Assembly (NCBI GenBank): GCA_001804805.1
Contig: MHBH01000017.1
Coordinates: 62,001 to 126,000, forward strand
Source: Lentisphaerae bacterium GWF2_49_21
GTDB taxonomy: Bacteria > Verrucomicrobiota > Lentisphaeria > Victivallales > GWF2-50-93
DNA: 64,000 bases
Direction: 5' to 3'
Numbering within the stretch: position 1 is the first letter of the stretch; each line of letters begins with the position of its first letter. Positions 1 to 64,000 of the stretch are shown piece by piece. Made by a program: the position numbers and the translations under genes. Below the pieces are notes generated by a model that saw only the letters and a program-made list of their open reading frames with translations, ran no database searches and was not told the origin of the DNA.

Positions 1-345
1 GAGGACGAAGCCAAGGCATTCTGCGGAAGCGATGATCCGGATAAGGCGCTCGAAGTGCTTTCCGGACTCTGCCCTACGGTTGCCGTGAAGCTCGGTAAAA
101 AGGGTGCGCTTCTGAAAAGTTCAGGGAAGACCGCGCGTGTCCAGGCCGAACTCGTCAAGGCAGTCGACACCACTGGTGCCGGAGATCTATGGCAGGCCGG
201 TTTCCTATATGGATTTCTCAATGGCAGCTCGCTAGAGGACTGTGGAAGATTCGGTTCGATACTCGGCGCCGAAGTTGTCCAGGTCGTCGGTGCGTCAATC
301 CCGGAAAAACGCTGGCTGGAGATCAGGAAGCGGATATCAGGCTGA
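1..345 (+). CDS. PfkB-family sugar/nucleoside kinase, C-terminal part
   Basis: The open frame enters from the left edge in frame 1 and ends at the TGA at 343-345, so only the last ~114 residues are present. The segment DTTGAGD followed by a Gly-rich helix is the anion-hole/catalytic-base signature of PfkB kinases, which phosphorylate sugars or nucleosides with ATP in the cytoplasm. The Glu-rich start (EDEAKAF) matches the N-E-D-E region preceding the ATP site in adenosine kinase-like members. The substrate cannot be told from this piece. Confidence 0.85.
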   Translation, partial: EDEAKAFCGSDDPDKALEVLSGLCPTVAVKLGKKGALLKSSGKTARVQAELVKAVDTTGAGDLWQAGFLYGFLNGSSLEDCGRFGSILGAEVVQVVGASIPEKRWLEIRKRISG

Positions 346-431
346 GCATTAATTTCCAGACCTCCCTCTTGAAAATATATTATTCCTGGTTATTTTAAAA
401 GTAAGGAATAACTATAATGTAAGGAGATATC

Positions 432-692
432 ATGATTATCTCAACTCTGACGAGCAAGGGGCAGACTACCATACCAAAGCCGGTAAGAGATGCCTTTCAT
501 CTTAACGCCAATGACAAGATAGCCTACGAGCAGCACGATGATAAGTTCATTATTTATCCTCTGACCGGAGACATTAAATCCTTGCGCGGAAGCCTGAAGG
601 TTTCCGAAAAGCCTATGGATTTCAAGGCAATAAGGAAAAAGGTGATGGACGCCCGGGCAACTGTGTCAGGCAGCAAGAGGAGCAGAGCTTGA
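432..692 (+). CDS. AbrB/MazE-type antitoxin of a VapBC-like pair
   Basis: This 86-residue protein opens with the swapped-hairpin AbrB DNA-binding pattern (TSKGQTTIPKPVRDAF) at residues ~8-24. Family knowledge: such proteins bind both their own promoter and the partner toxin. A strong ribosome site (AAGGAGAT) sits 6 bases before the ATG, and a TATAAT-like hexamer lies at about 412-417. Its stop overlaps the TTG start of the PIN-domain gene by 4 bases (TTGA), which implies coupled translation. The C-terminal ~30 residues are basic and probably contact the toxin. Confidence 0.88.
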   Translation: MIISTLTSKGQTTIPKPVRDAFHLNANDKIAYEQHDDKFIIYPLTGDIKSLRGSLKVSEKPMDFKAIRKKVMDARATVSGSKRSRA

Positions 693-1108
693 AACAAACA
701 CTCATTCTTGACACGAATGTAATAATCAGGTATCTGGTTAACGATGTTCCAAACAAAGCCGATGACTGCGAGAAGCTTTTCAACGACGCCAGGGCTGGCA
801 AGGTGAGGCTCTTTGTTTCAGATATCTGCGTTGCAGAACTTGTTTGGACGCTGAAATCATATTTTCATCTCGACAACGAAGATATCTATGGAAAAACAGT
901 GGCGATAATAAACACTCCCGGATTTTATTTCTCAGATGAAGCACTGCTGCTGGATGCCATAACGAGGCTAAAGGAGAAGAATGTGGACTTCGCAGATGCC
1001 TATAACGCCTCTCTTGCGGCAAGGAATGGCATGAAGATATCCTCCTACGACAGGGATTACAGGAAATTCAGCGATGTCACAGCTGTCGAGCCACCGGATT
1101 TCGAGTGA
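689..1108 (+). CDS. PIN-domain ribonuclease toxin (VapC-like)
   Basis: 139 residues, starting at TTG inside the antitoxin stop. The N-terminal strand LILDTNVIIRYL carries the first acidic residue of a PIN metal site. A second acidic cluster (ICVAELVW) and a third (VDFADAYNASLA, followed by SYDRDYRKF) follow in the usual order. PIN toxins cleave RNA with Mg2+ or Mn2+. Length and gene order (antitoxin first) are normal for VapBC. The specific RNA target is not predictable. Confidence 0.9.
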   Translation: MKQTLILDTNVIIRYLVNDVPNKADDCEKLFNDARAGKVRLFVSDICVAELVWTLKSYFHLDNEDIYGKTVAIINTPGFYFSDEALLLDAITRLKEKNVDFADAYNASLAARNGMKISSYDRDYRKFSDVTAVEPPDFE

Positions 1109-1128
1109 CCGGGAATAATCACGGATCG

Positions 1129-1245
1129 TCATTTTATCTTCTTCGGCTTGCAGAGATGTTTTTTCTTCCTTGAGACTGCGTCGCACTTCTTGCACCTGTA
1201 GTTTCCTTTTACAGGCTTGTCCTCTGATTTTCCATGAAGGCACAT
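1129..1245 (-). CDS. 38-residue Cys/His-rich basic protein, putative zinc ribbon
   Basis: A short reading frame with a good ribosome site (AGGGGG about 10 bases before ATG). The product carries C2, H4, a CKKC pair (C18/C21) and HLC near the end, with many Lys. The spacing suggests a small metal-binding knuckle. It ends 20 bases from the convergent PIN gene. I have a general memory of similar tiny Cys/Lys proteins in PVC-group genomes but cannot verify it, so the function is unknown. Cysteine spacing and the ribosome site argue that it is real despite its size. Confidence 0.65.
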   Translation of the reverse strand: MCLHGKSEDKPVKGNYRCKKCDAVSRKKKHLCKPKKIK

Positions 1246-1347
1246 TTTTGTTTTCCCCCTTTATATTTTCCTGAATCAATATAACTTACACGTCGGTTGA
1301 TTACATCCATTTAATTCATTAATAAATCTGAACTTTACGGAGCGAAT

Positions 1348-3807
1348 ATGAAAAGTGCATACAGGCATTTTACAAAGCCTTCCAAGTCGGTGGAGCAGCG
1401 TGTTGAAAAAATACTTAAGACGCTGACGCTCGAGGAAAAAATCGATCTCATCGGAGGAGTTGACAAGGGGACGCGTGAAATTAAAGGCAAATTCCCGGAG
1501 ATCAAATTCGCGGACGGACCGGTCGGTGTCCACTGGTGGCGCGATAATTCAACGGCATATCCTGCGCTGATAGCACTTGCGTCATCCTGGGACAAGGAGC
1601 TTTCATACAAGGTTGGCTGGGCGCTCGGACGCGACTGCCGCGCCGTAGGCGTCAATGTCCTGCTTGCGCCGGGAGTCAACATCTACCGTTCCGCGATCTG
1701 CGGACGCAACTTCGAATATCTCGGTGAAGATCCGGTGCTCGCCTCAAAGATGGTCGTACCCTACATCAAAGGGCTCCAGGACATGGGTGTGTCCGCGACG
1801 GTCAAGCATTTTGCCGTGAACAACCAGGAATACAGCCGTCACCATGTGAGTTCCGATGCAGACGAGCGTACACTCCGCGAAATATATCTGCCTGCATTCA
1901 AGGCTGCCGTCGAGGAGGCCGGCACAGGGGCGCTCATGACTGCGTATAATCTTGTCAACGGCCAGCACTGTTCTGAGAACGACTGGCTCATAAACCAGCT
2001 GCTCAAAGGCGAATGGAAGTTCGACGGTGTCGCAATGTCCGACTGGTGTTCCGTGTACAGTGCCGTCGGTCCTGCAAATGCGGGGCTCGATCTTGAAATG
2101 CCAACCGGAAAATATTTCAACAGGGAAAAGCTCCTTCCGGCAATTGCGAATGGACTTGTAACAGAAGAGACAATCAACGACAAGATCCGCAGGCTCATCA
2201 GGCTCGCAGTCTGTTTCGGCTGGCTTGACAGGCCGCAGAAGCTCCTCGATATCCCCATGGATGATCCGGAAACTGCGAAGGTCGCACTCGAAGTCTCGCG
2301 CAGGGGGACGGTTCTCCTTAAGAATTCTGATAATACTCTTCCGATAAGCAAAGGCAAAATCAGAAAGATAGCAGTTGTCGGATACCATGCGGGAAATCCC
2401 GTCGTCTGCGGTGGTGGAAGTGCATATACGCCTCCCAACCATGTGACAACGCTCTTGGACGGTCTCAGGAAGGAAGCTGGGAATGACGTGGAGATTGTCT
2501 ATGAACGCGCACTGAATCCCATGAGGCACCGTGAATCATTCACCAACTCCGAGTTCTTCGCTCCCGACGGCAGGCTTGGACTTTTTGCCGAGTATTTCAA
2601 CAACGGTGATTTTGCCGGTGAACCGGCACTCGTCAGACTTGAAGAAAAAATCAACAACTACTGGGGGCCGAAGAAGCCGGCGGAAAATATTCTCGACAAC
2701 TATTCCGTCAGATGGACCGGGGAGATCAGGCCGCATCTGGATGCGGAATATGTCTTCTACCTGCATGCGGTCGATGGAATATACAAGGCATGGGTTGACA
2801 ACAAGGTGGTCTTTGATTCGAACAACCAGGTCAGGAGTACCCTGCAGAGATCCATTGTCCATCTGAAGGGTGGTGAAAGCCATAAGATACGCGTGGAATA
2901 TGTCCAGTCTCCGGGCTGGAACATCCTTGGATTCGGATGGGAAAGCAATGATCTTGTGAGGATTGAATATGAGAGGGCGATGTCGATTGTAAAGAATGCA
3001 GACATGGTCATACTCAGTACCGGATATACGAACGAGACTGAAGGCGAGGGGCATGATCGCAAGTTCACGCTGCCGGACGACGAGATAAGGCTGATAAAGG
3101 ATGTCACTTCAATCAATTCAAATGTCGTTGCCGTCGTCTATGCCGGAGGAAATGTCGAAATGGAAAGCTGGCTGGAAAAGGTCAACGCGCTCCTGTATGT
3201 CTGGTATCCGGGACAGGAGGGTGGAGCCGCCATTTCCGAAATACTCTTCGGCAAGACAAATCCTTCCGGGAAACTCCCCGCCACCTTCGAGAGCAAGCCG
3301 GAAGATCGCTCATCCTTCAACTGCTACAACGATGATGACAAGGACAACCGTATCCAGATGGCTGACGGAGTCATGACCGGATATCGGCATTTTGACTCCA
3401 GGAAGATCAAGCCGTTGTTCCCCTTCGGTTTTGGTTTGAGCTATACTGCATTCAATTATGGCAATTTCAGGATGTCGGCCAATAAGATGAAGTCAACAGG
3501 GAAAATCCGGCTTTCATTCAATATCACAAATACAGGAGGGATGGCCGGAGCTGAAAGCTGCCAGCTGTATATCGGAGATGTCGAGGCATCGCTTCTGCGT
3601 CCAGTAAAGGAACTGAAGGATTTCGCAAGGGTGGAACTCCAGCCCGGAGAATCGAAGACCATAAATTTCGATATCACAGTTTCCATGCTGAGATATTTCA
3701 ATCCGGACCTGAAGAAATGGATTGCGGAACCCGGTGACTTCAAAGCCTATCTGGGCGCTTCCTGTGAAGACATCAAGTTTGTTGAAACGTTCAAGCTGGT
3801 AAAATAA
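1348..3807 (+). CDS. Glycoside hydrolase family 3 with PA14 insertion (beta-glucosidase-like)
   Basis: 819 residues. The N-terminal (beta/alpha)8 domain begins near LTLEEKIDLIGG and contains the conserved KHFAVNNQE segment. The nucleophile is in VAMSDW, giving Asp232. The second alpha/beta domain is interrupted at about residues 408-535 by a PA14-like beta domain (GLFAEYFNNGDFAG ... NILGFGW), as in GH3 beta-glucosidases where it shapes the aglycone pocket. A C-terminal fibronectin-III-like domain lies at ~715-810. No signal peptide is visible, so it probably acts in the cytoplasm on imported oligosaccharides. The ATG at 1348 follows a GGAG ribosome site. Substrate class (gluco/xylo) is open. 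Confidence 0.92.
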   Translation: MKSAYRHFTKPSKSVEQRVEKILKTLTLEEKIDLIGGVDKGTREIKGKFPEIKFADGPVGVHWWRDNSTAYPALIALASSWDKELSYKVGWALGRDCRAVGVNVLLAPGVNIYRSAICGRNFEYLGEDPVLASKMVVPYIKGLQDMGVSATVKHFAVNNQEYSRHHVSSDADERTLREIYLPAFKAAVEEAGTGALMTAYNLVNGQHCSENDWLINQLLKGEWKFDGVAMSDWCSVYSAVGPANAGLDLEMPTGKYFNREKLLPAIANGLVTEETINDKIRRLIRLAVCFGWLDRPQKLLDIPMDDPETAKVALEVSRRGTVLLKNSDNTLPISKGKIRKIAVVGYHAGNPVVCGGGSAYTPPNHVTTLLDGLRKEAGNDVEIVYERALNPMRHRESFTNSEFFAPDGRLGLFAEYFNNGDFAGEPALVRLEEKINNYWGPKKPAENILDNYSVRWTGEIRPHLDAEYVFYLHAVDGIYKAWVDNKVVFDSNNQVRSTLQRSIVHLKGGESHKIRVEYVQSPGWNILGFGWESNDLVRIEYERAMSIVKNADMVILSTGYTNETEGEGHDRKFTLPDDEIRLIKDVTSINSNVVAVVYAGGNVEMESWLEKVNALLYVWYPGQEGGAAISEILFGKTNPSGKLPATFESKPEDRSSFNCYNDDDKDNRIQMADGVMTGYRHFDSRKIKPLFPFGFGLSYTAFNYGNFRMSANKMKSTGKIRLSFNITNTGGMAGAESCQLYIGDVEASLLRPVKELKDFARVELQPGESKTINFDITVSMLRYFNPDLKKWIAEPGDFKAYLGASCEDIKFVETFKLVK

Positions 3808-3844
3808 ATTTTTGCCTGCAAAAATTTATAATATGAAAGGACCG

Positions 3845-6424
3845 ATGAATATGGAGAATGCAAAACCTGTACGTGCCCTTGCTTTCGCTGCGGTATCTTT
3901 GATAATGACTATCTGTGGCTGTTCGGCTGGGCCGGAAAAATCCGCTTCACCTGAAACTCCTGCGGTAAAAGTCCAGCATAGGGAATTCCTCTTTGGTGCA
4001 GACTTCAATCCCAAGGCTCCTGACAACATAAAAAATCTTTTCTATGAGACAGGCATGAACTGCATCCGCATGACCGGCGGCGGTTATTCATGGGCCGCAG
4101 ACATGCACAAGAAGATAGCGGACGAATTTGAAGCACGCGGCTTGAAGGTCTACATGCAGCTGGGCAGTCATTATCCGTCGGCGGACTATTTCCAGTTCAA
4201 GGACGCTTGGTTTGTCGATCAGGATGGCAAGACAGGAGTTGAAGACAGGAACGCCTGGTCGATCTCTTATGGAAATGACCACTGGCCCCAGTATTCCTAT
4301 ACATCTGACAAGACCAAGGCCAAATTCACACAGGACTTCAAGAAATATGTCGATGTGTTTTCCAAGAATCGCAACATTGCCGGCGTGATTCTGCACAACG
4401 AGCCTGGATTTTTCTGGCAGAACGACAGGCTGTTCGACTATAACCCGGCGACAATCGAGAAATACCGGACTTGGCTGGAAGGCCGCTATCCGACAATCGG
4501 CGACCTCAATTCACAATGGAAGGGAACGTCGGCAAACGGGGTGGTTTCCGACTCGAAAAACGCATATGCGAAATTCGCAGACATAACTCCTCCTGGAAAA
4601 CCGCCGGTGCAGAATATCGCAGCCTGGCTCGAATGGCGCAGGTTCAGCGTTGAAACTATCGCGGATTTCATGAAATGGGAATCAGAGCTGTCCTCCTCCC
4701 TACGCAAGGCTCTCCCGCGCACGACAAACATGGATGGCCCTCTCACCCACTGGTATGGCTACCGCTGCGCGGACAACCAGGCATACAGCAAGGCCATGGA
4801 CAATGCCGGGATAGACATCTATCCGACGGAATGGACCGACAGGGACTTCGTACCATATTCCATGGACATGCTGATGGGGGTCGCCCAGAACCGCGAAGGG
4901 CATGTCCTCGAATGCGACATCTTCAGCTCAAAGCTCTGGAAGAACCTTTCTGAAACGCAGCGCGCAAGACTGCTTACCGCAGAGCTATGGTCGTTCATCG
5001 GACACGGCGCATCATGCATCCTTGTATGGGGTTTTGACAGAGGGGACAACTTCAATCTTACTTCCGGCGAATTCAACGAGCGCGTGCTTGTCTGCAGGGA
5101 CATAGCGCATTATACGAAGATGATCGGCATCGGCAGTTTTGCAAGAAGACCTTCCCAGGTTGCTGTATGCGTTGATCCCGATTCATATCTTTATCTTTCG
5201 GGACTTGAAAAGAAACCGCATCAGGACACTTCCGCCCTTGATTCTGAAAACCATGGGGTTCATGCAGCTCTTTTGAGCGCGGGGATCCAGTCAGACGTGA
5301 TCTTTACGGCGCAGCTCCGGGACGAGGCGGCAAAGAAATACAAGGCGCTGGTGCTTCCTTCTGCGATGATGATGGATCCGGAGATAGCTGAGACCCTGAA
5401 GGAGTATGTGCTGGCAGGAGGCATGGTGATCGCCGATGCGCCTTTTGCCATCATGGACAGATGGGGCAAGCCTTCCGATTACAAGCCCAACAGCGGATTG
5501 AACCAGCATTTCGGAATAGACTACGACAACAAGGGTGAAGCGTTGACCTCGGGCGTGATCAACACCCCCCAGGGAAAGATACCGGTGGCTCCTCCTATAG
5601 AAAATCTTACGCTGCTGAGCGCCAAGGTCCTGGGCACGTTGGAAAATGGAAAACCCGGTCTTACTTCGAAGACAACAGGGAAAGGTACAGCGGTCTTTTT
5701 CACTGGACGCGTCGGTACGGCATATATGAACAATCCGGAAGGAAATGCCCTTGGCGATTCATTGAAGTGTATTTTAAGCTCCGTCCCGCCTTTCATCGAA
5801 GTTTCTCCGGTTGGCGCCAGGAAGCTGGATTGTTCAAGCCTTGAGGATGCCAACGGTAATCTTCTCATTGTTGCAGCAACGCAGGGGGCAAAGGGGAAGA
5901 TGTCAGAGGAAATAAAGGACGTCAAAATTGGCATCCCCTGTGAAAATCCCACAACCTTCAGAAGCGCCTTCATCCTTCAGCCCACGAAAAATGATAATGG
6001 TATTGTCAGAAGCGGACCGGAAGCTGTAAAGATCTCTACGGATGCGAAGAAGCTCTCCATTTCAATCGGAGATGTAGTTTCGGCAACACAGTTGCTGCTT
6101 GCAAAGGACATGGGGCCGCTGCTCTCCGCCGAAGCGCTTTCACTGCTGAAGAAAGGACAGGAGGCCGAGATCAAGATCACATGCCACAATCCGTCGTCTA
6201 AGAAACTTGATGGCGCTCTTCATCTCAAGCTGCCTGCGGGATTTTCGGAAATTGGCGGAAAGACAAAGATATCCGTCGAACCTTATGGACAGCAGGCTGT
6301 CGTGCTCAAGTTCAAGGTTGATTCCGACAAGGCGATCGACCGTGCTCCAATCAGTGCTGTCCTGACATCTGCTTCAGTTCCCGCCGGAATTCCATCGGTG
6401 CCGGTTGATGTGAAGGTGGAGTAG
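3845..6424 (+). CDS. GH42-like beta-galactosidase-type lipoprotein
   Basis: The start at 3845 is chosen because AAAGG lies just upstream; a longer reading from TTG 3812 adds no recognisable sequence. The N-terminus has a hydrophobic stretch ending in a lipobox-like TICGC, so it is probably a lipoprotein. The catalytic barrel resembles GH42: LHNEPG places the acid/base at Glu186, followed by the typical WLEGRYPTIGDLNSQWKGT helix. A class I glutamine amidotransferase-like trimerisation domain follows (LVLPSAMMMDPEIAETLKEY, ~residues 500-560), then beta-rich C-terminal domains. It starts 37 bases after the GH3 gene and is likely co-transcribed. Exact substrate unknown. Confidence 0.8.
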   Translation: MNMENAKPVRALAFAAVSLIMTICGCSAGPEKSASPETPAVKVQHREFLFGADFNPKAPDNIKNLFYETGMNCIRMTGGGYSWAADMHKKIADEFEARGLKVYMQLGSHYPSADYFQFKDAWFVDQDGKTGVEDRNAWSISYGNDHWPQYSYTSDKTKAKFTQDFKKYVDVFSKNRNIAGVILHNEPGFFWQNDRLFDYNPATIEKYRTWLEGRYPTIGDLNSQWKGTSANGVVSDSKNAYAKFADITPPGKPPVQNIAAWLEWRRFSVETIADFMKWESELSSSLRKALPRTTNMDGPLTHWYGYRCADNQAYSKAMDNAGIDIYPTEWTDRDFVPYSMDMLMGVAQNREGHVLECDIFSSKLWKNLSETQRARLLTAELWSFIGHGASCILVWGFDRGDNFNLTSGEFNERVLVCRDIAHYTKMIGIGSFARRPSQVAVCVDPDSYLYLSGLEKKPHQDTSALDSENHGVHAALLSAGIQSDVIFTAQLRDEAAKKYKALVLPSAMMMDPEIAETLKEYVLAGGMVIADAPFAIMDRWGKPSDYKPNSGLNQHFGIDYDNKGEALTSGVINTPQGKIPVAPPIENLTLLSAKVLGTLENGKPGLTSKTTGKGTAVFFTGRVGTAYMNNPEGNALGDSLKCILSSVPPFIEVSPVGARKLDCSSLEDANGNLLIVAATQGAKGKMSEEIKDVKIGIPCENPTTFRSAFILQPTKNDNGIVRSGPEAVKISTDAKKLSISIGDVVSATQLLLAKDMGPLLSAEALSLLKKGQEAEIKITCHNPSSKKLDGALHLKLPAGFSEIGGKTKISVEPYGQQAVVLKFKVDSDKAIDRAPISAVLTSASVPAGIPSVPVDVKVE

Positions 6425-6704
6425 GGAAGGGTTTCTTGATTTATCCGGCAGTCATACGGGGGAGCCCTCCGATGGAGCTTGTCGGACTTGGAAATGAGTT
6501 TACATCTTCTTCATCCTTCCAGTCATAGGCTGATCCTTGACTTTCCCCTTCCGGATGGTCTATTTTTAAGTGCATAGGGTGATTTACCCTAAGCATTATA
6601 TACATATGGTGACAGGCTTGAGGCTAAATCCGGGGCGGGAATTATATAATTGTCATCCCCCTGCTTATGAGGAATCACATAATAATAAGTTAGGTGTCTG
6701 TATT
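6425..6704. other. Intergenic region before the lipoprotein gene
   Basis: About 280 bases without a convincing gene. It contains a small hairpin (AGGGT-GATTT-ACCCT, about 6576-6590), an AT palindrome (AATTATATAATT, about 6640) and, at its end, GTTAGGTGTC (6689-6698), the left arm of an inverted repeat that frames the next gene. No clear promoter was picked out. Confidence 0.5.
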
Positions 6705-7124
6705 ATGTCACTTCCAAACAAATACTATTTGATCGTCTTTCTGACACTAACGAGTATCTTGACGTCCTGTGCCGCTGAGACCACCCTCACGAATCAACCC
6801 CCTGTTGCGAACATTGTCCGCTTTGAGGTGGCGCAGATGCCGTCGAAGGTAGCGGTATGGCGACAGATGCCGAGTGCAGACGGGGAGTTCGTTCTGTCTG
6901 CAGTTCAGAACTTACAGGAGTGGCGTCCAAAATCGCAGGGCGAGGTTCTCATACCACCAAATAATTTTGCCGTGCGTGCAGTTACCAAGGAAGGCGCATA
7001 CTATTACATGACATTCACCACTCGTGCGGAGTTGGTTTGGATTGGCAGTCGGCTATTGGATGTTCCGACTTCGAGTTCTACACAGATTGTTCAGAAAGTG
7101 GAAAGTGTATTGAAAAACAAATAA
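6705..7124 (+). CDS. Small lipoprotein of unknown function, cassette-like setting
   Basis: 139 residues from ATG 6705; upstream in-frame codons look non-coding. The leader MSLPNKYYLIVFLTLTSILTSC is a classic lipoprotein signal with lipobox LTSC. The mature part has no family I recognise (a predicted small beta domain; WRQMPSADGEF and LVWIGSRLLDVP stand out). It is framed tightly by an inverted repeat: GTTAGGTGTC ends 6 bases before the ATG and GACACCTAAC starts 11 bases after the stop. In IUPAC terms the arms are GTTRRRY and RYYYAAC, the core and first inner site of integron gene cassettes. Neighbours on both sides are unrelated. Confidence 0.75.
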   Translation: MSLPNKYYLIVFLTLTSILTSCAAETTLTNQPPVANIVRFEVAQMPSKVAVWRQMPSADGEFVLSAVQNLQEWRPKSQGEVLIPPNNFAVRAVTKEGAYYYMTFTTRAELVWIGSRLLDVPTSSSTQIVQKVESVLKNK

Positions 7125-7135
7125 AAACAAATGGC

Positions 7136-7191
7136 GACACCTAACAAAAACAGATGCATCTAATCCGTCTCCGCCGGATAGATAATCTCGG
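7136..7191 (+). repeat. attC-like remnant downstream of the lipoprotein gene
   Basis: ACCTAAC (7139-7145) fits RYYYAAC and, with the preceding GAC, is the exact reverse complement of GTTAGGTGTC at 6689-6698. It is followed by an imperfect hairpin, ATCTAATCCG ... CGGATAGAT, with one unpaired base, as in attC folds. A closing GTTRRRY is not found in the following 150 bases, so if this is an attC its right end is lost. Confidence 0.4.
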
Positions 7192-7312
7192 GACGTTCCT
7201 CTCATTTGAACTGCTGGAATATGGGTTCGTGAACTTGGATTTTGCCTGATGAGCTATAAATTCGTGATGCTGGTTAATCGGCTGATAAAATCAAAACTCC
7301 AGCACATGACTT

Positions 7313-9097
7313 ATGCCCCATAAAAAAGAAAAAATAGATTTCAAGTACAACCTGTCGGTCTACTACACATTCATCAGGCCATACCTGTGGCTTGCGGCCC
7401 TGGTGCTTGTCGTGAATTTTGTTTTCGAGCTGAGCCTTACACTCGACAAGATCCTGTTCAAGTTCGTAGTGGACGATGGCACAAGATTCGTCGCGGGAAC
7501 TCTGTCCCGGGACGATTTCGTGCCTGGGCTTGTCAAAATCGGCATTATCTTCCTGGTAATCGTGGCCGGACGCTCGGTCTTCCGTTTCCTGCAGCTGCAT
7601 TTCACGAATCGGCTTGAAGCGAAGATGATATTCGACATGAAACAGCGCTATTTCGGACATCTCATCCTCTTGTCACATGATTTCCATACCTCCCACAAGT
7701 CCGGCTCCATGATCGCGCGTCTTTCGCGCGGAGCCCGGGCGATTGAAATGTTCACGGATGTCGCAATATTCGAATTCGCCCCGTTTGTCTTCCAGTTCGT
7801 TGTTGTCTCGGTCTCCATGGCATACTTCAGTACGACGTATATGTATGTAGCCCTTGGCACATCTGTCGTCTTCCTGATATTCAGCCTTTACATGCAGCAG
7901 ATCGAGATGAGATATACGCTTGTAGAGAACAATGCTGATGATGCAGAGAAGGGATTCATTGGCGATGTCTTCACGAATGTCGATGCCATCAAATACTACG
8001 GGAAGGAACGGGTGATAGGCTCAAGGTATGATGGCAAGGCCGGTGCCACACGCGATGCGCAGAGGGCGCACTGGGATGTTGGACGATACACCTGGCTCGG
8101 ACAGAACACAATTATTGGAATTGGAACATTCCTCATGGTCCTCTTCCCGATACGGGATCTTATCGCAGGAAGCATTACCATAGGAAGCGTCGTGTTCCTC
8201 TTCACCACATATGGCAATCTTACAAATCCTCTCCATGGTTTTGTGCGCGGCGTCCGAAACTTCTACAGGGCGATGGCTGATTTCGAATCCCTCTTCCGCT
8301 ATGGTAAAATCTCGCAGACGGTCAAGGATGAAAAGAATGCCGCGCCAATCATGATAGGAAAGGGGACCGTTGAATTCCGGAACGTCACATTCTCGTACAA
8401 TTCCAAGCGCGACGTTGTTCAGGATTTCAATCTGAGCATAAAGTCGGGAGAGAAAGTTGCGCTGGTGGGGCACTCCGGCAGCGGCAAGACTACTGTCGTA
8501 AAGCTGCTCTACAGGTTTTATGATGTTACAAAAGGTGAAATACTGATTGATGGGGCGGATGTCCGGACGGTCGCCCAGGAATCACTCCGCAGCGAGATGT
8601 CGATAGTGCCGCAGGAATGCGTCCTCTTCGACGACACCATCTACAACAATGTCGCATTCTCAAAGCCCGATGCCTCCCAGGAGGAAGTCATGCAGGCCTT
8701 GAAATTCGCCCAGATTGACCGCATAATCGAGGAATTCCCTGACAAGGAGCATACGATAGTCGGGGAGCGCGGCGTCAAGCTTTCCGGTGGTGAGAAGCAG
8801 CGCGTCTCCATTGCCCGTGCGATTCTCGCAAACAAGAGGATCATCGTGCTTGATGAGGCGACCTCCTCGCTTGATTCCTTGACCGAAAGCGAGATCCAGC
8901 GCGATCTTGCGGCGCTCCTCAGCGGACGCACCTCGATAATCATCGCCCACAGGCTGTCAACTATCATGAAGGCCGACAGGGTCATTGTCCTGCACAGGGG
9001 GAAGATTGTGGAGGAAGGGACGCATTCCGAGCTTGTCGCGAAGAACGGCCACTATCACAAGCTCTGGGAGCTCCAGCGCAACGGATATATCGTGTGA
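7313..9097 (+). CDS. ABC transporter, fused permease and ATPase (MsbA/exporter type)
   Basis: 594 residues: an N-terminal six-helix membrane domain (~30-320) followed by a nucleotide-binding domain. Walker A GHSGSGKTT is at residues 386-394, the signature LSGGEKQR near 490, Walker B IIVLDEATSSLD directly after, and the H-loop in IIIAHRLS. Half-size exporters of this type dimerise to move lipids, peptides or drugs out of the cytoplasm. The N-terminal architecture resembles the Atm1/heavy-metal-tolerance-like group as much as MsbA. It has no operon partner: the next gene is separated by 550 bases of repeats. Confidence 0.9.
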   Translation: MPHKKEKIDFKYNLSVYYTFIRPYLWLAALVLVVNFVFELSLTLDKILFKFVVDDGTRFVAGTLSRDDFVPGLVKIGIIFLVIVAGRSVFRFLQLHFTNRLEAKMIFDMKQRYFGHLILLSHDFHTSHKSGSMIARLSRGARAIEMFTDVAIFEFAPFVFQFVVVSVSMAYFSTTYMYVALGTSVVFLIFSLYMQQIEMRYTLVENNADDAEKGFIGDVFTNVDAIKYYGKERVIGSRYDGKAGATRDAQRAHWDVGRYTWLGQNTIIGIGTFLMVLFPIRDLIAGSITIGSVVFLFTTYGNLTNPLHGFVRGVRNFYRAMADFESLFRYGKISQTVKDEKNAAPIMIGKGTVEFRNVTFSYNSKRDVVQDFNLSIKSGEKVALVGHSGSGKTTVVKLLYRFYDVTKGEILIDGADVRTVAQESLRSEMSIVPQECVLFDDTIYNNVAFSKPDASQEEVMQALKFAQIDRIIEEFPDKEHTIVGERGVKLSGGEKQRVSIARAILANKRIIVLDEATSSLDSLTESEIQRDLAALLSGRTSIIIAHRLSTIMKADRVIVLHRGKIVEEGTHSELVAKNGHYHKLWELQRNGYIV

Positions 9098-9153
9098 AAG
9101 AAAATGTTGCAGTGCGTCAGTCTTCCTAAAACCGCGGGGTATCACCCAGCGTC

Positions 9154-9402
9154 TTACATTCTTTTTGTTTTCAGGAGTGTAGGACAGGCCTCTGGCCTGT
9201 CTCTGTTGATGACAGGCGGGACGCCTGTCCTACATTCTTTTTGTTTTCAGGAGTGTAGGACAGGCCTCTGGCCTGTCTCAGTTGATGACAGGCGGGACGC
9301 CTGTCCTACATTCTTTTTGTTTTCAGGAGTGTAGGACAGGCCTCTGGCCTGTCTCTGTTGATGACAGGCGGGACGCCTGTCCTACATTCTTTTTGTTTTC
9401 AG
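9154..9402. repeat. Three-copy 76-bp palindromic repeat array
   Basis: Three near-identical units with period exactly 76 (palindromic parts 9179-9233, 9255-9309, 9331-9385). Each part has an 11-bp outer stem (GTAGGACAGGC / GCCTGTCCTAC) enclosing two tight hairpins: ACAGGCC-TCT-GGCCTGT and GACAGGCG-GGA-CGCCTGTC. The units are joined by a constant T-rich linker (ATTCTTTTTGTTTTCAGGAGT), and linker sequence also flanks both ends. Copies differ at one base (CTCTGTTG versus CTCAGTTG). It is a tandem expansion of a dispersed palindromic element, not a CRISPR, since the linker is constant. Confidence 0.95.
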
Positions 9403-9506
9403 GTATTTCAACTACACGGTTTGAGAAAATATCTACGGTATGTTAGATTACGCGTCCTTTTAAAGATTGGATGGCCCGCCGTCGCTGGGAAGCTATGGCG
9501 TGGCAA

Positions 9507-9611
9507 GCTGGATAGTTGGATGGCTGGATGATTGATAAGGATAATCAGAATGATAGATTTCTTTATTCATTAACCCATTCATCCATCAATCCATTCATCC
9601 AAGCATCCAGC
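9507..9611. repeat. Imperfect inverted repeat upstream of ahcY
   Basis: A GGATGG-rich left arm (9507-9536) pairs imperfectly with the right arm at 9581-9611, made of repeated ATCCATTC words. It lies 37 bases before the ahcY start and could form a long hairpin in the leader. The rest of 9403-9647 shows no gene, and I could not recognise an S-adenosylhomocysteine riboswitch. Confidence 0.55.
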
Positions 9612-9647
9612 GGTTCTAATTTAAAATTAACATAGAAGAGGTTGAAA

Positions 9648-11045
9648 ATGGATTACAAGGTAGCAGACATCTCGCTCGCGGAACTTGGCAGGAAGCGCAT
9701 TCAGATTTCAGAGCATGAAATGCCCGGTCTCATGGCGACACGCGAAAAATACAGCAGGAAGAAGCCTCTCAAGGGCAAACGCATAATGGGCAGTCTCCAT
9801 ATGACCATCGAGACGGCCGTGCTGATCGAGACACTCGTCGCCCTCGGTGCCGATGTCCGCTGGTGCTCATGCAACATATTCTCCACCCAGGACGATGCCG
9901 CAGCCGCAATCGCGAAAGCCGGAGTTCCAGTCTACGCCTGGAAGGGCGAGACACTCGAGGAATATTGGTGGTGCACGGAGAAGGCCCTTGCATTCCCTGG
10001 AGGCAAAGGTCCGAACCTTATCGTTGACGACGGTGGTGATTCAACCCTCATGATCCATCGCGGTTTTGAAGCTGAAAAGAATCCGAAGATACTCGATGCA
10101 AAGGCCCACGGCGAAGATGAGAAGCAGCTGAATCTCATCCTTAAGAAAATCCTCAAAGAAGAGCCAAAGAGATGGCACAAGGTCGTCAAGGAATGGGAAG
10201 GCGTCTCCGAGGAGACCACCACCGGAGTTCACCGCCTCTACCAGATGCACGAGCAGGGCAAGCTACTTGTCCCGGCTATCAACGTAAACGACTCGGTTAC
10301 CAAATCCAAGTTCGACAATCTCTACGGATGCCGTGAATCACTTGCCGACGGCATCAAGCGTGCCACCGACGTGATGATCGCCGGAAAAGTGTGCTGCATC
10401 TGTGGATATGGCGATGTAGGCAAGGGGTCCGCCGAATCAATGAGCAATTTCGGCGCCAGGGTCATCGTCACGGAGATAGATCCCATCTGCGCCCTCCAGG
10501 CCGCGATGGCCGGATACCAGGTAGCTCCAGTAGAGGACGCCCTCGAAACAGCCGATATTTATGTAACGACGACCGGCAACAAGGACATCATCACTCTCGA
10601 GCACATGAAGAAGATGAAGGATCAGGCGATCGTCTGCAACATCGGTCATTTCGACAACGAGATCCAGATGGACAAGCTTGAGAAATGCCCCGGCGTCAAA
10701 AAGCTCAACATCAAGCCGCAGGTCGACAAATATACATTCCCTGACGGCCATTGCATCTACATACTTGCAGAAGGACGTCTTGTAAACCTTGGCTGCGCCA
10801 CGGGCCATCCGAGCTTCGTGATGAGCAATTCATTCACGAACCAGACTCTTGCGCAGATCGAACTTGCCACAAGCAAGTCGCTGAAGCCTGGAGTCACGCG
10901 TCTTCCGAAGATCCTTGACGAAGAAGTTGCACGTCTGCATCTTGAGAAGATTGGTGTGAAGCTCACGAAGCTTTCAAAGGACCAGGCCGACTATATCGGA
11001 GTTCCAGTGGAAGGCCCGTACAAACCGGAGCATTACCGCTATTAG
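9648..11045 (+). CDS. ahcY: Adenosylhomocysteinase (S-adenosylhomocysteine hydrolase)
   Basis: 465 residues from ATG 9648, preceded by GAAGAGG; an upstream TTG would add only two residues. The enzyme splits S-adenosylhomocysteine into adenosine and homocysteine, using bound NAD, and keeps the methylation cycle running in the cytoplasm. Diagnostic segments are present: [12 protein letters not shown] near the start, [12 protein letters not shown], the NAD fold CGYGDVGKG at 252-260, [10 protein letters not shown] and the C-terminal end PYKPEHYRY. Length is normal for the long bacterial/eukaryotic form. It appears monocistronic. Confidence 0.97.
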
Positions 11046-11051
11046 AATATT

Positions 11052-11073
11052 GGAGCGCCGGCATCTTGCCGGC
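11052..11073. repeat. Short palindromic repeat GGAGCGCC-hairpin
   Basis: A 22-base element whose core GCCGGC-ATCTT-GCCGGC forms a hairpin just after the ahcY stop. The whole 22 bases recur exactly, inverted, at 34967-34988. It may serve as a transcription end signal, although no T-run follows. Confidence 0.85.
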
Positions 11074-11093
11074 ACTAATATTTAAATAAAATT

Positions 11094-11179
11094 AAGAACA
11101 GCTCTTGCGAGCTTGACTACGAACTTGTTTCTTTATTATCTTGCATCCGTTTGTAGTTAACGTCGCAAGACGTGTTCTT
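11094..11179. repeat. ~86-bp nested palindromic repeat, copy 1
   Basis: Outer arms AAGAACA / TGTTCTT enclose two hairpins (GCTC-TTGC-GAGC and CGTC-GCAA-GACG) and inner arms (GACTACGAAC / GTTTGTAGTT) around a variable AT-rich centre. A partial same-direction copy lies at 11437-11503 and a full inverted copy at 36162-36242. Confidence 0.9.
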
Positions 11180-11195
11180 ATGATTTTGGAGGCTT

Positions 11196-11393
11196 ATGGG
11201 GCTTTCTTCACATGAATATACACTTGACAAATCCACAGGGGAGATAAAGCTCCCGCACAATGTCCTGCATGAACTTTTCCACATCTACCGTGAAATCGGT
11301 GAGGAAGAAGCAGTCAAGAGGGTCATAGAACTTACCGGCGCAGATATCAAGACCGCCAGAACCTTTGTCGCGCAGCTTTCAAGGAGAAGGTGA
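11196..11393 (+). CDS. 65-residue conserved-looking hypothetical protein
   Basis: Strong ribosome site (TTGGAGG, 5 bases before ATG). The product is soluble and largely helical, with a motif (EEEAVKRVIELTGADIKTARTFVAQLSRRR) whose end resembles a ribosomal L7/L12-like or UBA-like helix pair (an impression, not an assignment). It sits alone between two direct copies of the ~85-bp palindromic repeat. Function not recognised. Confidence 0.65.
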   Translation: MGLSSHEYTLDKSTGEIKLPHNVLHELFHIYREIGEEEAVKRVIELTGADIKTARTFVAQLSRRR

Positions 11394-11436
11394 AGCAAGT
11401 AACTCGGGCTTTCCAGCCCCAGACGTTTCACGAACG

Positions 11437-11503
11437 AAGAACAGCTCTTGCGAGCTTAACTACGAACATATTCCCGATTTCCTTAATCAGTTTGTAGTCA
11501 AGC
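11437..11503. repeat. ~86-bp nested palindromic repeat, copy 2 (right end missing)
   Basis: Begins AAGAACAGCTCTTGCGAG and continues through the inner arms (TACGAAC ... GTTTGTAGTC), then diverges, so the second hairpin and the closing TGTTCTT are missing. Same orientation as copy 1. The rest of 11504-11590 includes a low-complexity run of TTCGATGTT words (11554-11594) that also appears at 34998-35036. Confidence 0.85.
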
Positions 11504-11590
11504 CATTATTGACTGTGTGATGTTGAATCTATGGCTTTTGTTCTCTTGATTCCGTTCGAAGTTCAGAGTTCGATGTTGGATGTTCGATGT

Positions 11591-12076
11591 TCAGTATTGG
11601 TGATTAGTCTCTTCGAGCACTTTCACAATCTCCCCGTGCTTGAGCTCCAAAGCGAATCTGGAATTGGGATTGAGGACGACGTCGGAATCTCCTGGGATTG
11701 ATTTCAGGAAGGTTACGGTATCGATTTCGATATAATGTTCTTCGTGGGTAATTGCTTCGCGGAGGCGTTCCACCGACGTGAACGCGGGAATGAGAGGCTT
11801 CTCATCTACCTTCCAGTGCTTGAGGGCGATCTTCCTGTCCGGGCTTATTGAGCCCATTACAAAAAGCCTGCTCCTTATGAGTAAACTATATACGTCTGTA
11901 AGCTGGAATGGATTTGCCGCCGCAAGGAATATTGCTGTTTCAAGATCGTTCGCCGGACCGGACAAGTCAGGTTTTCTCTTCCTGGATTTCCATGGTCTTT
12001 TCAACAAAAAGATAATCCCTGCGAGAATCGCAGTGACAAAAAGAAACAATGTCAGGAATTTAAGGTTGAATTCCAT
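11591..12076 (-). CDS. SseB-domain membrane-anchored protein
   Basis: 161 residues. An N-terminal transmembrane segment (about residues 5-25) is followed by a basic stretch (KRPWKSRKRK), then a globular part. The segment LIPAFTSVERLREAI and the end FLKSIPGDSDVVLNPNSRF match the SseB N-terminal domain pattern (a domain first named for serine sensitivity in E. coli; biochemical role unclear). It starts 6 bases after the stop of the P-type ATPase on the same strand, so it is likely co-transcribed and translationally coupled. No separate ribosome site is evident. Confidence 0.7.
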   Translation of the reverse strand: MEFNLKFLTLFLFVTAILAGIIFLLKRPWKSRKRKPDLSGPANDLETAIFLAAANPFQLTDVYSLLIRSRLFVMGSISPDRKIALKHWKVDEKPLIPAFTSVERLREAITHEEHYIEIDTVTFLKSIPGDSDVVLNPNSRFALELKHGEIVKVLEETNHQY

Positions 12077-12082
12077 GGTATG

Positions 12083-14644
12083 TCACCCGGGGCTGGCTGG
12101 ATTCCTTGATGGCCGCGGATTAAAGAGCTTTACGGTTTCCATCAGGATGACTGCTATAAGACCGCTGAAGAGCGCTATGGAGAGATCCGTCGTTGAGAGC
12201 TGTCCGAACCTGAACATGTTCTGCAGGAAAGGAATTGTCAATACTGCTGTCATCAGGACGGTTGCTCCTCCCAGCACCCAGAATAGTGCGATGTTCTTCT
12301 CCTTCATCATGCCTATTATGGAACGGGTGAGCGAACGGTTTGAAAGTATCATTCCGAGATTGCAGACCACTAGAGTCAGGAATGCGAGCGCCCTTGCAGT
12401 CTCCGGAGAATGATCATGCATGAACACTAAATATACGGTCAGGGTTGAGGCAAGTGCGAGCATGCCCTGGATAAGGCAGCGTATGACAGCCAGCAGATCA
12501 AAAAGCTTGTCGTCGATCTTGCGTGGTTTACACTTCATTATGTCCTTGTCGTCGTTTTCAGCTTCGAAGACAAGCGTGCATGCAGGATCAATTATAAGTT
12601 CCAGGAAGACAATGTGCACAGGGAAGAGTATAAGAGGCCATTTGAAGATAACCGGTATCAGTGAAAGACCGGCTATGGGAATATGTACGGCAAGAATATA
12701 CATCATTGCCTTCTTCAGGTTCTCGTATATCCTGCGGCCCATCCTGACAGCAGTCACAATGGAATTGAAGTCGTCTTCGAGGAGGACGATCGAGGAGGCT
12801 TCGCGGGCGACATCGGTGCCGCGTGCACCCATCGCTACGCCGATATGGGAGGCCTTCAGGGCAGGGGCGTCATTTACGCCGTCGCCGGTCATGGCCACTA
12901 TTTCGCCGTTCATCTTCAGGGACTTCACAATGTGCAGCTTCTGCTCGGGGACCATCCTTGCAAAAACGTTTATCTTCTTGATCCGTTCTGCGAGCTGTTC
13001 ATCGGTCATGGCCTCGAGTTCAGGGCCTGTTATGACGTCGTCTGGATTTGCAAGGCCTATCTGCCTTGCAATGCTCTTTGCAGTTCCAGGATAGTCGCCG
13101 GTTATCATTATGGTCCTTATTCCTGCAGAGTAGCATTCAGCAATGGCGGGTTTGACATTCTCCCTCACCGGATCCTCGAGCCCCAGCAGGCCGACAAATT
13201 CAAAATGGAAATCATGCTGGTTCTTGGGAAGACGGCTTTTCTCGTAATTGGCACGGGCCACGCCGATTATCCTCTTTCCTTGTTTACCTAGAATCTCGAT
13301 CTTCTCCTCAAGCCATTTTGTTTTCACGCTGTCAAAATGGCAGAGGTCGGCTATGGCTTCAGGTGCTCCTTTGGCGGCAATGACAAGATTTTCCCCCTTG
13401 GCGGAGAACCATACACGGGACATCGCGAGAAGTTCCCGGGTCAGGGAATATTCGCGCTGGAGCTTCCACTCCGAATGGAGATGTTCTGTATTGTGAAGAG
13501 CCCGTTCCCCGAGCTGTTTCATCGCCTTCTCCATTGGGTCAAACGGATCGGCCGGGCTTGCCAGGATGCTGTATTCGATAACTTCATGGAATTTCTCGGG
13601 AAGAAAGGACTTCCCGGAATCGACGCTGAAGAATTCATCATCGACAACAAGATCTGTGATGGTCATCTTGTTCATTGTCAGAGTGCCTGTCTTGTCAACA
13701 CAGAGCACTGTTGCAGAACCAAGGGTCTCGACAGCCGGTACGCGCCGTGTGAGCACCTTGTATTTTGAAATCCTCCAGGCGCCAAGCGCGAGGAATATTG
13801 TCAGGACTACAGGGAACTCCTCAGGAAGCATCGCCATTGCAAGCGAGAGTCCCGCAAGAAATCCTTCGAGAAGTTTTCCGCGGGTCAGCCAGTATATCAG
13901 GACGACAAGTGTACAGAGGACGGCGCCGAAAACAGCGAAGGCTCTGACAAGTTTGGCCGTCTGTTTTTGAAGAGGGGTGTTTTCAGTTTCGACTGACTGC
14001 AGGGCTTTCCCTATTTTACCGAGTTCGGTTTTTACACCGGTATGGACAATTATGCCTATTCCCTGTCCGGAAACCACGAGGGTCCCTGAAAACGTAAATG
14101 GAAGGTCGTCGCCTCCGGGTTTTCCGAATTCTGCGGGAATCTCGGAGACCGCAGACTTCCGGACCGGCACCGATTCGCCTGTGAGAAGCGATTCGTCGAC
14201 GGAAAAATTCCTGGCCTTTAGGAGGACAATGTCGGCGGGGACTCGATCGCCCTCTGCAAGAAGGACGACATCATCCCTTACGGCTTCACGGCCTGCGATC
14301 CTTAATTTCTCACCATTTCTTATGACGTATGCACGAGGGCTGGAGAGATCCCGTAGCGCTTCAAGCGCCCGTTCGGTCTTGCGTTCCTGATAGAATGTTA
14401 TTCCGATGACGACGAAGACGAATCCGAGGAGCATGACAGCCTCCTGGACTTCACCGGAAATCAGGTAGATGGAACCGCATGCGAGCAGAAGCAGGAACAT
14501 CGGCTCCCTCAGGACTTCAAAAAGGATCTCCAGTGATTTCCTCTTGCCCTGAGTCGGCAGTTCATTAGGGCCGTCCTCTTCCATTCTGACCGCAACTTCG
14601 GCGTCAGTCAGCCCTGTCAGTTTTTCAAAATCAATTTTCTTCAT
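12083..14644 (-). CDS. P-type cation-transporting ATPase (P2, Ca2+-ATPase-like)
   Basis: 853 residues from the ATG at 14644 (MKKIDFEKLTGLT); the 20 extra residues possible upstream are unlike the family. Order: cation ATPase N-domain, first membrane pair, actuator domain with LLTGES, membrane segment with MLPEEFPVV (the M4 ion-site position), phosphorylation motif DKTGTLT with Asp317, nucleotide-binding domain, hinge MTGDGVNDAPALKASHIG, then six C-terminal membrane helices. Such pumps export or sequester divalent cations at the expense of ATP. PEEFPVV rather than PEGL marks the bacterial SERCA/PMR1-like subgroup; Ca2+ is likely but unproven. Confidence 0.93.
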   Translation of the reverse strand: MKKIDFEKLTGLTDAEVAVRMEEDGPNELPTQGKRKSLEILFEVLREPMFLLLLACGSIYLISGEVQEAVMLLGFVFVVIGITFYQERKTERALEALRDLSSPRAYVIRNGEKLRIAGREAVRDDVVLLAEGDRVPADIVLLKARNFSVDESLLTGESVPVRKSAVSEIPAEFGKPGGDDLPFTFSGTLVVSGQGIGIIVHTGVKTELGKIGKALQSVETENTPLQKQTAKLVRAFAVFGAVLCTLVVLIYWLTRGKLLEGFLAGLSLAMAMLPEEFPVVLTIFLALGAWRISKYKVLTRRVPAVETLGSATVLCVDKTGTLTMNKMTITDLVVDDEFFSVDSGKSFLPEKFHEVIEYSILASPADPFDPMEKAMKQLGERALHNTEHLHSEWKLQREYSLTRELLAMSRVWFSAKGENLVIAAKGAPEAIADLCHFDSVKTKWLEEKIEILGKQGKRIIGVARANYEKSRLPKNQHDFHFEFVGLLGLEDPVRENVKPAIAECYSAGIRTIMITGDYPGTAKSIARQIGLANPDDVITGPELEAMTDEQLAERIKKINVFARMVPEQKLHIVKSLKMNGEIVAMTGDGVNDAPALKASHIGVAMGARGTDVAREASSIVLLEDDFNSIVTAVRMGRRIYENLKKAMMYILAVHIPIAGLSLIPVIFKWPLILFPVHIVFLELIIDPACTLVFEAENDDKDIMKCKPRKIDDKLFDLLAVIRCLIQGMLALASTLTVYLVFMHDHSPETARALAFLTLVVCNLGMILSNRSLTRSIIGMMKEKNIALFWVLGGATVLMTAVLTIPFLQNMFRFGQLSTTDLSIALFSGLIAVILMETVKLFNPRPSRNPASPG

Positions 14645-14830
14645 AGAATCTTTCTTTGTGGTCAAGTGAACGTATAAATTATTTGCATATAGGTAAAAAG
14701 ACACGCTGGGAATTGAAAATAGGTTGAATTTCGAGTTAGGAATCCCTAACGGGAAATTGGTGTTTGTTTTATCAACAGGTTCAGGATATATTTTGCCGGA
14801 CGGAAAAATATTAATCAGGAGATTGTCAGA

Positions 14831-17173
14831 TTAACTGATTGCAACTTCAATCGTGCATGTTCTTCCCGCCTTCATGATTGGAATGAGATTTCCATTGATG
14901 GGCTTTCCGTCAAGCTTCACGGAAACATTGCCTTTTCCAAGGCCATCGGGATTATGTATCGTAATTTTATATAGGGCATTCCTGAAGGTCCTTTCAACCG
15001 AGCATTTCTTCCATCCAGATGGAATACGGGGATCTATGCGAAGGCCTCCGAATTCCGCCCTGGCGCCAAGCATGTGCTGGAGAAGGACGTTGTTGTACCA
15101 GGCGACCGAACCCGTGATCCATGTAAATTCCATCTGGAACCTGCGGTTCCTGTGATCCTTTCCGAAATAGCAGTTTGCAAAAATGTATGGTGGACATGAC
15201 TGTTTCGGATCATTGTCCTTTCCGGAAAGATAGCCGGGAGTTATCCGTTTGAATATCTCATAGGCCTTGTCGGGGCGTCCTGATTTCAAAAGCCCGAGGA
15301 TCATCCATGCGTTGGTATGGGAATAGATCGTGCCGTTCTCGCATATCCCCGGTTCCATGCAGCTTATGCGCCCGATACGGTCCTCGGTCTTGTAGAATGT
15401 CGGGTACAGTAGCGCATAACCAAGATCGGTCAGGAGAAGCTTGTCGCAGGATTTGATCGTTTCATTGATGCGTTTCTCGTCCGCGATGCCGGCGATCAGG
15501 GCCCAGGTCTGGGCTTCGATGAAGATCTTCCCCTGTTTATTGGTGCTTGAGCCGACAGGGACTCCGTTGTCGTCGAAACAGCGCGTATACCATTTGCCGT
15601 CCCATGCATTTGAATTGATGGCCTTCCTGATCCGTTCATAACGTGCGAGGTAATCTTTTTTCCGTTTCCCGTCATTTTCATATCCGGCAAGTTCCGCCAT
15701 TTCACGAACAGCTTCCGCATATGCCTCGCTGAGCCATACGCTTTCACCACGGCCTTTCTTGCCTACGGCTGTGAGTGAGTCGTTCCAGTCGCCGAATTTT
15801 ATCAGTACAAGCCCGTGTTTCCCCTTGTTGGATTCAAGGAAGTCCAAGGCTGTCTCAATATGGCCTCTCACGCTTGCAGCGCCATCATCATAGAATTTGA
15901 CTTTCTCATTGAGGATTGAGAAGTCACCCGTCTCCTTCAGATAGGCGATAAGAGTGAACACGAGCCATAGCGCACTGTCGGAATAAGGTTTCTCATCCAC
16001 CGGATTCCATCCGCGGAGCGCAAGCCCCTTCTTGTACTGGTAGGAGAGGGCTTCCAGTAGGATGGCGCGCGTGCGTTCGGGCTTGAAGGTGACGACTCCA
16101 AATCCGTGCTGTACGATATCGCGGTATCCGTTCCATCCCCAGCGGCACCATGTTGCGCCATAGAGAGTCGACTGCTTGATCCAGTTGTTGAGCATTATGT
16201 CGAACTGAGGATCTGGGGTTGTGACTTGGTTGCGCGCGGACATGTCAGCTTTGTCCTGCTTAAGCTCTCCGAAAAACTTTTCAAATCTGCCGAAATATTT
16301 CTTCCGGAACGGAACGATGTTGTTTTCGCAGTCGGTCGCGCCCAGGATGAAGTTTATCTTCTTCGATCCTCCAGCTGGAATTTCCAGGTTGAACTGTGCG
16401 GCGCAGATGGTCGCATCGGATGAGCCAGGAGTGTTCGTGCAGCGTCCCTTGACAACAGCATCAGGATTCCGGAGAGTATGATACATTCCTACGAAAGCAT
16501 CCCGGGTTCCATCCCAGGCCACAATCGGAACATCGGCGGCCAGGAAACCTGTCAGGTAGTCATGGGGCCTGCGGTGCGGATGCTTGTTCGCAACAACGGC
16601 ATTCTGCTTTTTCGAAAACCAGGAAGAGCGGAAAATCATGTCGCCATAGCTGTCATAGCCCCATTTGAACTTGAACTGCATCTGGTTGTAGACGAATATC
16701 GAGAGCCGGCGTTTTCTTCCGGACGTGTTCCCGGTGTCAAGAGTCCACAGTTCAACCGGATCTTTCCCAGGAGGGATGAATATCCTGAAATTAGAACTGA
16801 TGCCGCAGGTGGAGGACTTGATGATCGAATACCCCAGGCCGTGCACGCATTCATACTTGTCGGGCTTCCGTTGGACAGGTTCCCAGTTGACATTCCAGAA
16901 TTCGCCGGTGTCGTTGTCCCGGACATAGATCAGCCTGCTCATGAGATGATCGCGTCCGAAGACATCGAAGTCGCAGATCCTTCCGATTCCTGTCAGAAGC
17001 TGTACCGCTTCATTCTTTCCTACCTGGTAGTCCATGTACCCGACGCCGGTCTGTTGGACATTTGAGAATGCGGCGTCATTCCATAGGAAATTGTCAAAAG
17101 CCCTTGGAGTTTCCGGATCCGTTACAATGAATTCGGTTCCATCGCCGTTGAAATTTCCATATCTGTACTTCAT
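14831..17173 (-). CDS. GH94 phosphorylase (cellobiose/chitobiose phosphorylase-like)
   Basis: 780 residues. Start at 17173 chosen for AAAGGAGT 8-9 bases upstream; the protein then begins MKYRYGNF as GH94 members do. An N-terminal beta-sandwich (to ~270) precedes an (alpha/alpha)6 barrel with the general acid in IKFGDWNDSL (Asp465). GH94 enzymes cleave beta-linked disaccharides with phosphate and save one ATP per sugar. There is no signal peptide, so it is cytoplasmic. It starts 20 bases after the large secreted protein gene on the same strand. It has a diverged paralogue at 49508-51874, so the two probably differ in substrate. Confidence 0.9.
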   Translation of the reverse strand: MKYRYGNFNGDGTEFIVTDPETPRAFDNFLWNDAAFSNVQQTGVGYMDYQVGKNEAVQLLTGIGRICDFDVFGRDHLMSRLIYVRDNDTGEFWNVNWEPVQRKPDKYECVHGLGYSIIKSSTCGISSNFRIFIPPGKDPVELWTLDTGNTSGRKRRLSIFVYNQMQFKFKWGYDSYGDMIFRSSWFSKKQNAVVANKHPHRRPHDYLTGFLAADVPIVAWDGTRDAFVGMYHTLRNPDAVVKGRCTNTPGSSDATICAAQFNLEIPAGGSKKINFILGATDCENNIVPFRKKYFGRFEKFFGELKQDKADMSARNQVTTPDPQFDIMLNNWIKQSTLYGATWCRWGWNGYRDIVQHGFGVVTFKPERTRAILLEALSYQYKKGLALRGWNPVDEKPYSDSALWLVFTLIAYLKETGDFSILNEKVKFYDDGAASVRGHIETALDFLESNKGKHGLVLIKFGDWNDSLTAVGKKGRGESVWLSEAYAEAVREMAELAGYENDGKRKKDYLARYERIRKAINSNAWDGKWYTRCFDDNGVPVGSSTNKQGKIFIEAQTWALIAGIADEKRINETIKSCDKLLLTDLGYALLYPTFYKTEDRIGRISCMEPGICENGTIYSHTNAWMILGLLKSGRPDKAYEIFKRITPGYLSGKDNDPKQSCPPYIFANCYFGKDHRNRRFQMEFTWITGSVAWYNNVLLQHMLGARAEFGGLRIDPRIPSGWKKCSVERTFRNALYKITIHNPDGLGKGNVSVKLDGKPINGNLIPIMKAGRTCTIEVAIS

Positions 17174-17193
17174 CTGAGATGACTCCTTTTGGA

Positions 17194-20100
17194 TCACTTC
17201 AGCTCCACGGATCCCCAGATGTACGGTTTTTCCGTGGCTTTGTCGGCTTTCTCGCTGGCCCAGAAGACTTCGAACTTGTCCCTCTTGGCGTGTGTCACGC
17301 TTATGTTGAAGTTCAGCCCGATCTTCGTGCCCTTGTCGGCCTTGTAGCCTTTAATCTGGGATGCCGGGATCAGGAACTCCAGAATGTATCCGGTCTCAGT
17401 CTTCCTGCTGAATCCTTTGACTTCCTTCAGGTCATACATGGTTGCTGAAATCTCGTTGTTGCGCTTCCAGCGTCCTGCATAGATTCCCTTGCTCTTTGTC
17501 TGCGGGGAAATCCAGAACTGGTGATCGGTCTCCTTGTATTCCTTGCGTTCGTTCCTGTCGTAGGCGGAGTCGATGAAGACTTCGATGCAGTCCTGCGCCC
17601 AGAACGATCGTGGATCTTCTTCAGACACCTTGGAATCCTTCACGTTTATAGCCATATATATCCCTTCCTTGGAATAGCCGGCATAAACTTCGGTGGCTGG
17701 ATTTGCAGCGGTGGAACCTAGCAGCCAATCGGGAAGCTTCGATTCGGCAGGCCAGTTCTTCAGGTCGCCGTTGAACTGGATTGGCTTCGTGATCTCCACA
17801 AGCGCCATTGCAGGAGGAAGTATGTTCGCCTCTGAAATTATCCTTCCGTCAGGAAGCGAAAGATAGAATTTCGCCTTTTCGTCCTTGTTCCAGCCGGTGT
17901 TCCAAGTGACAGTGAACTCCTTCTTGTCGACCTGCGAGCCCCTCATGTCCTTGATCTCCATCTCGGCCGGACTTACCTTCCATCCTTTCGGGACTTCCGT
18001 CTTGATGATGAAAGATTTCGGGAGCGAGGAATTGTTGCCGATAGTCAGGGTGGTCTTGCAGTCGCCCGGAGCTCCCGCGAGCGGAGTCGCCTTGAGCATT
18101 CCAGCTGCAACAATGTTGAACTCGGTCGTCAATGTCTTTTCCACTCCGGCCTCGGAGATCTTCAACGGAACTTTCTGGTAGAGCGACTGATCCTTGGGAT
18201 CGGCCGTGATTACTATTGGAAGAACAGTTGTCTCGCCCGGCTTGACGGCGATCTCGCCTGTCGCCTTGTCTGCCGTCCATCCTTTCGGGAGCTGCAGTGC
18301 GAACTTCGCAGAAATAGCTTCCTTGCGGTTGTTCTTCGTGCGGAGTTCGATGGTGAATGTGTCGCCTGCAGTGATCCTGTTATAATAGTTGGATTTCAGA
18401 TCATAAGCGGTCTGCTTGTAGATCATGCTGGATTCGTCAAGGCCGGTGATCCATGTCGGTCCTATCGCCAGTTTGACCTTGTTTGAGGGCAGGGGATTGG
18501 CGAACATGTCAAAAAGCTTCCCGCCTTTTATCTCGACTTCACGGTCCGGGAGCAATCCGTCGGTCTTGAAGACCGCAGCAACGATCTTTCCTGAATCAGT
18601 GAATACATATCCCATCGCATTTTCACCGAGATCGCAGGTGCCGGCAGGTTTCGGAAGCTTCATGAAATGGACCATTGCGGCAATTGCGCCGACAGCAGGC
18701 TTGGGTTCGACTTTCGGATCAAGCAAGCCGCATCCGTCGAAGAAATTAGTCGGTTTGCCCTTGGTGTCCATGTTCCAGTACCAGAACATCTTGTCGATTC
18801 CGGCCTGTATCCCGAGCATGTATCCGCGCTGGAGATATGCTGCCTGTTCGTATTCGTTCACAATATGTCCGGCGAGGGTGTCCCATCCGAATTCGGTGAT
18901 CCAGGTCTGGCGCTTCTTTCCGTCGCATGAAGCTATCGCCACATATTCCCTGAGCGTGTCATATATGGAGCGCGGGGCGACCAGGTTGCCGCCGACATTG
19001 TAGTTCATCTTGTTCAGTTCCGGTGCGTCGGTGCCGCAGTAGAAGTGGGCGTTGATCACGTCGATGTTGTTGAAGTTGCCGGCCTTGATGAAGTCCTTCG
19101 TGCGTTCAGGATAGATTCCTGCCGTGCCGTTCTCCACCGCGAATACATTTTCGTCTATGAACTTGACGGTGTCGCCGAAGGTCTTGTGGTATGCCTGGTA
19201 TGCCGACCATCCTCTGGCGGCTTCCTCTTTTCCATTGCCGTAGTCATATTCATTGTCGAGTTCCCAGCACTTGTAGTGTGGAAATGCATTCATTATGCTG
19301 ATGATCTCGGCCTTGTCCTCCTTGGTCATTTTCAGGTTTCCGGCCTTGACTCCTTCGCCAATGACCCCCATCAGGCAGGGCAGGAGCATGAGCCCTGAAT
19401 CCTTGAGCTTCTTGTCCATTGTCTGGTACCATGGCCAGCCCTCGTATTTCCCATTGTCGCCTTTGGCTCGCTTCATCCATCCGAAGGTGTATGCATAATC
19501 GCGCACCCAGGTGAATCCCATGTTTGCATATGCCTTGTATGTGACGTCAGTCATTCCGCCATGGATTACAAGGGCGAAAGGAGAAAGCATTTTCTCCGCC
19601 TCTGTATATGTCTGAACCTTGGGAAGGTATGCGAAGTGTGCGTTCTTCTGGAAGTCCGGCATCCCTTCAGCCTTCACGCCGATCTTGATCTCATACACGC
19701 CGAATTTCTTTGGCTGCGGCACGATCTCCTGATGGAGGGAACCATTTATGGAAAGAGGTTTTGTCTCTTTTGCAATATTGTTGCCCATGGAGTCGTTGAT
19801 CTCATATGAGAGGGAGCCTTTGACCTCCTTGCCGCGCCAACTGTCGAAATCAAGATTGAACTTCATCGGATCGCCTTCATTGAAGACATTCGCCTCGACA
19901 CCGGTCGAGCATGAAAGCGTGAACAGGGCCTTGGGATCCTTTGCGGTCGAAGTGTCCGCCTCTATTTCAAGTCCGGTGACTTTCAGGGTAGAATCTCCAA
20001 CAGTGCTGTCGTTCCCCCAGTTGTGCGTCGTGAATCCGGTCAACGCGACGGGCTGCGGCCAGTCAGCAGGTATTGTGAAATTGACCTTCGTCCATTTGCC

Positions 20101-20508
20101 GGCTTCCGCCTTGAAGTGGAACTCCCTTTTCGGCTCCTTGCCCTTTTCATAAGTTCCGCTGTCCTTGAATACCAGGAACCATGTATATTTTCCATCAGGC
20201 TTCACCCACATCGACAGGGATTTGAAATTGCCGGGCACGTTCCCGCTCAGAGGGGTGATCGAGAAGTGCTCGAATCCCTTGCCGGAAAAATGGACGTTCA
20301 TCTCCATTGAACTTTTCACTGATGCCCCGTCAGGCGCGTCGCTGCCGTTCTTGAACGAACCGGATGCCTTGTTCCATTCGTTGAGCTTGCACGGGAAGGA
20401 TGCGAAGTCGTTGTAGCTCCTTTTCACCTGCCCCTGCTGGGCATTTACGTTTACGCCTATTACCGCTGAGATGATAATGGCCGCCAGGACTGCCGAAGCT
20501 TTTTTCAT
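17194..20508 (-). CDS. Large secreted modular clan GH-A-like protein with C-terminal CBM9-like domain
   Basis: 1104 residues with a Sec signal peptide cut after VNVNA. Residues ~25-185 form a beta-sandwich resembling the whole protein encoded at 45808-46386. Residues ~300-650 look like a TIM-barrel hydrolase of clan GH-A type: CWELDNEYDYG gives a candidate acid/base Glu420 and WITEFGWDT a candidate nucleophile Glu539. NEW3-like beta domains follow (LPKGWTADKATGEIAVKPGE), then a C-terminal CBM9/DOMON-like sugar-binding domain (~910-1104, WAQDCIEVFID). It is predicted to act outside the cytoplasmic membrane on polysaccharide. It is the first gene after the LacI regulator, 55 bases away, and is probably repressed by it. 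Confidence 0.78.
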   Translation of the reverse strand: MKKASAVLAAIIISAVIGVNVNAQQGQVKRSYNDFASFPCKLNEWNKASGSFKNGSDAPDGASVKSSMEMNVHFSGKGFEHFSITPLSGNVPGNFKSLSMWVKPDGKYTWFLVFKDSGTYEKGKEPKREFHFKAEAGKWTKVNFTIPADWPQPVALTGFTTHNWGNDSTVGDSTLKVTGLEIEADTSTAKDPKALFTLSCSTGVEANVFNEGDPMKFNLDFDSWRGKEVKGSLSYEINDSMGNNIAKETKPLSINGSLHQEIVPQPKKFGVYEIKIGVKAEGMPDFQKNAHFAYLPKVQTYTEAEKMLSPFALVIHGGMTDVTYKAYANMGFTWVRDYAYTFGWMKRAKGDNGKYEGWPWYQTMDKKLKDSGLMLLPCLMGVIGEGVKAGNLKMTKEDKAEIISIMNAFPHYKCWELDNEYDYGNGKEEAARGWSAYQAYHKTFGDTVKFIDENVFAVENGTAGIYPERTKDFIKAGNFNNIDVINAHFYCGTDAPELNKMNYNVGGNLVAPRSIYDTLREYVAIASCDGKKRQTWITEFGWDTLAGHIVNEYEQAAYLQRGYMLGIQAGIDKMFWYWNMDTKGKPTNFFDGCGLLDPKVEPKPAVGAIAAMVHFMKLPKPAGTCDLGENAMGYVFTDSGKIVAAVFKTDGLLPDREVEIKGGKLFDMFANPLPSNKVKLAIGPTWITGLDESSMIYKQTAYDLKSNYYNRITAGDTFTIELRTKNNRKEAISAKFALQLPKGWTADKATGEIAVKPGETTVLPIVITADPKDQSLYQKVPLKISEAGVEKTLTTEFNIVAAGMLKATPLAGAPGDCKTTLTIGNNSSLPKSFIIKTEVPKGWKVSPAEMEIKDMRGSQVDKKEFTVTWNTGWNKDEKAKFYLSLPDGRIISEANILPPAMALVEITKPIQFNGDLKNWPAESKLPDWLLGSTAANPATEVYAGYSKEGIYMAINVKDSKVSEEDPRSFWAQDCIEVFIDSAYDRNERKEYKETDHQFWISPQTKSKGIYAGRWKRNNEISATMYDLKEVKGFSRKTETGYILEFLIPASQIKGYKADKGTKIGLNFNISVTHAKRDKFEVFWASEKADKATEKPYIWGSVELK

Positions 20509-20563
20509 ATGAGGACTCCTTATAATATTATTTCAGATGATTGTTTTCATTGGGAAATACCGC

Positions 20564-21601
20564 TCATTTCCTTAGGACATGCGGTGCGGCCGTCGAACTT
20601 CTGACTACCAGTTCAGGGATGAGGACTATGTGATGAAGCTCCTCGGACTTGATCTCATCCTTGAGCCTCCTCAGGAGAAGCTCCATTGCAGTCTCACCGA
20701 GCCTTTCCCTGTTGACGCATACCGTTGTGAGGGGGACGCTTGATATCGCCGAGAAGGATATGTTGTCGAATCCTGCAACAGACACATCGTGGGGAACTTT
20801 TTTACCATATGCTTCGGCGGCCTTCATCACATGTACGGCGATGATGTCGTCGAAGGCGAGTATCGCGGTCGGGATGTTCCTGTTGCTGGAGTCAAAAATC
20901 AGTTTTCCGACGTTTTTCCAGATATCAGTGGGATTGCTGTCAGGGGGGAGCTCGTAGTTCTTCCTGTACTTTATCTTCAGCGAATCAAGTATTTCGTCGT
21001 ATGCCGCATATCTGGCCGAGACCGTCCATTGGGATTCCGGCGGGGACACGAACGCGATCCTCATGTGCCCGAGTCCCACAAGATGTTCAAGCAGCTGCTG
21101 TACGCCGATCCTGTCATTGTAGCTTACCGATGAGCATCTCAGCCCATCGAAATTCTTCAGGCAGACAACAGGGATTTTCGTGTTTACGGAGTTGAGCATG
21201 CGTATGCTTTCAGCTGTTTCGCAGGGGGTGGTTATGATTCCGTCGACCTGCCCGAACGCCATTCGTGTAAGGATCTTCGACTGCGTCTCGTCATTTCCGT
21301 CGCTTATCGAGAGCAGGGCCGAGAAGCCGTGTTTCTTGGCGGCCTTTTCGATGGCCGTTATCATTTCAGGCATGAACGGGTTCCTCAGGTCCGGAACCAC
21401 GATGCCTATGCACTCGGTCTTTCCCTTGGCAAGACCTCTCGCGCTGTTGTTCGGGAAGTAGTTGTGCTTGCGGGAGATTTCCAGGATCTTGGCCCGGGTC
21501 TTTTTGCTGATATCGCTGCGTTCATTGAAGGCCCTTGAGACGGTGCCCCTTGAAACGCCTGCGATCTTCGCAATATCATCTATCGAAATCCTGTTTGTCA
21601 T
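20564..21601 (-). CDS. LacI-family transcriptional regulator
   Basis: 345 residues. The N-terminal helix-turn-helix (SIDDIAKIAGVSRGTVSRAFN) and hinge helix (ARGLAKGK) are textbook LacI family, followed by the two-lobed periplasmic-binding-protein-like sensor domain (CIGIVVPDLRNPF). It should bind a ~14-bp pseudo-palindrome with a central C-G step and release it on binding a sugar. Its own promoter carries such a site at 21726-21740, and near-identical sites occur at 43014 and 46447. The hydrolase and phosphorylase genes downstream are the obvious local targets. Confidence 0.93.
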   Translation of the reverse strand: MTNRISIDDIAKIAGVSRGTVSRAFNERSDISKKTRAKILEISRKHNYFPNNSARGLAKGKTECIGIVVPDLRNPFMPEMITAIEKAAKKHGFSALLSISDGNDETQSKILTRMAFGQVDGIITTPCETAESIRMLNSVNTKIPVVCLKNFDGLRCSSVSYNDRIGVQQLLEHLVGLGHMRIAFVSPPESQWTVSARYAAYDEILDSLKIKYRKNYELPPDSNPTDIWKNVGKLIFDSSNRNIPTAILAFDDIIAVHVMKAAEAYGKKVPHDVSVAGFDNISFSAISSVPLTTVCVNRERLGETAMELLLRRLKDEIKSEELHHIVLIPELVVRSSTAAPHVLRK

Positions 21602-21725
21602 TTGTCCCTCTTCTTCTATATATATTATATGGAGGGTTGAAGGGCGGTGAATAATATTGGGGGGATTATATCAACCGCCCGTTCAACCCATGAAACATGC
21701 ATTTCAGCTGCGTGTCGAACTCAAA

Positions 21726-21772
21726 TTGTAACCGCTCACGGTATATAATAGGCCTTTTTGACATCGAGTCAA
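21726..21772 (-). promoter_or_regulatory. Promoter and operator of the LacI-family gene
   Basis: On the minus strand: -35 TTGACT (21772-21767), 16-base spacer, -10 TATTAT (21750-21745), then the operator CGTGAGCGGTTACAA (21740-21726) covering the expected start of transcription. The operator resembles the E. coli lac operator half (GTGAGCGG). A degenerate look-alike, TGTGAGGGTTACG, lies at 21804-21816. Apart from these, the 320-base gap 21602-21921 holds no gene that I can see. Confidence 0.75.
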
Positions 21773-21921
21773 GCCGGACTTGAAGAAATATTTGATAAAA
21801 TATTGTGAGGGTTACGCGTGAATATTGAGCTCAAAATTGAGCTGGGGCATGCCTTCCGGCGAATGTTTCTGGTTTGTCGTGACATTTTCGAAATAGTTCC
21901 GAAACCGATTGCGGAAACAGG

Positions 21922-22803
21922 TCAGCTGTTTTTCCTGCGCCATTCGCGCGGACTGGAATCCATCAGCTTCCGGAACTGGCGGTTGAAGCAGGAGACGCTC
22001 TGATAGCCTGTGCGGAATGAGATCTCGCCGATCGGATCATTTGTGTTTTCGAGAAGAGATGCGGCGACCTGTATCCGCATGTGCTGGACATAGCTCTCAG
22101 GAGATTTGCCGACGGCCTTCCTGAAAAGCCTCCTCAGCGTTTCAACGCTGACACCGCACAGTTTCGCAAGGCTGCGGATCTTAAGCTGGTTCTTGTAGCT
22201 GCCCGCGATATGGTTCAGGGCCGGGGAGATCCTTTCAATTGCTGAGAAGTCCTGCCTTCCATCCGTGTCGATGTTTTTCCTGCCAGAACCGGATGCCCTG
22301 CTGATTTCAATGAATAGCTGCAGGAGCACCGCCCTGATTTCCGTTTCAAACCATTCCTTCTTGGCATCATGGAGGCTGACTATGTTCTTGATAAGGCAGG
22401 ATATCTCCGGAAATTTCCTGTTGTTGAAGACGCACGGGAACTTGTCATCATTCATGGCTGCGCTGGAAAGTATCTCAGGCCTGTCGCAGACGCATGAGAG
22501 GAGCATGACAGGATCGAAGAAGATGAAAACCCATCTGCTTGCGACTCCGGGCCCGCTGTTGGCGAAATGCGGCATGCCGGGAGGGAATGCCGTCGCATCG
22601 CCTTTGGAGAATGGCACGATCCTGTCTCGGAACATGAATATCCCGGAGCCTTCAAGGCAGAGCCCTATCTCGAGGAAATTGTGCGAGTGAAGATAGTTGG
22701 AGGATTCTGCAAGCTTCGCTCCAAGGAAAATGACAGGGAATCTGTCTGGCAGCTTCTGGAAGTGCTCTTCGGCTATAACTGGCAGAAATGACCGCTTTTG
22801 CAT
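21922..22803 (-). CDS. AraC-family transcriptional regulator
   Basis: 293 residues. The N-terminal cupin-like sugar-sensing half contains HSHNFLEIGLCLEGSG and GDATAFPPGMPH. The C-terminal AraC domain has two helix-turn-helix motifs (KIRSLAKLCGVSVETLRRLF and PIGEISFRTGYQSVSCFNRQF). Members usually activate nearby sugar-use genes. It is divergent from deoC (140 bases apart) and also follows behind the LacI gene region, so either flank could be its target. Confidence 0.92.
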   Translation of the reverse strand: MQKRSFLPVIAEEHFQKLPDRFPVIFLGAKLAESSNYLHSHNFLEIGLCLEGSGIFMFRDRIVPFSKGDATAFPPGMPHFANSGPGVASRWVFIFFDPVMLLSCVCDRPEILSSAAMNDDKFPCVFNNRKFPEISCLIKNIVSLHDAKKEWFETEIRAVLLQLFIEISRASGSGRKNIDTDGRQDFSAIERISPALNHIAGSYKNQLKIRSLAKLCGVSVETLRRLFRKAVGKSPESYVQHMRIQVAASLLENTNDPIGEISFRTGYQSVSCFNRQFRKLMDSSPREWRRKNS

Positions 22804-22943
22804 AAAGTATGACTGTATTTAGTGAGAAGTTTACTTATAAATACATTATAATGTGTTCATGAAAAGTCAAAGGAATGAAGAGAGACAGGCGTGGAAACAG
22901 GCGATATGCATATTAATTTATAAGAGAACAACAATTTAAATGG

Positions 22944-23633
22944 ATGGGCATGATGAAAATAAACAGATATCTCGATGCGGCAATTCTCAAACCGGAGACA
23001 ACACGCAAGGAAACAATAGCTGCAATTAATGAATGCCTGAAATACAAGACCATGACGGCGTGCGTCCGCCCATGCGACATCGAACTCGCGAAATCGATGT
23101 GCAAGGGGACCGACACGTTTGTCTGCTGCGTCCTTAACTTCCCGCACGGTAACGATTCGAGCGATGCCAAGCAGGCCGAAGCAGAACTCTACGTGAAGAA
23201 AGGAGTTGTGGAGATCGACATGGTTGCGAACTTCGCACTTGCGAAATCCGCAGAATGGAAGCTCTACGAGGAGGATATAAGGGTGGTTTCATCGGTGACG
23301 AAAAAGGCAGGGATTGTTCTCAAGGTCATTTTTGAGACATGTTATCTTTCCATTGACGAGATCCGCCTTTGCACGAAGGCCGCAATTGCCGCTGAAGCCG
23401 ATTTCGTAAAGACCTCGACAGGTTTCGGGACAGGGGGCGCGACGGACGAGGCGGTCAGGGCGATGCTTGAGACCGCAGATGGAAAGATAAAGGTGAAGCC
23501 TTCCGGCGGCATACGGGACTACGCAAGGGCAAAATCATTCATCGATATGGGCTGTCACAGGCTAGGAGTGAATTTCAGTTCAGTCGCGGCGATCTGCGAC
23601 GGAGGGAAAGCTGATGGAACGGATTCGTATTGA
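22944..23633 (+). CDS. deoC: Deoxyribose-phosphate aldolase
   Basis: 229 residues; starts at 22944, 22950 or 22953 are all possible, and GGATGGG favours the later ones. DeoC cleaves 2-deoxyribose 5-phosphate to glyceraldehyde 3-phosphate and acetaldehyde through a lysine Schiff base. The Schiff-base lysine is in ADFVKTSTGF (Lys156, counting from 22944). The proton-relay lysine is in IKVKPSGGIRD. DeoC-like aldolases in sugar operons may act on other phosphorylated sugars. It probably forms an operon with the downstream ribokinase-like gene and is divergent from the AraC gene. Confidence 0.92.
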   Translation: MGMMKINRYLDAAILKPETTRKETIAAINECLKYKTMTACVRPCDIELAKSMCKGTDTFVCCVLNFPHGNDSSDAKQAEAELYVKKGVVEIDMVANFALAKSAEWKLYEEDIRVVSSVTKKAGIVLKVIFETCYLSIDEIRLCTKAAIAAEADFVKTSTGFGTGGATDEAVRAMLETADGKIKVKPSGGIRDYARAKSFIDMGCHRLGVNFSSVAAICDGGKADGTDSY

Positions 23634-23648
23634 AGAAAAATACAAGAC

Positions 23649-23710
23649 GCGTCAGCAGAGTGACGCGGCTACAACAAGAATTTACTGTAGCCACGGCACT
23701 CTGTTGCCGT
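23649..23710. repeat. Nested palindromic repeat between deoC and rbsK
   Basis: Two hairpins, GCGTCA-GCAGAG-TGACGC and ACGGCA-CTCTGT-TGCCGT, are arranged around inner arms GGCTACA / TGTAGCC. This is the same two-hairpin plan as the 76-bp array at 9154-9402 but with different stem words. It lies inside a probable operon, so it could stabilise or divide the transcript. Confidence 0.85.
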
Positions 23711-23741
23711 GTCCTTCATCCATACTTGAAAGGAGTTCCAT

Positions 23742-24671
23742 TTGAAGAATAGAATCACAGTCATCGGAAGTTCCAACGTGGACTTCATCATGAAGGCTCC
23801 GCAGCTTCCGCAGGTCGGGGAAACAGTCACCGACTGCATCTTCCAGCAGACCTTCGGAGGAAAGGGCGCGAACCAGGCGGTTGCGGCGGCGAGGGCAGGG
23901 GGTGGAGTGACTTTTGTCACGTGTCTCGGTGAAGATCTTTATGCGCCAATACTGATGAAGAGCCTGAAAAAAGATGGAATCGATGTTTCAAAAATACAGA
24001 AGTTCAAGGATATGAATACTGGTTCGGCGCTTGTCATGTTCGACGGTTCCGGTGAAAACTATCTTACTGTATCACCAGGTGCTAACTACAAACTCACCCC
24101 GAAAATTGTAAAGGAATGCGAGAAGATAATATCCGGAAGCGCAATGATACTTCTTCAGATGGAAATACCGCTTGAAAGCAATTTGAAGGTACTTGACATC
24201 GCTTCACGCCACGGTGTCCCGGTGCTTTACAACTACGCGCCAATCCGGGACGCATCGATCAAGGTTACGGGAAAAATGTCGGGGCTTGTTGTCAATGAAG
24301 TCGAAGCCGCGGCTCTTCTCGGAATTAAGAATGTGGCGGATGGGAAGGAAGGAAAGGCTGCCGAGTCACTGCTGAAGAAAGGACCTTCCTTCGTAATTAT
24401 TACGCTTGGCTCGAAGGGAGCTGTCATTGCTTCTGAAGACGGGATAAGACAGGTTCCGGCATTCAAGGTGAAGCCTGTTGATACGACTGCCGCCGGAGAC
24501 ACTTTCTGCGGTGCGCTTGCTGTTGGATTGGTCGAAGGGATGGAGCTTGACGAAGCTGTCAGGTTCGCCTCCGCCGCTTCGGCGATCAGTGTAACCAGGA
24601 TGGGGGCCCAGCCATCAATTCCATTTCGCAGGGAAATTGAGAAGTTCATCAGGAGCAGAGGTGGAAAATGA
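23742..24671 (+). CDS. rbsK: Ribokinase-like PfkB sugar kinase
   Basis: 309 residues, starting at TTG with AAAGGAG 7 bases upstream. N-terminal ribokinase pattern GSSNVDFIMKAPQLPQVGET and FGGKGANQAVAAARAG (the substrate-lid region) place it in the ribokinase group. The C-terminal catalytic signature DTTAAGD runs from Asp247 to Asp253. It phosphorylates ribose or a similar free sugar in the cytoplasm. It overlaps the next gene by 4 bases (ATGA). With DeoC and a GH9-like protein this suggests an uncharacterised sugar route. Confidence 0.88.
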   Translation: MKNRITVIGSSNVDFIMKAPQLPQVGETVTDCIFQQTFGGKGANQAVAAARAGGGVTFVTCLGEDLYAPILMKSLKKDGIDVSKIQKFKDMNTGSALVMFDGSGENYLTVSPGANYKLTPKIVKECEKIISGSAMILLQMEIPLESNLKVLDIASRHGVPVLYNYAPIRDASIKVTGKMSGLVVNEVEAAALLGIKNVADGKEGKAAESLLKKGPSFVIITLGSKGAVIASEDGIRQVPAFKVKPVDTTAAGDTFCGALAVGLVEGMELDEAVRFASAASAISVTRMGAQPSIPFRREIEKFIRSRGGK

Positions 24672-26332
24672 AACCTGTGAAAGGTCTGCTTTATTCCCAG
24701 ATAGGGTATGAGCCGGACTGGCCGATGCGGGCGCTCGTGCGCGGGCAAGATGCGTCATTGCTCTCGGAATCGGCAGGATTCAAGATACTTGAAAGCGGAA
24801 AAGAAGTTACCGGTGGCCCTGTCGTTCATTGGGGCGTGAAATGGGGGACCCATTGGTGGATCGCAGATTTTTCATCCTTGAGGGAAGAGGGGCAGTTCAT
24901 CATTGTCATACTGGACGGCGGTTCTGAAAAGTTCCGGAGCGAAGAATTTCCAGTCAGAAGAAATATTCTCTGGGACAGAACCTGGAAGATGGTAGCGCTG
25001 GAGCAGAATGAAAGACGTTTCCATCTTGCGATGAACCGTGTCGGCTGGCAGGACTGTGGAGCGGCCTGGCAGGAGGCCAACAGCCATGCGGCGCTTGTTG
25101 ATGGCTTCTGCGAACTGCTGGAATATTCAAGGGGCCGCATCTCCGCCGATGAACTGAAGCGACTTGAAGCGCAGATTGTAAATGGACTTGATTATCTCTC
25201 TCTTCTTCAGGACCATGCCGCAAAGCTTGGATTGGGGGAAGGGGCGCTCTCGCATCAGAAACCCAAATACGAGGAGTTCGTTCTTCCTGCAGACGTATCA
25301 AAGGCTTCCATGGTCTGGGCAAAAGCTTCCAGGTTGCTTTCAAAGAACCATTCTACCAAGAAGGAAGAATATCTCAAGCGAGCAGTGAAAGCATTTGACT
25401 GGCTGAGGACTGCCAGACCTTTACGCACAGGTTTCTCCCATGTAAACCACGGCGCCCCCAGGGATTTCAAAATTCCTGAAGAGTTCATGACTAGAGACCT
25501 GCTTATGAGTTGTCTTGCCGCTTATGAGCTTGTCAGGTGCGGACGCAATGAATACAAGGAAGATGCCGTATCGCTTGCCAGGAAAGTGATGTCACGGCAG
25601 ATTCCGCGGGAGAAGTCCGAGGATGATTTTTACGGACATTTCCGGACATTCGACAGTTCAGGCCTTAGTGAAAAGGCCTGGGTGCACAATGTCGATAAGA
25701 ACGAACTCGGTATGGATGCCGGCGGGCACTATCCTTATTATCTTATACCTCTTATAAGAATGTCCGAAACCTGGCCGGAACATCCAGATGCCGAGGCATG
25801 GCGGCAGACCATAGAAGATTTTGCCTATGGATATTTCCTGCCCGCGTGCAGGGCTAATCCTTTCCTGATTCTACCGCTCGGGCATTTCAAGGGAATAGGC
25901 TTGCTCTGGTTCAGCGGGCTCTGGCACGGGATGAACTGCGTCTATCTTCTTTCAGCAGTGCTTGCAATGGAGTTCGAAAGGATATTCAAGGACGCTTCAT
26001 TTAGGGATATTGCGTGGGGAAACATCCAATGGATTGCCGGGCTTAACGCCGGTCTGACCGCTGAAGGGGGCAAGGCGGCGCACATGTTCAGCGCCGATGT
26101 GCCGGAAGGTCTTGCGCAGCCGGTGAGCATGATCCATGGGATAGGGGCGCATTTCGCCGGAAGCTACATGAACATCAGGGGATCTATCTGCAATGGATTC
26201 AGCACTGGAGAGCAGTTCAAGTTTGATATTGAACCGAGTATCGAGTCGGACGGGCCGCACACTTTTACGGACGAGGACTGGATCACTCATTCCGGCGCAT
26301 GGCTTGCAGCATTATCCCGGCTGGGCAAATGA
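24668..26332 (+). CDS. GH9-like protein without the usual Asp pair, cytoplasmic
   Basis: 554 residues, no signal peptide. The N-terminal Ig-like cellulase domain begins SQIGYEPDWPMRALV. An (alpha/alpha)6 barrel follows, and the C-terminal part (GNIQWIAGLNAGL ... FTDEDWITHSGAWLAALSRL) matches the end of GH9 barrels. Where active GH9 enzymes have DAGD, this protein has QDCGAAW, so the catalytic-base Asp is apparently replaced by Ala. It may be inactive, use another residue, or act on an unusual glycoside inside the cell. It is coupled to rbsK by a 4-base overlap. Confidence 0.65.
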   Translation: MKPVKGLLYSQIGYEPDWPMRALVRGQDASLLSESAGFKILESGKEVTGGPVVHWGVKWGTHWWIADFSSLREEGQFIIVILDGGSEKFRSEEFPVRRNILWDRTWKMVALEQNERRFHLAMNRVGWQDCGAAWQEANSHAALVDGFCELLEYSRGRISADELKRLEAQIVNGLDYLSLLQDHAAKLGLGEGALSHQKPKYEEFVLPADVSKASMVWAKASRLLSKNHSTKKEEYLKRAVKAFDWLRTARPLRTGFSHVNHGAPRDFKIPEEFMTRDLLMSCLAAYELVRCGRNEYKEDAVSLARKVMSRQIPREKSEDDFYGHFRTFDSSGLSEKAWVHNVDKNELGMDAGGHYPYYLIPLIRMSETWPEHPDAEAWRQTIEDFAYGYFLPACRANPFLILPLGHFKGIGLLWFSGLWHGMNCVYLLSAVLAMEFERIFKDASFRDIAWGNIQWIAGLNAGLTAEGGKAAHMFSADVPEGLAQPVSMIHGIGAHFAGSYMNIRGSICNGFSTGEQFKFDIEPSIESDGPHTFTDEDWITHSGAWLAALSRLGK

Positions 26333-26390
26333 TTTCTTTGCCTCGAATTTGAATTAAGGCAGTTTTTTCATTTTTTTCAGGTTTTCTATG

Positions 26391-26442
26391 TTGACACCTT
26401 GCTCTTCCGGTATATAATTACAATATGATTGAACGGTCAATC
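26391..26442 (+). promoter_or_regulatory. Consensus promoter with palindromic operator at the start site
   Basis: TTGACA (26391-26396), 16-base spacer, TATAAT (26413-26418). The expected start of transcription (about 26425) falls next to GATTGA-ACGG-TCAATC (26427-26442), a perfect 6-bp-arm palindrome. Position and symmetry suggest autorepression by the gene that follows. Confidence 0.8.
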
Positions 26443-26457
26443 AAGCAGGAGAAGCCG

Positions 26458-27498
26458 ATGATAGCGACGGTTGAAGACATGAAAAAAAGGCGAAGTGCTG
26501 GCAAAGAGGGCAGGATGACCATCGCCAGGATCGCCGAACTGAGCGGTACTTCCAAGCAGGTCGTTTCAAGCATCCTCGGCGGAGGCAGCTCAAGCTCACG
26601 CTTCAGCCGCAAGACATTCGGGAGAGTCACCGGCATCGCCAGGAAATACAACTATCGTCCGAACAGGACCTCTGTCAATCTTGTCAGTGGCCGTCATGGC
26701 TCGGTTACCGTGCTCTTCAAGGACTTCTACAAGATTCCGTTCAATGCCGTCAACTTTCTGGTCCACCACGCAGAAACCTACGGACAGACGGTCAGCTTCG
26801 AGATCGTAAAGGACAATATTCTTCCGCGCTGCATATCGGAGGATTCCACCGACGGCATAATCCTTTTCGATGATATCGACGAGTTCATACTAAATGCTCT
26901 TCAGAAGTTTGGAGTGCCTCATGTAATCGTAAACACCTGGATCAGGAACCAGCCGAACTCAATAACGTTCGATGAGGAGGGCATGATCAGGTCGGTGTTG
27001 AAGTGTTTTTCTGATTCTGGCAGGAAACTTCCTGTCATTGCCATCGGAAACACGGGATTCTACTGGAACAAGATCAGGCTTGAAACGGTGCTTGCCGAAT
27101 ATCATGAATTTGGTCTTCAAAGGCCAATAATACTGGATGCTCCTGGCGAAGATGATCCAGCCAAGGCCATGGAAAGTATCTTTGCTGGAAATTCCAAAGT
27201 CGATTGCCTGTTCGTCGGCGAGGATTTCAACCGCTATGTGCTGCTGCTGGACAAGCTGCGCAGGAACAGGGACTTTACGATCGCGTATGTGTATTCAGCC
27301 AACAGCTATTTCAATTTCCCGGCGGTTGACTTCTCCATCCACCAGAAGGAGGTTCCTGAGAAGGCGATTGACCTCTTGAACCAGATAATCAAAGGGGAAA
27401 AGCCAAGTGGTCCGGTGACGATGCCCTATAACATGAACTTCTCATCCGGGAAACCAGATGATGTGAATTGCATTTCTGGAGCGAATCTGATAAAATAG
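26458..27498 (+). CDS. LacI-type transcriptional regulator, diverged sensor domain
   Basis: 346 residues from ATG 26458, chosen because AGGAG lies 8 bases upstream. An ATG at 26425 falls at the predicted transcript start and lacks a ribosome site. The HTH is MTIARIAELSGTSKQVVSSILGGG and the hinge segment NYRPNRTSVNLVSG. The rest looks like a periplasmic-binding-protein-fold sensor (DGIILFDDIDEF). It probably represses itself through the palindrome in its leader. It stands between the deoC operon and the pseudopilin/GH9 genes. Confidence 0.88.
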   Translation: MIATVEDMKKRRSAGKEGRMTIARIAELSGTSKQVVSSILGGGSSSSRFSRKTFGRVTGIARKYNYRPNRTSVNLVSGRHGSVTVLFKDFYKIPFNAVNFLVHHAETYGQTVSFEIVKDNILPRCISEDSTDGIILFDDIDEFILNALQKFGVPHVIVNTWIRNQPNSITFDEEGMIRSVLKCFSDSGRKLPVIAIGNTGFYWNKIRLETVLAEYHEFGLQRPIILDAPGEDDPAKAMESIFAGNSKVDCLFVGEDFNRYVLLLDKLRRNRDFTIAYVYSANSYFNFPAVDFSIHQKEVPEKAIDLLNQIIKGEKPSGPVTMPYNMNFSSGKPDDVNCISGANLIK

Positions 27499-27515
27499 AT
27501 TAGGAGTTTTATAGA

Positions 27516-28355
27516 ATGGGAAAAAAAACCACACTGCTCGAGCTGCTTGCCGTGCCAGCAGTAGCTCGAAGAGCGAAGGCAAGCTCAAGAGCGTTTACGC
27601 TCATTGAGCTGTTGGTCGCTGTGCCCGCCATAGCTACCCCGCGACTGCGGGGAGCGACGGCGAGAGCAACTCGATTTACCTTGATCGAGTTGCTCGTGGT
27701 GATTGCGATCATCGCAATCCTTGCGGCGATGCTCCTCCCTGCACTTAAGAATGCCAAGGACACAGCCAATGCCACCCTCTGCAGGAGCAATCTCAGGCAG
27801 TGCGGACTTGCCGGTTCATCCTATGCATATGACAACAACAGCTGGTTCTATGAATGCTATGATAACTGGAACGGCTGGTCGGGGTTGGTCATCGATGGCA
27901 ATTACCTGCCAGCAAAGCCAGCCGTGGCTCAATGCCCTTCGGAGATACCGTTCGTTTACAACAATGTGTTCACTACCTATGGTGCAGGTTATCGTGTGCA
28001 TGAAAACATGGCTGGCGGCATGCCAGCTTCCGACAAGCCATTCCCGAGTTTTTCCATATCATTCCCCAGCGGAACCACTGGAGCCTTGAGGAACCTCAAT
28101 AAGATCAGAATGCCGGAAAAATATGTCTTCCTTCTGGATACATGGTCGAAGGGTACTACCTCTCAGATGTGCGATCCCCAGGCTACAGGTACCAACCAAT
28201 GGGCTTATCCCGCTTTGCGCCACATGAAATCCTGCAATGCAGTCTTCTGGGACTTCCATGTTGATTCGATGAAAGGCGAGGATTTGAAGGATAGAAGGTG
28301 GGCCTCGGCATATATCGGTTCAGCAGGAATATATATCGGCCCCAATCCGCTCTGA
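27516..28355 (+). CDS. Pseudopilin-like secreted protein with triple leader motif
   Basis: 279 residues; AGGAG lies 10 bases before the ATG. The prepilin methylation/cleavage motif occurs three times in the first 70 residues: TLLELLAV (degenerate), [10 protein letters not shown] and finally the full [19 protein letters not shown]. The first two are separated by basic linkers ([21 protein letters not shown]). The globular part ends with an H-X9-D variant ([13 protein letters not shown]). This family is very abundant in Lentisphaerota and Planctomycetota and is thought to be membrane-anchored or pilus-like; individual roles are unknown. Its closest local relative is the next gene. Confidence 0.85.
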
Positions 28356-28382
28356 ATCATTTTTCAATCCAAGGAGGAATAT

Positions 28383-29339
28383 TTGAACAGGTCAACCATA
28401 TACATTGCCAATTGCCGATTTCCGATTGTCGATTTAGGATTTAGAATTAAAAATAGAAATTGTATAAATAAAATTGGAAATCGGCAATTGGCAATTGGAA
28501 ATGCGTTCACACTTGCCCAACTGCTCGTGGCCTGCCAGCCGACGTGTCCCTCGAAGCTCTCTTGGCGAAGTGGGAAGTTACCCGTTCGGGGACGTAGGCC
28601 AATTCAAACAAAGTTTACTTTGATTGAATTGCTTGTGGTCATTGCGATCATCGCAATCCTCGCGTCCCTCCTTCTTCCCGCCCTCAAAAAAGCGAAGGAG
28701 ACGGCCAAGGCCGTTGTCTGCAAGAGCAACCTCAGGCAGTCCTCGCTTACCCAGACCACTTATGCATTTGACAATGACAGTTTCGTCTATGAGAGCTGTG
28801 AGAACTTCTGGGGCTGGTCATATCGCCTTGTCGAAAATAACTACCTGAATCAGAATCCCGATGTCGCGGTCTGCCCTTCCGAAGTACCATTCAGCTACAA
28901 GGATGTATATGGCACCTACGGAGCCGGTTATGCGGTCAGCGAGAACATGATGTATCCTCCGATCGGCTGGCCCACTTTCCCCGGCGCTGACAAACCTTAT
29001 ACGAGTCTTACCCTTCAGTGGGGGAGTACTTGGCAGCTCTCATTCCTGAGGAACCTCAACCAGATTGGAAAGCCTGTCAAATACGTGTCACTGCTTGATA
29101 CCTGGGCCCAGGGAACACAGCCACACGAAAAACGGCAGGTGTGCAATCCGTAGTCGACAACAGTAAGCAACCCATGGACCTTTCCGGCGAGAAGGCATTT
29201 GGGTTCATGCAATGCCGTGATGTGGGACAACCATGTTGAATCGCTGGATGCGCAGGGGCTCAAGGACAGGTGCTGGTTTGCCTCGTATCTTGGTTCGAAT
29301 GGCGTCTATGCCGGAGCAAGTTCCCCGATCCTGCATTAG
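28383..29339 (+). pseudogene. Pseudopilin-like gene interrupted by an in-frame amber codon
   Basis: TTG start with AAGGAGG 6 bases upstream. The frame stops at TAG 29151-29153 after 256 residues but continues in the same frame for 61 more codons to the TAG at 29337-29339. The continuation (SCNAVMWDNHVESL ... LKDRCWFASYLGSNGVY) matches the end of the preceding gene ([14 protein letters not shown] ... [17 protein letters not shown]). The TAG aligns with a Gln (CAG) in the sister protein, so one C-to-T change explains it. The leader is long and composite: an incomplete motif FTLAQLLV, a linker, then [15 protein letters not shown]. Other explanations are a sequencing error or stop readthrough. 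Confidence 0.8.
28404..28495. repeat. 20-bp perfect inverted repeat inside the leader-coding region
   Basis: The left arm (28404-28423) begins ATTGCCAATTGCCG and its exact reverse complement is at 28476-28495. The 52-base AT-rich spacer lies between them. Both arms are translated as part of the pseudopilin leader. Related words (TTTCCAATTTCCAATTGCCG) recur at 42843-42862 in another pseudopilin leader. Confidence 0.9.
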
Positions 29340-29398
29340 ATGCTGTCGTGCAGAAATATTTCCGCGCGAGATTATCTATGATTGATTGTCCGGCATTC

Positions 29399-29530
29399 GT
29401 TGGAGTTCACAGCTTTAGCGTGTCTTGAATATTGTTGGTAGTAGCGCAATTTATTGCGCGTTCTTGAAATGGGGAAACGGCGAATAAATTCGCCTACTAC
29501 GAGCAAAATACACACGCTGTGAACTCCAAC
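29399..29530. repeat. 132-bp doubly nested palindromic repeat
   Basis: A 15-bp perfect outer stem (GTTGGAGTTCACAGC / GCTGTGAACTCCAAC) encloses inner arms GTAGTAG / CTACTAC, which enclose hairpins GCGCAA...TTGCGC (29444-29459) and GGCGAAT...ATTCGCC (29479-29494). It separates the interrupted pseudopilin gene from the GH9 gene, whose ATG follows 26 bases later, so the palindrome lies in its leader or promoter. Apart from it, 29340-29556 shows no gene. Confidence 0.92.
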
Positions 29531-29556
29531 TATATTTAAAACAAGGAGTATGTAAG

Positions 29557-32500
29557 ATGATTCGATTCCTCTGCCGTAGCTGCGGAGTATTTGCTTTTGC
29601 GGCTGTCATGATGATTCAGTTCGCGGTCCAGGCCCAGCAGACGCCGAAGGCTGATGCGCCATTCGTGATAAGCGAGTTCGATGCGCCTTTCCTTTTTTCC
29701 TATCTTTCCTGGAAGGATCTGGTGAAGGTTGAAAATGGAAAAGCTGTACTGAAAGGATTGAAGTGCGACGGCGGAGCTGGTGTCAATGCGATATTGGATC
29801 TCTCCTCCCATGCCAAAGAATCCCCTGCGCTAAAATTAAGGGCCAGACCTGAGAACAGTGCGAAGTCCATCAGGATGATCCTTCTCGATGCCGATGGCCG
29901 CAGCGGGCTCTGGGAGTTCGCGCTTCCGAAGCCGGGTGATGAATTTGTCGTAGTCACTCCCAAGGGTGCTGTCCCACTTTCGAAACCGAATATTCTGGAG
30001 AACAAGAAGAATCCGGAAAATCCGGGAGTCCTTGATCTCGCACGTATCACCCAGTACCAGCTCCTCGGTGACTGGGGGAAGGGGGTCATTGACGTAGAAG
30101 TGGATGCCGTTGTCCTTGTCGTTCCTGATGCGAAACTGCTTGCTGAACGCGAGGCTTTTGCAAAGCAGGAGGCCGAAGCTGCAGCGCTCAAGGTGAAACG
30201 CGATGCGGAGGAGAAGGAGCGCGCAGGCAAGATAAAAGAGGAGATGATAAAAAAATACAGCGTCCGGTCTGAACGTTCGCCGGAAGTCGTGCATGTCTCT
30301 CTTGCTGCGCCGGACATGCTTTCCCTTGTGATCGAAGCGCAGAGGATTGGCAATGTCAAGCTTTCAAAGTATGAGCCGCAGTCTGGAGACGTCAAGAAGG
30401 AGGAGAAGTGGAGCGATGGAACCATAAGGCGTGCAAAGCTTGTCCGTGGAGGCAAGGAGGCCGGATGGCTCCAGGGGAAGAATCTTGAATGGTTCTCTAC
30501 CTTCGAGTCCATCGAAGGCGATCCGCTGCTGGAGTTCCATGCCGACAGTCCGGCAAACTATACAATCTCTTCCACAGATGATGAGTCGTATAAGACTGGT
30601 CTCAAGCCGCTGGCGGTTTATCGCAAGAGCATGCCTGTTGACTGGAAGTTGTCAGGAGAAACAAATTTCCCGATGAGGCATACGGTCTATCTCAAATCCC
30701 CGAAACCTTTCATTTCCGGAAAGACATATTCGGTTTCAATAAATGCCCTGAATGTCAAAAATCCAGACCAGTCATTCAAGGCCGACCTGCAGAATCTCCG
30801 GAGCGAATCAGTCCACGTCAACCAGATCGGATATCGTCCTGACGATCCGGTGAAACGTGCGTTCCTCTCAGCCTGGCTGGGCACAGGAGGCCCATGCAAA
30901 TTCCCAGAAGGTTTGAAATTCTCGATCCTGCAGGTTTCCGACAGCAAAGCGGTTCTTTCCGGAAATCTCGAACGCATTCTGGAGGTCGCTGGCAAGGAGG
31001 ACCTCTACAACAAAGGCCAGAAGAATTTCAGCGGTACGGAAGTCTGGAGGATGGATTTCAGCAGTTTCAATACGCCGGGCAAGTACAGGATTTTTGTGGA
31101 AGGTGTCGGCTGCAGCTATCCTTTCGAGATAGCGGAGAATGTCTGGGAGAAGGCTTTCCTGATCCAGATGAAAGGCCTCTACAACAACCGTAGCGGTATC
31201 GAACTTGGTCCGCCGTATTCAGATTTTAAGAAACCTCGCGATTTCAATCCCGCGGATGGCGCAGTAGTTACACGGACGACATATGATGTCCTGATGAATG
31301 GAAACGAGGATTTCGAAGGTATTGCCAAGGGCGATACCGGCGAGGCTGTCAAGGACGCCTGGGGCGGCTATCATGACGCCGGAGACTGGAATCCGCGCCG
31401 CGTCACGCACATGAAGACAACCATGGCACAGCTCGAGATGGTTGAACTCTATCCGAAATATTTCAATTCCCTGAAACTTAATATTCCGCCGATGACAGGA
31501 GTTCCGGACATCATCACGGAAGCCCTCTTCGAGATTGACTGTTTCAAGAGACTGCAGCTTCCTGACGGTGGGATACCGTATGGAATCGAGACAAAAGGAG
31601 ATCCAGCTCCGGGAGAGCTCAGCTGGCTTACTTCCCAGCATGCATATGTGACCGCGCCTAACATCCGTGATTCCTGGTTCTACGCTTCTGTTGCAGCACG
31701 TGCGGCGAAAGTCCTGAAGCCTATAAAACCGGAATTCGCGAAAGTCTATGAGGACAGCGCCATCAAGGCGTTCAACTGGGCTGAAGCCGATTATGCTAAA
31801 AGGACTGCCGACGGTACTTTGTCCAAGCTGAAGGAGCTTTGGGTTGCAACTGACGCAAGAAATCTTTCGGCGCTGATTCTCTATGATATTACAGGCGACA
31901 AGAAGTACCATGATGTCTTCCTGCAGTCCACCTGCCTGAAAGATCCGAAGACCGACGTCTTCTGGTGGGGGAAGCATGTTCAGTGCGACGCAGCGTTCCT
32001 CTATGCAAGGATGGATGACGCAAAAGTCGATCCTGAAATCAAGAAGAACGCCTTGGCTGCCGTCATCAAGCAGGCTGACAGATCGCTGGCATATGCTTCA
32101 GGAAACGCTTTCAACCTGACATCTATGGACAAAGGCAGGCCGATGTTCATGGGCTTTTTCAGCACTTCTGGAGGAACTGAACTTGCGCGCGCCCATTTCC
32201 TGACAGGAAAGGAAGAATACCTGAAGGGTGCCGTGCAGTCCTGCCAGTTCCAGTCGGGCTGCAATCCGAACAACATCGTCTATACGACAGGACTTGGTGC
32301 GAATCCCGTAAAGAATCCGCTCCATCTTGATTCGCGTTCGAGCGGACAGCAGGTGCCAGTGGGATTCACGGTGTTCGGGAATGTCGACTACTGGAACTGG
32401 AAGGGCGGTTTCTTCGACTGGCCTATCGCCCAGCACTTGAGCAAGCCGAACATCTGCTGGCCGAATCCCTATGACTGGCCATTGACAGAAGCCTACTTCG

Positions 32501-32604
32501 ACATATTCCTCTTCGTGTCCATGAACGAATTCGTAGTTGACACCTGGGCGCCAAACGTCTTCGTCTGGGGATATCTGTCGGCACGCCCCGCCGCAGGTAA
32601 GTAA
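29557..32604 (+). CDS. Secreted GH9 endoglucanase-type enzyme with long N-terminal extension
   Basis: 1015 residues with a Sec signal peptide ending near VQAQQ. Residues ~30-205 form a beta domain of unknown type. A short charged helix follows (EAAALKVKRDAEEKERAGK, ~208-232), then another beta domain, then the Ig-like cellulase domain beginning HVNQIGYRPDDP. The GH9 barrel shows the catalytic pair in YHDAGDW (Asp607/Asp610) and the proton donor in SMNEFVVDTWAPN (Glu991). GH9 enzymes invert beta-1,4-glucan or related bonds outside the cell. Ribosome site AAGGAG. It follows two pseudopilin-type genes on the same strand. Confidence 0.9.
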   Translation: MIRFLCRSCGVFAFAAVMMIQFAVQAQQTPKADAPFVISEFDAPFLFSYLSWKDLVKVENGKAVLKGLKCDGGAGVNAILDLSSHAKESPALKLRARPENSAKSIRMILLDADGRSGLWEFALPKPGDEFVVVTPKGAVPLSKPNILENKKNPENPGVLDLARITQYQLLGDWGKGVIDVEVDAVVLVVPDAKLLAEREAFAKQEAEAAALKVKRDAEEKERAGKIKEEMIKKYSVRSERSPEVVHVSLAAPDMLSLVIEAQRIGNVKLSKYEPQSGDVKKEEKWSDGTIRRAKLVRGGKEAGWLQGKNLEWFSTFESIEGDPLLEFHADSPANYTISSTDDESYKTGLKPLAVYRKSMPVDWKLSGETNFPMRHTVYLKSPKPFISGKTYSVSINALNVKNPDQSFKADLQNLRSESVHVNQIGYRPDDPVKRAFLSAWLGTGGPCKFPEGLKFSILQVSDSKAVLSGNLERILEVAGKEDLYNKGQKNFSGTEVWRMDFSSFNTPGKYRIFVEGVGCSYPFEIAENVWEKAFLIQMKGLYNNRSGIELGPPYSDFKKPRDFNPADGAVVTRTTYDVLMNGNEDFEGIAKGDTGEAVKDAWGGYHDAGDWNPRRVTHMKTTMAQLEMVELYPKYFNSLKLNIPPMTGVPDIITEALFEIDCFKRLQLPDGGIPYGIETKGDPAPGELSWLTSQHAYVTAPNIRDSWFYASVAARAAKVLKPIKPEFAKVYEDSAIKAFNWAEADYAKRTADGTLSKLKELWVATDARNLSALILYDITGDKKYHDVFLQSTCLKDPKTDVFWWGKHVQCDAAFLYARMDDAKVDPEIKKNALAAVIKQADRSLAYASGNAFNLTSMDKGRPMFMGFFSTSGGTELARAHFLTGKEEYLKGAVQSCQFQSGCNPNNIVYTTGLGANPVKNPLHLDSRSSGQQVPVGFTVFGNVDYWNWKGGFFDWPIAQHLSKPNICWPNPYDWPLTEAYFDIFLFVSMNEFVVDTWAPNVFVWGYLSARPAAGK

Positions 32605-32630
32605 ATTCGGATAGAACGTCCCGTGATCTC

Positions 32631-33026
32631 CTACGGCGTTTCGCCGTTTGGAGTAGCTGATAGTTCTGGTTTGCTCATATCTTCATGTTTCTTTAGAAAT
32701 TCTTTTGCTTCTAAATAAAATTCCTGCATGTTTTTTGCCGGATTTGGATGTTTTATCTTAAAGTTTTCGTATTCTTGAATAAAGCTTTTTACAGTAAGCA
32801 AGGAAATCCTTTTTGCATTTTTATTACTTTCCGGTGTGTTTTTCTCAATTTCCTTAATAACCTTTTGACATGTGTCCTGCAAATTCATTAAAACTATTAC
32901 TGGAGTAGAATCACGTTGCGCAATTAGACGGGATGTCTCATAGGCACGGTAAATATGCCATCCAATAGAAGCAATAACTATCCCAGTTAATATGCCTACA
33001 AAATAGTTAGTAAATTCCGACTTCAT
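32631..33026 (-). CDS. Small membrane-anchored hypothetical protein
   Basis: 131 residues with one N-terminal transmembrane helix (about residues 8-25) and a charged helical tail (IKEIEKNTPESNKNAKR). No family recognised. Its DNA is visibly more AT-rich than neighbouring genes, which may point to transfer. The stop lies in a hairpin (ACGGCG-TTT-CGCCGT, 32633-32647) shared with the end of the convergent GH9 gene, possibly a two-way terminator. Confidence 0.6.
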   Translation of the reverse strand: MKSEFTNYFVGILTGIVIASIGWHIYRAYETSRLIAQRDSTPVIVLMNLQDTCQKVIKEIEKNTPESNKNAKRISLLTVKSFIQEYENFKIKHPNPAKNMQEFYLEAKEFLKKHEDMSKPELSATPNGETP

Positions 33027-33231
33027 ATATTTGTTCCAGAACTGTTATTATACGCAATTGCGATTTTTTATAAAATAGCACTTTTTTCAGTGCAATACAA
33101 TACACATAAGACGCTTGGAATCTGGGAAAACCAATTCAAAGTAGTAAATCATGATGCCGGAAATTGCGCATAACTTAGGAAACTATTGATTCGGTGGGTA
33201 ATCAGCTTGCATTTCAGTCACGCTCTTCAAT

Positions 33232-33444
33232 GTCGCCGCCCTGCGGGGACTTTTTTCTTTTTACCTTATTGTTTTCCCAGGGCTTTCGCCCTGGGCTACA
33301 ACATGCCGCCCTCTGCGAGGGCTGAAGACAGAATCTGATTCCATGGGAAGCCTCCGAAGGATGGCGATATATTGTAGCCCATGGGCGTTAGCCATGGGAC
33401 ATGTGTGGGGAAAAATGTAATCCGAGTCCCCGCAGGGAGGCGAC
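33232..33444. repeat. 213-bp multi-hairpin palindromic element
   Basis: Outer 19-bp arms (33232-33250 and 33426-33444, GTCGCCGCCCTGCGGGGAC type) pair with one mismatch. Inside are CCCAGGGCTTTCGCCCTGGG followed by CTACAA (33276-33301), GCCCTC-TGC-GAGGGC (about 33307-33321), and TTGTAG followed by CCCATGGGCGTTAGCCATGGG (33372-33398). CTACAA and TTGTAG pair with each other. A left-half fragment of the ~86-bp repeat (AAGAACAGCCCTTGTGAGC) begins at 33447. The AT-rich 33027-33231 shows no gene. Confidence 0.9.
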
Positions 33445-33532
33445 ATAAGAACAGCCCTTGTGAGCTCGCGAATTATTGCTTCGGAAGATAATTAACTTGC
33501 ATGGCTGTCCCCTGTCATCTGTCTTCTTCCGG

Positions 33533-34945
33533 TCACTCGTCAATCACCCAGACTTCGACTTTCTTGAATGCGGGATCAGCGGCAATTTCTACGCCGCTTG
33601 CAAGGACAGCTTCCTCGTCCGGAATGAGCGGATAGAGGCACCAGCCTCCCCATCTCGGACCAAATCCTGTCCATTTGTGGATACGTTCAACTTCGAATTC
33701 CTTTTTCCCGCCGTCCTTGAGGAGGAAGCTTATCTTTGGGACATAGCCTTTTGCGAATCCGCCGGACTGCTGGAGCCTGACCGCTGCAACCTTCATAGGT
33801 TTCTCGAGTTTTATCTCTGGTGCGTAATTTCCTTCGTATCCGATTTTCACCCTGGGTTTCGGAATTGCATTTGGCTTTCCAAGTACAGGAGTCGTGATCC
33901 ATGCCTTGTCACCTTGGCGGTATATGAGACCGTCCTTGGGAGCTTCAAGTTTTACACTCTCCGGAATTCCTTCGAGCAGTATCGTGAGACGCGATTCGAT
34001 TGCGTTGGCAGGGAGGCTTAGCGTGACTTTTCCGGCGGCGGCTTCGACTTTTGCGGATTTCGCAGAGAGGGCATAGCTGACAAGGGCGGATGTCGGGGCG
34101 CACCATACGTTGTCGGCTCCATTTGCGCCGTACTTGTCTGAAATCGTCTTCAGTCTTTCCTGCCACGCCTTGTAGTTTACGGTATCCTTCTTGTCGATCC
34201 CGTGGGAGAAGTCTATGTGCAGGGTTCCTTCCTTGATATCCTTGGGGAACTGTCCGAGCGGATCCATGTTCTTGTCCCCACCAAGTCCGTCGAGATTGCT
34301 CCTGCAGAGTTCGAGCGGATCGAATTTTGGGTCAAAAACGGAGGCGGCGCTGCTGCCGCTGCAGCGTGAGCCTGCGAGAAGGTTGAACTCCTTCAGGAAC
34401 GGCTTATAATTGTAGTCGCCGGACGGATAGACGAAAGTGAGCGGGGCCTTCTTGTCGGCATAGACGTAGTGTGAGAAGACAGCCTGGCTCCAGAAAAGTT
34501 CGCGCTTGAACTGGTCGGGGGAAAGCAGCTTGGTCTTGTCCCAATGGATTCCGGTGTGCCAGAAGCTGTGGTTCGTGATGTCCCATCCTTTTGAAATGAG
34601 CTCCTTCACGTCCTCCCAGGAAAGGATGGTGTTGTTTCCGCCTGCCATGTTGCAGACCATTACGGCGACATTGCCGACGAAATGCATTTCCTTTCCGCTC
34701 TTGACTCCCGGAGGCGCGTCGGTAAACTTATACTCCGCGAAAAGAGGCTGGGCGATGTTCTTTGCGAGGATTCCTCCATCATCGAGTTCGACGGTGTATG
34801 CCCAGGTTTTACCGAACAGGAAAGGTGAGACGGATGCTTTTGGCTTTGCATCACCGCTCCAGGAATATTCCCATTTGATGTCCTGCGCGGAAACTGCGAG
34901 AGTCGCAAAGTACAGGGCGAAAATACCGGTGAATGTCTTGATCAT
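33533..34945 (-). CDS. Secreted polysaccharide deacetylase-like protein (CE4/NodB type)
   Basis: 470 residues with a signal peptide cut after AVSAQ. NodB-type metal and catalytic residues are visible: the Asp pair in YTVELDDGG (Asp55/Asp56) and the metal-binding histidines in NHSFWH (His126/His130), followed by FVYPSGDYN where the family has its Arg/Pro-Gly motif. Residues after ~290 form an added beta domain (GKVTLSLPANAIES) of unknown role. CE4 enzymes remove acetyl groups from chitin, xylan or peptidoglycan. It is the last gene of a minus-strand block starting near 43 kb. Ribosome site GAGGT. Confidence 0.8.
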   Translation of the reverse strand: MIKTFTGIFALYFATLAVSAQDIKWEYSWSGDAKPKASVSPFLFGKTWAYTVELDDGGILAKNIAQPLFAEYKFTDAPPGVKSGKEMHFVGNVAVMVCNMAGGNNTILSWEDVKELISKGWDITNHSFWHTGIHWDKTKLLSPDQFKRELFWSQAVFSHYVYADKKAPLTFVYPSGDYNYKPFLKEFNLLAGSRCSGSSAASVFDPKFDPLELCRSNLDGLGGDKNMDPLGQFPKDIKEGTLHIDFSHGIDKKDTVNYKAWQERLKTISDKYGANGADNVWCAPTSALVSYALSAKSAKVEAAAGKVTLSLPANAIESRLTILLEGIPESVKLEAPKDGLIYRQGDKAWITTPVLGKPNAIPKPRVKIGYEGNYAPEIKLEKPMKVAAVRLQQSGGFAKGYVPKISFLLKDGGKKEFEVERIHKWTGFGPRWGGWCLYPLIPDEEAVLASGVEIAADPAFKKVEVWVIDE

Positions 34946-34966
34946 TTTATACCTCGTTAATTATTT

Positions 34967-35094
34967 GCCGGCAAGATGCCGGCGCTCCGTTTACTAATTC
35001 GATGTTGGAAGTTCAATGTTGAATGTTCGACGTTCATTTTTTACACAGGCAAGATGCCTGTATTTGCCAAAAGAGGCAGACAGGAATGTCTGCC
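34967..35094. repeat. Cluster of short hairpin repeats between two secreted-protein genes
   Basis: GCCGGC-AAGAT-GCCGGC with flanking GCTCC (34967-34988) is the exact inverse of 11052-11073. CAGGC-AAGAT-GCCTG (35046-35060) reuses the loop word AAGAT. GGCAGACA-GGAA-TGTCTGCC (35075-35094) abuts the stop codon of the mutarotase-like gene. Between them lies a run of TTCGATGTT/TTCAATGTT words (34998-35036). Confidence 0.88.
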
Positions 35095-36093
35095 TTACTT
35101 CATAATCGAGATCCTTATCTGCCATTTATCTGTTCCTTTTGCGGGGATGCTCCGTGCTTCTCCTGCGGCATAGGCCTTTTCCAGTGATTCCTCGATGGAC
35201 GTCGAAGGTTCCGGCGCGATATGGTTTTGTCCGCCAACATTCCCCTCGCTGCACCATACGGCGAGATAGGGGAACATGTCGGCGGGCCATGTCATGACAA
35301 GTTTTGATGAGCCATTATGTGCGAGGATCGCTTCGCCTTTGGAGAGTTTCTCAGTGAAGAATTTCCAATATCTTCCGCTAGAGCTTGTGAACATCTTTTC
35401 CAGGAACGGCGTGCCGTCCTCGTTTTTGATTTCACCAAGCTTCCTGATCTCTCCGCCTTTACCGAGCCATCCCTTCATCGAATAAGAGACTTTGACTTTC
35501 ATGTCGGCAGGCATTTCGAGCCTTGAACCGGTCTTTGCCGCGAGAATCGGATGGAATGTGTAGATGTAGGGCAGGGGCTGGGAGGAATTATTTGTCACGG
35601 TATAATCAAGCACGAGCGCTGACTTCTCGAGCTTTGCCGTGCGTTTGAAAACGTATGGCAGCTCGAAGCCGCTTGTCTCCATTGACAGAATCCCGTTATC
35701 CAGCGAATAAGTCCATTTCTTCCTGTAGAGATCGCCATGTGGATGGAGTTTGACATCCTTGAATTCTCCTGCGGGCATCTTGCATTCTGTCATTGTCGGA
35801 AAGACCTCGTCGATGCCGTCGAACTCGGTGTCGCTGTACGTCATTTTCGGAGTGCGTGAACTGTAGGGCTTCTTGCCTCGGTCCAGGAATTCCGTGCCTG
35901 CGGCGTCCTTAATAGAGATAATCTTGCCGCCGATCTCCGGAATGAATTTAACCGCAAGGAAATCGTTCGAGAGAATGATGCACGGGGTTTCACTCCCCTC
36001 AGCGAGCTTCATAGGCGATGAGGTCTGCGCGGGACTGTTGACGCAGGACGATGAGAGCGCTGCGACTGCAAGAAATATTACCGTTGTCTTCAT
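35095..36093 (-). CDS. Galactose-mutarotase-like lipoprotein
   Basis: 332 residues. The N-terminus has a lipobox-like LSSSC, so it is probably a lipoprotein. The body (FLAVKFIPEIGGKIISIKDAAG ... LHPHGDLYRKKWTYS ... YTFHPILA) follows the beta-sandwich pattern of the galactose mutarotase/aldose-epimerase-like superfamily, whose members interconvert sugar anomers or bind sugars. The equivalent catalytic His could be in HPHGD or TFHP, but this is uncertain. AAGGAGGAT precedes the start. It sits between the deacetylase and the two large paralogues on one strand. Confidence 0.72.
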   Translation of the reverse strand: MKTTVIFLAVAALSSSCVNSPAQTSSPMKLAEGSETPCIILSNDFLAVKFIPEIGGKIISIKDAAGTEFLDRGKKPYSSRTPKMTYSDTEFDGIDEVFPTMTECKMPAGEFKDVKLHPHGDLYRKKWTYSLDNGILSMETSGFELPYVFKRTAKLEKSALVLDYTVTNNSSQPLPYIYTFHPILAAKTGSRLEMPADMKVKVSYSMKGWLGKGGEIRKLGEIKNEDGTPFLEKMFTSSSGRYWKFFTEKLSKGEAILAHNGSSKLVMTWPADMFPYLAVWCSEGNVGGQNHIAPEPSTSIEESLEKAYAAGEARSIPAKGTDKWQIRISIMK

Positions 36094-36161
36094 TCATCCT
36101 CCTTAACCTGACATCACAAAGATACGGGAACAGCAATTACGGGCTTTAACTGTTGACAATC

Positions 36162-36242
36162 AAGAACACGTCTTGCGACGTTGACTACAAACATATTCAA
36201 TAATTGCATTCGTTCGTAGTTAAGCTCGCAAGAGCTGTTCTT
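36162..36242. repeat. ~86-bp nested palindromic repeat, copy 3 (inverted, complete)
   Basis: Full copy in opposite orientation to 11094-11179: AAGAACA, CGTC-TTGC-GACG, inner arms GACTACAAAC / GTTCGTAGTT, GCTC-GCAA-GAGC, TGTTCTT. The centre between the inner arms is not conserved, while the stems are. Confidence 0.92.
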
Positions 36243-36327
36243 TTCTTAATTTGGAATCTTCTTTCCTTCCTGAAAATCGCATCCAGTTTGCTATTTCCGC
36301 AAAAGTCAAATCCCGACACTATGGCCT

Positions 36328-36357
36328 GGAGCTGCGACTCCCCAGCTAAGTTGGGGG
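36328..36357 (-). repeat. Two small hairpins after the 36.4-38.7 kb gene
   Basis: GGAG-CTGCGA-CTCC (36328-36341) runs directly into CCCA...TGGG (36341-36354, loop GCTAAG). Located 12-40 bases beyond the stop of the minus-strand gene, they could end its transcript, but no T-run follows. Confidence 0.45.
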
Positions 36358-36368
36358 ACGTTAAATTA

Positions 36369-38705
36369 TCATTCCTGCAAACTCAGGCTTCTCAGTTCGC
36401 CAGGATAGAGCGACAGGGTTATTTTTCCGTCCTTAAGAGGGAGCGTCTGGCCTGATACATTGTCAATCGCTTTCGCACAAGCAGGAAGACTTATGGAAAT
36501 ATCCTTCTTGTCCTTGAGCCCGGTGTTTACTATTCCTACGTAAGTTCCATTTTTCGGGGTTGGGATGGCCCTTGCAACGACTTCAGGATCAGCAGAAGCA
36601 TTTTCGATAATTTTACTTGGAAGCGCAGGAAGTGAGAGGAATGCGGCGTTGAAGGCGCGCACATATTCAGGGAATCCCCTGTTGAAGCAGTTGCCTGCAA
36701 GATATCCGATGAAACGCGGATCTCCGTTCGCAAATGCGCGTGCCTCACCGAGCATGCAGTATGGGCCTGTGCGTTCAACATCTGCGACGAAATATCCGAG
36801 GATGGGATCCTTGCCGTCGTTCATGTCATTCTCATTTAGACCGTAATGGCGTATGACCGCAAGTCCGGACGGAGTCCTGAACGCTTCGAACGCCTTTCTG
36901 GAGGAGACCGTGTAGAGCCTGTTGAAGGAATAACTGAGCATCGCTCCCGGATTGTCCTTGTAGTTCAGGGGATCGTTCCTGGGGGTTGCGTGCTGCCATT
37001 CGTAATTGCCCCATGTTCCGCGATGCGCGAGCAGCGCCTGGAGATAGAGGTCCTCGGCCACGACCCTGTCATAGGGGAATGCCTTGATGGACTTGAAGAA
37101 TTCCTTGTTGCCAGCAAGATAATTATCCCATTTTTCAACGGCGTCAGTGACAACGACCATCTTGCATTCGCCTGGATTCTTCGAGGCGATGGATCCTGGA
37201 AGGCCGATGCCGGGTTCGCTGGCGTCGGTGGTGTAGAGGATGACGGCTTCGGGGTTGACCTCCTTGCGCAGATAATCTGAAAGCGCCAGATTGAAGTCGT
37301 GCCGTTTTTTGAACCACCACTCATAATATTTTTCAAGGAGCGCCTTGTCCTTCTGGAGATCCTCACGTGTAATTTTCCTCTCCTGTTTTGTTTCAGCATT
37401 GAAGATTTCGAGATCCTTTGCATTGAAGCTTATCGGATTCGCCTCCGGTCTTGGACGGAACCATGCACCGATGAATTTGACTTTGTCCTTGTTCTCCACG
37501 ATCGTGATTTCAAGGATTTTCTTTGCATCGTCGATGAACGCGGGATCTGCCAGGTCGGCATTGGTTTTATGGCACCATTCGATATGGGTGTAGTCCTTTC
37601 CGCCCTTGAGAGTCTCGCAGCGGCGCTGTCGGCCAATGGCGATATCCTTGTCCTGGCCGATGCTGCCCGCATATTCATAATAAGGGAACACATAGAAGTC
37701 AGGATACCTGGTCAGCATCTGGATTATGTCGGTCCAGAGGGACGGAGTCGAAGAGGCGTTGTACCAGGCGCTGCCACCCTTGTATTTCGAGGAATCCCAT
37801 CCCTGGTTGTGTCCGAACTCGAGAAGGTCCTTGGTGAACGTGTTCATGCCGAGGAACCTCATGAGTTTCACCTTGTATTCATACCAGTCGACTGGATTCG
37901 TGACTCCGCGCAGTTCCGGAAGTTTCTCTTCCGGCTTGTGCCCCTGTGCGACTACTCCGTCGGCCATTTCCTCGCGGAAGAAGAGATGTCTGCGCGGTAA
38001 TTCGGCAGGCGGGTAATTTATCTTCTGGTCCAGGGCGGATGCATCTGTAATTTCAAAAAGCCTTATCTTTGAGACGGCGGCGCCGGCGGACTCCAGATTG
38101 TTCTCAGCCTTGAGCTGGGCGATGATGACCCAGAATCCGTCCGCTGGAAGCAGGGGGCGCTTTGCGCTGCCGCGGGGATTTTTTATTTCAGGGAAACGGT
38201 CGTGGAGGAAGAACAGCTCCCTCCAGGTCTGGAATTTTCCTGTAAGCGGGAAATTGAGGGATTCAGGATTATGGTTCACATACAGGGCCTTGATTGCATC
38301 GCCGACGGCTGTTCCGCTGTGTATCCCCCGCGTGGTTTCGCAGCCCAGGTTGCGTATGAACATGTTCCGGGGCTTGTCGTCCGGGAATTCAACTGAGAGC
38401 ACATAAGCGGCTCCGGGCCTGAGACCGAGGCCTTTGCCGACACGGTACGCAAAATATTTCGGGCCTCCTTCAGAGTTCGGAAGCACGCGGCACTGCGTCC
38501 CGAGTATTGTCTCGACCTTGCTGACACCTTTTGGATAGTCGGTGAACATCGCATCGGAACCATCCTTTGAGCAGTCTATTTCCTGTATGAGGAGCTGTTT
38601 GCCGAAGGCCGGGCCTGCGTCCGCGGTTTCGGCGGCGCCAAGTCCCTGGCTCATGATAATTACGGAAAAAAGCAATGCTCCTGAAGGCAGTGAAATGTTT
38701 TTCAT
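36369..38705 (-). CDS. Large secreted protein of unknown family, paralogue A
   Basis: 778 residues with a signal peptide cut near GLGAAE. No known family recognised. It is clearly paralogous to the next gene upstream; both share KVETILG, GAAVSKIRL, REEMADGVV, FLGMNT..KDLLEFG, PYYEYAGS, WFRPR and FNAAFLSLPALPSKI in the same order. The middle region (~260-640), with conserved Trp, Glu and Asp in alternating strands and helices, looks like a barrel hydrolase, and the last ~90 residues form a beta domain. It could be an undescribed glycosidase. Ribosome site AAAGGAG; 12 bases after its paralogue. Confidence 0.7.
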   Translation of the reverse strand: MKNISLPSGALLFSVIIMSQGLGAAETADAGPAFGKQLLIQEIDCSKDGSDAMFTDYPKGVSKVETILGTQCRVLPNSEGGPKYFAYRVGKGLGLRPGAAYVLSVEFPDDKPRNMFIRNLGCETTRGIHSGTAVGDAIKALYVNHNPESLNFPLTGKFQTWRELFFLHDRFPEIKNPRGSAKRPLLPADGFWVIIAQLKAENNLESAGAAVSKIRLFEITDASALDQKINYPPAELPRRHLFFREEMADGVVAQGHKPEEKLPELRGVTNPVDWYEYKVKLMRFLGMNTFTKDLLEFGHNQGWDSSKYKGGSAWYNASSTPSLWTDIIQMLTRYPDFYVFPYYEYAGSIGQDKDIAIGRQRRCETLKGGKDYTHIEWCHKTNADLADPAFIDDAKKILEITIVENKDKVKFIGAWFRPRPEANPISFNAKDLEIFNAETKQERKITREDLQKDKALLEKYYEWWFKKRHDFNLALSDYLRKEVNPEAVILYTTDASEPGIGLPGSIASKNPGECKMVVVTDAVEKWDNYLAGNKEFFKSIKAFPYDRVVAEDLYLQALLAHRGTWGNYEWQHATPRNDPLNYKDNPGAMLSYSFNRLYTVSSRKAFEAFRTPSGLAVIRHYGLNENDMNDGKDPILGYFVADVERTGPYCMLGEARAFANGDPRFIGYLAGNCFNRGFPEYVRAFNAAFLSLPALPSKIIENASADPEVVARAIPTPKNGTYVGIVNTGLKDKKDISISLPACAKAIDNVSGQTLPLKDGKITLSLYPGELRSLSLQE

Positions 38706-38717
38706 AAATCTCCTTTA

Positions 38718-41558
38718 TTATTGTTGGATACGTAACGCCCTGAGCTGGTATGGATACATGGTCAGCTTTACAGCACCATTTGAATCGATGATTGCTTCGC
38801 CTGTGGAAGCATCTGACACTTTTCCCTGCATTGGAAGTCTGATTGTCACAGCCTTGTCCTTCATTCCAATGTTCACCACAGACAAATATGTTCCATTTTT
38901 TTCAGTCTTGATCTCCCGCACGACCACCTCGTTGTCGTCTGCCGCTCCCGGGACAATTTTGCTTGGGAGTGCCGGCAGGGACAGGAATGCGGCATTGAAA
39001 TTCCTGACGTATTCCGGAAATCCGCGTGTGAACGTCTGGCCTGTCAGATATCCTATCTGTGTCGGATCGCCGTTTGCCATTGCGCAAGCCTCGGCCATCA
39101 TGCAGAAAGGCCCGGCCCTCTCCATGTCCACCACGAAATATCCGATTATTGGTTTGTCGTCCTTGTCGAACATCATGTTTTCATTAAGCGAATAATGCCG
39201 GATGACCGTCAGGCCGGAAGGCTCGCGGAATGTCTCAAACGCTTTCGGATCTGATACCGTATACAGGCGATTGAAAGCCATGCTCATCATGATTCCGTCG
39301 GTTTCCTTGTAGTTTGCCGGGTCTGGAGGCGGATTGCTGTGATTGCATTCCCAGTCGCCCCAGTTCAAAGCCGGTGCGAGCAACGCATCCAGATACATCT
39401 GTTTCTGTACGACATCCTGCACAGTCATAGGGCTGATGATCTTTCCGCCTTCTTTGGATGGAAGATGTTCTGGAAGCATGACAATCTTCTTCCACTTGTC
39501 GACATCATCGGTCACAATTATGGGATCCCATGTCTTGAATGCCACCCCGGGTTCGCCTGCAGCGGCGGTATACAGGACAAATGCCTTATCATTAATCCCG
39601 CTCTGGCGCAGATAGTCGCGCATTGCGACAAGAAATTCCTTTCTCTTTATGAACCACCATGCCTCATACTTTGCCAGCAGTGCAGGATCGGCGATCAGCT
39701 GTTTCCTGGTTACGTTCACGCCAGCATTGGCTTCCTTTGCAAACCGCTCGCGTGTCGCATCTCCGAATCCCATGGGCATTTGTGACCTTGGCCGGAACCA
39801 TATGCCTGCGAACTTCGCCTTATCCTTGAATTTGATCACCGTCAGATCCAGCATCTTCTTGAAATCGGCGTATGTGTCCGGATCGGTGATGTCCGCATTT
39901 GCCGATTCGATCCACTTGATATGCGTGTAGGCATCATCGCGCGTAAGGGGTTTCGCCCTCTTCTGGGGGCCGAGTCCGGCGCTGCCCTTGCTTCCTGCAT
40001 ATTCATAGTATGGCAGGATTTCGAATCCGGCCTCACCCATCATTCCAACGATGTTCTCCCAGAAATCCTTTGCCTTGACATTGAAATATACCCACTTGTT
40101 CCCGCCATATTCCGTGGAGTCCCAATGCTGGCATGCTCCGAACTCCAACAGGTCCTTGGCATAGGTGTTCATTCCAAGGAATTTCATCGTGTTGCGTTTG
40201 AAGCGCCACCAGTCAAGCGGATCCTTGAGTGTACGATCTTCAGGCTTATCCGCAATGCTGACCACGCCATCAGCCATCTCCTCGCGCCAGAACAGGCGGC
40301 GATGGGGCAGATCTGTTGGCGGGAGCGTATATTTTGCATTATACTTTGATGCATCGGGAACCCCGTAGAGGCGAATCCGTGAAACTGCAGCTCCATTTGA
40401 GAGCGGGATGTTCTTTGCCGAGAACTGTGCGACTGTGACGTAGAAACCCTCTTCCGCAGTCTTCAGATTCCTCTGGCCATCGCCTCGAATGAACTCGACG
40501 CCGGGAGCACGGTCGTGCAGGTTGAATAGGATTTTCCATGTCTCATACTTTCCTGAAAGCGGGGTGCTGATTGACTCGTTCAGGTTGTTGACATACTTGG
40601 GATGCATGGCATCACCGAGAGTCGCACCGGTATGGAATCCGCGCTCGGTCTCATTACCGCCGTTTGTAATGATAACGGTGCGAGGTGAATCTTCAGGATA
40701 TTCAATTTCCAGCACATATGCCGAACCCGGGGTCAGGAGTTTCATCCTGCCAATCCGGTAACGGAAATAGGCGGAAGAATCCGTCGTCTTGCTTAGGACG
40801 CGGCAGGGTTTCCCAAGGATCGTCTCAACCTTGCTCGCTCCATCCGGAAAATCTTTGAATTCATGGTCAGGCTGCTGCACCCCACAGTCGATTTCATCGA
40901 TCAGGTAAAGCTTGCCGAAGGGCTTGCCTGCATCCACCAGTGGCCGTTTCTCCATTTCCTCCTTTGCCTTTGCATGTGCCGCCTGACGCTCGGCATCGAG
41001 TTTTTTCTCAGCCGCCTTCCGTTCCAGCATCGACTGATAGGCTTCAGGTGTATATTCGTAGAATACAACTTCGGTGAACTGGGCCCCGGGATCCATCAGC
41101 GTGAAACGCACATATCGTGTCTCAACATCCATGGTCAGGGGCACCCATTTCAAATACTGGGCGCAGTCATAGGTCAGCAGTTCCTTCCAGTCATCAGGTT
41201 TTCCCGCCGAGATGACCAGCTTGCCGTTTCCATTGACATCGTAGAGCCATAGCTTTGACAGGTTCCGTTCCTTGCCGAGATCAATGTATGAGCTGAACGG
41301 GTATTTTTTATTATTGGAGCTGTTGATCTCCCATCTGCTTGCAGGATTGCCTGCAGGAGGACCAATTATCTGGTCCTGCTCATCAACCAGCCCCTTGGGA
41401 TTTCCAATCTCACCCTCATTGAACACCATGTCCGTATTAACCTTTATGCGCATCTCGGAAAGCTTGTTTTCCTCAGCCGGAGCTCCATACGTTCCGGGTG
41501 CAAGGCAGAAGTTCACAGTCACATACGCAACTGACAATATCCAGCAGAATTTCTTCAT
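38718..41558 (-). CDS. Large secreted protein of unknown family, paralogue B with discoidin-like domain
   Basis: 946 residues, signal peptide ending near GTYGAP. Compared with paralogue A it carries an extra N-terminal ~150 residues: a F5/8 type C (discoidin)-like sugar-binding domain (SYIDLGKERNLSKLWLYDVNG ... RYVRFTLMD). A Lys/Glu-rich helical linker follows (~185-205). The remainder follows paralogue A throughout. Predicted extracellular and polysaccharide-binding; catalysis is unproven. The preceding truncated pseudopilin gene ends 27 bases upstream, so it belongs to the same transcription unit, under the operator at 43.0 kb. Confidence 0.72.
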   Translation of the reverse strand: MKKFCWILSVAYVTVNFCLAPGTYGAPAEENKLSEMRIKVNTDMVFNEGEIGNPKGLVDEQDQIIGPPAGNPASRWEINSSNNKKYPFSSYIDLGKERNLSKLWLYDVNGNGKLVISAGKPDDWKELLTYDCAQYLKWVPLTMDVETRYVRFTLMDPGAQFTEVVFYEYTPEAYQSMLERKAAEKKLDAERQAAHAKAKEEMEKRPLVDAGKPFGKLYLIDEIDCGVQQPDHEFKDFPDGASKVETILGKPCRVLSKTTDSSAYFRYRIGRMKLLTPGSAYVLEIEYPEDSPRTVIITNGGNETERGFHTGATLGDAMHPKYVNNLNESISTPLSGKYETWKILFNLHDRAPGVEFIRGDGQRNLKTAEEGFYVTVAQFSAKNIPLSNGAAVSRIRLYGVPDASKYNAKYTLPPTDLPHRRLFWREEMADGVVSIADKPEDRTLKDPLDWWRFKRNTMKFLGMNTYAKDLLEFGACQHWDSTEYGGNKWVYFNVKAKDFWENIVGMMGEAGFEILPYYEYAGSKGSAGLGPQKRAKPLTRDDAYTHIKWIESANADITDPDTYADFKKMLDLTVIKFKDKAKFAGIWFRPRSQMPMGFGDATRERFAKEANAGVNVTRKQLIADPALLAKYEAWWFIKRKEFLVAMRDYLRQSGINDKAFVLYTAAAGEPGVAFKTWDPIIVTDDVDKWKKIVMLPEHLPSKEGGKIISPMTVQDVVQKQMYLDALLAPALNWGDWECNHSNPPPDPANYKETDGIMMSMAFNRLYTVSDPKAFETFREPSGLTVIRHYSLNENMMFDKDDKPIIGYFVVDMERAGPFCMMAEACAMANGDPTQIGYLTGQTFTRGFPEYVRNFNAAFLSLPALPSKIVPGAADDNEVVVREIKTEKNGTYLSVVNIGMKDKAVTIRLPMQGKVSDASTGEAIIDSNGAVKLTMYPYQLRALRIQQ

Positions 41559-41585
41559 GGATGTATTCCTTCAGGCTTAATGTGT

Positions 41586-41918
41586 TTATTTCTTTAAGGC
41601 ACCAGGCGCCTTATTCCCGGCATTTACACCTGTTCCAGTATAGTCCTCGAAAAGCCATTCGCGGATGGTATTGTTCACGCCGCGCGAATATCCACTTCCT
41701 CCGTTGAGCACATCGTCGATCAGCCTTACCGGCTGACAGTTGTTGTAGTCCGCAGCATATATATGGAGGGCGATGCCGACCTGTTTAAGGTTGTTGAGGC
41801 ATCCGACACGCTGGGCCATGTCCTTTTCCTTCTGCAGCGCGGGCAGAAGCAATGCAGCGAGTATTGCGATGATCGCAATTACCACGAGCTGCTCGATTAA
41901 TGTGAAAGTATTCTTCAT
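41586..41918 (-). pseudogene. Truncated pseudopilin-like gene
   Basis: 110 residues with [24 protein letters not shown] (Leu5 of the motif changed to Gln). It parallels the protein of 44017-44883 closely ([33 protein letters not shown]) up to residue ~104, then ends with GALKK and a stop. The relative continues for 170 residues, including H-X9-DG-like and C-terminal WD-W-DEY regions that are absent here. It keeps a ribosome site (AAGAG), so a short product may still be made. Confidence 0.6.
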
Positions 41919-41930
41919 AATCTCTTCGTT

Positions 41931-42965
41931 TTAATATTCGTCGACCCAGTAGTCCCATGCCTTGTGCGGGGGGCCGATCCCCCAGCTGTTTCCTGAAGCC
42001 AGTTCAAATGTATTGTATGGGCCGAGGGCCAGGCATCCGAGGCCGGTATCGATCCTGTATTTCCATTCCTTCAGGGTTACGGCATGGCCGTCCATGAAGA
42101 CCGTCGGACGGGATTTGCTGTGCCAGGATTCCGCCTGGTAGGGATTGCCATATCTGTATGAACCGAATCCCCTCCTGTTGTCGTTCCTGTGCGTCGAGTC
42201 GAACTGATAGGGGACCTGTGAGGGAAGAGAGAAGGATGAAATGTTGAACGAGAAAGGTGAAATGTTCTGGGAGCTGTCTCCGCCTGCCCCCGTCTCATAA
42301 TGCAGGTAGAGGCCGGAATATGAATTGTACTGTCCGCCGTCACCGTATTCGGAGACATAATATGAGCCGATCCAGCCTCCCCAGTTGGTAGCTACCCTGA
42401 GAGGGGAGCTCGGGCATATGTAAATCCCTCCGAGTGCGCGGCGGTACCTGTCGGCACCTTCGGGTCCGGTATACTTATGCCCGACATAGTCGTAGAGGAG
42501 CTGTTCAAGACCGGCTCCTCTTGATCCTCTCTGGAAAGGATCGGACCAGACGTTTGGATCGTAGCACAATGGAAGGGAGTTTTCGTAGTCCACGGCGTAT
42601 GTGTTCATTCCAAGGGAAATCTGCTTGAGGTTTGACATGCAGGTTATGGTCCGGGCGGTTTCCTTGGCGTTGTTCAGCGCCGGCAGGAGGAGGGCGCAGA
42701 GGATTGCGATGATCGCAATGACGACGAGCAATTCAATTAGTGTAAATATATGAGAAGTTACTCGTCGCCCTGAGCTTGCTTGCGGTGAGCTTGTCGAAAC
42801 CGTCGAATGGGCAACTCCATTCAGCTCGATCAGGGTAAATGCATTTCCAATTTCCAATTGCCGACTTGTCCGCCGTAGCTCATTTGAAAGCGAAGGAGGG
42901 TTTCCGATTTTATTTTTTAATTTCAAATCAGCAGTCGAAAATATAAAATTGTAAATGTTTTCCAT
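41931..42965 (-). CDS. Pseudopilin-like protein with long composite leader
   Basis: 344 residues; ATG 42965 chosen for AGAGGGGG upstream. The leader is unusual: about 50 residues partly encoded by dispersed-repeat DNA, then FTLIELNG (first, truncated motif), a 26-residue Ser/Thr-rich linker ([13 protein letters not shown]), then the complete [15 protein letters not shown]. The body contains [15 protein letters not shown], an exact H-X9-DG motif, and ends in WDYWVDEY. It heads the minus-strand block that continues into the large secreted proteins, just downstream of an operator at 43014-43028. Confidence 0.85.
42679..42833 (-). repeat. 155-bp near-identical segment, copy 1 of 2
   Basis: Matches 43826-43980 with equal length and only a handful of base differences, mostly silent. 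It covers the hydrophobic pilin motif, the Ser-rich linker and the truncated upstream motif. The flanking coding DNA of the two genes is much more different. Confidence 0.85.
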
Positions 42966-43012
42966 GATATAACCCCCTCTGGCCTGATGTTTCATGTTCC
43001 TGTCCTTCTATA

Positions 43013-43040
43013 ATTGTAACCGCTCACGATAATAAAACAA
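43013..43040 (-). promoter_or_regulatory. Operator CGTGAGCGGTTACAA with overlapping promoter
   Basis: The 15-base operator (43028-43014, minus strand) is identical to that at the LacI promoter (21740-21726). A moderate promoter fits: TTGTTT (43040-43035), 16 bases, TACAAT (43018-43013), which places the operator across spacer and -10. It lies 49 bases before the pseudopilin gene start at 42965 and 59 bases after the upstream gene. Confidence 0.65.
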
Positions 43041-43086
43041 GTGCAATCTCCAGATATTTATTTGATGGAAAAATGAAAAAAGACAT

Positions 43087-44001
43087 TCAGTATTCGTCGA
43101 TCCAGAAATCCCAGGGCTTGTGGGCCGCCTGTCCGGAATAAGCGTATCCGGTCCCTATCTCGTAGGTGTTGTAGTTCCCGAGTGCAAGACACCAGCCTGC
43201 AGAGGTTTCAAACCTGAACTTCCTCTCGGTGAGATTCATGGAATGTCCGTCGATGAATACTGTCGGACGTGCCTTGGGATGCCACGATTCCGCCTGATAC
43301 GGATTTGCATATCTGTAGCCGCCTGTCCCCTGCCTGTTGTCATTCCTGTGCGTCGAATCCCACTGGTAGGGCAATTGTGCAGGCTTGGAAAAATGAGTGA
43401 TCTTATATGAGAACGGGGGCTTGGGATCATTTCCAGTTACGGCATCGCCGCCGTAGTGCTCGAAGAGTCCTGCATAGGAATTATACTGGCCGCCATCGCC
43501 GCATTCGGATACATAGTATGAACCAGTCCATCCGGACCAGTTGGTCTTGACGTTCATTGGGGCGCTTGCACAGAGGAAGATTCCTCCTGTGGCCTGTCGG
43601 TCGAAACTTGCCCCGGCAGGTCCCTTGTACTTCTGTCCGGTGTAATCGCTCATCAGATATTCGAGGCCAGTACCTCTGGCGCCCTTCTGGAAGTTGTCGA
43701 ATCCGGCTATGTTGAACGGCATGCAGAAATTATAATCATTGGCGTAGGTGTTCATGGCGAGGCCTATCTGCTTCAGGTTCGACTGGCAGAGGGCCATCCT
43801 GGCGGTCTCCCTGGCGTTCTGCAGGGCCGGCAGGAGGAGTGCGCAGAGGATTGCGATGATCGCGATTACGACGAGCAATTCAATTAGTGTAAATATACGA
43901 GAAGTTACTCGTCGCCCTGAGCTTGCTTGCGGTGAGCTTGTCGAAACCGTCGAATGGGCAACACCATTCAGTTCGATCAGTGTGAAAAAAGTTTTTCTCA
44001 T
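43087..44001 (-). CDS. Pseudopilin-like protein with duplicated leader motif
   Basis: 304 residues. The N-terminus [13 protein letters not shown] gives a truncated motif, then a repeat-derived linker ([17 protein letters not shown]), then the full [15 protein letters not shown]. The body resembles the neighbouring 344-residue protein throughout. [15 protein letters not shown] is an exact H-X9-DG, and the C-terminus is WDFWIDEY. Ribosome site GGATG 7 bases upstream. The 15-base spacing to the upstream gene implies co-transcription. Which of the two possible FTLIEL sites the prepilin peptidase would cut is unclear. Confidence 0.87.
43826..43980 (-). repeat. 155-bp near-identical segment, copy 2 of 2
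   Basis: See 42679-42833. Inside it lies GGTTTCGACAAGCTCACC followed by GCAAGCAAGCTCAGGG (minus strand), which reads like an intergenic dispersed repeat that has become coding. Confidence 0.85.
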
Positions 44002-44016
44002 TTTTCATCCATGATG

Positions 44017-44883
44017 TTAATATTCTTCTATCTGGTAATCGAAGGCCTTGTGGCCTGAGGAACCTGTCGTGTTCCTGCAAAAGTAATAGGTGCTGTAGTT
44101 TTCCAGCACGACCTTGCCCGTGTCGGTTATATACTTAGTTGATACCAGCCCAATTGCATGTCCATCGTAAAAAACCGTAGGCCGGCATTTCTGCTTGTGC
44201 CATGGATATCCTCCGTAGACATTTGGGCATTCGAGGTGGCTTGGGTGCCACCAGTAGCGTTCTCCGCATAACTGGAACGGCGTACGTTCCGGCTTGCTGA
44301 AATGGGTGATAAGGAAATTGAACGGGGGTTCGACATCCGGTGTGGCGGAGGGGGTGAACCATCGCCCACCACCGGTGTTGTAATGTTCCCAGTTGCCCCA
44401 GTATGAATTGTTTTTCCGGGAACCTGCACCTCCAGTGAGGAGATAATTCCCGTCGTAATTGCCGGTACTTGGGTTGGCGCCGATGTAATGTGAGGGGCAT
44501 ATCCATATCCCCCCATGTGCGTTGTTTCCAGTGTTCGCACCTTTGCCGGTATAATCTTCAAGCAACCATTCCCTGATGGTTCCATTGACACCGCGGTCAT
44601 AACCTGAACCTGATACCAGTCGCACAGGCTGGGACATGTTGTAGTCGGTGCCATAGACATGCAACGCAACGCCGATTTGCTTGAGGTTGTTCAGGCAGCC
44701 GGAGCGGTGGGCCATGTCCTTCGCATTCTGAAGCGCTGGAAGAAGCATCGCGGCCAGGATTGCGATGATCGCAATCACCACCAAGAGTTCGATAAGCGTG
44801 AAAACACTTCTCGAACTTGCCTCCGGATGAGAGGCTACGGCTGGCGCGGCCAGAAGCTCAATCGGTGTGAATTGGCTTTTCAC
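44017..44883 (-). CDS. Pseudopilin-like protein with degenerate first leader motif
   Basis: 288 residues, starting at GTG with AGGACG upstream. The leader carries [13 protein letters not shown], then ASSRSV and the complete [19 protein letters not shown]. The globular part includes GIWICPSHY and [16 protein letters not shown] (His-to-DG spacing of 10 rather than 9), and ends FDYQIEEY. It is the closest relative of the truncated gene at 41586-41918. Part of a three-gene series with 15-base gaps. Confidence 0.87.
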
Positions 44884-44898
44884 AAGAGCGTCCTATAG

Positions 44899-45717
44899 TT
44901 AATTTTCATCGATCCAGAAATCCCACGGGGAATGAGGTGGTGATCCGCCACCGGATCCAAGATGAAATGAGCTGTATGGACCGGTGAGGATATTCTGATA
45001 TCCGTGAGCCGTGTAATTATAGGAGACCAATGCAAAGACGTGACCGTCTGCGAATGCAGTCGGTCTTGGCCCATATGCGTTTTTCTTGTGCCAGCTGGCC
45101 CCGCCGAGGGTGTTGTTGGTGACGTTGCCATCAGTCTTTGCCAAAGCCCATCCGCCCATTCGCCTGGAGCAGAACTGCAGCGGGGATCCGGAGGGATTAT
45201 GCTTGAAGGTTGAAAGTTTAATTGCATTATCGTTAGGGGTCAGCTGATCCGTGTTCATCGACGAGCCGACATAATGATAATACAATCCTTCATAGCAGTT
45301 GGAGGCGTAGGCCCCATAATTATCATCGTGGTTGTATTTGCCGCCCTGGTAGTTTGGATTGAAGGATACAGGGGAAGCTGCGCAGATCCAGACAGGATGT
45401 CCAGTGGCGAGATGTGCGGCCGTAGGGAGCTTCGAATTCACATACGGTGCCAGGGCGACTTCCAGTCCCCTGTGCATATAGCCCCATGTAGACCAGCTGG
45501 AATTGGATGCGACCCGGTCGCATGGCATATACATGTTGAAGTCATCGGCATAGGAATGATAGGAAAGGCCGACCTGCTTTAGATTGTTGGTGCAGGATAT
45601 CATGTGAGCGTGGGCTTTTGCCTGTTGGAGTGCCGGCAGTAGCATGGCTGCGAGGATTGCGATGATCGCAATCACCACGAGAAGCTCGATCAGGGTGAAT
45701 TTATTTTGAGCTCTCAT
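44899..45717 (-). CDS. Pseudopilin-like protein with simple leader
   Basis: 272 residues. Here the leader is short and standard (MRAQNK then [19 protein letters not shown]), unlike its downstream neighbours. The body has PVWICAASP, a [10 protein letters not shown] segment (His spaced 13 residues before DG) and the C-terminus WDFWIDEN. It is the first gene of the minus-strand pseudopilin series, and its upstream region (45718-45807) separates it from the next minus-strand gene. It shows the ancestral form without repeat insertion. Confidence 0.88.
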
Positions 45718-45807
45718 TTTTACCGCCTCCGGCTAACCCAATCCCTTTATGGTAATTATACGAAATTTTCAAACTCAAGTCAACCTCAAACTTAAAAGGC
45801 CTTTGCT

Positions 45808-46386
45808 TTACTCGGCTTTGAGTTCAAGCCTGGTTACATAAATCGTGTCCTCGACAGCCTGGGGCAGGTTCCAGTCATGGAAAGTCAGTGTCTTGATTGT
45901 CAATGGTTGTGGCCAGTCTGGAGGGATCGCCGCCTCGACTTTCCTCCAGTCGGTGTAGTTCATCTGTCCCAGTCCAATTTTATACGGCTTGCCGTTGGCG
46001 TCCTTTTCCTGTCCGTTCGCTAGGAAATGCAGTTCGACGTAGCGGTTGCTTCCTGACCCCTTCACCCAGAGACCGGCTTTTGCCGGCTTGAAGGAAAGAG
46101 CTTCGGGCTTTGCCTGGACGATGCTGAAGAACCTCATTCCTTCGCCGCCGGGCCAGGAGATCTTGACGCCAAGGGAATTTTCCTTGTCACCCTTTCCTTT
46201 GAGCTCCTGCGGGAATTCAGGTGCGCTCTCTATTTTTCCCTGGGCCTTGTTCCACTGGTAAGCGGTCCACTCGCCCGGGCCGTTGAAGTCGGATATCCTC
46301 TTTACTGTTTCAGCGGCAAGCAGCATTATGGAAAACGAAGCAAGCGCCATTATCGTGATAATGAGTTTTGCCGGAATAGTTTTCAT
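45808..46386 (-). CDS. Secreted single-domain carbohydrate-binding-like protein
   Basis: 192 residues; start at 46386 chosen because GGAAAGGG lies 6 bases upstream and the predicted promoter excludes earlier starts. Signal peptide ends near LLAAE. The body is one beta-sandwich (GLWVKGSGSNRYVELHF ... WPQPLTIKTLTFHDWN) that matches the N-terminal domain of the 1104-residue protein at 17194-20508 (WPQPVALTGFTTHNWG). The likely role is binding a polysaccharide outside the cell. Its promoter and that of the 1104-residue protein's regulator carry the same operator. Confidence 0.72.
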   Translation of the reverse strand: MKTIPAKLIITIMALASFSIMLLAAETVKRISDFNGPGEWTAYQWNKAQGKIESAPEFPQELKGKGDKENSLGVKISWPGGEGMRFFSIVQAKPEALSFKPAKAGLWVKGSGSNRYVELHFLANGQEKDANGKPYKIGLGQMNYTDWRKVEAAIPPDWPQPLTIKTLTFHDWNLPQAVEDTIYVTRLELKAE

Positions 46387-46416
46387 GCGCATCCCTTTCC
46401 ATGTTCTTTTCTTTGA

Positions 46417-46460
46417 ATTATACATTAAATTTCAGGCAATGTCAAGCGTGAGCGGTAACG
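46417..46460 (-). promoter_or_regulatory. Consensus promoter with upstream operator
   Basis: Minus strand: TTGACA (46445-46440), 17-base spacer, TATAAT (46422-46417), a perfect sigma-70-type promoter for the gene at 45808-46386. The operator CGTGAGCGGTAACG reads on the plus strand at 46447-46460, immediately upstream of the -35 box. Confidence 0.85.
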
Positions 46461-46538
46461 TTTTTCGCAAAAAAATATTTTTGAGCTTGAAAGCAGGCCT
46501 TTTTGCACTAAATAATAAGCAGCCATAACCAGACATGT

Positions 46539-46554
46539 AACGCGAACGGTAACG
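46539..46554 (+). promoter_or_regulatory. Second operator-like site abutting the GH42 start
   Basis: CGCGAACGGTAACG (46541-46554) matches the 46447-46460 operator at 12 of 14 positions and is preceded by a direct GTAACG word. It ends at the base before the GH42 ATG. A possible promoter TTGAAA ... AATAAT lies about 25-60 bases upstream. No ribosome site is visible, so the leader may be very short. Confidence 0.6.
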
Positions 46555-48507
46555 ATGAAAGAAATAGAAAGCCTGAGATTGATCGCCGCTTATTATCCGG
46601 AGCTCTGGCCTCCGGATAATGTCAAGGACGACATCCGGCTGATGCTCGATGCAGGAATAAACACCGTCAGGATGGGTGAGTTTGCGTGGGTGGACATGGA
46701 ACCTGTGCCGAGCACGTTCAAGCTCGAACTGTTTTCCGAGCTCATCTCCAGGCTCCATGAAAATGGAATTGATACTGTCTTCTGTACGCCAACGGCGACA
46801 CCGCCCGTCTGGCTCTCCCACAAGCATCCTGAACGCCTTTTCATGGGAACCGACAGAATCAGGATGATGCATGGTTCAAGACAGCACTTCTGCAACAACA
46901 ATCCATATTTCAGGAAAAGATCAAGGATGATCGTCGAAGCCATTGCGAAAAAGATTTCAAGGCTGCCCGGTCTTATCGCGTGGCAGACCGACAATGAAAT
47001 GAAGTCACATGTCTCCGAATGCTGCTGCGAGGAGTGTGCAAGGCAATGGCGCCAATGGCTCAAGAAGCGCTACGGCTCCATTGCAAAGTTGAACAGTCTT
47101 TGGGGGACATCCCTCTGGAGCCAGAAATATTCGAGTTTCCAGCAGGTGCCTGTCCCGTTGAAAACGCCATTCGCCCACACCCCTTCCCTTATGACGAACT
47201 ACAGGATCTTCTCGCGCGAGAAGATAACCGAGTTCCAAGACGAACAGGTCAGGATCATAAGGAAATATTCCGATGCTCCGATCACGCACAACAGCAATAT
47301 CCGCCATTATCTAAACCATATGGAACACTACAGGAATCTTGATTTCGCGTCCTTCGACGCATATTACGACTGCGACAATCACACGAAGATGCTCATGGAT
47401 TATGACATCTGGAGAAACCTGAAACCCGGGAGGAAGTTCTGGGTGATGGAGACAAGCCCTTCGCACAGCGGGTGCATCTTCGGCTATCCCAAGCTCCACA
47501 GAAAATCTTATCTTAACGCCGAAATGGCTGCGGCATTTGCGCTGGGAGCAGGAGGATTCGGGTACTGGCTCTGGAGGCAGCAGCGCACAGGCGCTGAAAT
47601 GCCTCACGGCGCAATAATCTCCTCCTGGGGTGAGCCGACAATCGGTTTTGACGATGTGAAGAGCGCGAGTAATTCGCTTGGGAATATCTCGCCGTTGCTC
47701 CTCTCCTCGGAGAGCATCAAGGCTGAAATAGTGATGACATACTCCGATGTCGCCAGGGCTTTTTTCCTTACAGAACCTCTTGAAGGGATCGACTATATCG
47801 ACAAGATGCACGAATTCTACAGGATCATCCTGTCAACTGGATATCACCGCGATCTTGTTCCTGAAAGCGCAGGGCTGGGCGGATGCAGGATCCTGATGAC
47901 ACCGTATCTCCCATGCATTTCAGATGAGTATATGAAGAGTGCGCTGGCATTTGTGGAAAAAGGAGGAGTTTGGATCGTAGGTCCGTTGAGCGGATGCAGG
48001 ACGGACGAACATACTCTCTACACAAAATCGGCGCTGCGTCCCGGACTTGAAGAAGCGGCTGGTGTCAGAACTTCCTATACTTTCTCCCCGACAAACAGTG
48101 GTATTTCCGGAACCGCATTCGGAGTGACTGCCCCGCTTTCGATATGGAGTTCATTCTTTATGCCGGAAGGCGCAAAGGTGTTGGGCAGGGCAGGTGACAG
48201 CCGTCTTGCGGAACTCGCATTCCTCACGGAAAACAAATATGGCATGGGAATAATCGTAATGCTGGGATCCATGCCTTCAGGCGACAAGGGGAAGCTCATG
48301 CTCCGGAAAATCGTTGAGCATTACTCAGTTGAACTGGGGATCTCGCAGCGGCTTGATGTTCCAGAAGGCAATCTGGCGGTACCGAGAAAAAGCAAGGATG
48401 GGATCTTCTGGTTTGTCATCAACATGGACGGAAAGGGATGCATCTTCAAAGACAGGAAATCTGGTGATGTCAGGATTGAACCATACGGATTTAGGATTAC
48501 TAGATAA
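46555..48507 (+). CDS. GH42 beta-galactosidase
   Basis: 650 residues, no signal peptide. The catalytic barrel carries AWQTDNEM with acid/base Glu148 and FWVMETSPSHSG with nucleophile Glu299. The family Zn-type cysteine cluster SECCCEECARQW is present, followed by the trimerisation domain (~390-580) and a short beta domain. GH42 enzymes remove beta-galactose (or arabinose) from oligosaccharides in the cytoplasm. It is divergent from the binding-domain gene, with operator sites between them, and followed 16 bases later by the isomerase-like gene. Confidence 0.93.
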   Translation: MKEIESLRLIAAYYPELWPPDNVKDDIRLMLDAGINTVRMGEFAWVDMEPVPSTFKLELFSELISRLHENGIDTVFCTPTATPPVWLSHKHPERLFMGTDRIRMMHGSRQHFCNNNPYFRKRSRMIVEAIAKKISRLPGLIAWQTDNEMKSHVSECCCEECARQWRQWLKKRYGSIAKLNSLWGTSLWSQKYSSFQQVPVPLKTPFAHTPSLMTNYRIFSREKITEFQDEQVRIIRKYSDAPITHNSNIRHYLNHMEHYRNLDFASFDAYYDCDNHTKMLMDYDIWRNLKPGRKFWVMETSPSHSGCIFGYPKLHRKSYLNAEMAAAFALGAGGFGYWLWRQQRTGAEMPHGAIISSWGEPTIGFDDVKSASNSLGNISPLLLSSESIKAEIVMTYSDVARAFFLTEPLEGIDYIDKMHEFYRIILSTGYHRDLVPESAGLGGCRILMTPYLPCISDEYMKSALAFVEKGGVWIVGPLSGCRTDEHTLYTKSALRPGLEEAAGVRTSYTFSPTNSGISGTAFGVTAPLSIWSSFFMPEGAKVLGRAGDSRLAELAFLTENKYGMGIIVMLGSMPSGDKGKLMLRKIVEHYSVELGISQRLDVPEGNLAVPRKSKDGIFWFVINMDGKGCIFKDRKSGDVRIEPYGFRITR

Positions 48508-48523
48508 TACAAGGAGTTTTTAC

Positions 48524-49330
48524 ATGCTGCTTTCAATGTGTTCGGATTATGCAAGAGACAAGGGGAACGCGGAACAGGACTTGAAGAAGATTGCCGATGC
48601 AGGGTTCGACGGTATCCAGTGGATACACCAGTGGAACACGGATTTCATCTATACGAAGCCTGAAATAAGGCAGATAAAGAAATGGCTCAGGGATTTCAAT
48701 CTCAAGATGTTCGACCTCCATGCCACCGACGGTGTCGAGAAAAAATGGTATTCTGTTACGGAATACGAACGCGAGGCAGGCGTCGAGATCGTCAAGAACA
48801 GGATCGAGATGACAGGCGAGCTCGGAGGAAATGTTATAGTGATGCACATCCCCAGGCTCAGCTCCGAGAATGCTGAAAAGTGGGAACAGCTGGAAAAGTC
48901 CATTGATGAACTTGAAGGGTTTGCATCGAAGCATGGCGTAAGGATTGCTGTTGAAAACATCTTCTTCGATGAATTCAACGGAATCGCCAGGCTTATGAAG
49001 AAATACAGTCCGGACTACCTCGGGATCTGCTATGACTCCGGACATGGCAACATGGTCGTGCAGGGACTTGAACATCTTTCCAGGTTCCCGGACCGGCTGA
49101 TTTCACTCCATCTTCATGACAACAACGGATTCGACGACCAGCACAAGCCCCTTTTTTCCGGGACGATCGACTGGAAAAAGCTTGCCGCGGTTCTTTCAAA
49201 GTCCACATACAAAGGGCCGCTGACACAGGAGACCGGCATCAGGAATTCAGGAATCCCAGATGAGGATATTTTCCTCAAACAAGCTTATGCAAATGCGGAA
49301 AAACTGGCCGCAATGATCAAGGGCAAATGA
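48524..49330 (+). CDS. Sugar phosphate isomerase/epimerase family protein
   Basis: 268 residues from ATG 48524, preceded by AAGGAG; a longer frame overlapping the GH42 gene is rejected. The AP-endonuclease-2/xylose isomerase-like TIM barrel is visible: GFDGIQWIHQW, GGNVIVMHIP, VRIAVENIF, LGICYDSGHG, LISLHLHDNNG and PLTQETG supply the His, Glu and Asp metal ligands. Members isomerise or epimerise keto sugars, but several act as dehydratases, so the substrate is open. It is coupled with the GH42 gene and probably handles its product. Confidence 0.87.
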   Translation: MLLSMCSDYARDKGNAEQDLKKIADAGFDGIQWIHQWNTDFIYTKPEIRQIKKWLRDFNLKMFDLHATDGVEKKWYSVTEYEREAGVEIVKNRIEMTGELGGNVIVMHIPRLSSENAEKWEQLEKSIDELEGFASKHGVRIAVENIFFDEFNGIARLMKKYSPDYLGICYDSGHGNMVVQGLEHLSRFPDRLISLHLHDNNGFDDQHKPLFSGTIDWKKLAAVLSKSTYKGPLTQETGIRNSGIPDEDIFLKQAYANAEKLAAMIKGK

Positions 49331-49391
49331 TCTATTCTGTAATGCTATCCGTCGTTTTCTAGTTCTTTTTGCACGTGTTTTTTGGCATATT

Positions 49392-49417
49392 AAATCCGAA
49401 GCACGAAATTCGGATTT
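49392..49417. repeat. 9-bp-arm inverted repeat
   Basis: AAATCCGAA-GCACGAAA-TTCGGATTT in the 177-base gap between the isomerase-like gene and the second GH94 gene. It may end the upstream transcript or be another fragment of dispersed palindromic DNA. Confidence 0.7.
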
Positions 49418-49507
49418 CGAATTTGGTTGTCGCGTGACCGCGTCGGGAGCGGAACACGACCTCTCGCGGCGGCGCAAGCTGTTTAGTGGTTAAAAGGAGG
49501 ATTTCTT

Positions 49508-51874
49508 ATGATCAGGGAAAACAAGTTCGGGCATTTTGAAAAGGGCGGAACGGAGTTCGTGATCACCAGGCCGCAGGAGACCCCGCGCCCATGGATCAAC
49601 AAGCTTTTCAACAACAACTATTATCTGAGCATCGACCAGTTCAACAGGTCTATGAGCCAGTACCAGGACGGAATCGGAAACTGGTCGCTTGTCTGCATCT
49701 CCGGCGGGGAATTCTTCTTCCTTGGAAACAAGGGCGTATATGTGCGGGATTCGCAGAGCGGTGAATACTGGGACATGGGCTGGTTCTACACGCAGCGCAA
49801 ATTTGATTTCCACCAGACCAGGGTCGGACTCGGTTACAACCAGATCGAAAGCAGATATGAGAACATTGAAATGAGCTGGCGGATATTTGTTCCTGTCCAG
49901 GACTCGGTTGAACTGTGGACGCTGAAAATAAAAAACCTCGGTGTCAGAAGGAGGATTTCCCTTTTCCCGTTCGTGCAGTTCGATCTTACCGGATACACTC
50001 TGCCGGAAGGATCTGGGGCCGGCAGATACGACAGTTATACTCGTGCGGAGATCCTGAAGGACGTCAACGCCGTTCTTGCAGTAAACCAGGTGCCGAACGT
50101 GCCGATCGACAAATACAGCGCTGTCATGGCGGCGGATTCAAAGCCTTCAGCTTATGAGACAGTTGAAAATAATTTCCTTGGGGTCGGAAACAGTTTCTCA
50201 TTTCCTCTTGCCATGCAGAAGGGAAGGCTCAGCAACACGGAGGCCCAGGGCAATCGTCTCCTCGGCGCCCTTCAGTTCGATGTCGAACTGAAAAAAGGCG
50301 AGGAGAAGGAGATCAACATCGTGGTAGGCGCTGTCAATGCAACCCAAAATGAGCACCGGAAATTCATCAGCAGGTACATGAAGAAAGGAGCCGTGTCAAA
50401 GGAATTTGCGAAACTCGCAGACGGCATGAAACGCAGGTGCGATTCGATTCAGATTAAGACACCGGACGAGGACATGGACCGGCTGATCAACTGCTGGGTG
50501 AAGCAGCAGGTCTCATGGTGCGCGCATTTTTCGAGGGGATGGGGCAAGGGATACCGTGACACGCTGCAGGACGGGCAGGCCTACAGGCTTGTAGAGAACG
50601 ATCCGGGGCTTGGAGATAAATATCTCTTCAAGTATAAGGAAATACTGATGAGCGCGCTGACCCACCAGTATGCCGACGGACGAGGTACCCGCAAGTGGGC
50701 GCCTATCAACCGCGAGAACTACAATGATGCACCGGCCTGGCTGATCTACGCCGTCATTGATTATCTGAAGGAAAGCGGCGATTATGAATTTCTGGAGAAG
50801 GAAGTTCCCTATCTCGACAAGGGGTACGCATCGGTCTTTGAACATGTCCTGCAGGCGGCAAGGCAGATGCTCGGTGACCGTGGGCGTCACGGGATGGTCA
50901 GGATGCGCTACGGCGACTGGAACGACGGGATAACAGGAGTAGGGGCTGGAGGCGAGGGCGAATCTGTAATGACCACGCAAATGTTGTATGGCAACCTGAT
51001 ACTGCTCCGGGAGATGTGTGAGAAGCTTGGCCTTAAAAGCTCGGATGGCTTCACGGGAAAGCTGAAAACTTATTCCGATCAGATCTATCGCGACATGAAC
51101 CGTCATGCATGGGATGGCGAATATTACTGCCGTGCGTTTGATGACAAGGGCCGGAAGGTCGGGGCGGCGAACTGCAAACTCGGAAAAATCTATGTCGAAC
51201 CCCAGTCCTTCGGTCTTTCACAGGGGCTTGCCTCCGCGTCTCAGGCCGCAAAAGTCCTGAAGTCCGTTGAAAAATATCTTGAAACGGACTACGGGCTTCC
51301 ACTCCTTTATCCCTCATACAGGAATTACGATCCGTCTGTCGGGCGCCTTACCGGGCATGTGGCCGGAGTCTGGGAGAATGGAGGGGTATATTGCCATGGA
51401 ACCGCCTTTTTCATCCTTGGACTGCTGAGATATGGATATGCGGACAAGGCATACGGTCTTTTCCGGAAGCTTCTCGCCAGCAATCCGAAGAATCCTTCCG
51501 AGAAATCCGGCTTGGAGCCTTATGTGCTGACTAACTGTTTTGTAGGCCCCGAGAACAAGGCGCAGGCGGGATTTGCACGCCTTTCGTGGGAGACTGGGAC
51601 GGCAAGCTGGATATTCAGGGATGTGCTCGAGGTTTTTTTTGGAATCACATCCGAATATGACGGGCTCGCTGTAAATCCCTGCCTGCCGTCGGCCTGGACC
51701 GAGGTTTGGCAGTCGCGGTGGTATCGTGGCCGCAGGTTTGAATTTGTCATCAGGAAGGGCAGGGGAACCTGTTCAGGGGTGAGACAGGTCAAACTGAATG
51801 GGATAGCACTTCATGGTAATTTCATCCCCCTCGCTGATTGCGGGAAGAGGAACATGGTGGAGGTGGCCATGTGA
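49508..51874 (+). CDS. GH94 phosphorylase, second paralogue
   Basis: 788 residues, excellent ribosome site (AAAGGAGG). The start MIRENKFGHF, the beta-sandwich domain and the (alpha/alpha)6 barrel with RYGDWNDGITGVG (acid Asp473) define GH94. It differs from the paralogue at 14831-17173 across most of its length (for instance RYGDWND versus KFGDWND), which suggests another beta-linked disaccharide. Cytoplasmic. The context with GH42 and an isomerase-like gene suggests processing of imported oligosaccharides. Confidence 0.9.
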   Translation: MIRENKFGHFEKGGTEFVITRPQETPRPWINKLFNNNYYLSIDQFNRSMSQYQDGIGNWSLVCISGGEFFFLGNKGVYVRDSQSGEYWDMGWFYTQRKFDFHQTRVGLGYNQIESRYENIEMSWRIFVPVQDSVELWTLKIKNLGVRRRISLFPFVQFDLTGYTLPEGSGAGRYDSYTRAEILKDVNAVLAVNQVPNVPIDKYSAVMAADSKPSAYETVENNFLGVGNSFSFPLAMQKGRLSNTEAQGNRLLGALQFDVELKKGEEKEINIVVGAVNATQNEHRKFISRYMKKGAVSKEFAKLADGMKRRCDSIQIKTPDEDMDRLINCWVKQQVSWCAHFSRGWGKGYRDTLQDGQAYRLVENDPGLGDKYLFKYKEILMSALTHQYADGRGTRKWAPINRENYNDAPAWLIYAVIDYLKESGDYEFLEKEVPYLDKGYASVFEHVLQAARQMLGDRGRHGMVRMRYGDWNDGITGVGAGGEGESVMTTQMLYGNLILLREMCEKLGLKSSDGFTGKLKTYSDQIYRDMNRHAWDGEYYCRAFDDKGRKVGAANCKLGKIYVEPQSFGLSQGLASASQAAKVLKSVEKYLETDYGLPLLYPSYRNYDPSVGRLTGHVAGVWENGGVYCHGTAFFILGLLRYGYADKAYGLFRKLLASNPKNPSEKSGLEPYVLTNCFVGPENKAQAGFARLSWETGTASWIFRDVLEVFFGITSEYDGLAVNPCLPSAWTEVWQSRWYRGRRFEFVIRKGRGTCSGVRQVKLNGIALHGNFIPLADCGKRNMVEVAM

Positions 51875-51929
51875 AAACGGGCCATTCCAATACTCTTTCA
51901 AGTAATTGGAAAAAATTGCGATGTTTTTC

Positions 51930-51959
51930 TTGACGGAGCTAAATTACAACGTATATTAT
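51930..51959 (+). promoter_or_regulatory. Probable promoter for the TIGR04073-type gene
   Basis: TTGACG (51930-51935) followed by TATATT after 16 bases or TATTAT after 18 bases. The transcript would start about 70 bases before the ATG at 52036. Confidence 0.6.
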
Positions 51960-52035
51960 AAGGTTTTTTATGTCTGTTGTCGGTTTGCCTATTACAATTA
52001 TAAACAAATAAACTCAAAATGATAAGAGGTAAGTA

Positions 52036-52440
52036 ATGAGACTTGCAAACAAAGCTCTTGTAGTCGGACTGGTGGTCGCGATCACTGCTGTCATTGCATT
52101 TGATGTCAATGCCGGCGATCCTTTCAGGAAACTTGGGCGAGGTGTTGTCAATGTCGCTTTTGGAGTGCTTGAAATACCCATGAAGGTTTATGATGTGAAC
52201 AAGGACGAAGGCGGACTTGCCGGAGTCACATATGGACTTTTCAAGGGCATTGGCTTCTTCGTCGCCCGCGAAGTGATAGGAGTAGTTGAAATAGCCACAT
52301 TCCCGATGCCGCTTCCTGGCGCAACAGAGAGCAAGCGTGACGCAGGCTGGGGCTACGGCCCTCTTATGGAGCCTGAATGGGTAGTCGGCCCCGACCACGA
52401 CATATACAATATCATTTATCAGGACTTCCCTCAAAACTGA
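52036..52440 (+). CDS. Exosortase-system-associated protein, TIGR04073 type
   Basis: 134 residues with a signal peptide ending near VNAGD. RKLGRGVVNVAFGVLEIPMKVYD, GLAGVTYGLFKGIGFFVAREVIGVVEIATFP and a PEWV end follow the TIGR04073 pattern. Family knowledge: these small exported proteins co-occur with exosortase systems, with no known activity. No PEP-CTERM tail is seen on any exported protein of this window. The gene has its own promoter and a strong terminator. Confidence 0.8.
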   Translation: MRLANKALVVGLVVAITAVIAFDVNAGDPFRKLGRGVVNVAFGVLEIPMKVYDVNKDEGGLAGVTYGLFKGIGFFVAREVIGVVEIATFPMPLPGATESKRDAGWGYGPLMEPEWVVGPDHDIYNIIYQDFPQN

Positions 52441-52465
52441 TACGGCTGTGTAATTTGAAAATACC

Positions 52466-52490
52466 GCCCCGCCGTAAGGCGGGGCTTTTT
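52466..52490 (+). terminator. Rho-independent terminator
   Basis: Perfect 8-bp stem GCCCCGCC-GTAA-GGCGGGGC followed by TTTTT, 25 bases after the stop of the TIGR04073-type gene. Confidence 0.93.
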
Positions 52491-52516
52491 ATATCTACTA
52501 ATTCCAGGAGCATCAA

Positions 52517-53479
52517 ATGTTCGAAAATAAAAACATAAAAGTCGTCGACTGTACAATCAGGGATGGCGGTCTTATCAACAAGTGGAAATTCTCAAATGAG
52601 ATGGTCCGCAAGGTCTTCCTTGCCCTCGACGCCGCAGGCGTCGACTACATGGAGATGGGATACAGGGCGTCTGAAAAGCTCTTCCCTCCCAAGGAATTCG
52701 GACCATGGCGCTTCACCAAGGATGAGGCGGTCAGGGAAATTGTCGGGGATGTGAAGACAGACATGAAGCTGGGCGTCATGGTGGACATAGACAGGGTTGA
52801 TCCCGATGACATCAAGCCTGCATCCGAGTCACCCCTCAGCTTTATAAGGGTCGCCACATACCTCAAGGACATAAACAAGGCCGTACTGCTTGCAAATCAG
52901 ATTAATGAGAAGGGATATGAGTCTTTCATCAACATCATGGCGATATCGACTGTCAATACTTTCGACCTTGAAGAGGGGCTGAAGCAGATTGAGAACGAGA
53001 CAATTGTCTCGGCTGTGACCGTTGTTGACAGCTATGGTTCCTTATACCCACGCGACATCGAACATCTTGTATCCGTCTATAAAAAGGAGCTGAAGAGGAA
53101 GAAGACCGGGTTCCATGCCCACAACAACATGCAGCTTGCGTTTGCAAACTCGATACAGGCGCTCCATGCAGGATCGTCCTTCTGCGATGTTACTGTCAAT
53201 GGCATAGGCCGTGGCGCGGGAAACTGTCCGCTTGAGCTACTTGTCGCCTGTCTCCGTGATCCCAAGTACAAGCTTGAGCCTGTCCTGCAGGTGCTGCAGG
53301 ATGTCTTTGTGGACCTGCAAAAGGAGATCGAATGGGGCTACATCATCCCGTATATGATCACTGGGGTGTTGAATGAACACCCCCGTGTTGCAATAGCTGC
53401 AAGGAATTCGGACATGAAGGATCGCTACGCTGACTTCTTCAAGCAGCTTACGACTCCTGAATGCTACGAAAATAAATGA
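52517..53479 (+). CDS. HMGL-like (DRE-TIM) aldolase
   Basis: 320 residues. The DRE-TIM metallolyase start VDCTIRDGG, the metal-binding HAHNN and the VNGIGRGAGN segment place it with the 4-hydroxy-2-oxovalerate aldolase / HMG-CoA lyase-like superfamily, which makes or breaks C-C bonds at 2-oxo acids with a divalent metal. Several diverged members sit in carbohydrate or capsule gene clusters with unknown substrates. It follows the terminator and precedes the transporter genes by 79 bases, and could be co-transcribed with them. Confidence 0.85.
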   Translation: MFENKNIKVVDCTIRDGGLINKWKFSNEMVRKVFLALDAAGVDYMEMGYRASEKLFPPKEFGPWRFTKDEAVREIVGDVKTDMKLGVMVDIDRVDPDDIKPASESPLSFIRVATYLKDINKAVLLANQINEKGYESFINIMAISTVNTFDLEEGLKQIENETIVSAVTVVDSYGSLYPRDIEHLVSVYKKELKRKKTGFHAHNNMQLAFANSIQALHAGSSFCDVTVNGIGRGAGNCPLELLVACLRDPKYKLEPVLQVLQDVFVDLQKEIEWGYIIPYMITGVLNEHPRVAIAARNSDMKDRYADFFKQLTTPECYENK

Positions 53480-53558
53480 TTTTCCGCGTCTGAATTGTTG
53501 AAAAAATTTCAGGAGGGACTATTTTGCTTTTTCGTTTTCAACATCCAAGGGGAGAGAA

Positions 53559-54488
53559 ATGTTCCGACTTTCAAAGATAGCTGCCCTGTCACTGCTTGTG
53601 GCGTTTTCATTTGCGGCCGCAGCCCAGAACAAGGACGAATCCTTGTTGAAAAAGGGCTGGCTGGAATACAGGTTCCATGAGGTCAAGAAGGCCAGGAGCT
53701 ATTTTGAAGAGGCTGAAAAGAAGGCAGGGAACAACAAGGAGGAACTGCTCCAGGCTCTTACCGGACAGGCCTTCTGCCACCAGTTCCTGATGAAGAACAG
53801 CGTCAAGGCGGATAATTTCGAACAGGCCGCCGCCTTATATGACAGATGCATCAAGGAGGCCGGCTCCGACCACAAGTATATCCTCCTCTGGAAATCCATG
53901 AAGGCTGAATGCCTGTATAAGTTATCCGTCCTTGAACCGGATCCTGCGAAGGACAGCGAGGCCGAGGCTCTTTGGCAGGAGGTCCGGCAGAAGGATGAAA
54001 ACTCTGTCTTTGCACAGGACGCAATGCTTGCGAAGGCACTGCTGCAGACCGAGGACGTGAATGATGAAAAAGTCACGTCCTTCTGCGGAGATATGGAGAA
54101 ATACCTGGTTCCCTATAAGAAGGAAGGGAGGAAGATTGATGTCGTGAATGACAAGAAGGCCATGCTTGCCCCTGTCATGGCGACATATCTTTACAACATA
54201 TACTACTACCGCAATGACTTCCGGAAGGGCGTTGATGCGCTCATCGACTACTGCAAGTTCGGGCCTACCAGCTTCCAATACAAGGCCACCGCCTATTTCA
54301 AGGTCGCCAGGATATCTGAAACCAGATGCGCCGACAACAAGACCGCGATCGAATACTATACGAAGTTCTTCAAGGAGTGCGGAAGCGACAGCAGATCCTA
54401 TTATGCCATGGAAAGGGCGAAGCTGCTGGGAGGACCTGCAGCTGCAACTGCAGATGAGTCCGCGAAGTTCAAGAAGGAAGGCGAATAA
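53559..54488 (+). CDS. Secreted TPR-like protein of the sugar transporter operon
   Basis: 309 residues with a signal peptide ending at AAAAQ. The body consists of helix pairs resembling tetratricopeptide repeats (LLKKGWLEYRFHEVKKARSYFEEAEKK ... AIEYYTKFFKECG). Its stop overlaps the next gene's start (TAATG), so translation is coupled to the binding protein. A structural or assembly role near the transporter is plausible; no enzyme motif is seen. Confidence 0.78.
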   Translation: MFRLSKIAALSLLVAFSFAAAAQNKDESLLKKGWLEYRFHEVKKARSYFEEAEKKAGNNKEELLQALTGQAFCHQFLMKNSVKADNFEQAAALYDRCIKEAGSDHKYILLWKSMKAECLYKLSVLEPDPAKDSEAEALWQEVRQKDENSVFAQDAMLAKALLQTEDVNDEKVTSFCGDMEKYLVPYKKEGRKIDVVNDKKAMLAPVMATYLYNIYYYRNDFRKGVDALIDYCKFGPTSFQYKATAYFKVARISETRCADNKTAIEYYTKFFKECGSDSRSYYAMERAKLLGGPAAATADESAKFKKEGE

Positions 54489-56623
54489 TGGCTGAAAATA
54501 AAATAGGCGAGATGGAATCCAGGATCTCCTTTGTGAACTACATAGGACTCGCCATTCTGCTTGTATGCTATGTTGGAGCGCTCTGGAATGTCTATAAGAT
54601 CAAGGAGGATGAGCTGATCCTCAAGAAGAAGGTCATAAGGCTCTGCCACTGGCAGCTGGAGCTCGGTATAAAAGACGCTCTGGAGGAAATGATCGGCAGG
54701 TACGAGAAGACCCATCCCGATATCAAGATCATACAGATTCCGGTGACTGAGCGCGCCTATGCCCAGTGGGTGACGACACAGCTTATCGGCAGGACCGCGC
54801 CGGATCTGGTCGAGCTCGGATTCTTCGACGTCAAGCTTTATCTAGGAAGATATTTCCAGCCGATCACCGATGAGCTGCGCCAGCCCAACCCCTACAACAA
54901 GGACAACGATTTCAAGGATACTCCATGGATGGATACTTTCACCGACGGGCTGCAGAACAGCTATATCCCCGAGCTCCTCGATTATTACGCCGTCGGATTC
55001 AGCCAGTTCACCGTGAGGATATTCTACAATAAGACACTAATGAAAAAGATTCTGGAAAGGGATGATCCGCCGAAGACGCTTGAGCAGCTCTTCAGGGACT
55101 GTGAAAAGATACAGGAGTATGTAAAAACTAAAAACGCCGAAGTTGAGGCATTCAACAGCAAGCAGTCTTCAAAAGGCAGTTCGTGGAATATTTTTTCATC
55201 GCCGAAGTTGAAGTCGAAGATGCCTCTCGTCCCCATAGCCTCCTCAAGATACCAGGTGGGGCTTTTCCGTACCAGGTATGCAGGAATGCTTTCCGCCGAC
55301 AGATGCCTGGACATCGACTTCGGCTGTGACGGATCCGCCAACTACTACGATGTCCTCCAGGCGATGTTGTCCGGGAAACTGACATTGCAGGACGAGAAAT
55401 TCAGGATCTACAACGAGCTGACACGGAAGCTTTCAAGCTATTTTAATCCGGGATTCATGTCAGTTGACAGGATGGATGCGGGTTTTTCCTTCGTCCAGGG
55501 CAGCGCTGTCATGATAACTTCGGGAAGCTGGGATGCGAGTTCATACATCAAGAAGATCAACGATCAGCCGTTCGGAGACATCATAGTCTCGGTGAATGAC
55601 AAGCCTGTTTCAAATGCGGCTGACGCTTCAAGGCTGATGATTGATGCCGCCAGGTCAGGTGCTAAATCCGTAATTCTACATGTCAACCGCGAGGGGGACG
55701 TGAAAAAGGTGACCGTATATCCCGATGCAAAGGGTGAGACCCTCTGGGATTCATACGGGATCAAGGTCGAGGACTGTGCCGATGCAAAGGGCAGGCATGT
55801 GCCGGTGGTGACGGAATTGGATTCTGTTTCGCCTGCGGCCAATGCGGGAATGACACGCAAAAGGAGCTTTGATGTCGGCATCTTTGATTTCCCCCTGCCA
55901 ACAAAGGATGATCCGACCTATGGCAAATATGTGGTTGGAAGAGTAGTTGAGAGCACGGACACCGGATTCAAGTTCGGGATTACCAAATTCACCGAGCACA
56001 AGGCCGAATGCATAGACTTCTTCCAGTTCTGCACGACTCCTGAGAACAACCAGAAGATGAATGAGATAGCGCAGTGGATACCGGCGGTCAAAGGAGCGAA
56101 GCCCACCAAGTTCCTGGAGGCGTTCGTGCCCAATTTCAGGGGATACTGGGGTTATCTGAATTTCATGATGGGATCAAAGACTGACATGCTCGAAAAACAG
56201 ACCTTCTGGCCTTACGTGTCAGGGGAGAACGATTATGCGAAATATCTTAACGCACTCGCCAGCGCGATGCCGAACGCAGCGGCCAATGATTATATCGAAC
56301 TCATAAGGAAGTGCCGGGAAAGCGTTCCTGACAAGCAGGTCTTCAGGAGCTTCTATCTGGCGCAATACATGTTCCCGGAGAGCTTTGTCGATGCCAAGGC
56401 CGGAAATGCCGCTGAAATGGAGAAGCTTGCAGGGAAGAAGAGGAACGAGGCGGCGGTCAAGTTTGTTGCGAGCTGGGACAACCTGGTGGGCTTTGCACTG
56501 GATGAGATGAGGATCAAGGCGATGATGGCGCCACGTTTCAAGGACAAGGACAACAACAGCTTCAGCAAGGCCTTCTTCTCCGAATATGAAAGGCTTTCCA
56601 ATATGAGCGGAGGGAAAAAGTAA
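54488..56623 (+). CDS. Membrane-tethered ABC sugar-binding protein with inserted PDZ-like segment
   Basis: 711 residues. A single N-terminal transmembrane anchor (~17-35) replaces the usual cleavable signal. The body is an extracellular solute-binding protein of family 1 (LELGIKDALEEMIGRYEKTHPDIKI ... RTAPDLVELG ... ITSGSWDASSYIKK). At residues ~362-460 the binding-protein fold is interrupted: first FGDIIVSVNDKPVSNAADA...VILHVNREGD, typical of the second half of a PDZ domain, then PVVTELDSVSPAANAGM, typical of the first half. The fold then resumes at FDVGIFDFPLP. It is coupled to a TPR gene before it and to the permease after it (TAATG both times). Confidence 0.8.
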   Translation: MAENKIGEMESRISFVNYIGLAILLVCYVGALWNVYKIKEDELILKKKVIRLCHWQLELGIKDALEEMIGRYEKTHPDIKIIQIPVTERAYAQWVTTQLIGRTAPDLVELGFFDVKLYLGRYFQPITDELRQPNPYNKDNDFKDTPWMDTFTDGLQNSYIPELLDYYAVGFSQFTVRIFYNKTLMKKILERDDPPKTLEQLFRDCEKIQEYVKTKNAEVEAFNSKQSSKGSSWNIFSSPKLKSKMPLVPIASSRYQVGLFRTRYAGMLSADRCLDIDFGCDGSANYYDVLQAMLSGKLTLQDEKFRIYNELTRKLSSYFNPGFMSVDRMDAGFSFVQGSAVMITSGSWDASSYIKKINDQPFGDIIVSVNDKPVSNAADASRLMIDAARSGAKSVILHVNREGDVKKVTVYPDAKGETLWDSYGIKVEDCADAKGRHVPVVTELDSVSPAANAGMTRKRSFDVGIFDFPLPTKDDPTYGKYVVGRVVESTDTGFKFGITKFTEHKAECIDFFQFCTTPENNQKMNEIAQWIPAVKGAKPTKFLEAFVPNFRGYWGYLNFMMGSKTDMLEKQTFWPYVSGENDYAKYLNALASAMPNAAANDYIELIRKCRESVPDKQVFRSFYLAQYMFPESFVDAKAGNAAEMEKLAGKKRNEAAVKFVASWDNLVGFALDEMRIKAMMAPRFKDKDNNSFSKAFFSEYERLSNMSGGKK

Positions 56624-58077
56624 TGCCAAGGGATATCGGATTTAAAAGGGTAAAACATTACTGGAAGCTTTATCTCTTCCTCCTTCCAAGCGTCCTGCTT
56701 GTCGCCGTGTTTTCATATTATCCCGCGATAAGCGCGATGTACCATTCCTTCTTCCGCTGGAACGGCGAGGATATCAACTACTGGGTGGGGCTGGAGAATT
56801 TCAAGAAGGTGCTCGGAGTCATTACGCCATGGGTTGTCCTTTTCATCCTCTTCTATCTTGTGATCATCTATGCTAAGGAGAAAAATCTCCTGTCATATGT
56901 GCTGAGATTTGTTTCCGGAATCATATGCTTGGCGGTGACTTCAGTGCTGCTGGCCTACAAGGGATTTGTATTTTTAACGCCATTTTCATTTGCCTATCTT
57001 TATACGAACATCTCCCAGACGGTGATAGCCGTAGTCTTCTGGGGTTTCTGGCTTCTGGTGTTCCAGTTCCTGGTCAGCGAGGAAAGCGAGAACAAGTGGA
57101 TGTATCTCATGACGACTGTCTGCTTCTTCATTGCTTCAATAATGAAGATCCTCGGTTTTGCAGCAATTTTTTCATTCTCGGCGATATTGCTCCTTGTCGG
57201 ACTTGCATTATGGCTTGTCCCCGCCATGAACAAGCTCAAGACAATAGAGATCGCCAGGACCATTCATGCATTCACATCTATTTCCATCGCCTTCTGGGCT
57301 CTCGGTGCATATAGCGGCGGCGATCCGATAATGTGGGGCGGCTTCTACGTGCTGGCCATCCTGATCGTATTCAATATAGTCAAGATGTTCCCTTCGATAG
57401 TCACCGCCGTGGTCGTACACAGGATCAAAAGCGATGCACTGAACTACTGGTACCGCGTCCTATTTGTAATACCGATGATCATCCCGGGCATGGTCTACCT
57501 CCTGATCTGGAAATTCTTCTTCAATCCGAATGAAGGAATATTCAACAGGATACTTGTCTACACGAAGGTCATGGATGTGCTTGTGTATATGGACGGCATC
57601 CTTGGCTGGGGCGGTGTATTCAAGGAAGGCGTGATGCCTGTATGGCTTGGTAATGAGCACCTCGTGCTTCCTGCACTCATCCTATGGGGATTCCCCTGGG
57701 TCGGAGTCGTCGGCGTCCTAATATATCTTGCCGGACTCCAGGGAATCGACACGAGCGTCTATGAGGCTGCCGAGCTCGACGGCGCGTCCGCCATCCAGAA
57801 GTTCACGCACATTGAAATGCCGCTGATCATGACCCAGGTCAGGATCAACCTCGTGCTGATGGTTATCGGTACACTGCAGGCTTATGCGCACATCCTCATC
57901 CTCTTCGACATCGACGGCGGTCCCAACGGCAAGCTGATGATACCCGGACTATACATGTTCCGCGAAGCGTTCCGTGAGGGAAGGGCCGGCTATGCATGTG
58001 CAATCGGACTCATAATATTCTTCCTGATCCTGATCCTGACTGAACTCAACAACCGCTATATCAGAGTGGAGAAATAA
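56623..58077 (+). CDS. Sugar ABC transporter permease, MalF type, with extra membrane helices
   Basis: 484 residues, longer than most sugar permeases (~290-300). After the first helix (LYLFLLPSVLLVAVFSYYP) comes an insert of about 190 residues holding several further transmembrane segments before the ordinary permease core. The EAA loop (YEAAELDGASAIQKFTHIEMPLI) that docks on the ATPase is intact. The start overlaps the stop of the binding protein by one base. No ATPase gene follows, so a shared MsmX-like ATPase encoded elsewhere is likely. Confidence 0.88.
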   Translation: MPRDIGFKRVKHYWKLYLFLLPSVLLVAVFSYYPAISAMYHSFFRWNGEDINYWVGLENFKKVLGVITPWVVLFILFYLVIIYAKEKNLLSYVLRFVSGIICLAVTSVLLAYKGFVFLTPFSFAYLYTNISQTVIAVVFWGFWLLVFQFLVSEESENKWMYLMTTVCFFIASIMKILGFAAIFSFSAILLLVGLALWLVPAMNKLKTIEIARTIHAFTSISIAFWALGAYSGGDPIMWGGFYVLAILIVFNIVKMFPSIVTAVVVHRIKSDALNYWYRVLFVIPMIIPGMVYLLIWKFFFNPNEGIFNRILVYTKVMDVLVYMDGILGWGGVFKEGVMPVWLGNEHLVLPALILWGFPWVGVVGVLIYLAGLQGIDTSVYEAAELDGASAIQKFTHIEMPLIMTQVRINLVLMVIGTLQAYAHILILFDIDGGPNGKLMIPGLYMFREAFREGRAGYACAIGLIIFFLILILTELNNRYIRVEK

Positions 58078-58082
58078 CAAAC

Positions 58083-58922
58083 ATGAAAATGAACGCATAC
58101 AGGACCAAGACGCTGCTGAGCGAGTTGATGAAGCATTTCTTCATACTCTTCATCCTCTCGATGTCACTCTTCCCGTTCTATGTCATGGTCGCGACAAGCG
58201 GAAAGACCAACGCCCAGTTCGTGGGAAATCCCTGGTCGTTCATGTTCCCCTTCCACTTCGAGAACTATGTGTATGCCTGGGGAATGGTATATAAATACAT
58301 ATTCAATACTATATTCATCTGCGTGACGACCATCTTCTTCACTATGTTCCTCACTCTCAATGCGGCATACTTCTTTGCCAGATTCAAGATGCCGGGATCA
58401 AGATTCTTCTGGTACTTCTTCCTGATCCTGATGCTCATGCCGGGAGTTGCAAACCTGATCCCGTTGTTCGTATTGTTGAAGGATATGAACCTCCTCAACA
58501 CATTCTGGGCCCTGATCATCGTGCATGTCGCAGGAGGACAGATTGTCCAGATATACATCCTCAGGAACTTCATCGAGGACATACCGCAGGATCTCTTCGA
58601 CGCAGCCGAAGTCGACGGCGCCTCGCACCTCCAGCAGGTCTACAACATTGTCTTCCCGATGTCCGGAAGCATCCTGTCGACATTGGGAATCCTCCAGTTC
58701 ATCGGACTGTGGAACGATTATATCCTGCCTCTCGTCGTCATCCGCGACGACAGCATGCTGCCGATGGCCGTCGGACTCGTAAGGATGGATTCAGCCTATG
58801 TCAAGGAATGGGGACAGCTGATGGCCGGTTATACTATCGCCAGCATCCCGATGATACTGATCTTCCTTTTCACCATGCGCCTCTTCGTGAAAGGACTCTC
58901 CGCCGGCGCGATCAAAGGATGA
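58083..58922 (+). CDS. Sugar ABC transporter permease, MalG type
   Basis: 279 residues with six predicted membrane helices and the EAA loop FDAAEVDGASHLQQVYNIVFPM. It pairs with the preceding MalF-type permease to form the import channel for an oligosaccharide. Five bases separate the genes. Length is normal for the family. Confidence 0.92.
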   Translation: MKMNAYRTKTLLSELMKHFFILFILSMSLFPFYVMVATSGKTNAQFVGNPWSFMFPFHFENYVYAWGMVYKYIFNTIFICVTTIFFTMFLTLNAAYFFARFKMPGSRFFWYFFLILMLMPGVANLIPLFVLLKDMNLLNTFWALIIVHVAGGQIVQIYILRNFIEDIPQDLFDAAEVDGASHLQQVYNIVFPMSGSILSTLGILQFIGLWNDYILPLVVIRDDSMLPMAVGLVRMDSAYVKEWGQLMAGYTIASIPMILIFLFTMRLFVKGLSAGAIKG

Positions 58923-58949
58923 TTTCCGCAGACGTGGAAATTATAAATT

Positions 58950-60518
58950 ATGGCTGAGATAAAACATAATCTCTTAAGACACAGTTCCGGAGTTTCATTC
59001 GCTACAATTGTCTCCCGCATCCTCGGGCTCGCGCGCGAAATGCTCCTCTCCAGGATTATCGGCGGCAAGGAGCTCATGACCGCCTGGGCCATGGGCTTCA
59101 TGATCCCGAATCTTCTCCGCAGGCTCCTGGGCGAGGGGGCCCTCGGCACCGCCATCGTCCCGATAATGACCTATACCTTTGAGCGTGAGGACAAGGAGTC
59201 CGCCAGGAAGAAACTGACTGTCATCACCGCTGTACTCGGAATAATCCTTGCGATAATATGCATAATCGTCTCAGGGATTGCCCTTGCCGCAATACCATTC
59301 CTCGAATCAGCTCCGGCGCGCGTCCTCATGACGTTCAAGCTGATCCCCGTATTGATGCCATATTCCTTTTTCATCTGTCTGATCGGAATATTCGGTTCCG
59401 TGATGAACAGCATGAACAGGTATTTCCTTCCTGCAGTCGCATCAATAACGCTCAACCTCGTAATGATATTATGCCTCGTCTTCGTCTGCCCGTACTACAG
59501 CTCCACTCCGATAAACATGATTTATGCTTTGTCGATCGCCGTCCTGGCGTCCGGCGTTCTCCAGCTCGTGATGATGCTCTGGCTGCTTGAACGGGATGGC
59601 ATGCTGCCTTCAGCCCGGGTATCCTCGCTCTTCTCCCAGCCCGTTGTGAAGGAACTGTGGCACCTCACGCTTCCCGGAATCATCGGCGCCTCCTTCCTGC
59701 AGATAAGCTTCGTGATCGACAGGATGATGGCGTGCTATATCAGCGATTACGCGGTCCCGGCGCTTTACTTCTCGGACAGGCTGATCGATCTTCCTATCGG
59801 AGTCTTTGCCGTCGCGATGGGCTCTGTCGTGCTTACAGAACTCTCAAGGTATGCAGCCAAGAACGATATCGCCGGCATGCTTTCATCCTTCAAGCACGCA
59901 TTGGAGAATATTTTATTTCTCTGCATTCCCGTGGCGCTGTTCACGCTCGTATTCAGCAAGCCTCTTGTCCATGTCTTTTACTACGGCGGCAAGTTCGGTG
60001 ATCGTGAAGTCGCGGAAACTGTCTGGGCAATGCTTTTCTATGCGGCTGGCATTCCCGCGTTCTCCGCAATAAAGATAATAGTCTCCGGATTCCATTCGAG
60101 AAAGGACATGAAGACTCCTGTCAAGGTCGCAGTGTCCTGTCTTGTCCTCAACGTGATCCTCAATCTTATACTCATGTGGCCTTTGAGGCAGGGCGGCATA
60201 GCGCTTTCGACGACCATCTGTTCCTTCCTGAACTGTTCAATCCTGCTTTACCTGCTTAGAAAGCAGCTTGGCACAATTCATCTCAGGCAGATCATTCCGT
60301 CGGCATTGAGGACAGTGTTGATTTCATTGCTCGCACTGGCTGCTGCATATTCCGTCTACCTTGGAACAGCCACGATCCAGCTGAAGTCCCTGCCGAGGGA
60401 TATCGTACCGCTTACGCTGACCGGCTCCGTGTTCGTAGCGATCTATATGATTTTTTCCCTGCTCTTCAAAAGCGCCGAGGCCAGGGAATGGCTGAGGGTG
60501 CTGCACATCAGGAAATAA
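58950..60518 (+). CDS. murJ: Lipid II flippase MurJ
   Basis: 522 residues, about 14 membrane helices. N-terminal GVSFATIVSRILGLAREMLLSRIIG and GEGALGTAIVPIMTY are MurJ/MviN hallmarks. The family moves lipid II across the cytoplasmic membrane for peptidoglycan synthesis. It lies 27 bases after the sugar permease on the same strand, probably sharing its transcript, an unusual pairing for a cell-wall gene. Confidence 0.93.
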   Translation: MAEIKHNLLRHSSGVSFATIVSRILGLAREMLLSRIIGGKELMTAWAMGFMIPNLLRRLLGEGALGTAIVPIMTYTFEREDKESARKKLTVITAVLGIILAIICIIVSGIALAAIPFLESAPARVLMTFKLIPVLMPYSFFICLIGIFGSVMNSMNRYFLPAVASITLNLVMILCLVFVCPYYSSTPINMIYALSIAVLASGVLQLVMMLWLLERDGMLPSARVSSLFSQPVVKELWHLTLPGIIGASFLQISFVIDRMMACYISDYAVPALYFSDRLIDLPIGVFAVAMGSVVLTELSRYAAKNDIAGMLSSFKHALENILFLCIPVALFTLVFSKPLVHVFYYGGKFGDREVAETVWAMLFYAAGIPAFSAIKIIVSGFHSRKDMKTPVKVAVSCLVLNVILNLILMWPLRQGGIALSTTICSFLNCSILLYLLRKQLGTIHLRQIIPSALRTVLISLLALAAAYSVYLGTATIQLKSLPRDIVPLTLTGSVFVAIYMIFSLLFKSAEAREWLRVLHIRK

Positions 60519-60593
60519 ATCTTGCATGTCGGATAGGTCTTATATTTCAAGCAATACACTCATCTGGATGAACCGAAACTCGGTGGTTTCAGG

Positions 60594-60818
60594 TCATCGT
60601 GAAGAGGTCTTGCTGGTAGTTTTTATCTTGTAAATTGACTTTGCTTCGCGAAGGGAAATGGAAGGGGAACTTGCTTCTTCTGACTTTGCTTGTCTAAGAA
60701 GTTTTAAATCTTCATAGTCTTCAAGTTCTTCTCTTATTTTAAGAAATTCATTATAAGGAAGAACGGCAAATTCCTTGATCCCATCTTTCTCAAGTATGCT
60801 TGGATGTATTGCAATCAT
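60594..60818 (-). CDS. Antitoxin-like protein (Phd/YefM-like start)
   Basis: 74 residues from ATG 60818 (AGGAG upstream; upstream codons rejected). The segment KEFAVLPYNEFLKIREELEDYEDLKLLRQAKSEE resembles Phd/YefM-type antitoxins after their DNA-binding strand. It starts 13 bases after the toxin gene, so the gene order is toxin first. Confidence 0.72.
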   Translation of the reverse strand: MIAIHPSILEKDGIKEFAVLPYNEFLKIREELEDYEDLKLLRQAKSEEASSPSISLREAKSIYKIKTTSKTSSR

Positions 60819-60831
60819 GTTAATTCTCCTG

Positions 60832-61080
60832 TTATTTATAGGCATCTTTTCTATGGATTATTCTATAAACTATGATCTTATTGTTATCAACTTCAAAAAG
60901 TATTCTGTAATTTCCAGCCCTTAACCTGTATTCAGGTGTGAAATTTGTCAGTTTCTTAACATCTCCATGCAAATCAGTTTTCATCATTTCAATCTTTTCA
61001 AAAATATTTTCCAGTTCCGTTTTTGGAACCCTTCTAATGTCTTTGATGGACTTGGGTTTAAATTCTATTTCATATGTCAT
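60832..61080 (-). CDS. RelE/ParE-type toxin
   Basis: 82 residues. YEIEFKPKSIKDIRRVPKTE ... VKKLTNFTPEYRLRAGNYRILFEVDNNKIIVYRIIHRKDAYK has the RelE/ParE core strands with the basic RAGNYRILFEV motif and the C-terminal HRKDAYK typical of ribosome-dependent mRNA interferases. The start overlaps the stop of a 20-codon frame (TAATG). Together with the following antitoxin it forms a type II module in reversed order. Confidence 0.87.
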   Translation of the reverse strand: MTYEIEFKPKSIKDIRRVPKTELENIFEKIEMMKTDLHGDVKKLTNFTPEYRLRAGNYRILFEVDNNKIIVYRIIHRKDAYK

Positions 61081-61142
61081 TATTCTTGAACCTTTTGTCG
61101 CTCAATATACGATGGCAGTAACTTAATGTCAATTCCTCTCAT
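61080..61142 (-). CDS. 20-codon frame coupled to the RelE-type toxin
   Basis: ATG 61142 to TAA 61080, ending in TAATG with the toxin start. The product (MRGIDIKLLPSYIERQKVQE) has no match I know. The ATG lies only bases after the attC-like end GTTAGCA. It may be a leader peptide coupling toxin translation, or the remains of a longer gene. Confidence 0.35.
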   Translation of the reverse strand: MRGIDIKLLPSYIERQKVQE

Positions 61143-61201
61143 GCTAACGCCCCGCCTCATTTTCGGCGCGGAGCGACGTAAAATGCAGACGGTTGTTGAA
61201 C
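61141..61201 (-). repeat. attC-like recombination site
   Basis: Read on the minus strand: GTTCAAC (61201-61195, fits RYYYAAC), then a GC stem with mismatches and bulges (CGCTCCGCGCC against GGCGGGGCG, loop GAAAATGA), ending in GTTAGCAT (61148-61141). Length ~60 bases, imperfect stem and AAC/GTT ends are attC-like, although the last triplet departs from GTTRRRY. It begins 2 bases after the lipoprotein stop. Confidence 0.6.
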
Positions 61202-61203
61202 GG

Positions 61204-61560
61204 TCATTTGCTCCCGTGTCGCTTTGAAAAGTTCTCGGCCTTCCATCTTCCCGATGGATCCACAAGAAATCTGCCCTGATACGACCAGAAGGCCGTGTCG
61301 GCAACGACATCGGCCGAGTAGGTCTTCTGGACCAGGTCTATGGTGAAAGCACCCCATCGCAATTTGCCTTCACCTTCTTCCGCCACTCCGATCTTCTCGA
61401 AACGTGTGGAGTCCGCTCCCTCAAATGGCGAAGTTTGACTTCGCATCAGATCGAGCAGAGCTGCTTTGGCGGCGTTGGCATCCAAATCCCCATTTTGCGG
61501 GTTTGGTTCATTGCAGCCAAGACAGGCAATCGCAAGAGCAATGCTCAGGATGATCTTCAT
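61204..61560 (-). CDS. Small lipoprotein of unknown function, cassette-like setting
   Basis: 118 residues from ATG 61560. The leader has a lipobox-like CLGC (IACLGCNEP). The body (ADSTRFEKIGVAEEGEGKLRWGAFTIDLVQKTYSADV) is unfamiliar and probably a small beta domain. GTTGAAC, on the minus strand at 61573-61567, precedes the ATG by 6 bases. Its exact complement GTTCAAC begins the attC-like site 2 bases after the stop, as expected for an integron-style cassette. Confidence 0.75.
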   Translation of the reverse strand: MKIILSIALAIACLGCNEPNPQNGDLDANAAKAALLDLMRSQTSPFEGADSTRFEKIGVAEEGEGKLRWGAFTIDLVQKTYSADVVADTAFWSYQGRFLVDPSGRWKAENFSKRHGSK

Positions 61561-61790
61561 GATCTCGTTCAACTATGATTAGATGTAAGTCTTGATTTAC
61601 AGGAAGTTACAGCGGTAAAACTGTAAAATCAAGCCGGAAAGGCAAGGGAGGGAAATGCCTGAGGCTGCGCTACGTCAGGGAATGATTCCTGATGCCAGAT
61701 TCCAAGTTGTTCAATTTGAGAATTAATCTCCGTTTGGAAGTTCGATATTGCTTGAAATTTGTTTGGATTATGGAGCTTGGGATTTGAAGC

Positions 61791-62399
61791 TTATTGGACG
61801 AAGGGATTGTTTTCCTTCTCAAATCCTACCGTGGTCGACGGACCGTGTCCGGGGAAGATATCAAGATTGTCCGGTAGCTTGAATATCTTCTTCCTGATGG
61901 AATCCATCAGCCTGTCGTGGCTTCCTCCGGGAAGATCCGTCCTGCCGACTGACGCCTGGAAAATCGTGTCTCCGCTGAACAGTGCATTAAGTCTCTCAAA
62001 AAGGAAGCAGACTGCGCCACGCGTATGGCCGGGGGTGTGGATTATGCGGAATTCGCAATTTTCAATTTCGGTTGAAGGTTCCGGAAGATTTTTGACCAGG
62101 GGAATCCAGGGGAGAAGGCAGTTGTCCGGGCTCTTATATAGAGGAAGGTCATCCTTGTGCAGGTAGAGCTTCGAGACCGGCAGTTTCTTCGTCAGCTCCG
62201 GAACAGCGCCGATGTGGTCGACATGTCCATGGGTCAGCAGAATTCTGAAGTCCTTGTGTTTGGAGTTGTCTATTTCCCCGAGGATCTTCTCCGGTTCCGA
62301 ACCGGGATCGATGATGTATAGGCAGGAGTCCTTCTCCGAAGGTATCAGGTAGCAGTTGACATCTATGAAGCCTACTTGGACTATCGTGAAATTTTTCAT
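61791..62399 (-). CDS. MBL-fold metallo-hydrolase (glyoxalase II-like)
   Basis: 202 residues from ATG 62399. The metal motif LLTHGHVDHIG and the later HTPGHTRGAVCFLF, SGDTIF and FPGHGPST give the full two-metal set of the metallo-beta-lactamase fold. Members of this short group hydrolyse thioesters such as S-lactoylglutathione, or lactones. It is divergent from the GntR gene. The 218-base gap 61573-61790 beyond its stop shows only AT-rich sequence resembling the TTCGATATT-type dispersed words. Confidence 0.9.
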   Translation of the reverse strand: MKNFTIVQVGFIDVNCYLIPSEKDSCLYIIDPGSEPEKILGEIDNSKHKDFRILLTHGHVDHIGAVPELTKKLPVSKLYLHKDDLPLYKSPDNCLLPWIPLVKNLPEPSTEIENCEFRIIHTPGHTRGAVCFLFERLNALFSGDTIFQASVGRTDLPGGSHDRLMDSIRKKIFKLPDNLDIFPGHGPSTTVGFEKENNPFVQ

Positions 62400-62459
62400 G
62401 GGAGCTGTCAATATAACTATGCGCTTCCAAAAGACAATGCGGAAAAATAATAAAAGTTC

Positions 62460-62525
62460 TTGACTTGGGCGGGAATATGGAATATAATAGGTAACAGCAG
62501 GTAACAGTAATTGCAGGTAATTTGC
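62460..62525 (+). promoter_or_regulatory. Consensus promoter with tandem GGTAA repeats
   Basis: TTGACT (62460-62465), 17 bases, TATAAT (62483-62488). Directly downstream, in the expected start region, GGTAACAGCAGGTAACAG is followed by GCAGGTAATTTGC: three GGTAA words at 10- and 15-base steps, ending at the ATG. Likely an autoregulatory binding site of the GntR-type gene. Confidence 0.72.
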
Positions 62526-63560
62526 ATGAAGAAGCGGAATAAAATTATGAAGGATTCAAACGTGCCCTTGTACCAGCAGGTGTCGGCGATGCTTGCCCGG
62601 GACATCAAATCCGGCAGGTTCAAGCCGGACACTCCTCTGCCATCCATAAACTGCATCGAGGCGGAGCTGGGAGTTGCGCGGAACACAGTTATTCAGGCCA
62701 TGCGCCAGCTCGTACAGGACGGTTTTGCCGTGGCGAAACACGGAAAAGGATTCTATGCCGTCGACCAGAAGCAGCAGCCTGTCCTCAACATGGTCCTCCC
62801 GTTGCACCACTATTATTATATACAGGTCTATGTCAATCTCATCGCTGGCGCTCAGGAGATGGCTGACCAGAACGGTGAAAGGCTCCAGATATATAATAGT
62901 TCGGAGACACATGCCGGTTTTGTATCCGCCCTTCGTGAGATATCCTCCTCCAGACCAGACGCCCGGATAATCGCGGTTCCGCCTTGCAACGGAAACGGCA
63001 TTGTATTGGATAAAAGCTCGAAGGAGCTTGAAAAAATCTCAAAGGGTGGGGCGAAAGTGATCGTTGTGGACAGGAAACTCCGTTCCACTGGTATTCCGCA
63101 GATAACCCAGGACAGGCTTGAAGGCAGGAAGCTGCTTCTCTCAAGGCTCTTCACAAAAGCCTCCAGGAAGGCGGTATTCTTCAATGCTTCGGAACATGCC
63201 CGGGAGCTGAAGAGATTCGCCAATGAGCAGTCCTGGAAGGGGAGTTTGGCTTTCGAAAGTACGTCAGGCCTTTCAGATGATCTCGCACTGCTTAAGGAGA
63301 ACAGGTATGATGCCGTGTTCTGTTCGAATGACCTCCATGCCAGGAGGCTCATCAACGCAGCAGGCGGAAAAGTGGATTTCATGCTTGCAGGCTATGACGG
63401 TACAGTCAACGCGACGTCCGGTTCTCCAAGGATAAGCACGGTCAATTCGAACCTCATGCAGGCAGGAGAGCTCGCATACAGCCTGATGAATCCTGTCAAG
63501 CCGCCCGAATATAGCAGGACTTGTGTCAAGCCGTTTTTTGTCCAGGGAGAGACTTTTTAA
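62526..63560 (+). CDS. GntR-family regulator with LacI-like sensor domain
   Basis: 344 residues from ATG 62526 (AGGTAA upstream); a later ATG at 62547 would give MKDSNVPLYQQ, the usual GntR start, and is also possible. Winged helix-turn-helix: SGRFKPDTPLPSINCIEAELGVARNTVIQAMRQLVQDGF. The C-terminal half is a periplasmic-binding-protein-like fold, as in AraR-type sugar regulators. The gene is 18 bases before a pseudopilin gene, which it may control. Confidence 0.9.
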   Translation: MKKRNKIMKDSNVPLYQQVSAMLARDIKSGRFKPDTPLPSINCIEAELGVARNTVIQAMRQLVQDGFAVAKHGKGFYAVDQKQQPVLNMVLPLHHYYYIQVYVNLIAGAQEMADQNGERLQIYNSSETHAGFVSALREISSSRPDARIIAVPPCNGNGIVLDKSSKELEKISKGGAKVIVVDRKLRSTGIPQITQDRLEGRKLLLSRLFTKASRKAVFFNASEHARELKRFANEQSWKGSLAFESTSGLSDDLALLKENRYDAVFCSNDLHARRLINAAGGKVDFMLAGYDGTVNATSGSPRISTVNSNLMQAGELAYSLMNPVKPPEYSRTCVKPFFVQGETF

Positions 63561-63578
63561 TATCATAGGAAAACAAAT

Positions 63579-64000
63579 ATGGCAAACACCAGGAAATTCA
63601 CTTTGATTGAGCTTCTCGTGGTAATTGCGATCATCGCGATACTTGCGGCAATGCTCCTCCCGGCGCTCCAGCAGGCCAAGGAGACGGCCTTTTCGGCGTT
63701 ATGCAAGAACAATCTGAAACAGCTCGGGCTTTGCTGGCACATGTATACGGAGGACTATGCAGATTGGACGCCGAACGCGGGGTGGGCTGTGAATTCCGCG
63801 GCGGGGGATCCGCCGGCCTGGGCGAACCAGTATGACGACTATCTGTTTCCAGGGAGGGTCATGCCTTCGGACGGGAACAGGATAATAAAGACTGAGCTTT
63901 TCAAGTGTCCGATGCTCATAAAGAAAATACCGGAGACGAGATTCTGGGAAGGTACCAGATACAACGACATTTATGGCAAGGTGCTGAGATACTGCCTTGG
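63579..64000 (+). CDS. Pseudopilin-like protein, N-terminal part (runs off the window)
   Basis: ATG 63579 followed by ANTRK and the full [19 protein letters not shown] motif, then [35 protein letters not shown], as in the other pseudopilins here. The leader is short and simple. 140 codons are open to the window edge. It follows the GntR gene by 18 bases. Confidence 0.9.

Follow-up and report, generated by a model that had tools for sequence, protein, structure and literature searches.

The window, a stretch of 64,000 nucleotides from a Lentisphaerae-type bacterium, contains six hairpin-rich elements (at 9.2, 11.1, 23.6, 29.4, 33.3 and 36.2 kb), all of which are intergenic, each lying between main ORFs of the window. 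An earlier note on this DNA had placed elements at these six positions and had remarked that their hairpin words differ. This is confirmed, as two 7-bp hairpins are present at 23648–23711, and paired hairpins with other stem letters occur at 9.2, 11.1, 29.4, 33.3 and 36.2 kb. Five of the six elements are inverted pairs of GTAG-tagged palindromes (REPs), the one at 33.3 kb being the exception. The features are as follows:

9179–9385: array of three REP dimers, period 76, GTAG tags outward, loops tct / tcc; the class also lies beside the Y1 gene L016
11094–11179: REP dimer, tag GTAGTYAA, 4-bp stem, loop GCAA, tail TGTTCTT, tags inward
11437–11516: mixed REP dimer of one GCAA-loop and one TTAT-loop unit
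23648–23711: REP dimer (REPIN), hairpin 1 on the minus strand (23648–23672), hairpin 2 on the plus strand (23687–23711), GTAGC tags inward, loops ctctgc / ctctgt
29399–29530: outer pair of GTTGGAGT-tagged units (class found with the L026 gene) on either side of the 29.4 kb dimer
29438–29500: REP dimer, tag GTAGTA, loop TTTA, stems GCGCAA and GGCGAA, tags outward
33230–33446: two IS200/IS605-type ends with no transposase gene, each matching Rfam Acido-Lenti-1 (RF01687)
36162–36242: REP dimer of the 11.1 kb class (GCAA loop), stems CGTC and GCTC, tags inward

The 23.6 kb element lies between the genes for a DeoC/LacD-family aldolase and a pfkB-family kinase and is formed by two perfect 7-bp hairpins in inverted order. 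Each read from its own tag, hairpin 1 is GTAGC-CGCGTCA-ctctgc-TGACGCG (minus strand) and hairpin 2 is GTAGC-CACGGCA-ctctgt-TGCCGTG (plus strand). Their loops are complementary because two units with the same loop are inverted, and an RNA junction with kissing loops, which was considered for this arrangement, was rejected as the complementarity is a consequence of that order. What had been described as an inner arm is the tag plus the tag's complement. As the arms of the earlier note are largely this tag, and as the GTAG tag is shared, the view that the elements are defined by “architecture, not sequence” is not confirmed. Nor do all six follow one plan: the tags face inward in the elements at 11.1, 23.6, 33.3 and 36.2 kb and outward in those at 9.2 and 29.4 kb, the 9.2 kb element is an array of three dimers, that at 29.4 kb is nested, and that at 33.3 kb is longer, with extra hairpins.

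Copies in the genome were counted with class patterns in which the tag and loop are fixed, in some cases also a stem base or the tail, and in which the stem is mostly or wholly free. The pattern of the 23.6 kb class, GTAGCNNNNNNACTCTGNT, has 18 matches vs one for the reversed control, that of the GCAA class (11.1 and 36.2 kb) 116 copies vs none, the TTAT pattern 73 matches vs none, and that of the 29.4 kb class 25 vs four. The genome search by structure that had been proposed earlier thus yields many copies, and these have the characteristics of REPs, with a tetranucleotide conserved on the 5′ side of a hairpin, between 18 and 116 copies for each pattern, and frequent arrangement as inverted dimers. 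In 761 kb sampled from the genome (the window plus up to 20 kb from the start of each of 40 contigs), GTAG is the top-ranked tetramer 5′ of perfect hairpins (37 vs 6.9 expected). GGAG is found there 39 times (19 expected), and AGTA, TAAA and TAGG are also enriched, partly through overlap. Besides GTAG, both GGAG and GTAA occur as tags in this genome.

Within a class, the tag and loop (in one class also the tail) are fixed, and the stems vary with their pairing kept. Counted by cells, which are not independent events as copies of a class share descent and are counted many times, pairing exceeds the shuffle maximum in all three classes analysed: 396 of 400 stem pairs are Watson-Crick in the GCAA class (100 of the 116 copies; shuffles mean 251, maximum 281), 288 of 292 cells are paired in the TTAT class (shuffles mean 237, maximum 251; stem counts tallied by hand), and 138 of 150 in the 29.4 kb class (shuffles mean 96, maximum 109). 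All four stem pairs are Watson-Crick in 96 of the 100 GCAA copies listed, and 69 of the 73 TTAT copies are fully paired, as are 15 of the 25 copies of the 29.4 kb class, the other 10 having one or more mismatches in the stem. As evidence of covariation, the count of different paired stems is safer than the cell counts. The GCAA class has GCTC, TGTC, CGTC, TGCC, GCCC and a few rare ones, and the 23.6 kb class has four stem versions, with pairing intact in each copy read. The proposal that stems stay paired while their letters change is therefore upheld, and covariation within classes is seen. The related idea of an enzyme that recognises shape holds for the stem but not for the tag and loop, the letters of which are fixed within a class.

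A search for RAYT/Y1 genes, likewise suggested beforehand, gave 20 matches to PF01797 (Y1 transposase) in the genome, taken as 19 loci, most of which are bracketed by shared repeats. Flanks share a word of at least 16 bases at 15 of 17 loci (L014, with an odd long frame, and L017, at a contig end, were omitted), as compared to three of 195 control placements. An NCBIfam scan of the loci other than L012, L014 and L017 placed L009 and L010 above the cut-off of NF033573 (IS200/IS605 TnpA). L019 (85.1 bits), L022, L024 and L025 are above the RAYT cut-off of NF047646 (80), L021 equals it, and nine of the 15 scanned RAYT-like proteins (L011, L013, L015, L016, L018, L020, L023, L026 and L027) are below it. 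L019 also matches PDB 4er8 (TnpArep; E 2e-8).

Several REP classes bracket their own RAYT gene. Six of the 18 matches of the 23.6 kb pattern surround the RAYT gene L019 (G000:C77:150468-150944), three units on each side, the 9.2 kb class flanks L016, and the outer-unit class of the 29.4 kb element flanks L026. The flanks of L024 carry the tag and tail of the 11.1/36.2 kb class, but with the loop TTAT, and those of L025 the tag and tail of the inner 29.4 kb class, but with the loop TGTT. For the GCAA class, no same-loop RAYT adjoins it at the Y1 loci of this genome, and no GCAA-loop RAYT was found at those Y1 loci, some of the total, that were read in three sister genomes. The earlier suggestion of a RAYT-like transposase is thus correct in that RAYT genes are present and REP-bracketed, but it does not extend to the 33.3 kb element (see below). 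A gene tree groups the RAYT-like genes by REP tag and loop (L019 is on a long branch with no sure place), and RAYT relatedness correlates with REP tag/loop (Mantel rho 0.49, p 0.0004, n = 12 genes). More than 12 RAYT-like genes in one genome, most of them REP-bracketed, amount to a natural table of enzymes and hairpins, which makes it possible to read and test a recognition code made up of tag, loop and paired stem. One locus has an unusual structure: L014 (G000:C76:60159-60993) is a 741-aa frame in which a part resembling, by eye, the specificity subunit of a restriction system is followed by in-frame REP-derived repeats and then by the Y1 domain, with two Y1 matches some 590 bases from each other. 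The frame may have arisen by gene fusion or in the assembly.

At the orthologue of the 23.6 kb site in the sister species G001, the same two genes enclose another GTAG dimer, in a region that is 84% identical over 1.7 kb. This is a case of REP-pair turnover at a single place, though not a clean empty site. Sister-genome orthologues of L025 and L013 (L290 and L294, respectively) have kept their REP class, the L024 orthologue (L289) has the same tag and one same stem with another loop, and the homologue of L019 in G004 (57% identity) is accompanied by GTAG dimers that differ in both stems and loop. Copies of the GCAA class number 55 in G001, 6 in G002 and 22 in G003, with none in each of G004–G007 (four genomes from other genera of the family), and the class seems to be limited to the genus of the window's genome.

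We consider it very probable that the elements are REPINs, that is, two inverted REPs, each with a GTAG or GGAG tag and a hairpin, which are maintained and spread by the RAYTs of the genome. In the process envisaged, a RAYT (an HUH nuclease with one tyrosine) would bind the single-stranded hairpin via the tag, the loop and the paired stem, would cut beside the hairpin, and might then move or copy the pair; recognition of the paired stem would place pairing, rather than stem letters, under selection. According to PMC8266576, the RAYTs of E. coli, Stenotrophomonas and Marinomonas bind GTAG plus hairpin as single-stranded DNA and cut alongside. Tag and loop or stem irregularities matter and several stem swaps are tolerated; in Marinomonas the TTTA loop and the paired stem matter and some stem swaps have little effect, and in Stenotrophomonas the loop matters. 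The fixed tag and loop and the free but paired stem of the current elements appear to be the counterpart of this published biochemistry.

In common with GTAG REPs, BIMEs and REPINs that are associated with RAYTs (PMC2817692, PMC3116915, PMC3733652, PMC3686654), the elements have the GTAG tag, a palindromic stem, inverted dimers, a class's own RAYT beside it, complementary stem changes, and frequent dimers of unlike stems. They differ from known REPs in their Lentisphaerae-type host, in the many classes within one genome, in the additional tags GGAG and GTAA, in one class with a 4-bp stem, GCAA loop and long conserved tail, and in a rule of two stem types that all 32 dimers of two subclasses obey. 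That REPs occur in the wider group was already known, as Verrucomicrobia are mentioned in PMC3733652 (Lentisphaerae are not, in the part available), and no literature on RAYTs together with Lentisphaerae was found among titles and the beginnings of abstracts.

Intergenic hairpins with covarying stems could also be structured RNAs, multi-hairpin junctions with complementary loops that have an RNA function such as regulation of a neighbouring gene, and one of the elements does exceed the gathering score of an Rfam sRNA family. We regard this as very unlikely, however, because several unrelated classes have one common tag and form inverted pairs, REP classes stand on both sides of Y1 transposase genes, inversion by itself makes the loops complementary, the sister species carries another class at the orthologous site, and the Rfam family concerned, RF01687, is itself found next to IS200-type genes. 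Chance hairpins or transcription terminators would be compatible with the intergenic position, and terminators predict the enrichment of A-rich tetramers that is also seen before hairpins, but copy numbers far above those of the reversed-pattern controls, together with class-specific tags and loops and the placement around Y1 genes, make such an origin improbable in the extreme.

Most pairs combine two different stems. All 22 GCAA dimers with units less than 130 bases apart join a G-starting stem to a C/T-starting stem (permutation mean 11.2; 22 was reached in none of 20000), and unlike stems are also joined in 10/10 TTAT, 4/4 29.4 kb-class and 8/8 23.6 kb-class dimers. The same two stem types (G-Y, Y-G) pair in both subclasses, GCAA (22/22) and TTAT (10/10), with tags inward in 21 of the 22 GCAA dimers and outward in all 10 TTAT dimers. 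In a wider set, two of 27 dimers have equal stems. This rule bears on a preference that has no obvious explanation according to PMC3733652, where dimers of two different stems are reported as frequent and where it is suggested that unlike stems protect against palindrome-clearing enzymes. In DNA folding calculations, a single long hairpin is more favourable than two for the natural dimers, by a mean of 3.0 kcal/mol, and for dimers with equal stems, constructed in silico, by 16.5 kcal/mol; these computed energies fit the palindrome-protection idea and are also compatible with a difference between left and right ends. That stems are unlike solely so that dimers fold as two hairpins at the energy minimum was rejected, as 27 of the 32 natural dimers still form one long hairpin and what changes is the size of the gap.

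Unlike stems might instead be the left and right ends of a mobile unit, both of which are needed by the enzyme, as in IS200/IS605. The consistent pairing of G-Y with Y-G stems in the GCAA and TTAT dimers argues for this, as does the symmetrical placement of the two stem types around the L024 gene, but avoidance of long palindromes explains the rule equally well, given that equal stems so widen the folding gap, and the equal-stem dimers of the wider set are exceptions to it. We put forward two dissimilar ends only tentatively, as the less probable interpretation.

The element at 33.3 kb is an IS200/IS605-type relative built on the same plan; it goes with an IS200/IS605 transposase and not with a RAYT. 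It has a match to RF01687 on the plus strand (33276–33323, 43.3 bits, above the gathering score of 37) and another on the minus strand (33349–33398, 27.7 bits, under that score). Like IS200/IS605 elements, where L009 and L010 encode TnpA and sit between inverted hairpin ends, it has two such ends, but their order is opposite to that around transposase genes and there is no transposase gene between them, the space being too small for one. This is the arrangement that two abutting ends would be expected to give. Its hairpin series resembles, by eye, both ends around the tnpA gene L300 of G002.

In the genome as a whole, RF01687 has 55 matches at E 0.001 or better, 28 of them over the gathering score, and the IS200-type gene L009 has a match on either side, in opposite orientations. 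Across 18 genomes, RF01687 lies within 400 bases of at least nine of 25 Y1 genes that score 60 bits or more (0.07 expected by chance) and, among the matches listed (150 of a longer list), of none of 78 that score less (0.25 expected), the 60-bit line between IS200-like and RAYT-like genes having been set after inspection of the list. For 16 of the 25 IS200-like genes there is none nearby among the matches listed. Oppositely oriented matches bracket the gene in G000, G001 (two loci), G003 and G050; L136 and L137 lie in genomes whose coordinates agree with those of G001 and G003, and they do not count as independent evidence. In a Bacteroidota relative, a weak match (22.4 bits) is found beside the tnpA gene L138, and one match elsewhere in that genome is over the gathering score. 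The survey covered genomes outside Acidobacteria, the other founding phylum of RF01687. As a separate observation, the IS200-type gene L010 (G000:C54:39658) lies within a 28-base inverted repeat with a hairpin end of Acido-Lenti-1-like plan, and its ends have no RF01687 match at E 0.1.

Acido-Lenti-1 was described in 2010 as a candidate structured RNA and is catalogued as an sRNA (PMC2864571), and RF01687 near Tannerella proteases has been taken as a possible regulatory RNA (PMC13298647); in the accessible parts of the literature that names Acido-Lenti-1 or RF01687, no link to a transposon was found. Although filed as an sRNA, the family behaves here as a transposon end, with the 33.3 kb element over its gathering score. 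Rather than an RNA gene, RF01687 is thus probably the hairpin end of transposons of the IS200/IS605 type and of derivatives of these without a gene, and its covariation would reflect recognition of single-stranded DNA hairpins by the transposase. If this is true, copies of RF01687 near genes, such as those reported in PMC13298647, are marks of mobile elements. Classifying Acido-Lenti-1 with transposon ends would set right an Rfam entry that is used in genome annotation and would alter the reading of its gene-adjacent copies.

Further repeats were noted in the window. Single GGAG-tagged palindromes at 11052–11073 and 34967–34988 represent one further class (GGAGC, stem GCCGGCA, loop tct), which is also found elsewhere in the 761-kb sample. 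A GTAA-tagged palindrome at 35075–35094 has the loop ttcc, which is that of the L013/L022/L023 group. A diverged repeat of about 130–200 bases recurs both within and near ORFs on both strands (41721–45700, 27674–28819 and 63596–63731), in a pattern as from a paralogous gene family.

Follow-up and report, generated by a model that had tools for sequence, protein, structure and literature searches.

A putative circularly permuted PDZ domain within a membrane-anchored family 1 solute-binding protein of the Lentisphaeria

Family 1 solute-binding proteins are usually free or lipid-anchored, and it is by their own two lobes that solute-binding proteins normally engage the permease. Proteases of the RseP and DegP types have roles in envelope stress. 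Among natural domain insertions, PDZ is the most promiscuous insert superfamily, with 11 parent types (PMC12328240). Permuted forms of the domain have been described as well: in the D1 processing protease (D1p) strand 1 is moved behind strand 6 (PMC3503759), and a preprint reports four natural permuted PDZ forms (PMC12667903). PDZ insertions and PDZ permutants are each known, and our literature search returned no report of a PDZ inside a solute-binding protein, that is, of the two combined in such a receptor.

Here we describe a locus in which they appear to be combined. It lies in a window of 64,000 nucleotides (by which we mean the whole stretch of DNA that was analysed) from Lentisphaerae bacterium GWF2_49_21, whose genome of 5.9 Mb encodes a second system of the same kind, with a binding protein of about 565 residues. 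The operon leads from a TPR protein to the binding protein, then to a MalF-like and finally to a MalG-like permease. Its features are as follows.

53559 to 54488, forward strand: TPR protein with a signal peptide, directly upstream of the receptor gene (TPR_14, 2.5e-6)
54488 to 56623, forward strand: family 1 solute-binding protein with the insert, 711 amino acids (open reading frame; SBP_bac_1 5.7e-15, SBP_bac_8 8.7e-13)
54536 to 54595, forward strand: N-terminal hydrophobic anchor, about residues 17-36 (sequence and alignment with relatives)
55559 to 55861, plus or minus a few residues, forward strand: inserted, putatively permuted PDZ, about residues 358-458, some 101 residues (gap in 9 of 9 insert-free relatives; PDZ profiles)
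55565 to 55738, forward strand: putative second half of the PDZ, placed first, residues 360-417 (PDZ_2 profile positions 33-78)
55739 to 55861, forward strand: putative first half of the PDZ, placed last, residues 418-458 (matches PDZ_2 from position 4 only when moved to the front)
56623 to 58077, forward strand: MalF-like permease, 484 amino acids (BPD_transp_1 3e-11, residues 260-472)
56809 to 57306, forward strand: extra permease segment, about residues 63-228, with six predicted transmembrane helices, between the first transmembrane helix and the conserved core (alignment, hydropathy)
58083 to 58922, forward strand: MalG-like permease (BPD_transp_1 4.1e-13)

The SBP_bac_1 matches flank the PDZ segment on both sides and permease genes adjoin, which places the receptor in family 1. 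Its nearest named relative, 85% identical, is encoded by Lentisphaerae bacterium GWF2_50_93 and was the sole find of one contig scan.

To delimit the insertion, seven proteins with the PDZ segment were aligned with nine without it. The insert-free proteins run uninterrupted through the loop in question (e.g. MTTGTWDAMSLQQQA-KGNFTLGIMDFPMP), and so does L005, a paralog from the same genome, which reads TWDAMSLQQQA-KGNFTLGIMDFPMP. A previous sequence-only reading had held that about 100 residues interrupt the binding-protein fold and had placed them at 55571-55867; both points stand, the alignment moving the boundaries by no more than a few codons, to 55559-55861. Since the insert-free paralogs are clean, the possibility that the segment is part of the ordinary binding-protein fold in all relatives is ruled out. 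When aligned to solved binding proteins, the loop falls between the helix behind the G-W motif and the strand that leads to the P-x-P motif. By this placement the receptor, a membrane-anchored sugar-binding protein of family 1, would carry the putative PDZ in the loop behind its GxW helix.

Next, we asked what the inserted segment is. Residues 360-417 contain a strand (GDIIVSV), a helix (NAADASRLMIDAA) and two further strands (KSVILHVNREG and KKVTVYP), and residues 418-458 contain the strands YGIKVED and VPVVTELD followed by the helix SPAANAG. In native order the segment reads GDIIVSVNDKPV...VILHVNREGD...YGIKVED...VPVVTELDSVSPAANAG. Searched alone in this order, it matches PDZ_6 with 7e-7 and 29.3 bits (cut-off 27) and covers the second half of the model only; within the full-length receptor the PDZ match falls below the Pfam cut-off. 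When the last 41 residues are put in front, the segment matches PDZ_2 with 9.6e-8 and 32.6 bits (cut-off 27), over profile positions 4-78 of 80. In four orthologs searched with Pfam in both orders, the swap gains about 6 bits and the match becomes nearly full-length, and a rotation scan in steps of ten has its maximum at 60 residues, which corresponds to the swap of the halves.

These observations could be quantified with a local profile built from 29 canonical PDZ domains of related genomes. The seven orthologs score 33-45 bits in swapped order versus 19-34 bits in native order, and the mean score peaks at a rotation of 55-60%. The second half of the insert alone scores 8-13 bits, against model positions 3-33, and when second halves were shuffled, none of 300 reached the swapped score in any of the seven orthologs. 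Profile-to-profile comparisons behave in the same way: hhalign against the PDZ domains of the same genome aligns 49 columns (3e-8) in native and 67 columns (2e-12) in swapped order, and a PDB profile search gives 52.5 bits and 63 hits versus 59.8 bits and 123 hits. A chance similarity to PDZ is ruled out by the swap, rotation and shuffle tests. Invariant in all seven orthologs are G4 and D5, G65, S89, P90 and A91, and A94 and G95, which are hallmarks of PDZ domains; G65 is the glycine that precedes the groove strand. The strand YGIKVED and the helix NAADASRLMIDAA, which are predicted to line the peptide groove, are both present.

Taken together, the gap in the alignment, the swap, the rotation and the shuffles bear out at the sequence level what the earlier reading had proposed, and they support an insertion into the binding-protein fold of a PDZ in circularly permuted form. 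The opening of this PDZ would lie between the first helix (SPAxxAG) and the next strand (GDxI); the domain would have its natural ends joined and would fold as one compact domain with an intact peptide groove. Structure prediction with AlphaFold2 was based on two sequences only, the window and L034, and reached a pLDDT of 51 and a pTM of 0.40 for the insert and a pLDDT of 32 for the full-length receptor. A Foldseek search with this insert model found no PDZ, a result that is meaningless at such model confidence. Because the two-sequence predictions had low confidence, the assignment of a PDZ fold is carried by the sequence comparisons.

The native order also gives a hint as to the origin of the segment. 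The native-order profile aligns across the junction between PDZ1 and PDZ2 in DegP-like and GRASP structures, which fits an origin from a tandem, and it also matches continuously in two proteins of the phylum that read as a DegP-type and an RseP-type protease. A search of the class returned two weak hits that cover the insert only, and one of them, in genome G035, is the RseP-type tandem PDZ protein just mentioned. Probably, as judged from these alignments, the segment stems from a tandem array as in DegP or RseP: it would have been cut out of register, so as to comprise the second half of one PDZ and the first half of the next, and such a cut followed by insertion would yield a permuted segment in a single step.

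The same continuity, running from the second half of PDZ1 to the first half of PDZ2 as in DegP- and RseP-like proteins, would also be expected if the insert were two half-PDZs from a tandem array that swap with a second receptor molecule and thus form dimers. We consider this very improbable, as the joining linker of about 10 residues should let the halves close on themselves and exactly one domain equivalent, some 100 residues long, is retained in the orthologs.

We then looked at how the permuted PDZ is distributed. Insert and flanks together were found in eight of the 388 genomes sampled from the phylum, spread over five families. For the class (198 genomes) and for the order (137 genomes) the number is likewise eight; the viral contigs that we searched contained no relative. 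In a tree calculated with the insert removed, the eight PDZ receptors form one clade (99/100). The tree thereby points to a single origin of the insert in an ancestor belonging to the order, as one gain suffices.

The insert is under purifying selection and is freer to change than the receptor core. Between the window and L006, dN/dS is 0.10-0.13 for the insert versus 0.05-0.06 for the remainder of the protein. Identity of the insert is 71% between the window and its 85% identical relative and only 35-41% with distant orthologs. A dN/dS about twice that of the core and the low identity to distant orthologs, together with the promiscuity of PDZ as an insert mentioned above, are what one would expect of a tolerated passenger, i.e. 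a domain that landed in a permissive surface loop, folds, and is harmless or stabilising. On the other hand, although the proteins have diverged by about 50%, the insert has been kept in 8 of 8 orthologs with not a single loss, its dN/dS is still low, and the PDZ hallmarks are invariant, so we regard a mere passenger as unlikely.

If the permuted PDZ is retained for a function, it most plausibly serves the receptor as a module for docking or regulation, and the question is what it could bind. The first candidate is found in the neighbouring gene. In the PDZ loci the MalF-like permease has 480-495 residues, while in the insert-free loci it has 300 or is fused to MalG. The alignment attributes the difference to an extension of about 165-180 residues, in which averaged hydropathy indicates six extra helices; the extension is missing from the five permeases of insert-free loci that were aligned, and Pfam contains no match for it. 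A search for the extension through the 137 genomes of the order returned exactly the same eight genomes as the PDZ insert, always in the gene next to the receptor. This pairing is new here, and the extra permease segment had escaped the sequence-only reading. Since PDZ and extension share one operon and one origin, finding them together amounts to little more than one event, which is suggestive of contact and weak evidence for it. A separate observation concerns the insert-free sister systems L005, L050, L051, L052 and L057, where a single fusion protein of about 670-690 residues comprises the MalF-like and MalG-like parts.

The permease extension is the first candidate partner of the PDZ. Most plausibly, the PDZ would make contact with the extended permease on its periplasmic side, whereby it would hold or time the receptor on the channel. 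The proposal as a whole (a permuted PDZ gained once in a receptor loop, which docks or regulates and has its likeliest contact in the permease extension) is a tentative one, to which we give slightly less than an even chance.

Potentially, the PDZ could instead bind another periplasmic partner, such as the TPR protein, a periplasmic protease, or secreted or misfolded proteins by their C-termini. In this way the capture of nutrients would be linked to envelope stress or to an enzyme at the surface. The predicted groove strand YGIKVED and groove helix are compatible with such a role, the closest PDB relatives of the insert are the PDZ domains of RseP- and DegP-type proteases, and the TPR gene always adjoins the receptor gene. 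A connection to the TPR protein had in fact been suggested earlier, next to a putative sensing of peptide ends, and found no support: the TPR gene lies upstream of the receptor in 8 of 8 PDZ loci and equally in 8 of 8 insert-free loci. Moreover, no conserved hydrophobic end of the kind that a PDZ would bind was seen among the C-termini of the TPR proteins of the operons, which are mostly charged and unconserved, making a classical C-terminal ligand there unlikely. As a specific partner of the PDZ the TPR protein is therefore not supported. No gene is common to all eight PDZ loci beyond those for the TPR protein, the receptor and the permeases. Overall, we find a partner other than the permease rather doubtful.

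The membrane anchor, which the earlier reading had remarked on, is indeed present, while it is not special to the PDZ receptors: the alignment shows the same N-terminal anchor in their insert-free relatives. The coupling of an upstream TPR protein with the anchored binding-protein clan was seen in every locus examined (53559-54488 in the window, and L050 to L057).

As to what is transported, we could not find a conserved enzyme neighbour in the eight PDZ loci that points to a substrate. Because no sugar enzyme is common to the eight loci, a link between the importer and a catabolic locus nearby may not exist. A gene for a MurJ-like flippase adjoins the importer operon in three of the eight (the window, at 58950-60518, L044 and L049), and near the operon in the window there are several genes for prepilin-like proteins with a signature sequence (44020-45717 and 63579-63998).

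A bolder reading would see here an ABC importer of a distinct kind, whose PDZ and six-helix extension form a dedicated docking pair, with receptor and channel staying joined or being gated by a peptide signal, in addition to a PDZ permutant that is opened between helix 1 and the GD strand; this we consider possible, though on the unlikely side. If true, an interaction domain in one lobe together with a lineage-specific channel extension would amount to a new wiring of receptor and transporter. A natural PDZ that is inserted via the loop joining helix 1 to the GD strand, and that could plausibly have come from a tandem array, is also informative about the ways in which domains become permuted and inserted.

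How does the locus compare with the known systems? The known family 1 solute-binding proteins (PF01547; 4qrz, 9xor) align with the window's receptor over both lobes, the GxW motif and the strand that follows, while their loop after the GxW helix has no PDZ and that of the window's receptor has the putative one. Furthermore, this receptor and all relatives of its clan are held by a transmembrane helix instead of being free or lipid-anchored. The permeases share the core BPD_transp_1 domains of the MalF/MalG type (PF00528), from which the window's MalF-like subunit is set apart by an additional stretch of about 165 residues that is predicted to contain six helices.

The best PDB profile matches to the insert are the tandem PDZ domains of the RseP-type site-2 protease (3wkl, 9j82) and of the DegP type (7xs0), with which it has the strands, the helices and the motifs GDxI, SPA and AG in common. 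Those domains keep the ordinary bacterial order and flank or decorate a protease, whereas the insert is one permuted domain equivalent in a binding protein without a protease. With D1p and 2hga (MTH1368) it would share a PDZ fold with relocated termini. The fourth permuted form of PMC12667903 is presented there in a figure, and as far as that figure goes the insert may be identical to it. The protein of 2hga starts with VQIDSV and ends after YMGIRT, which puts its cut between the two strands that precede helix 1, while the cut of the insert falls between helix 1 and the GD strand and differs from the termini of both the D1p and the 2hga type.
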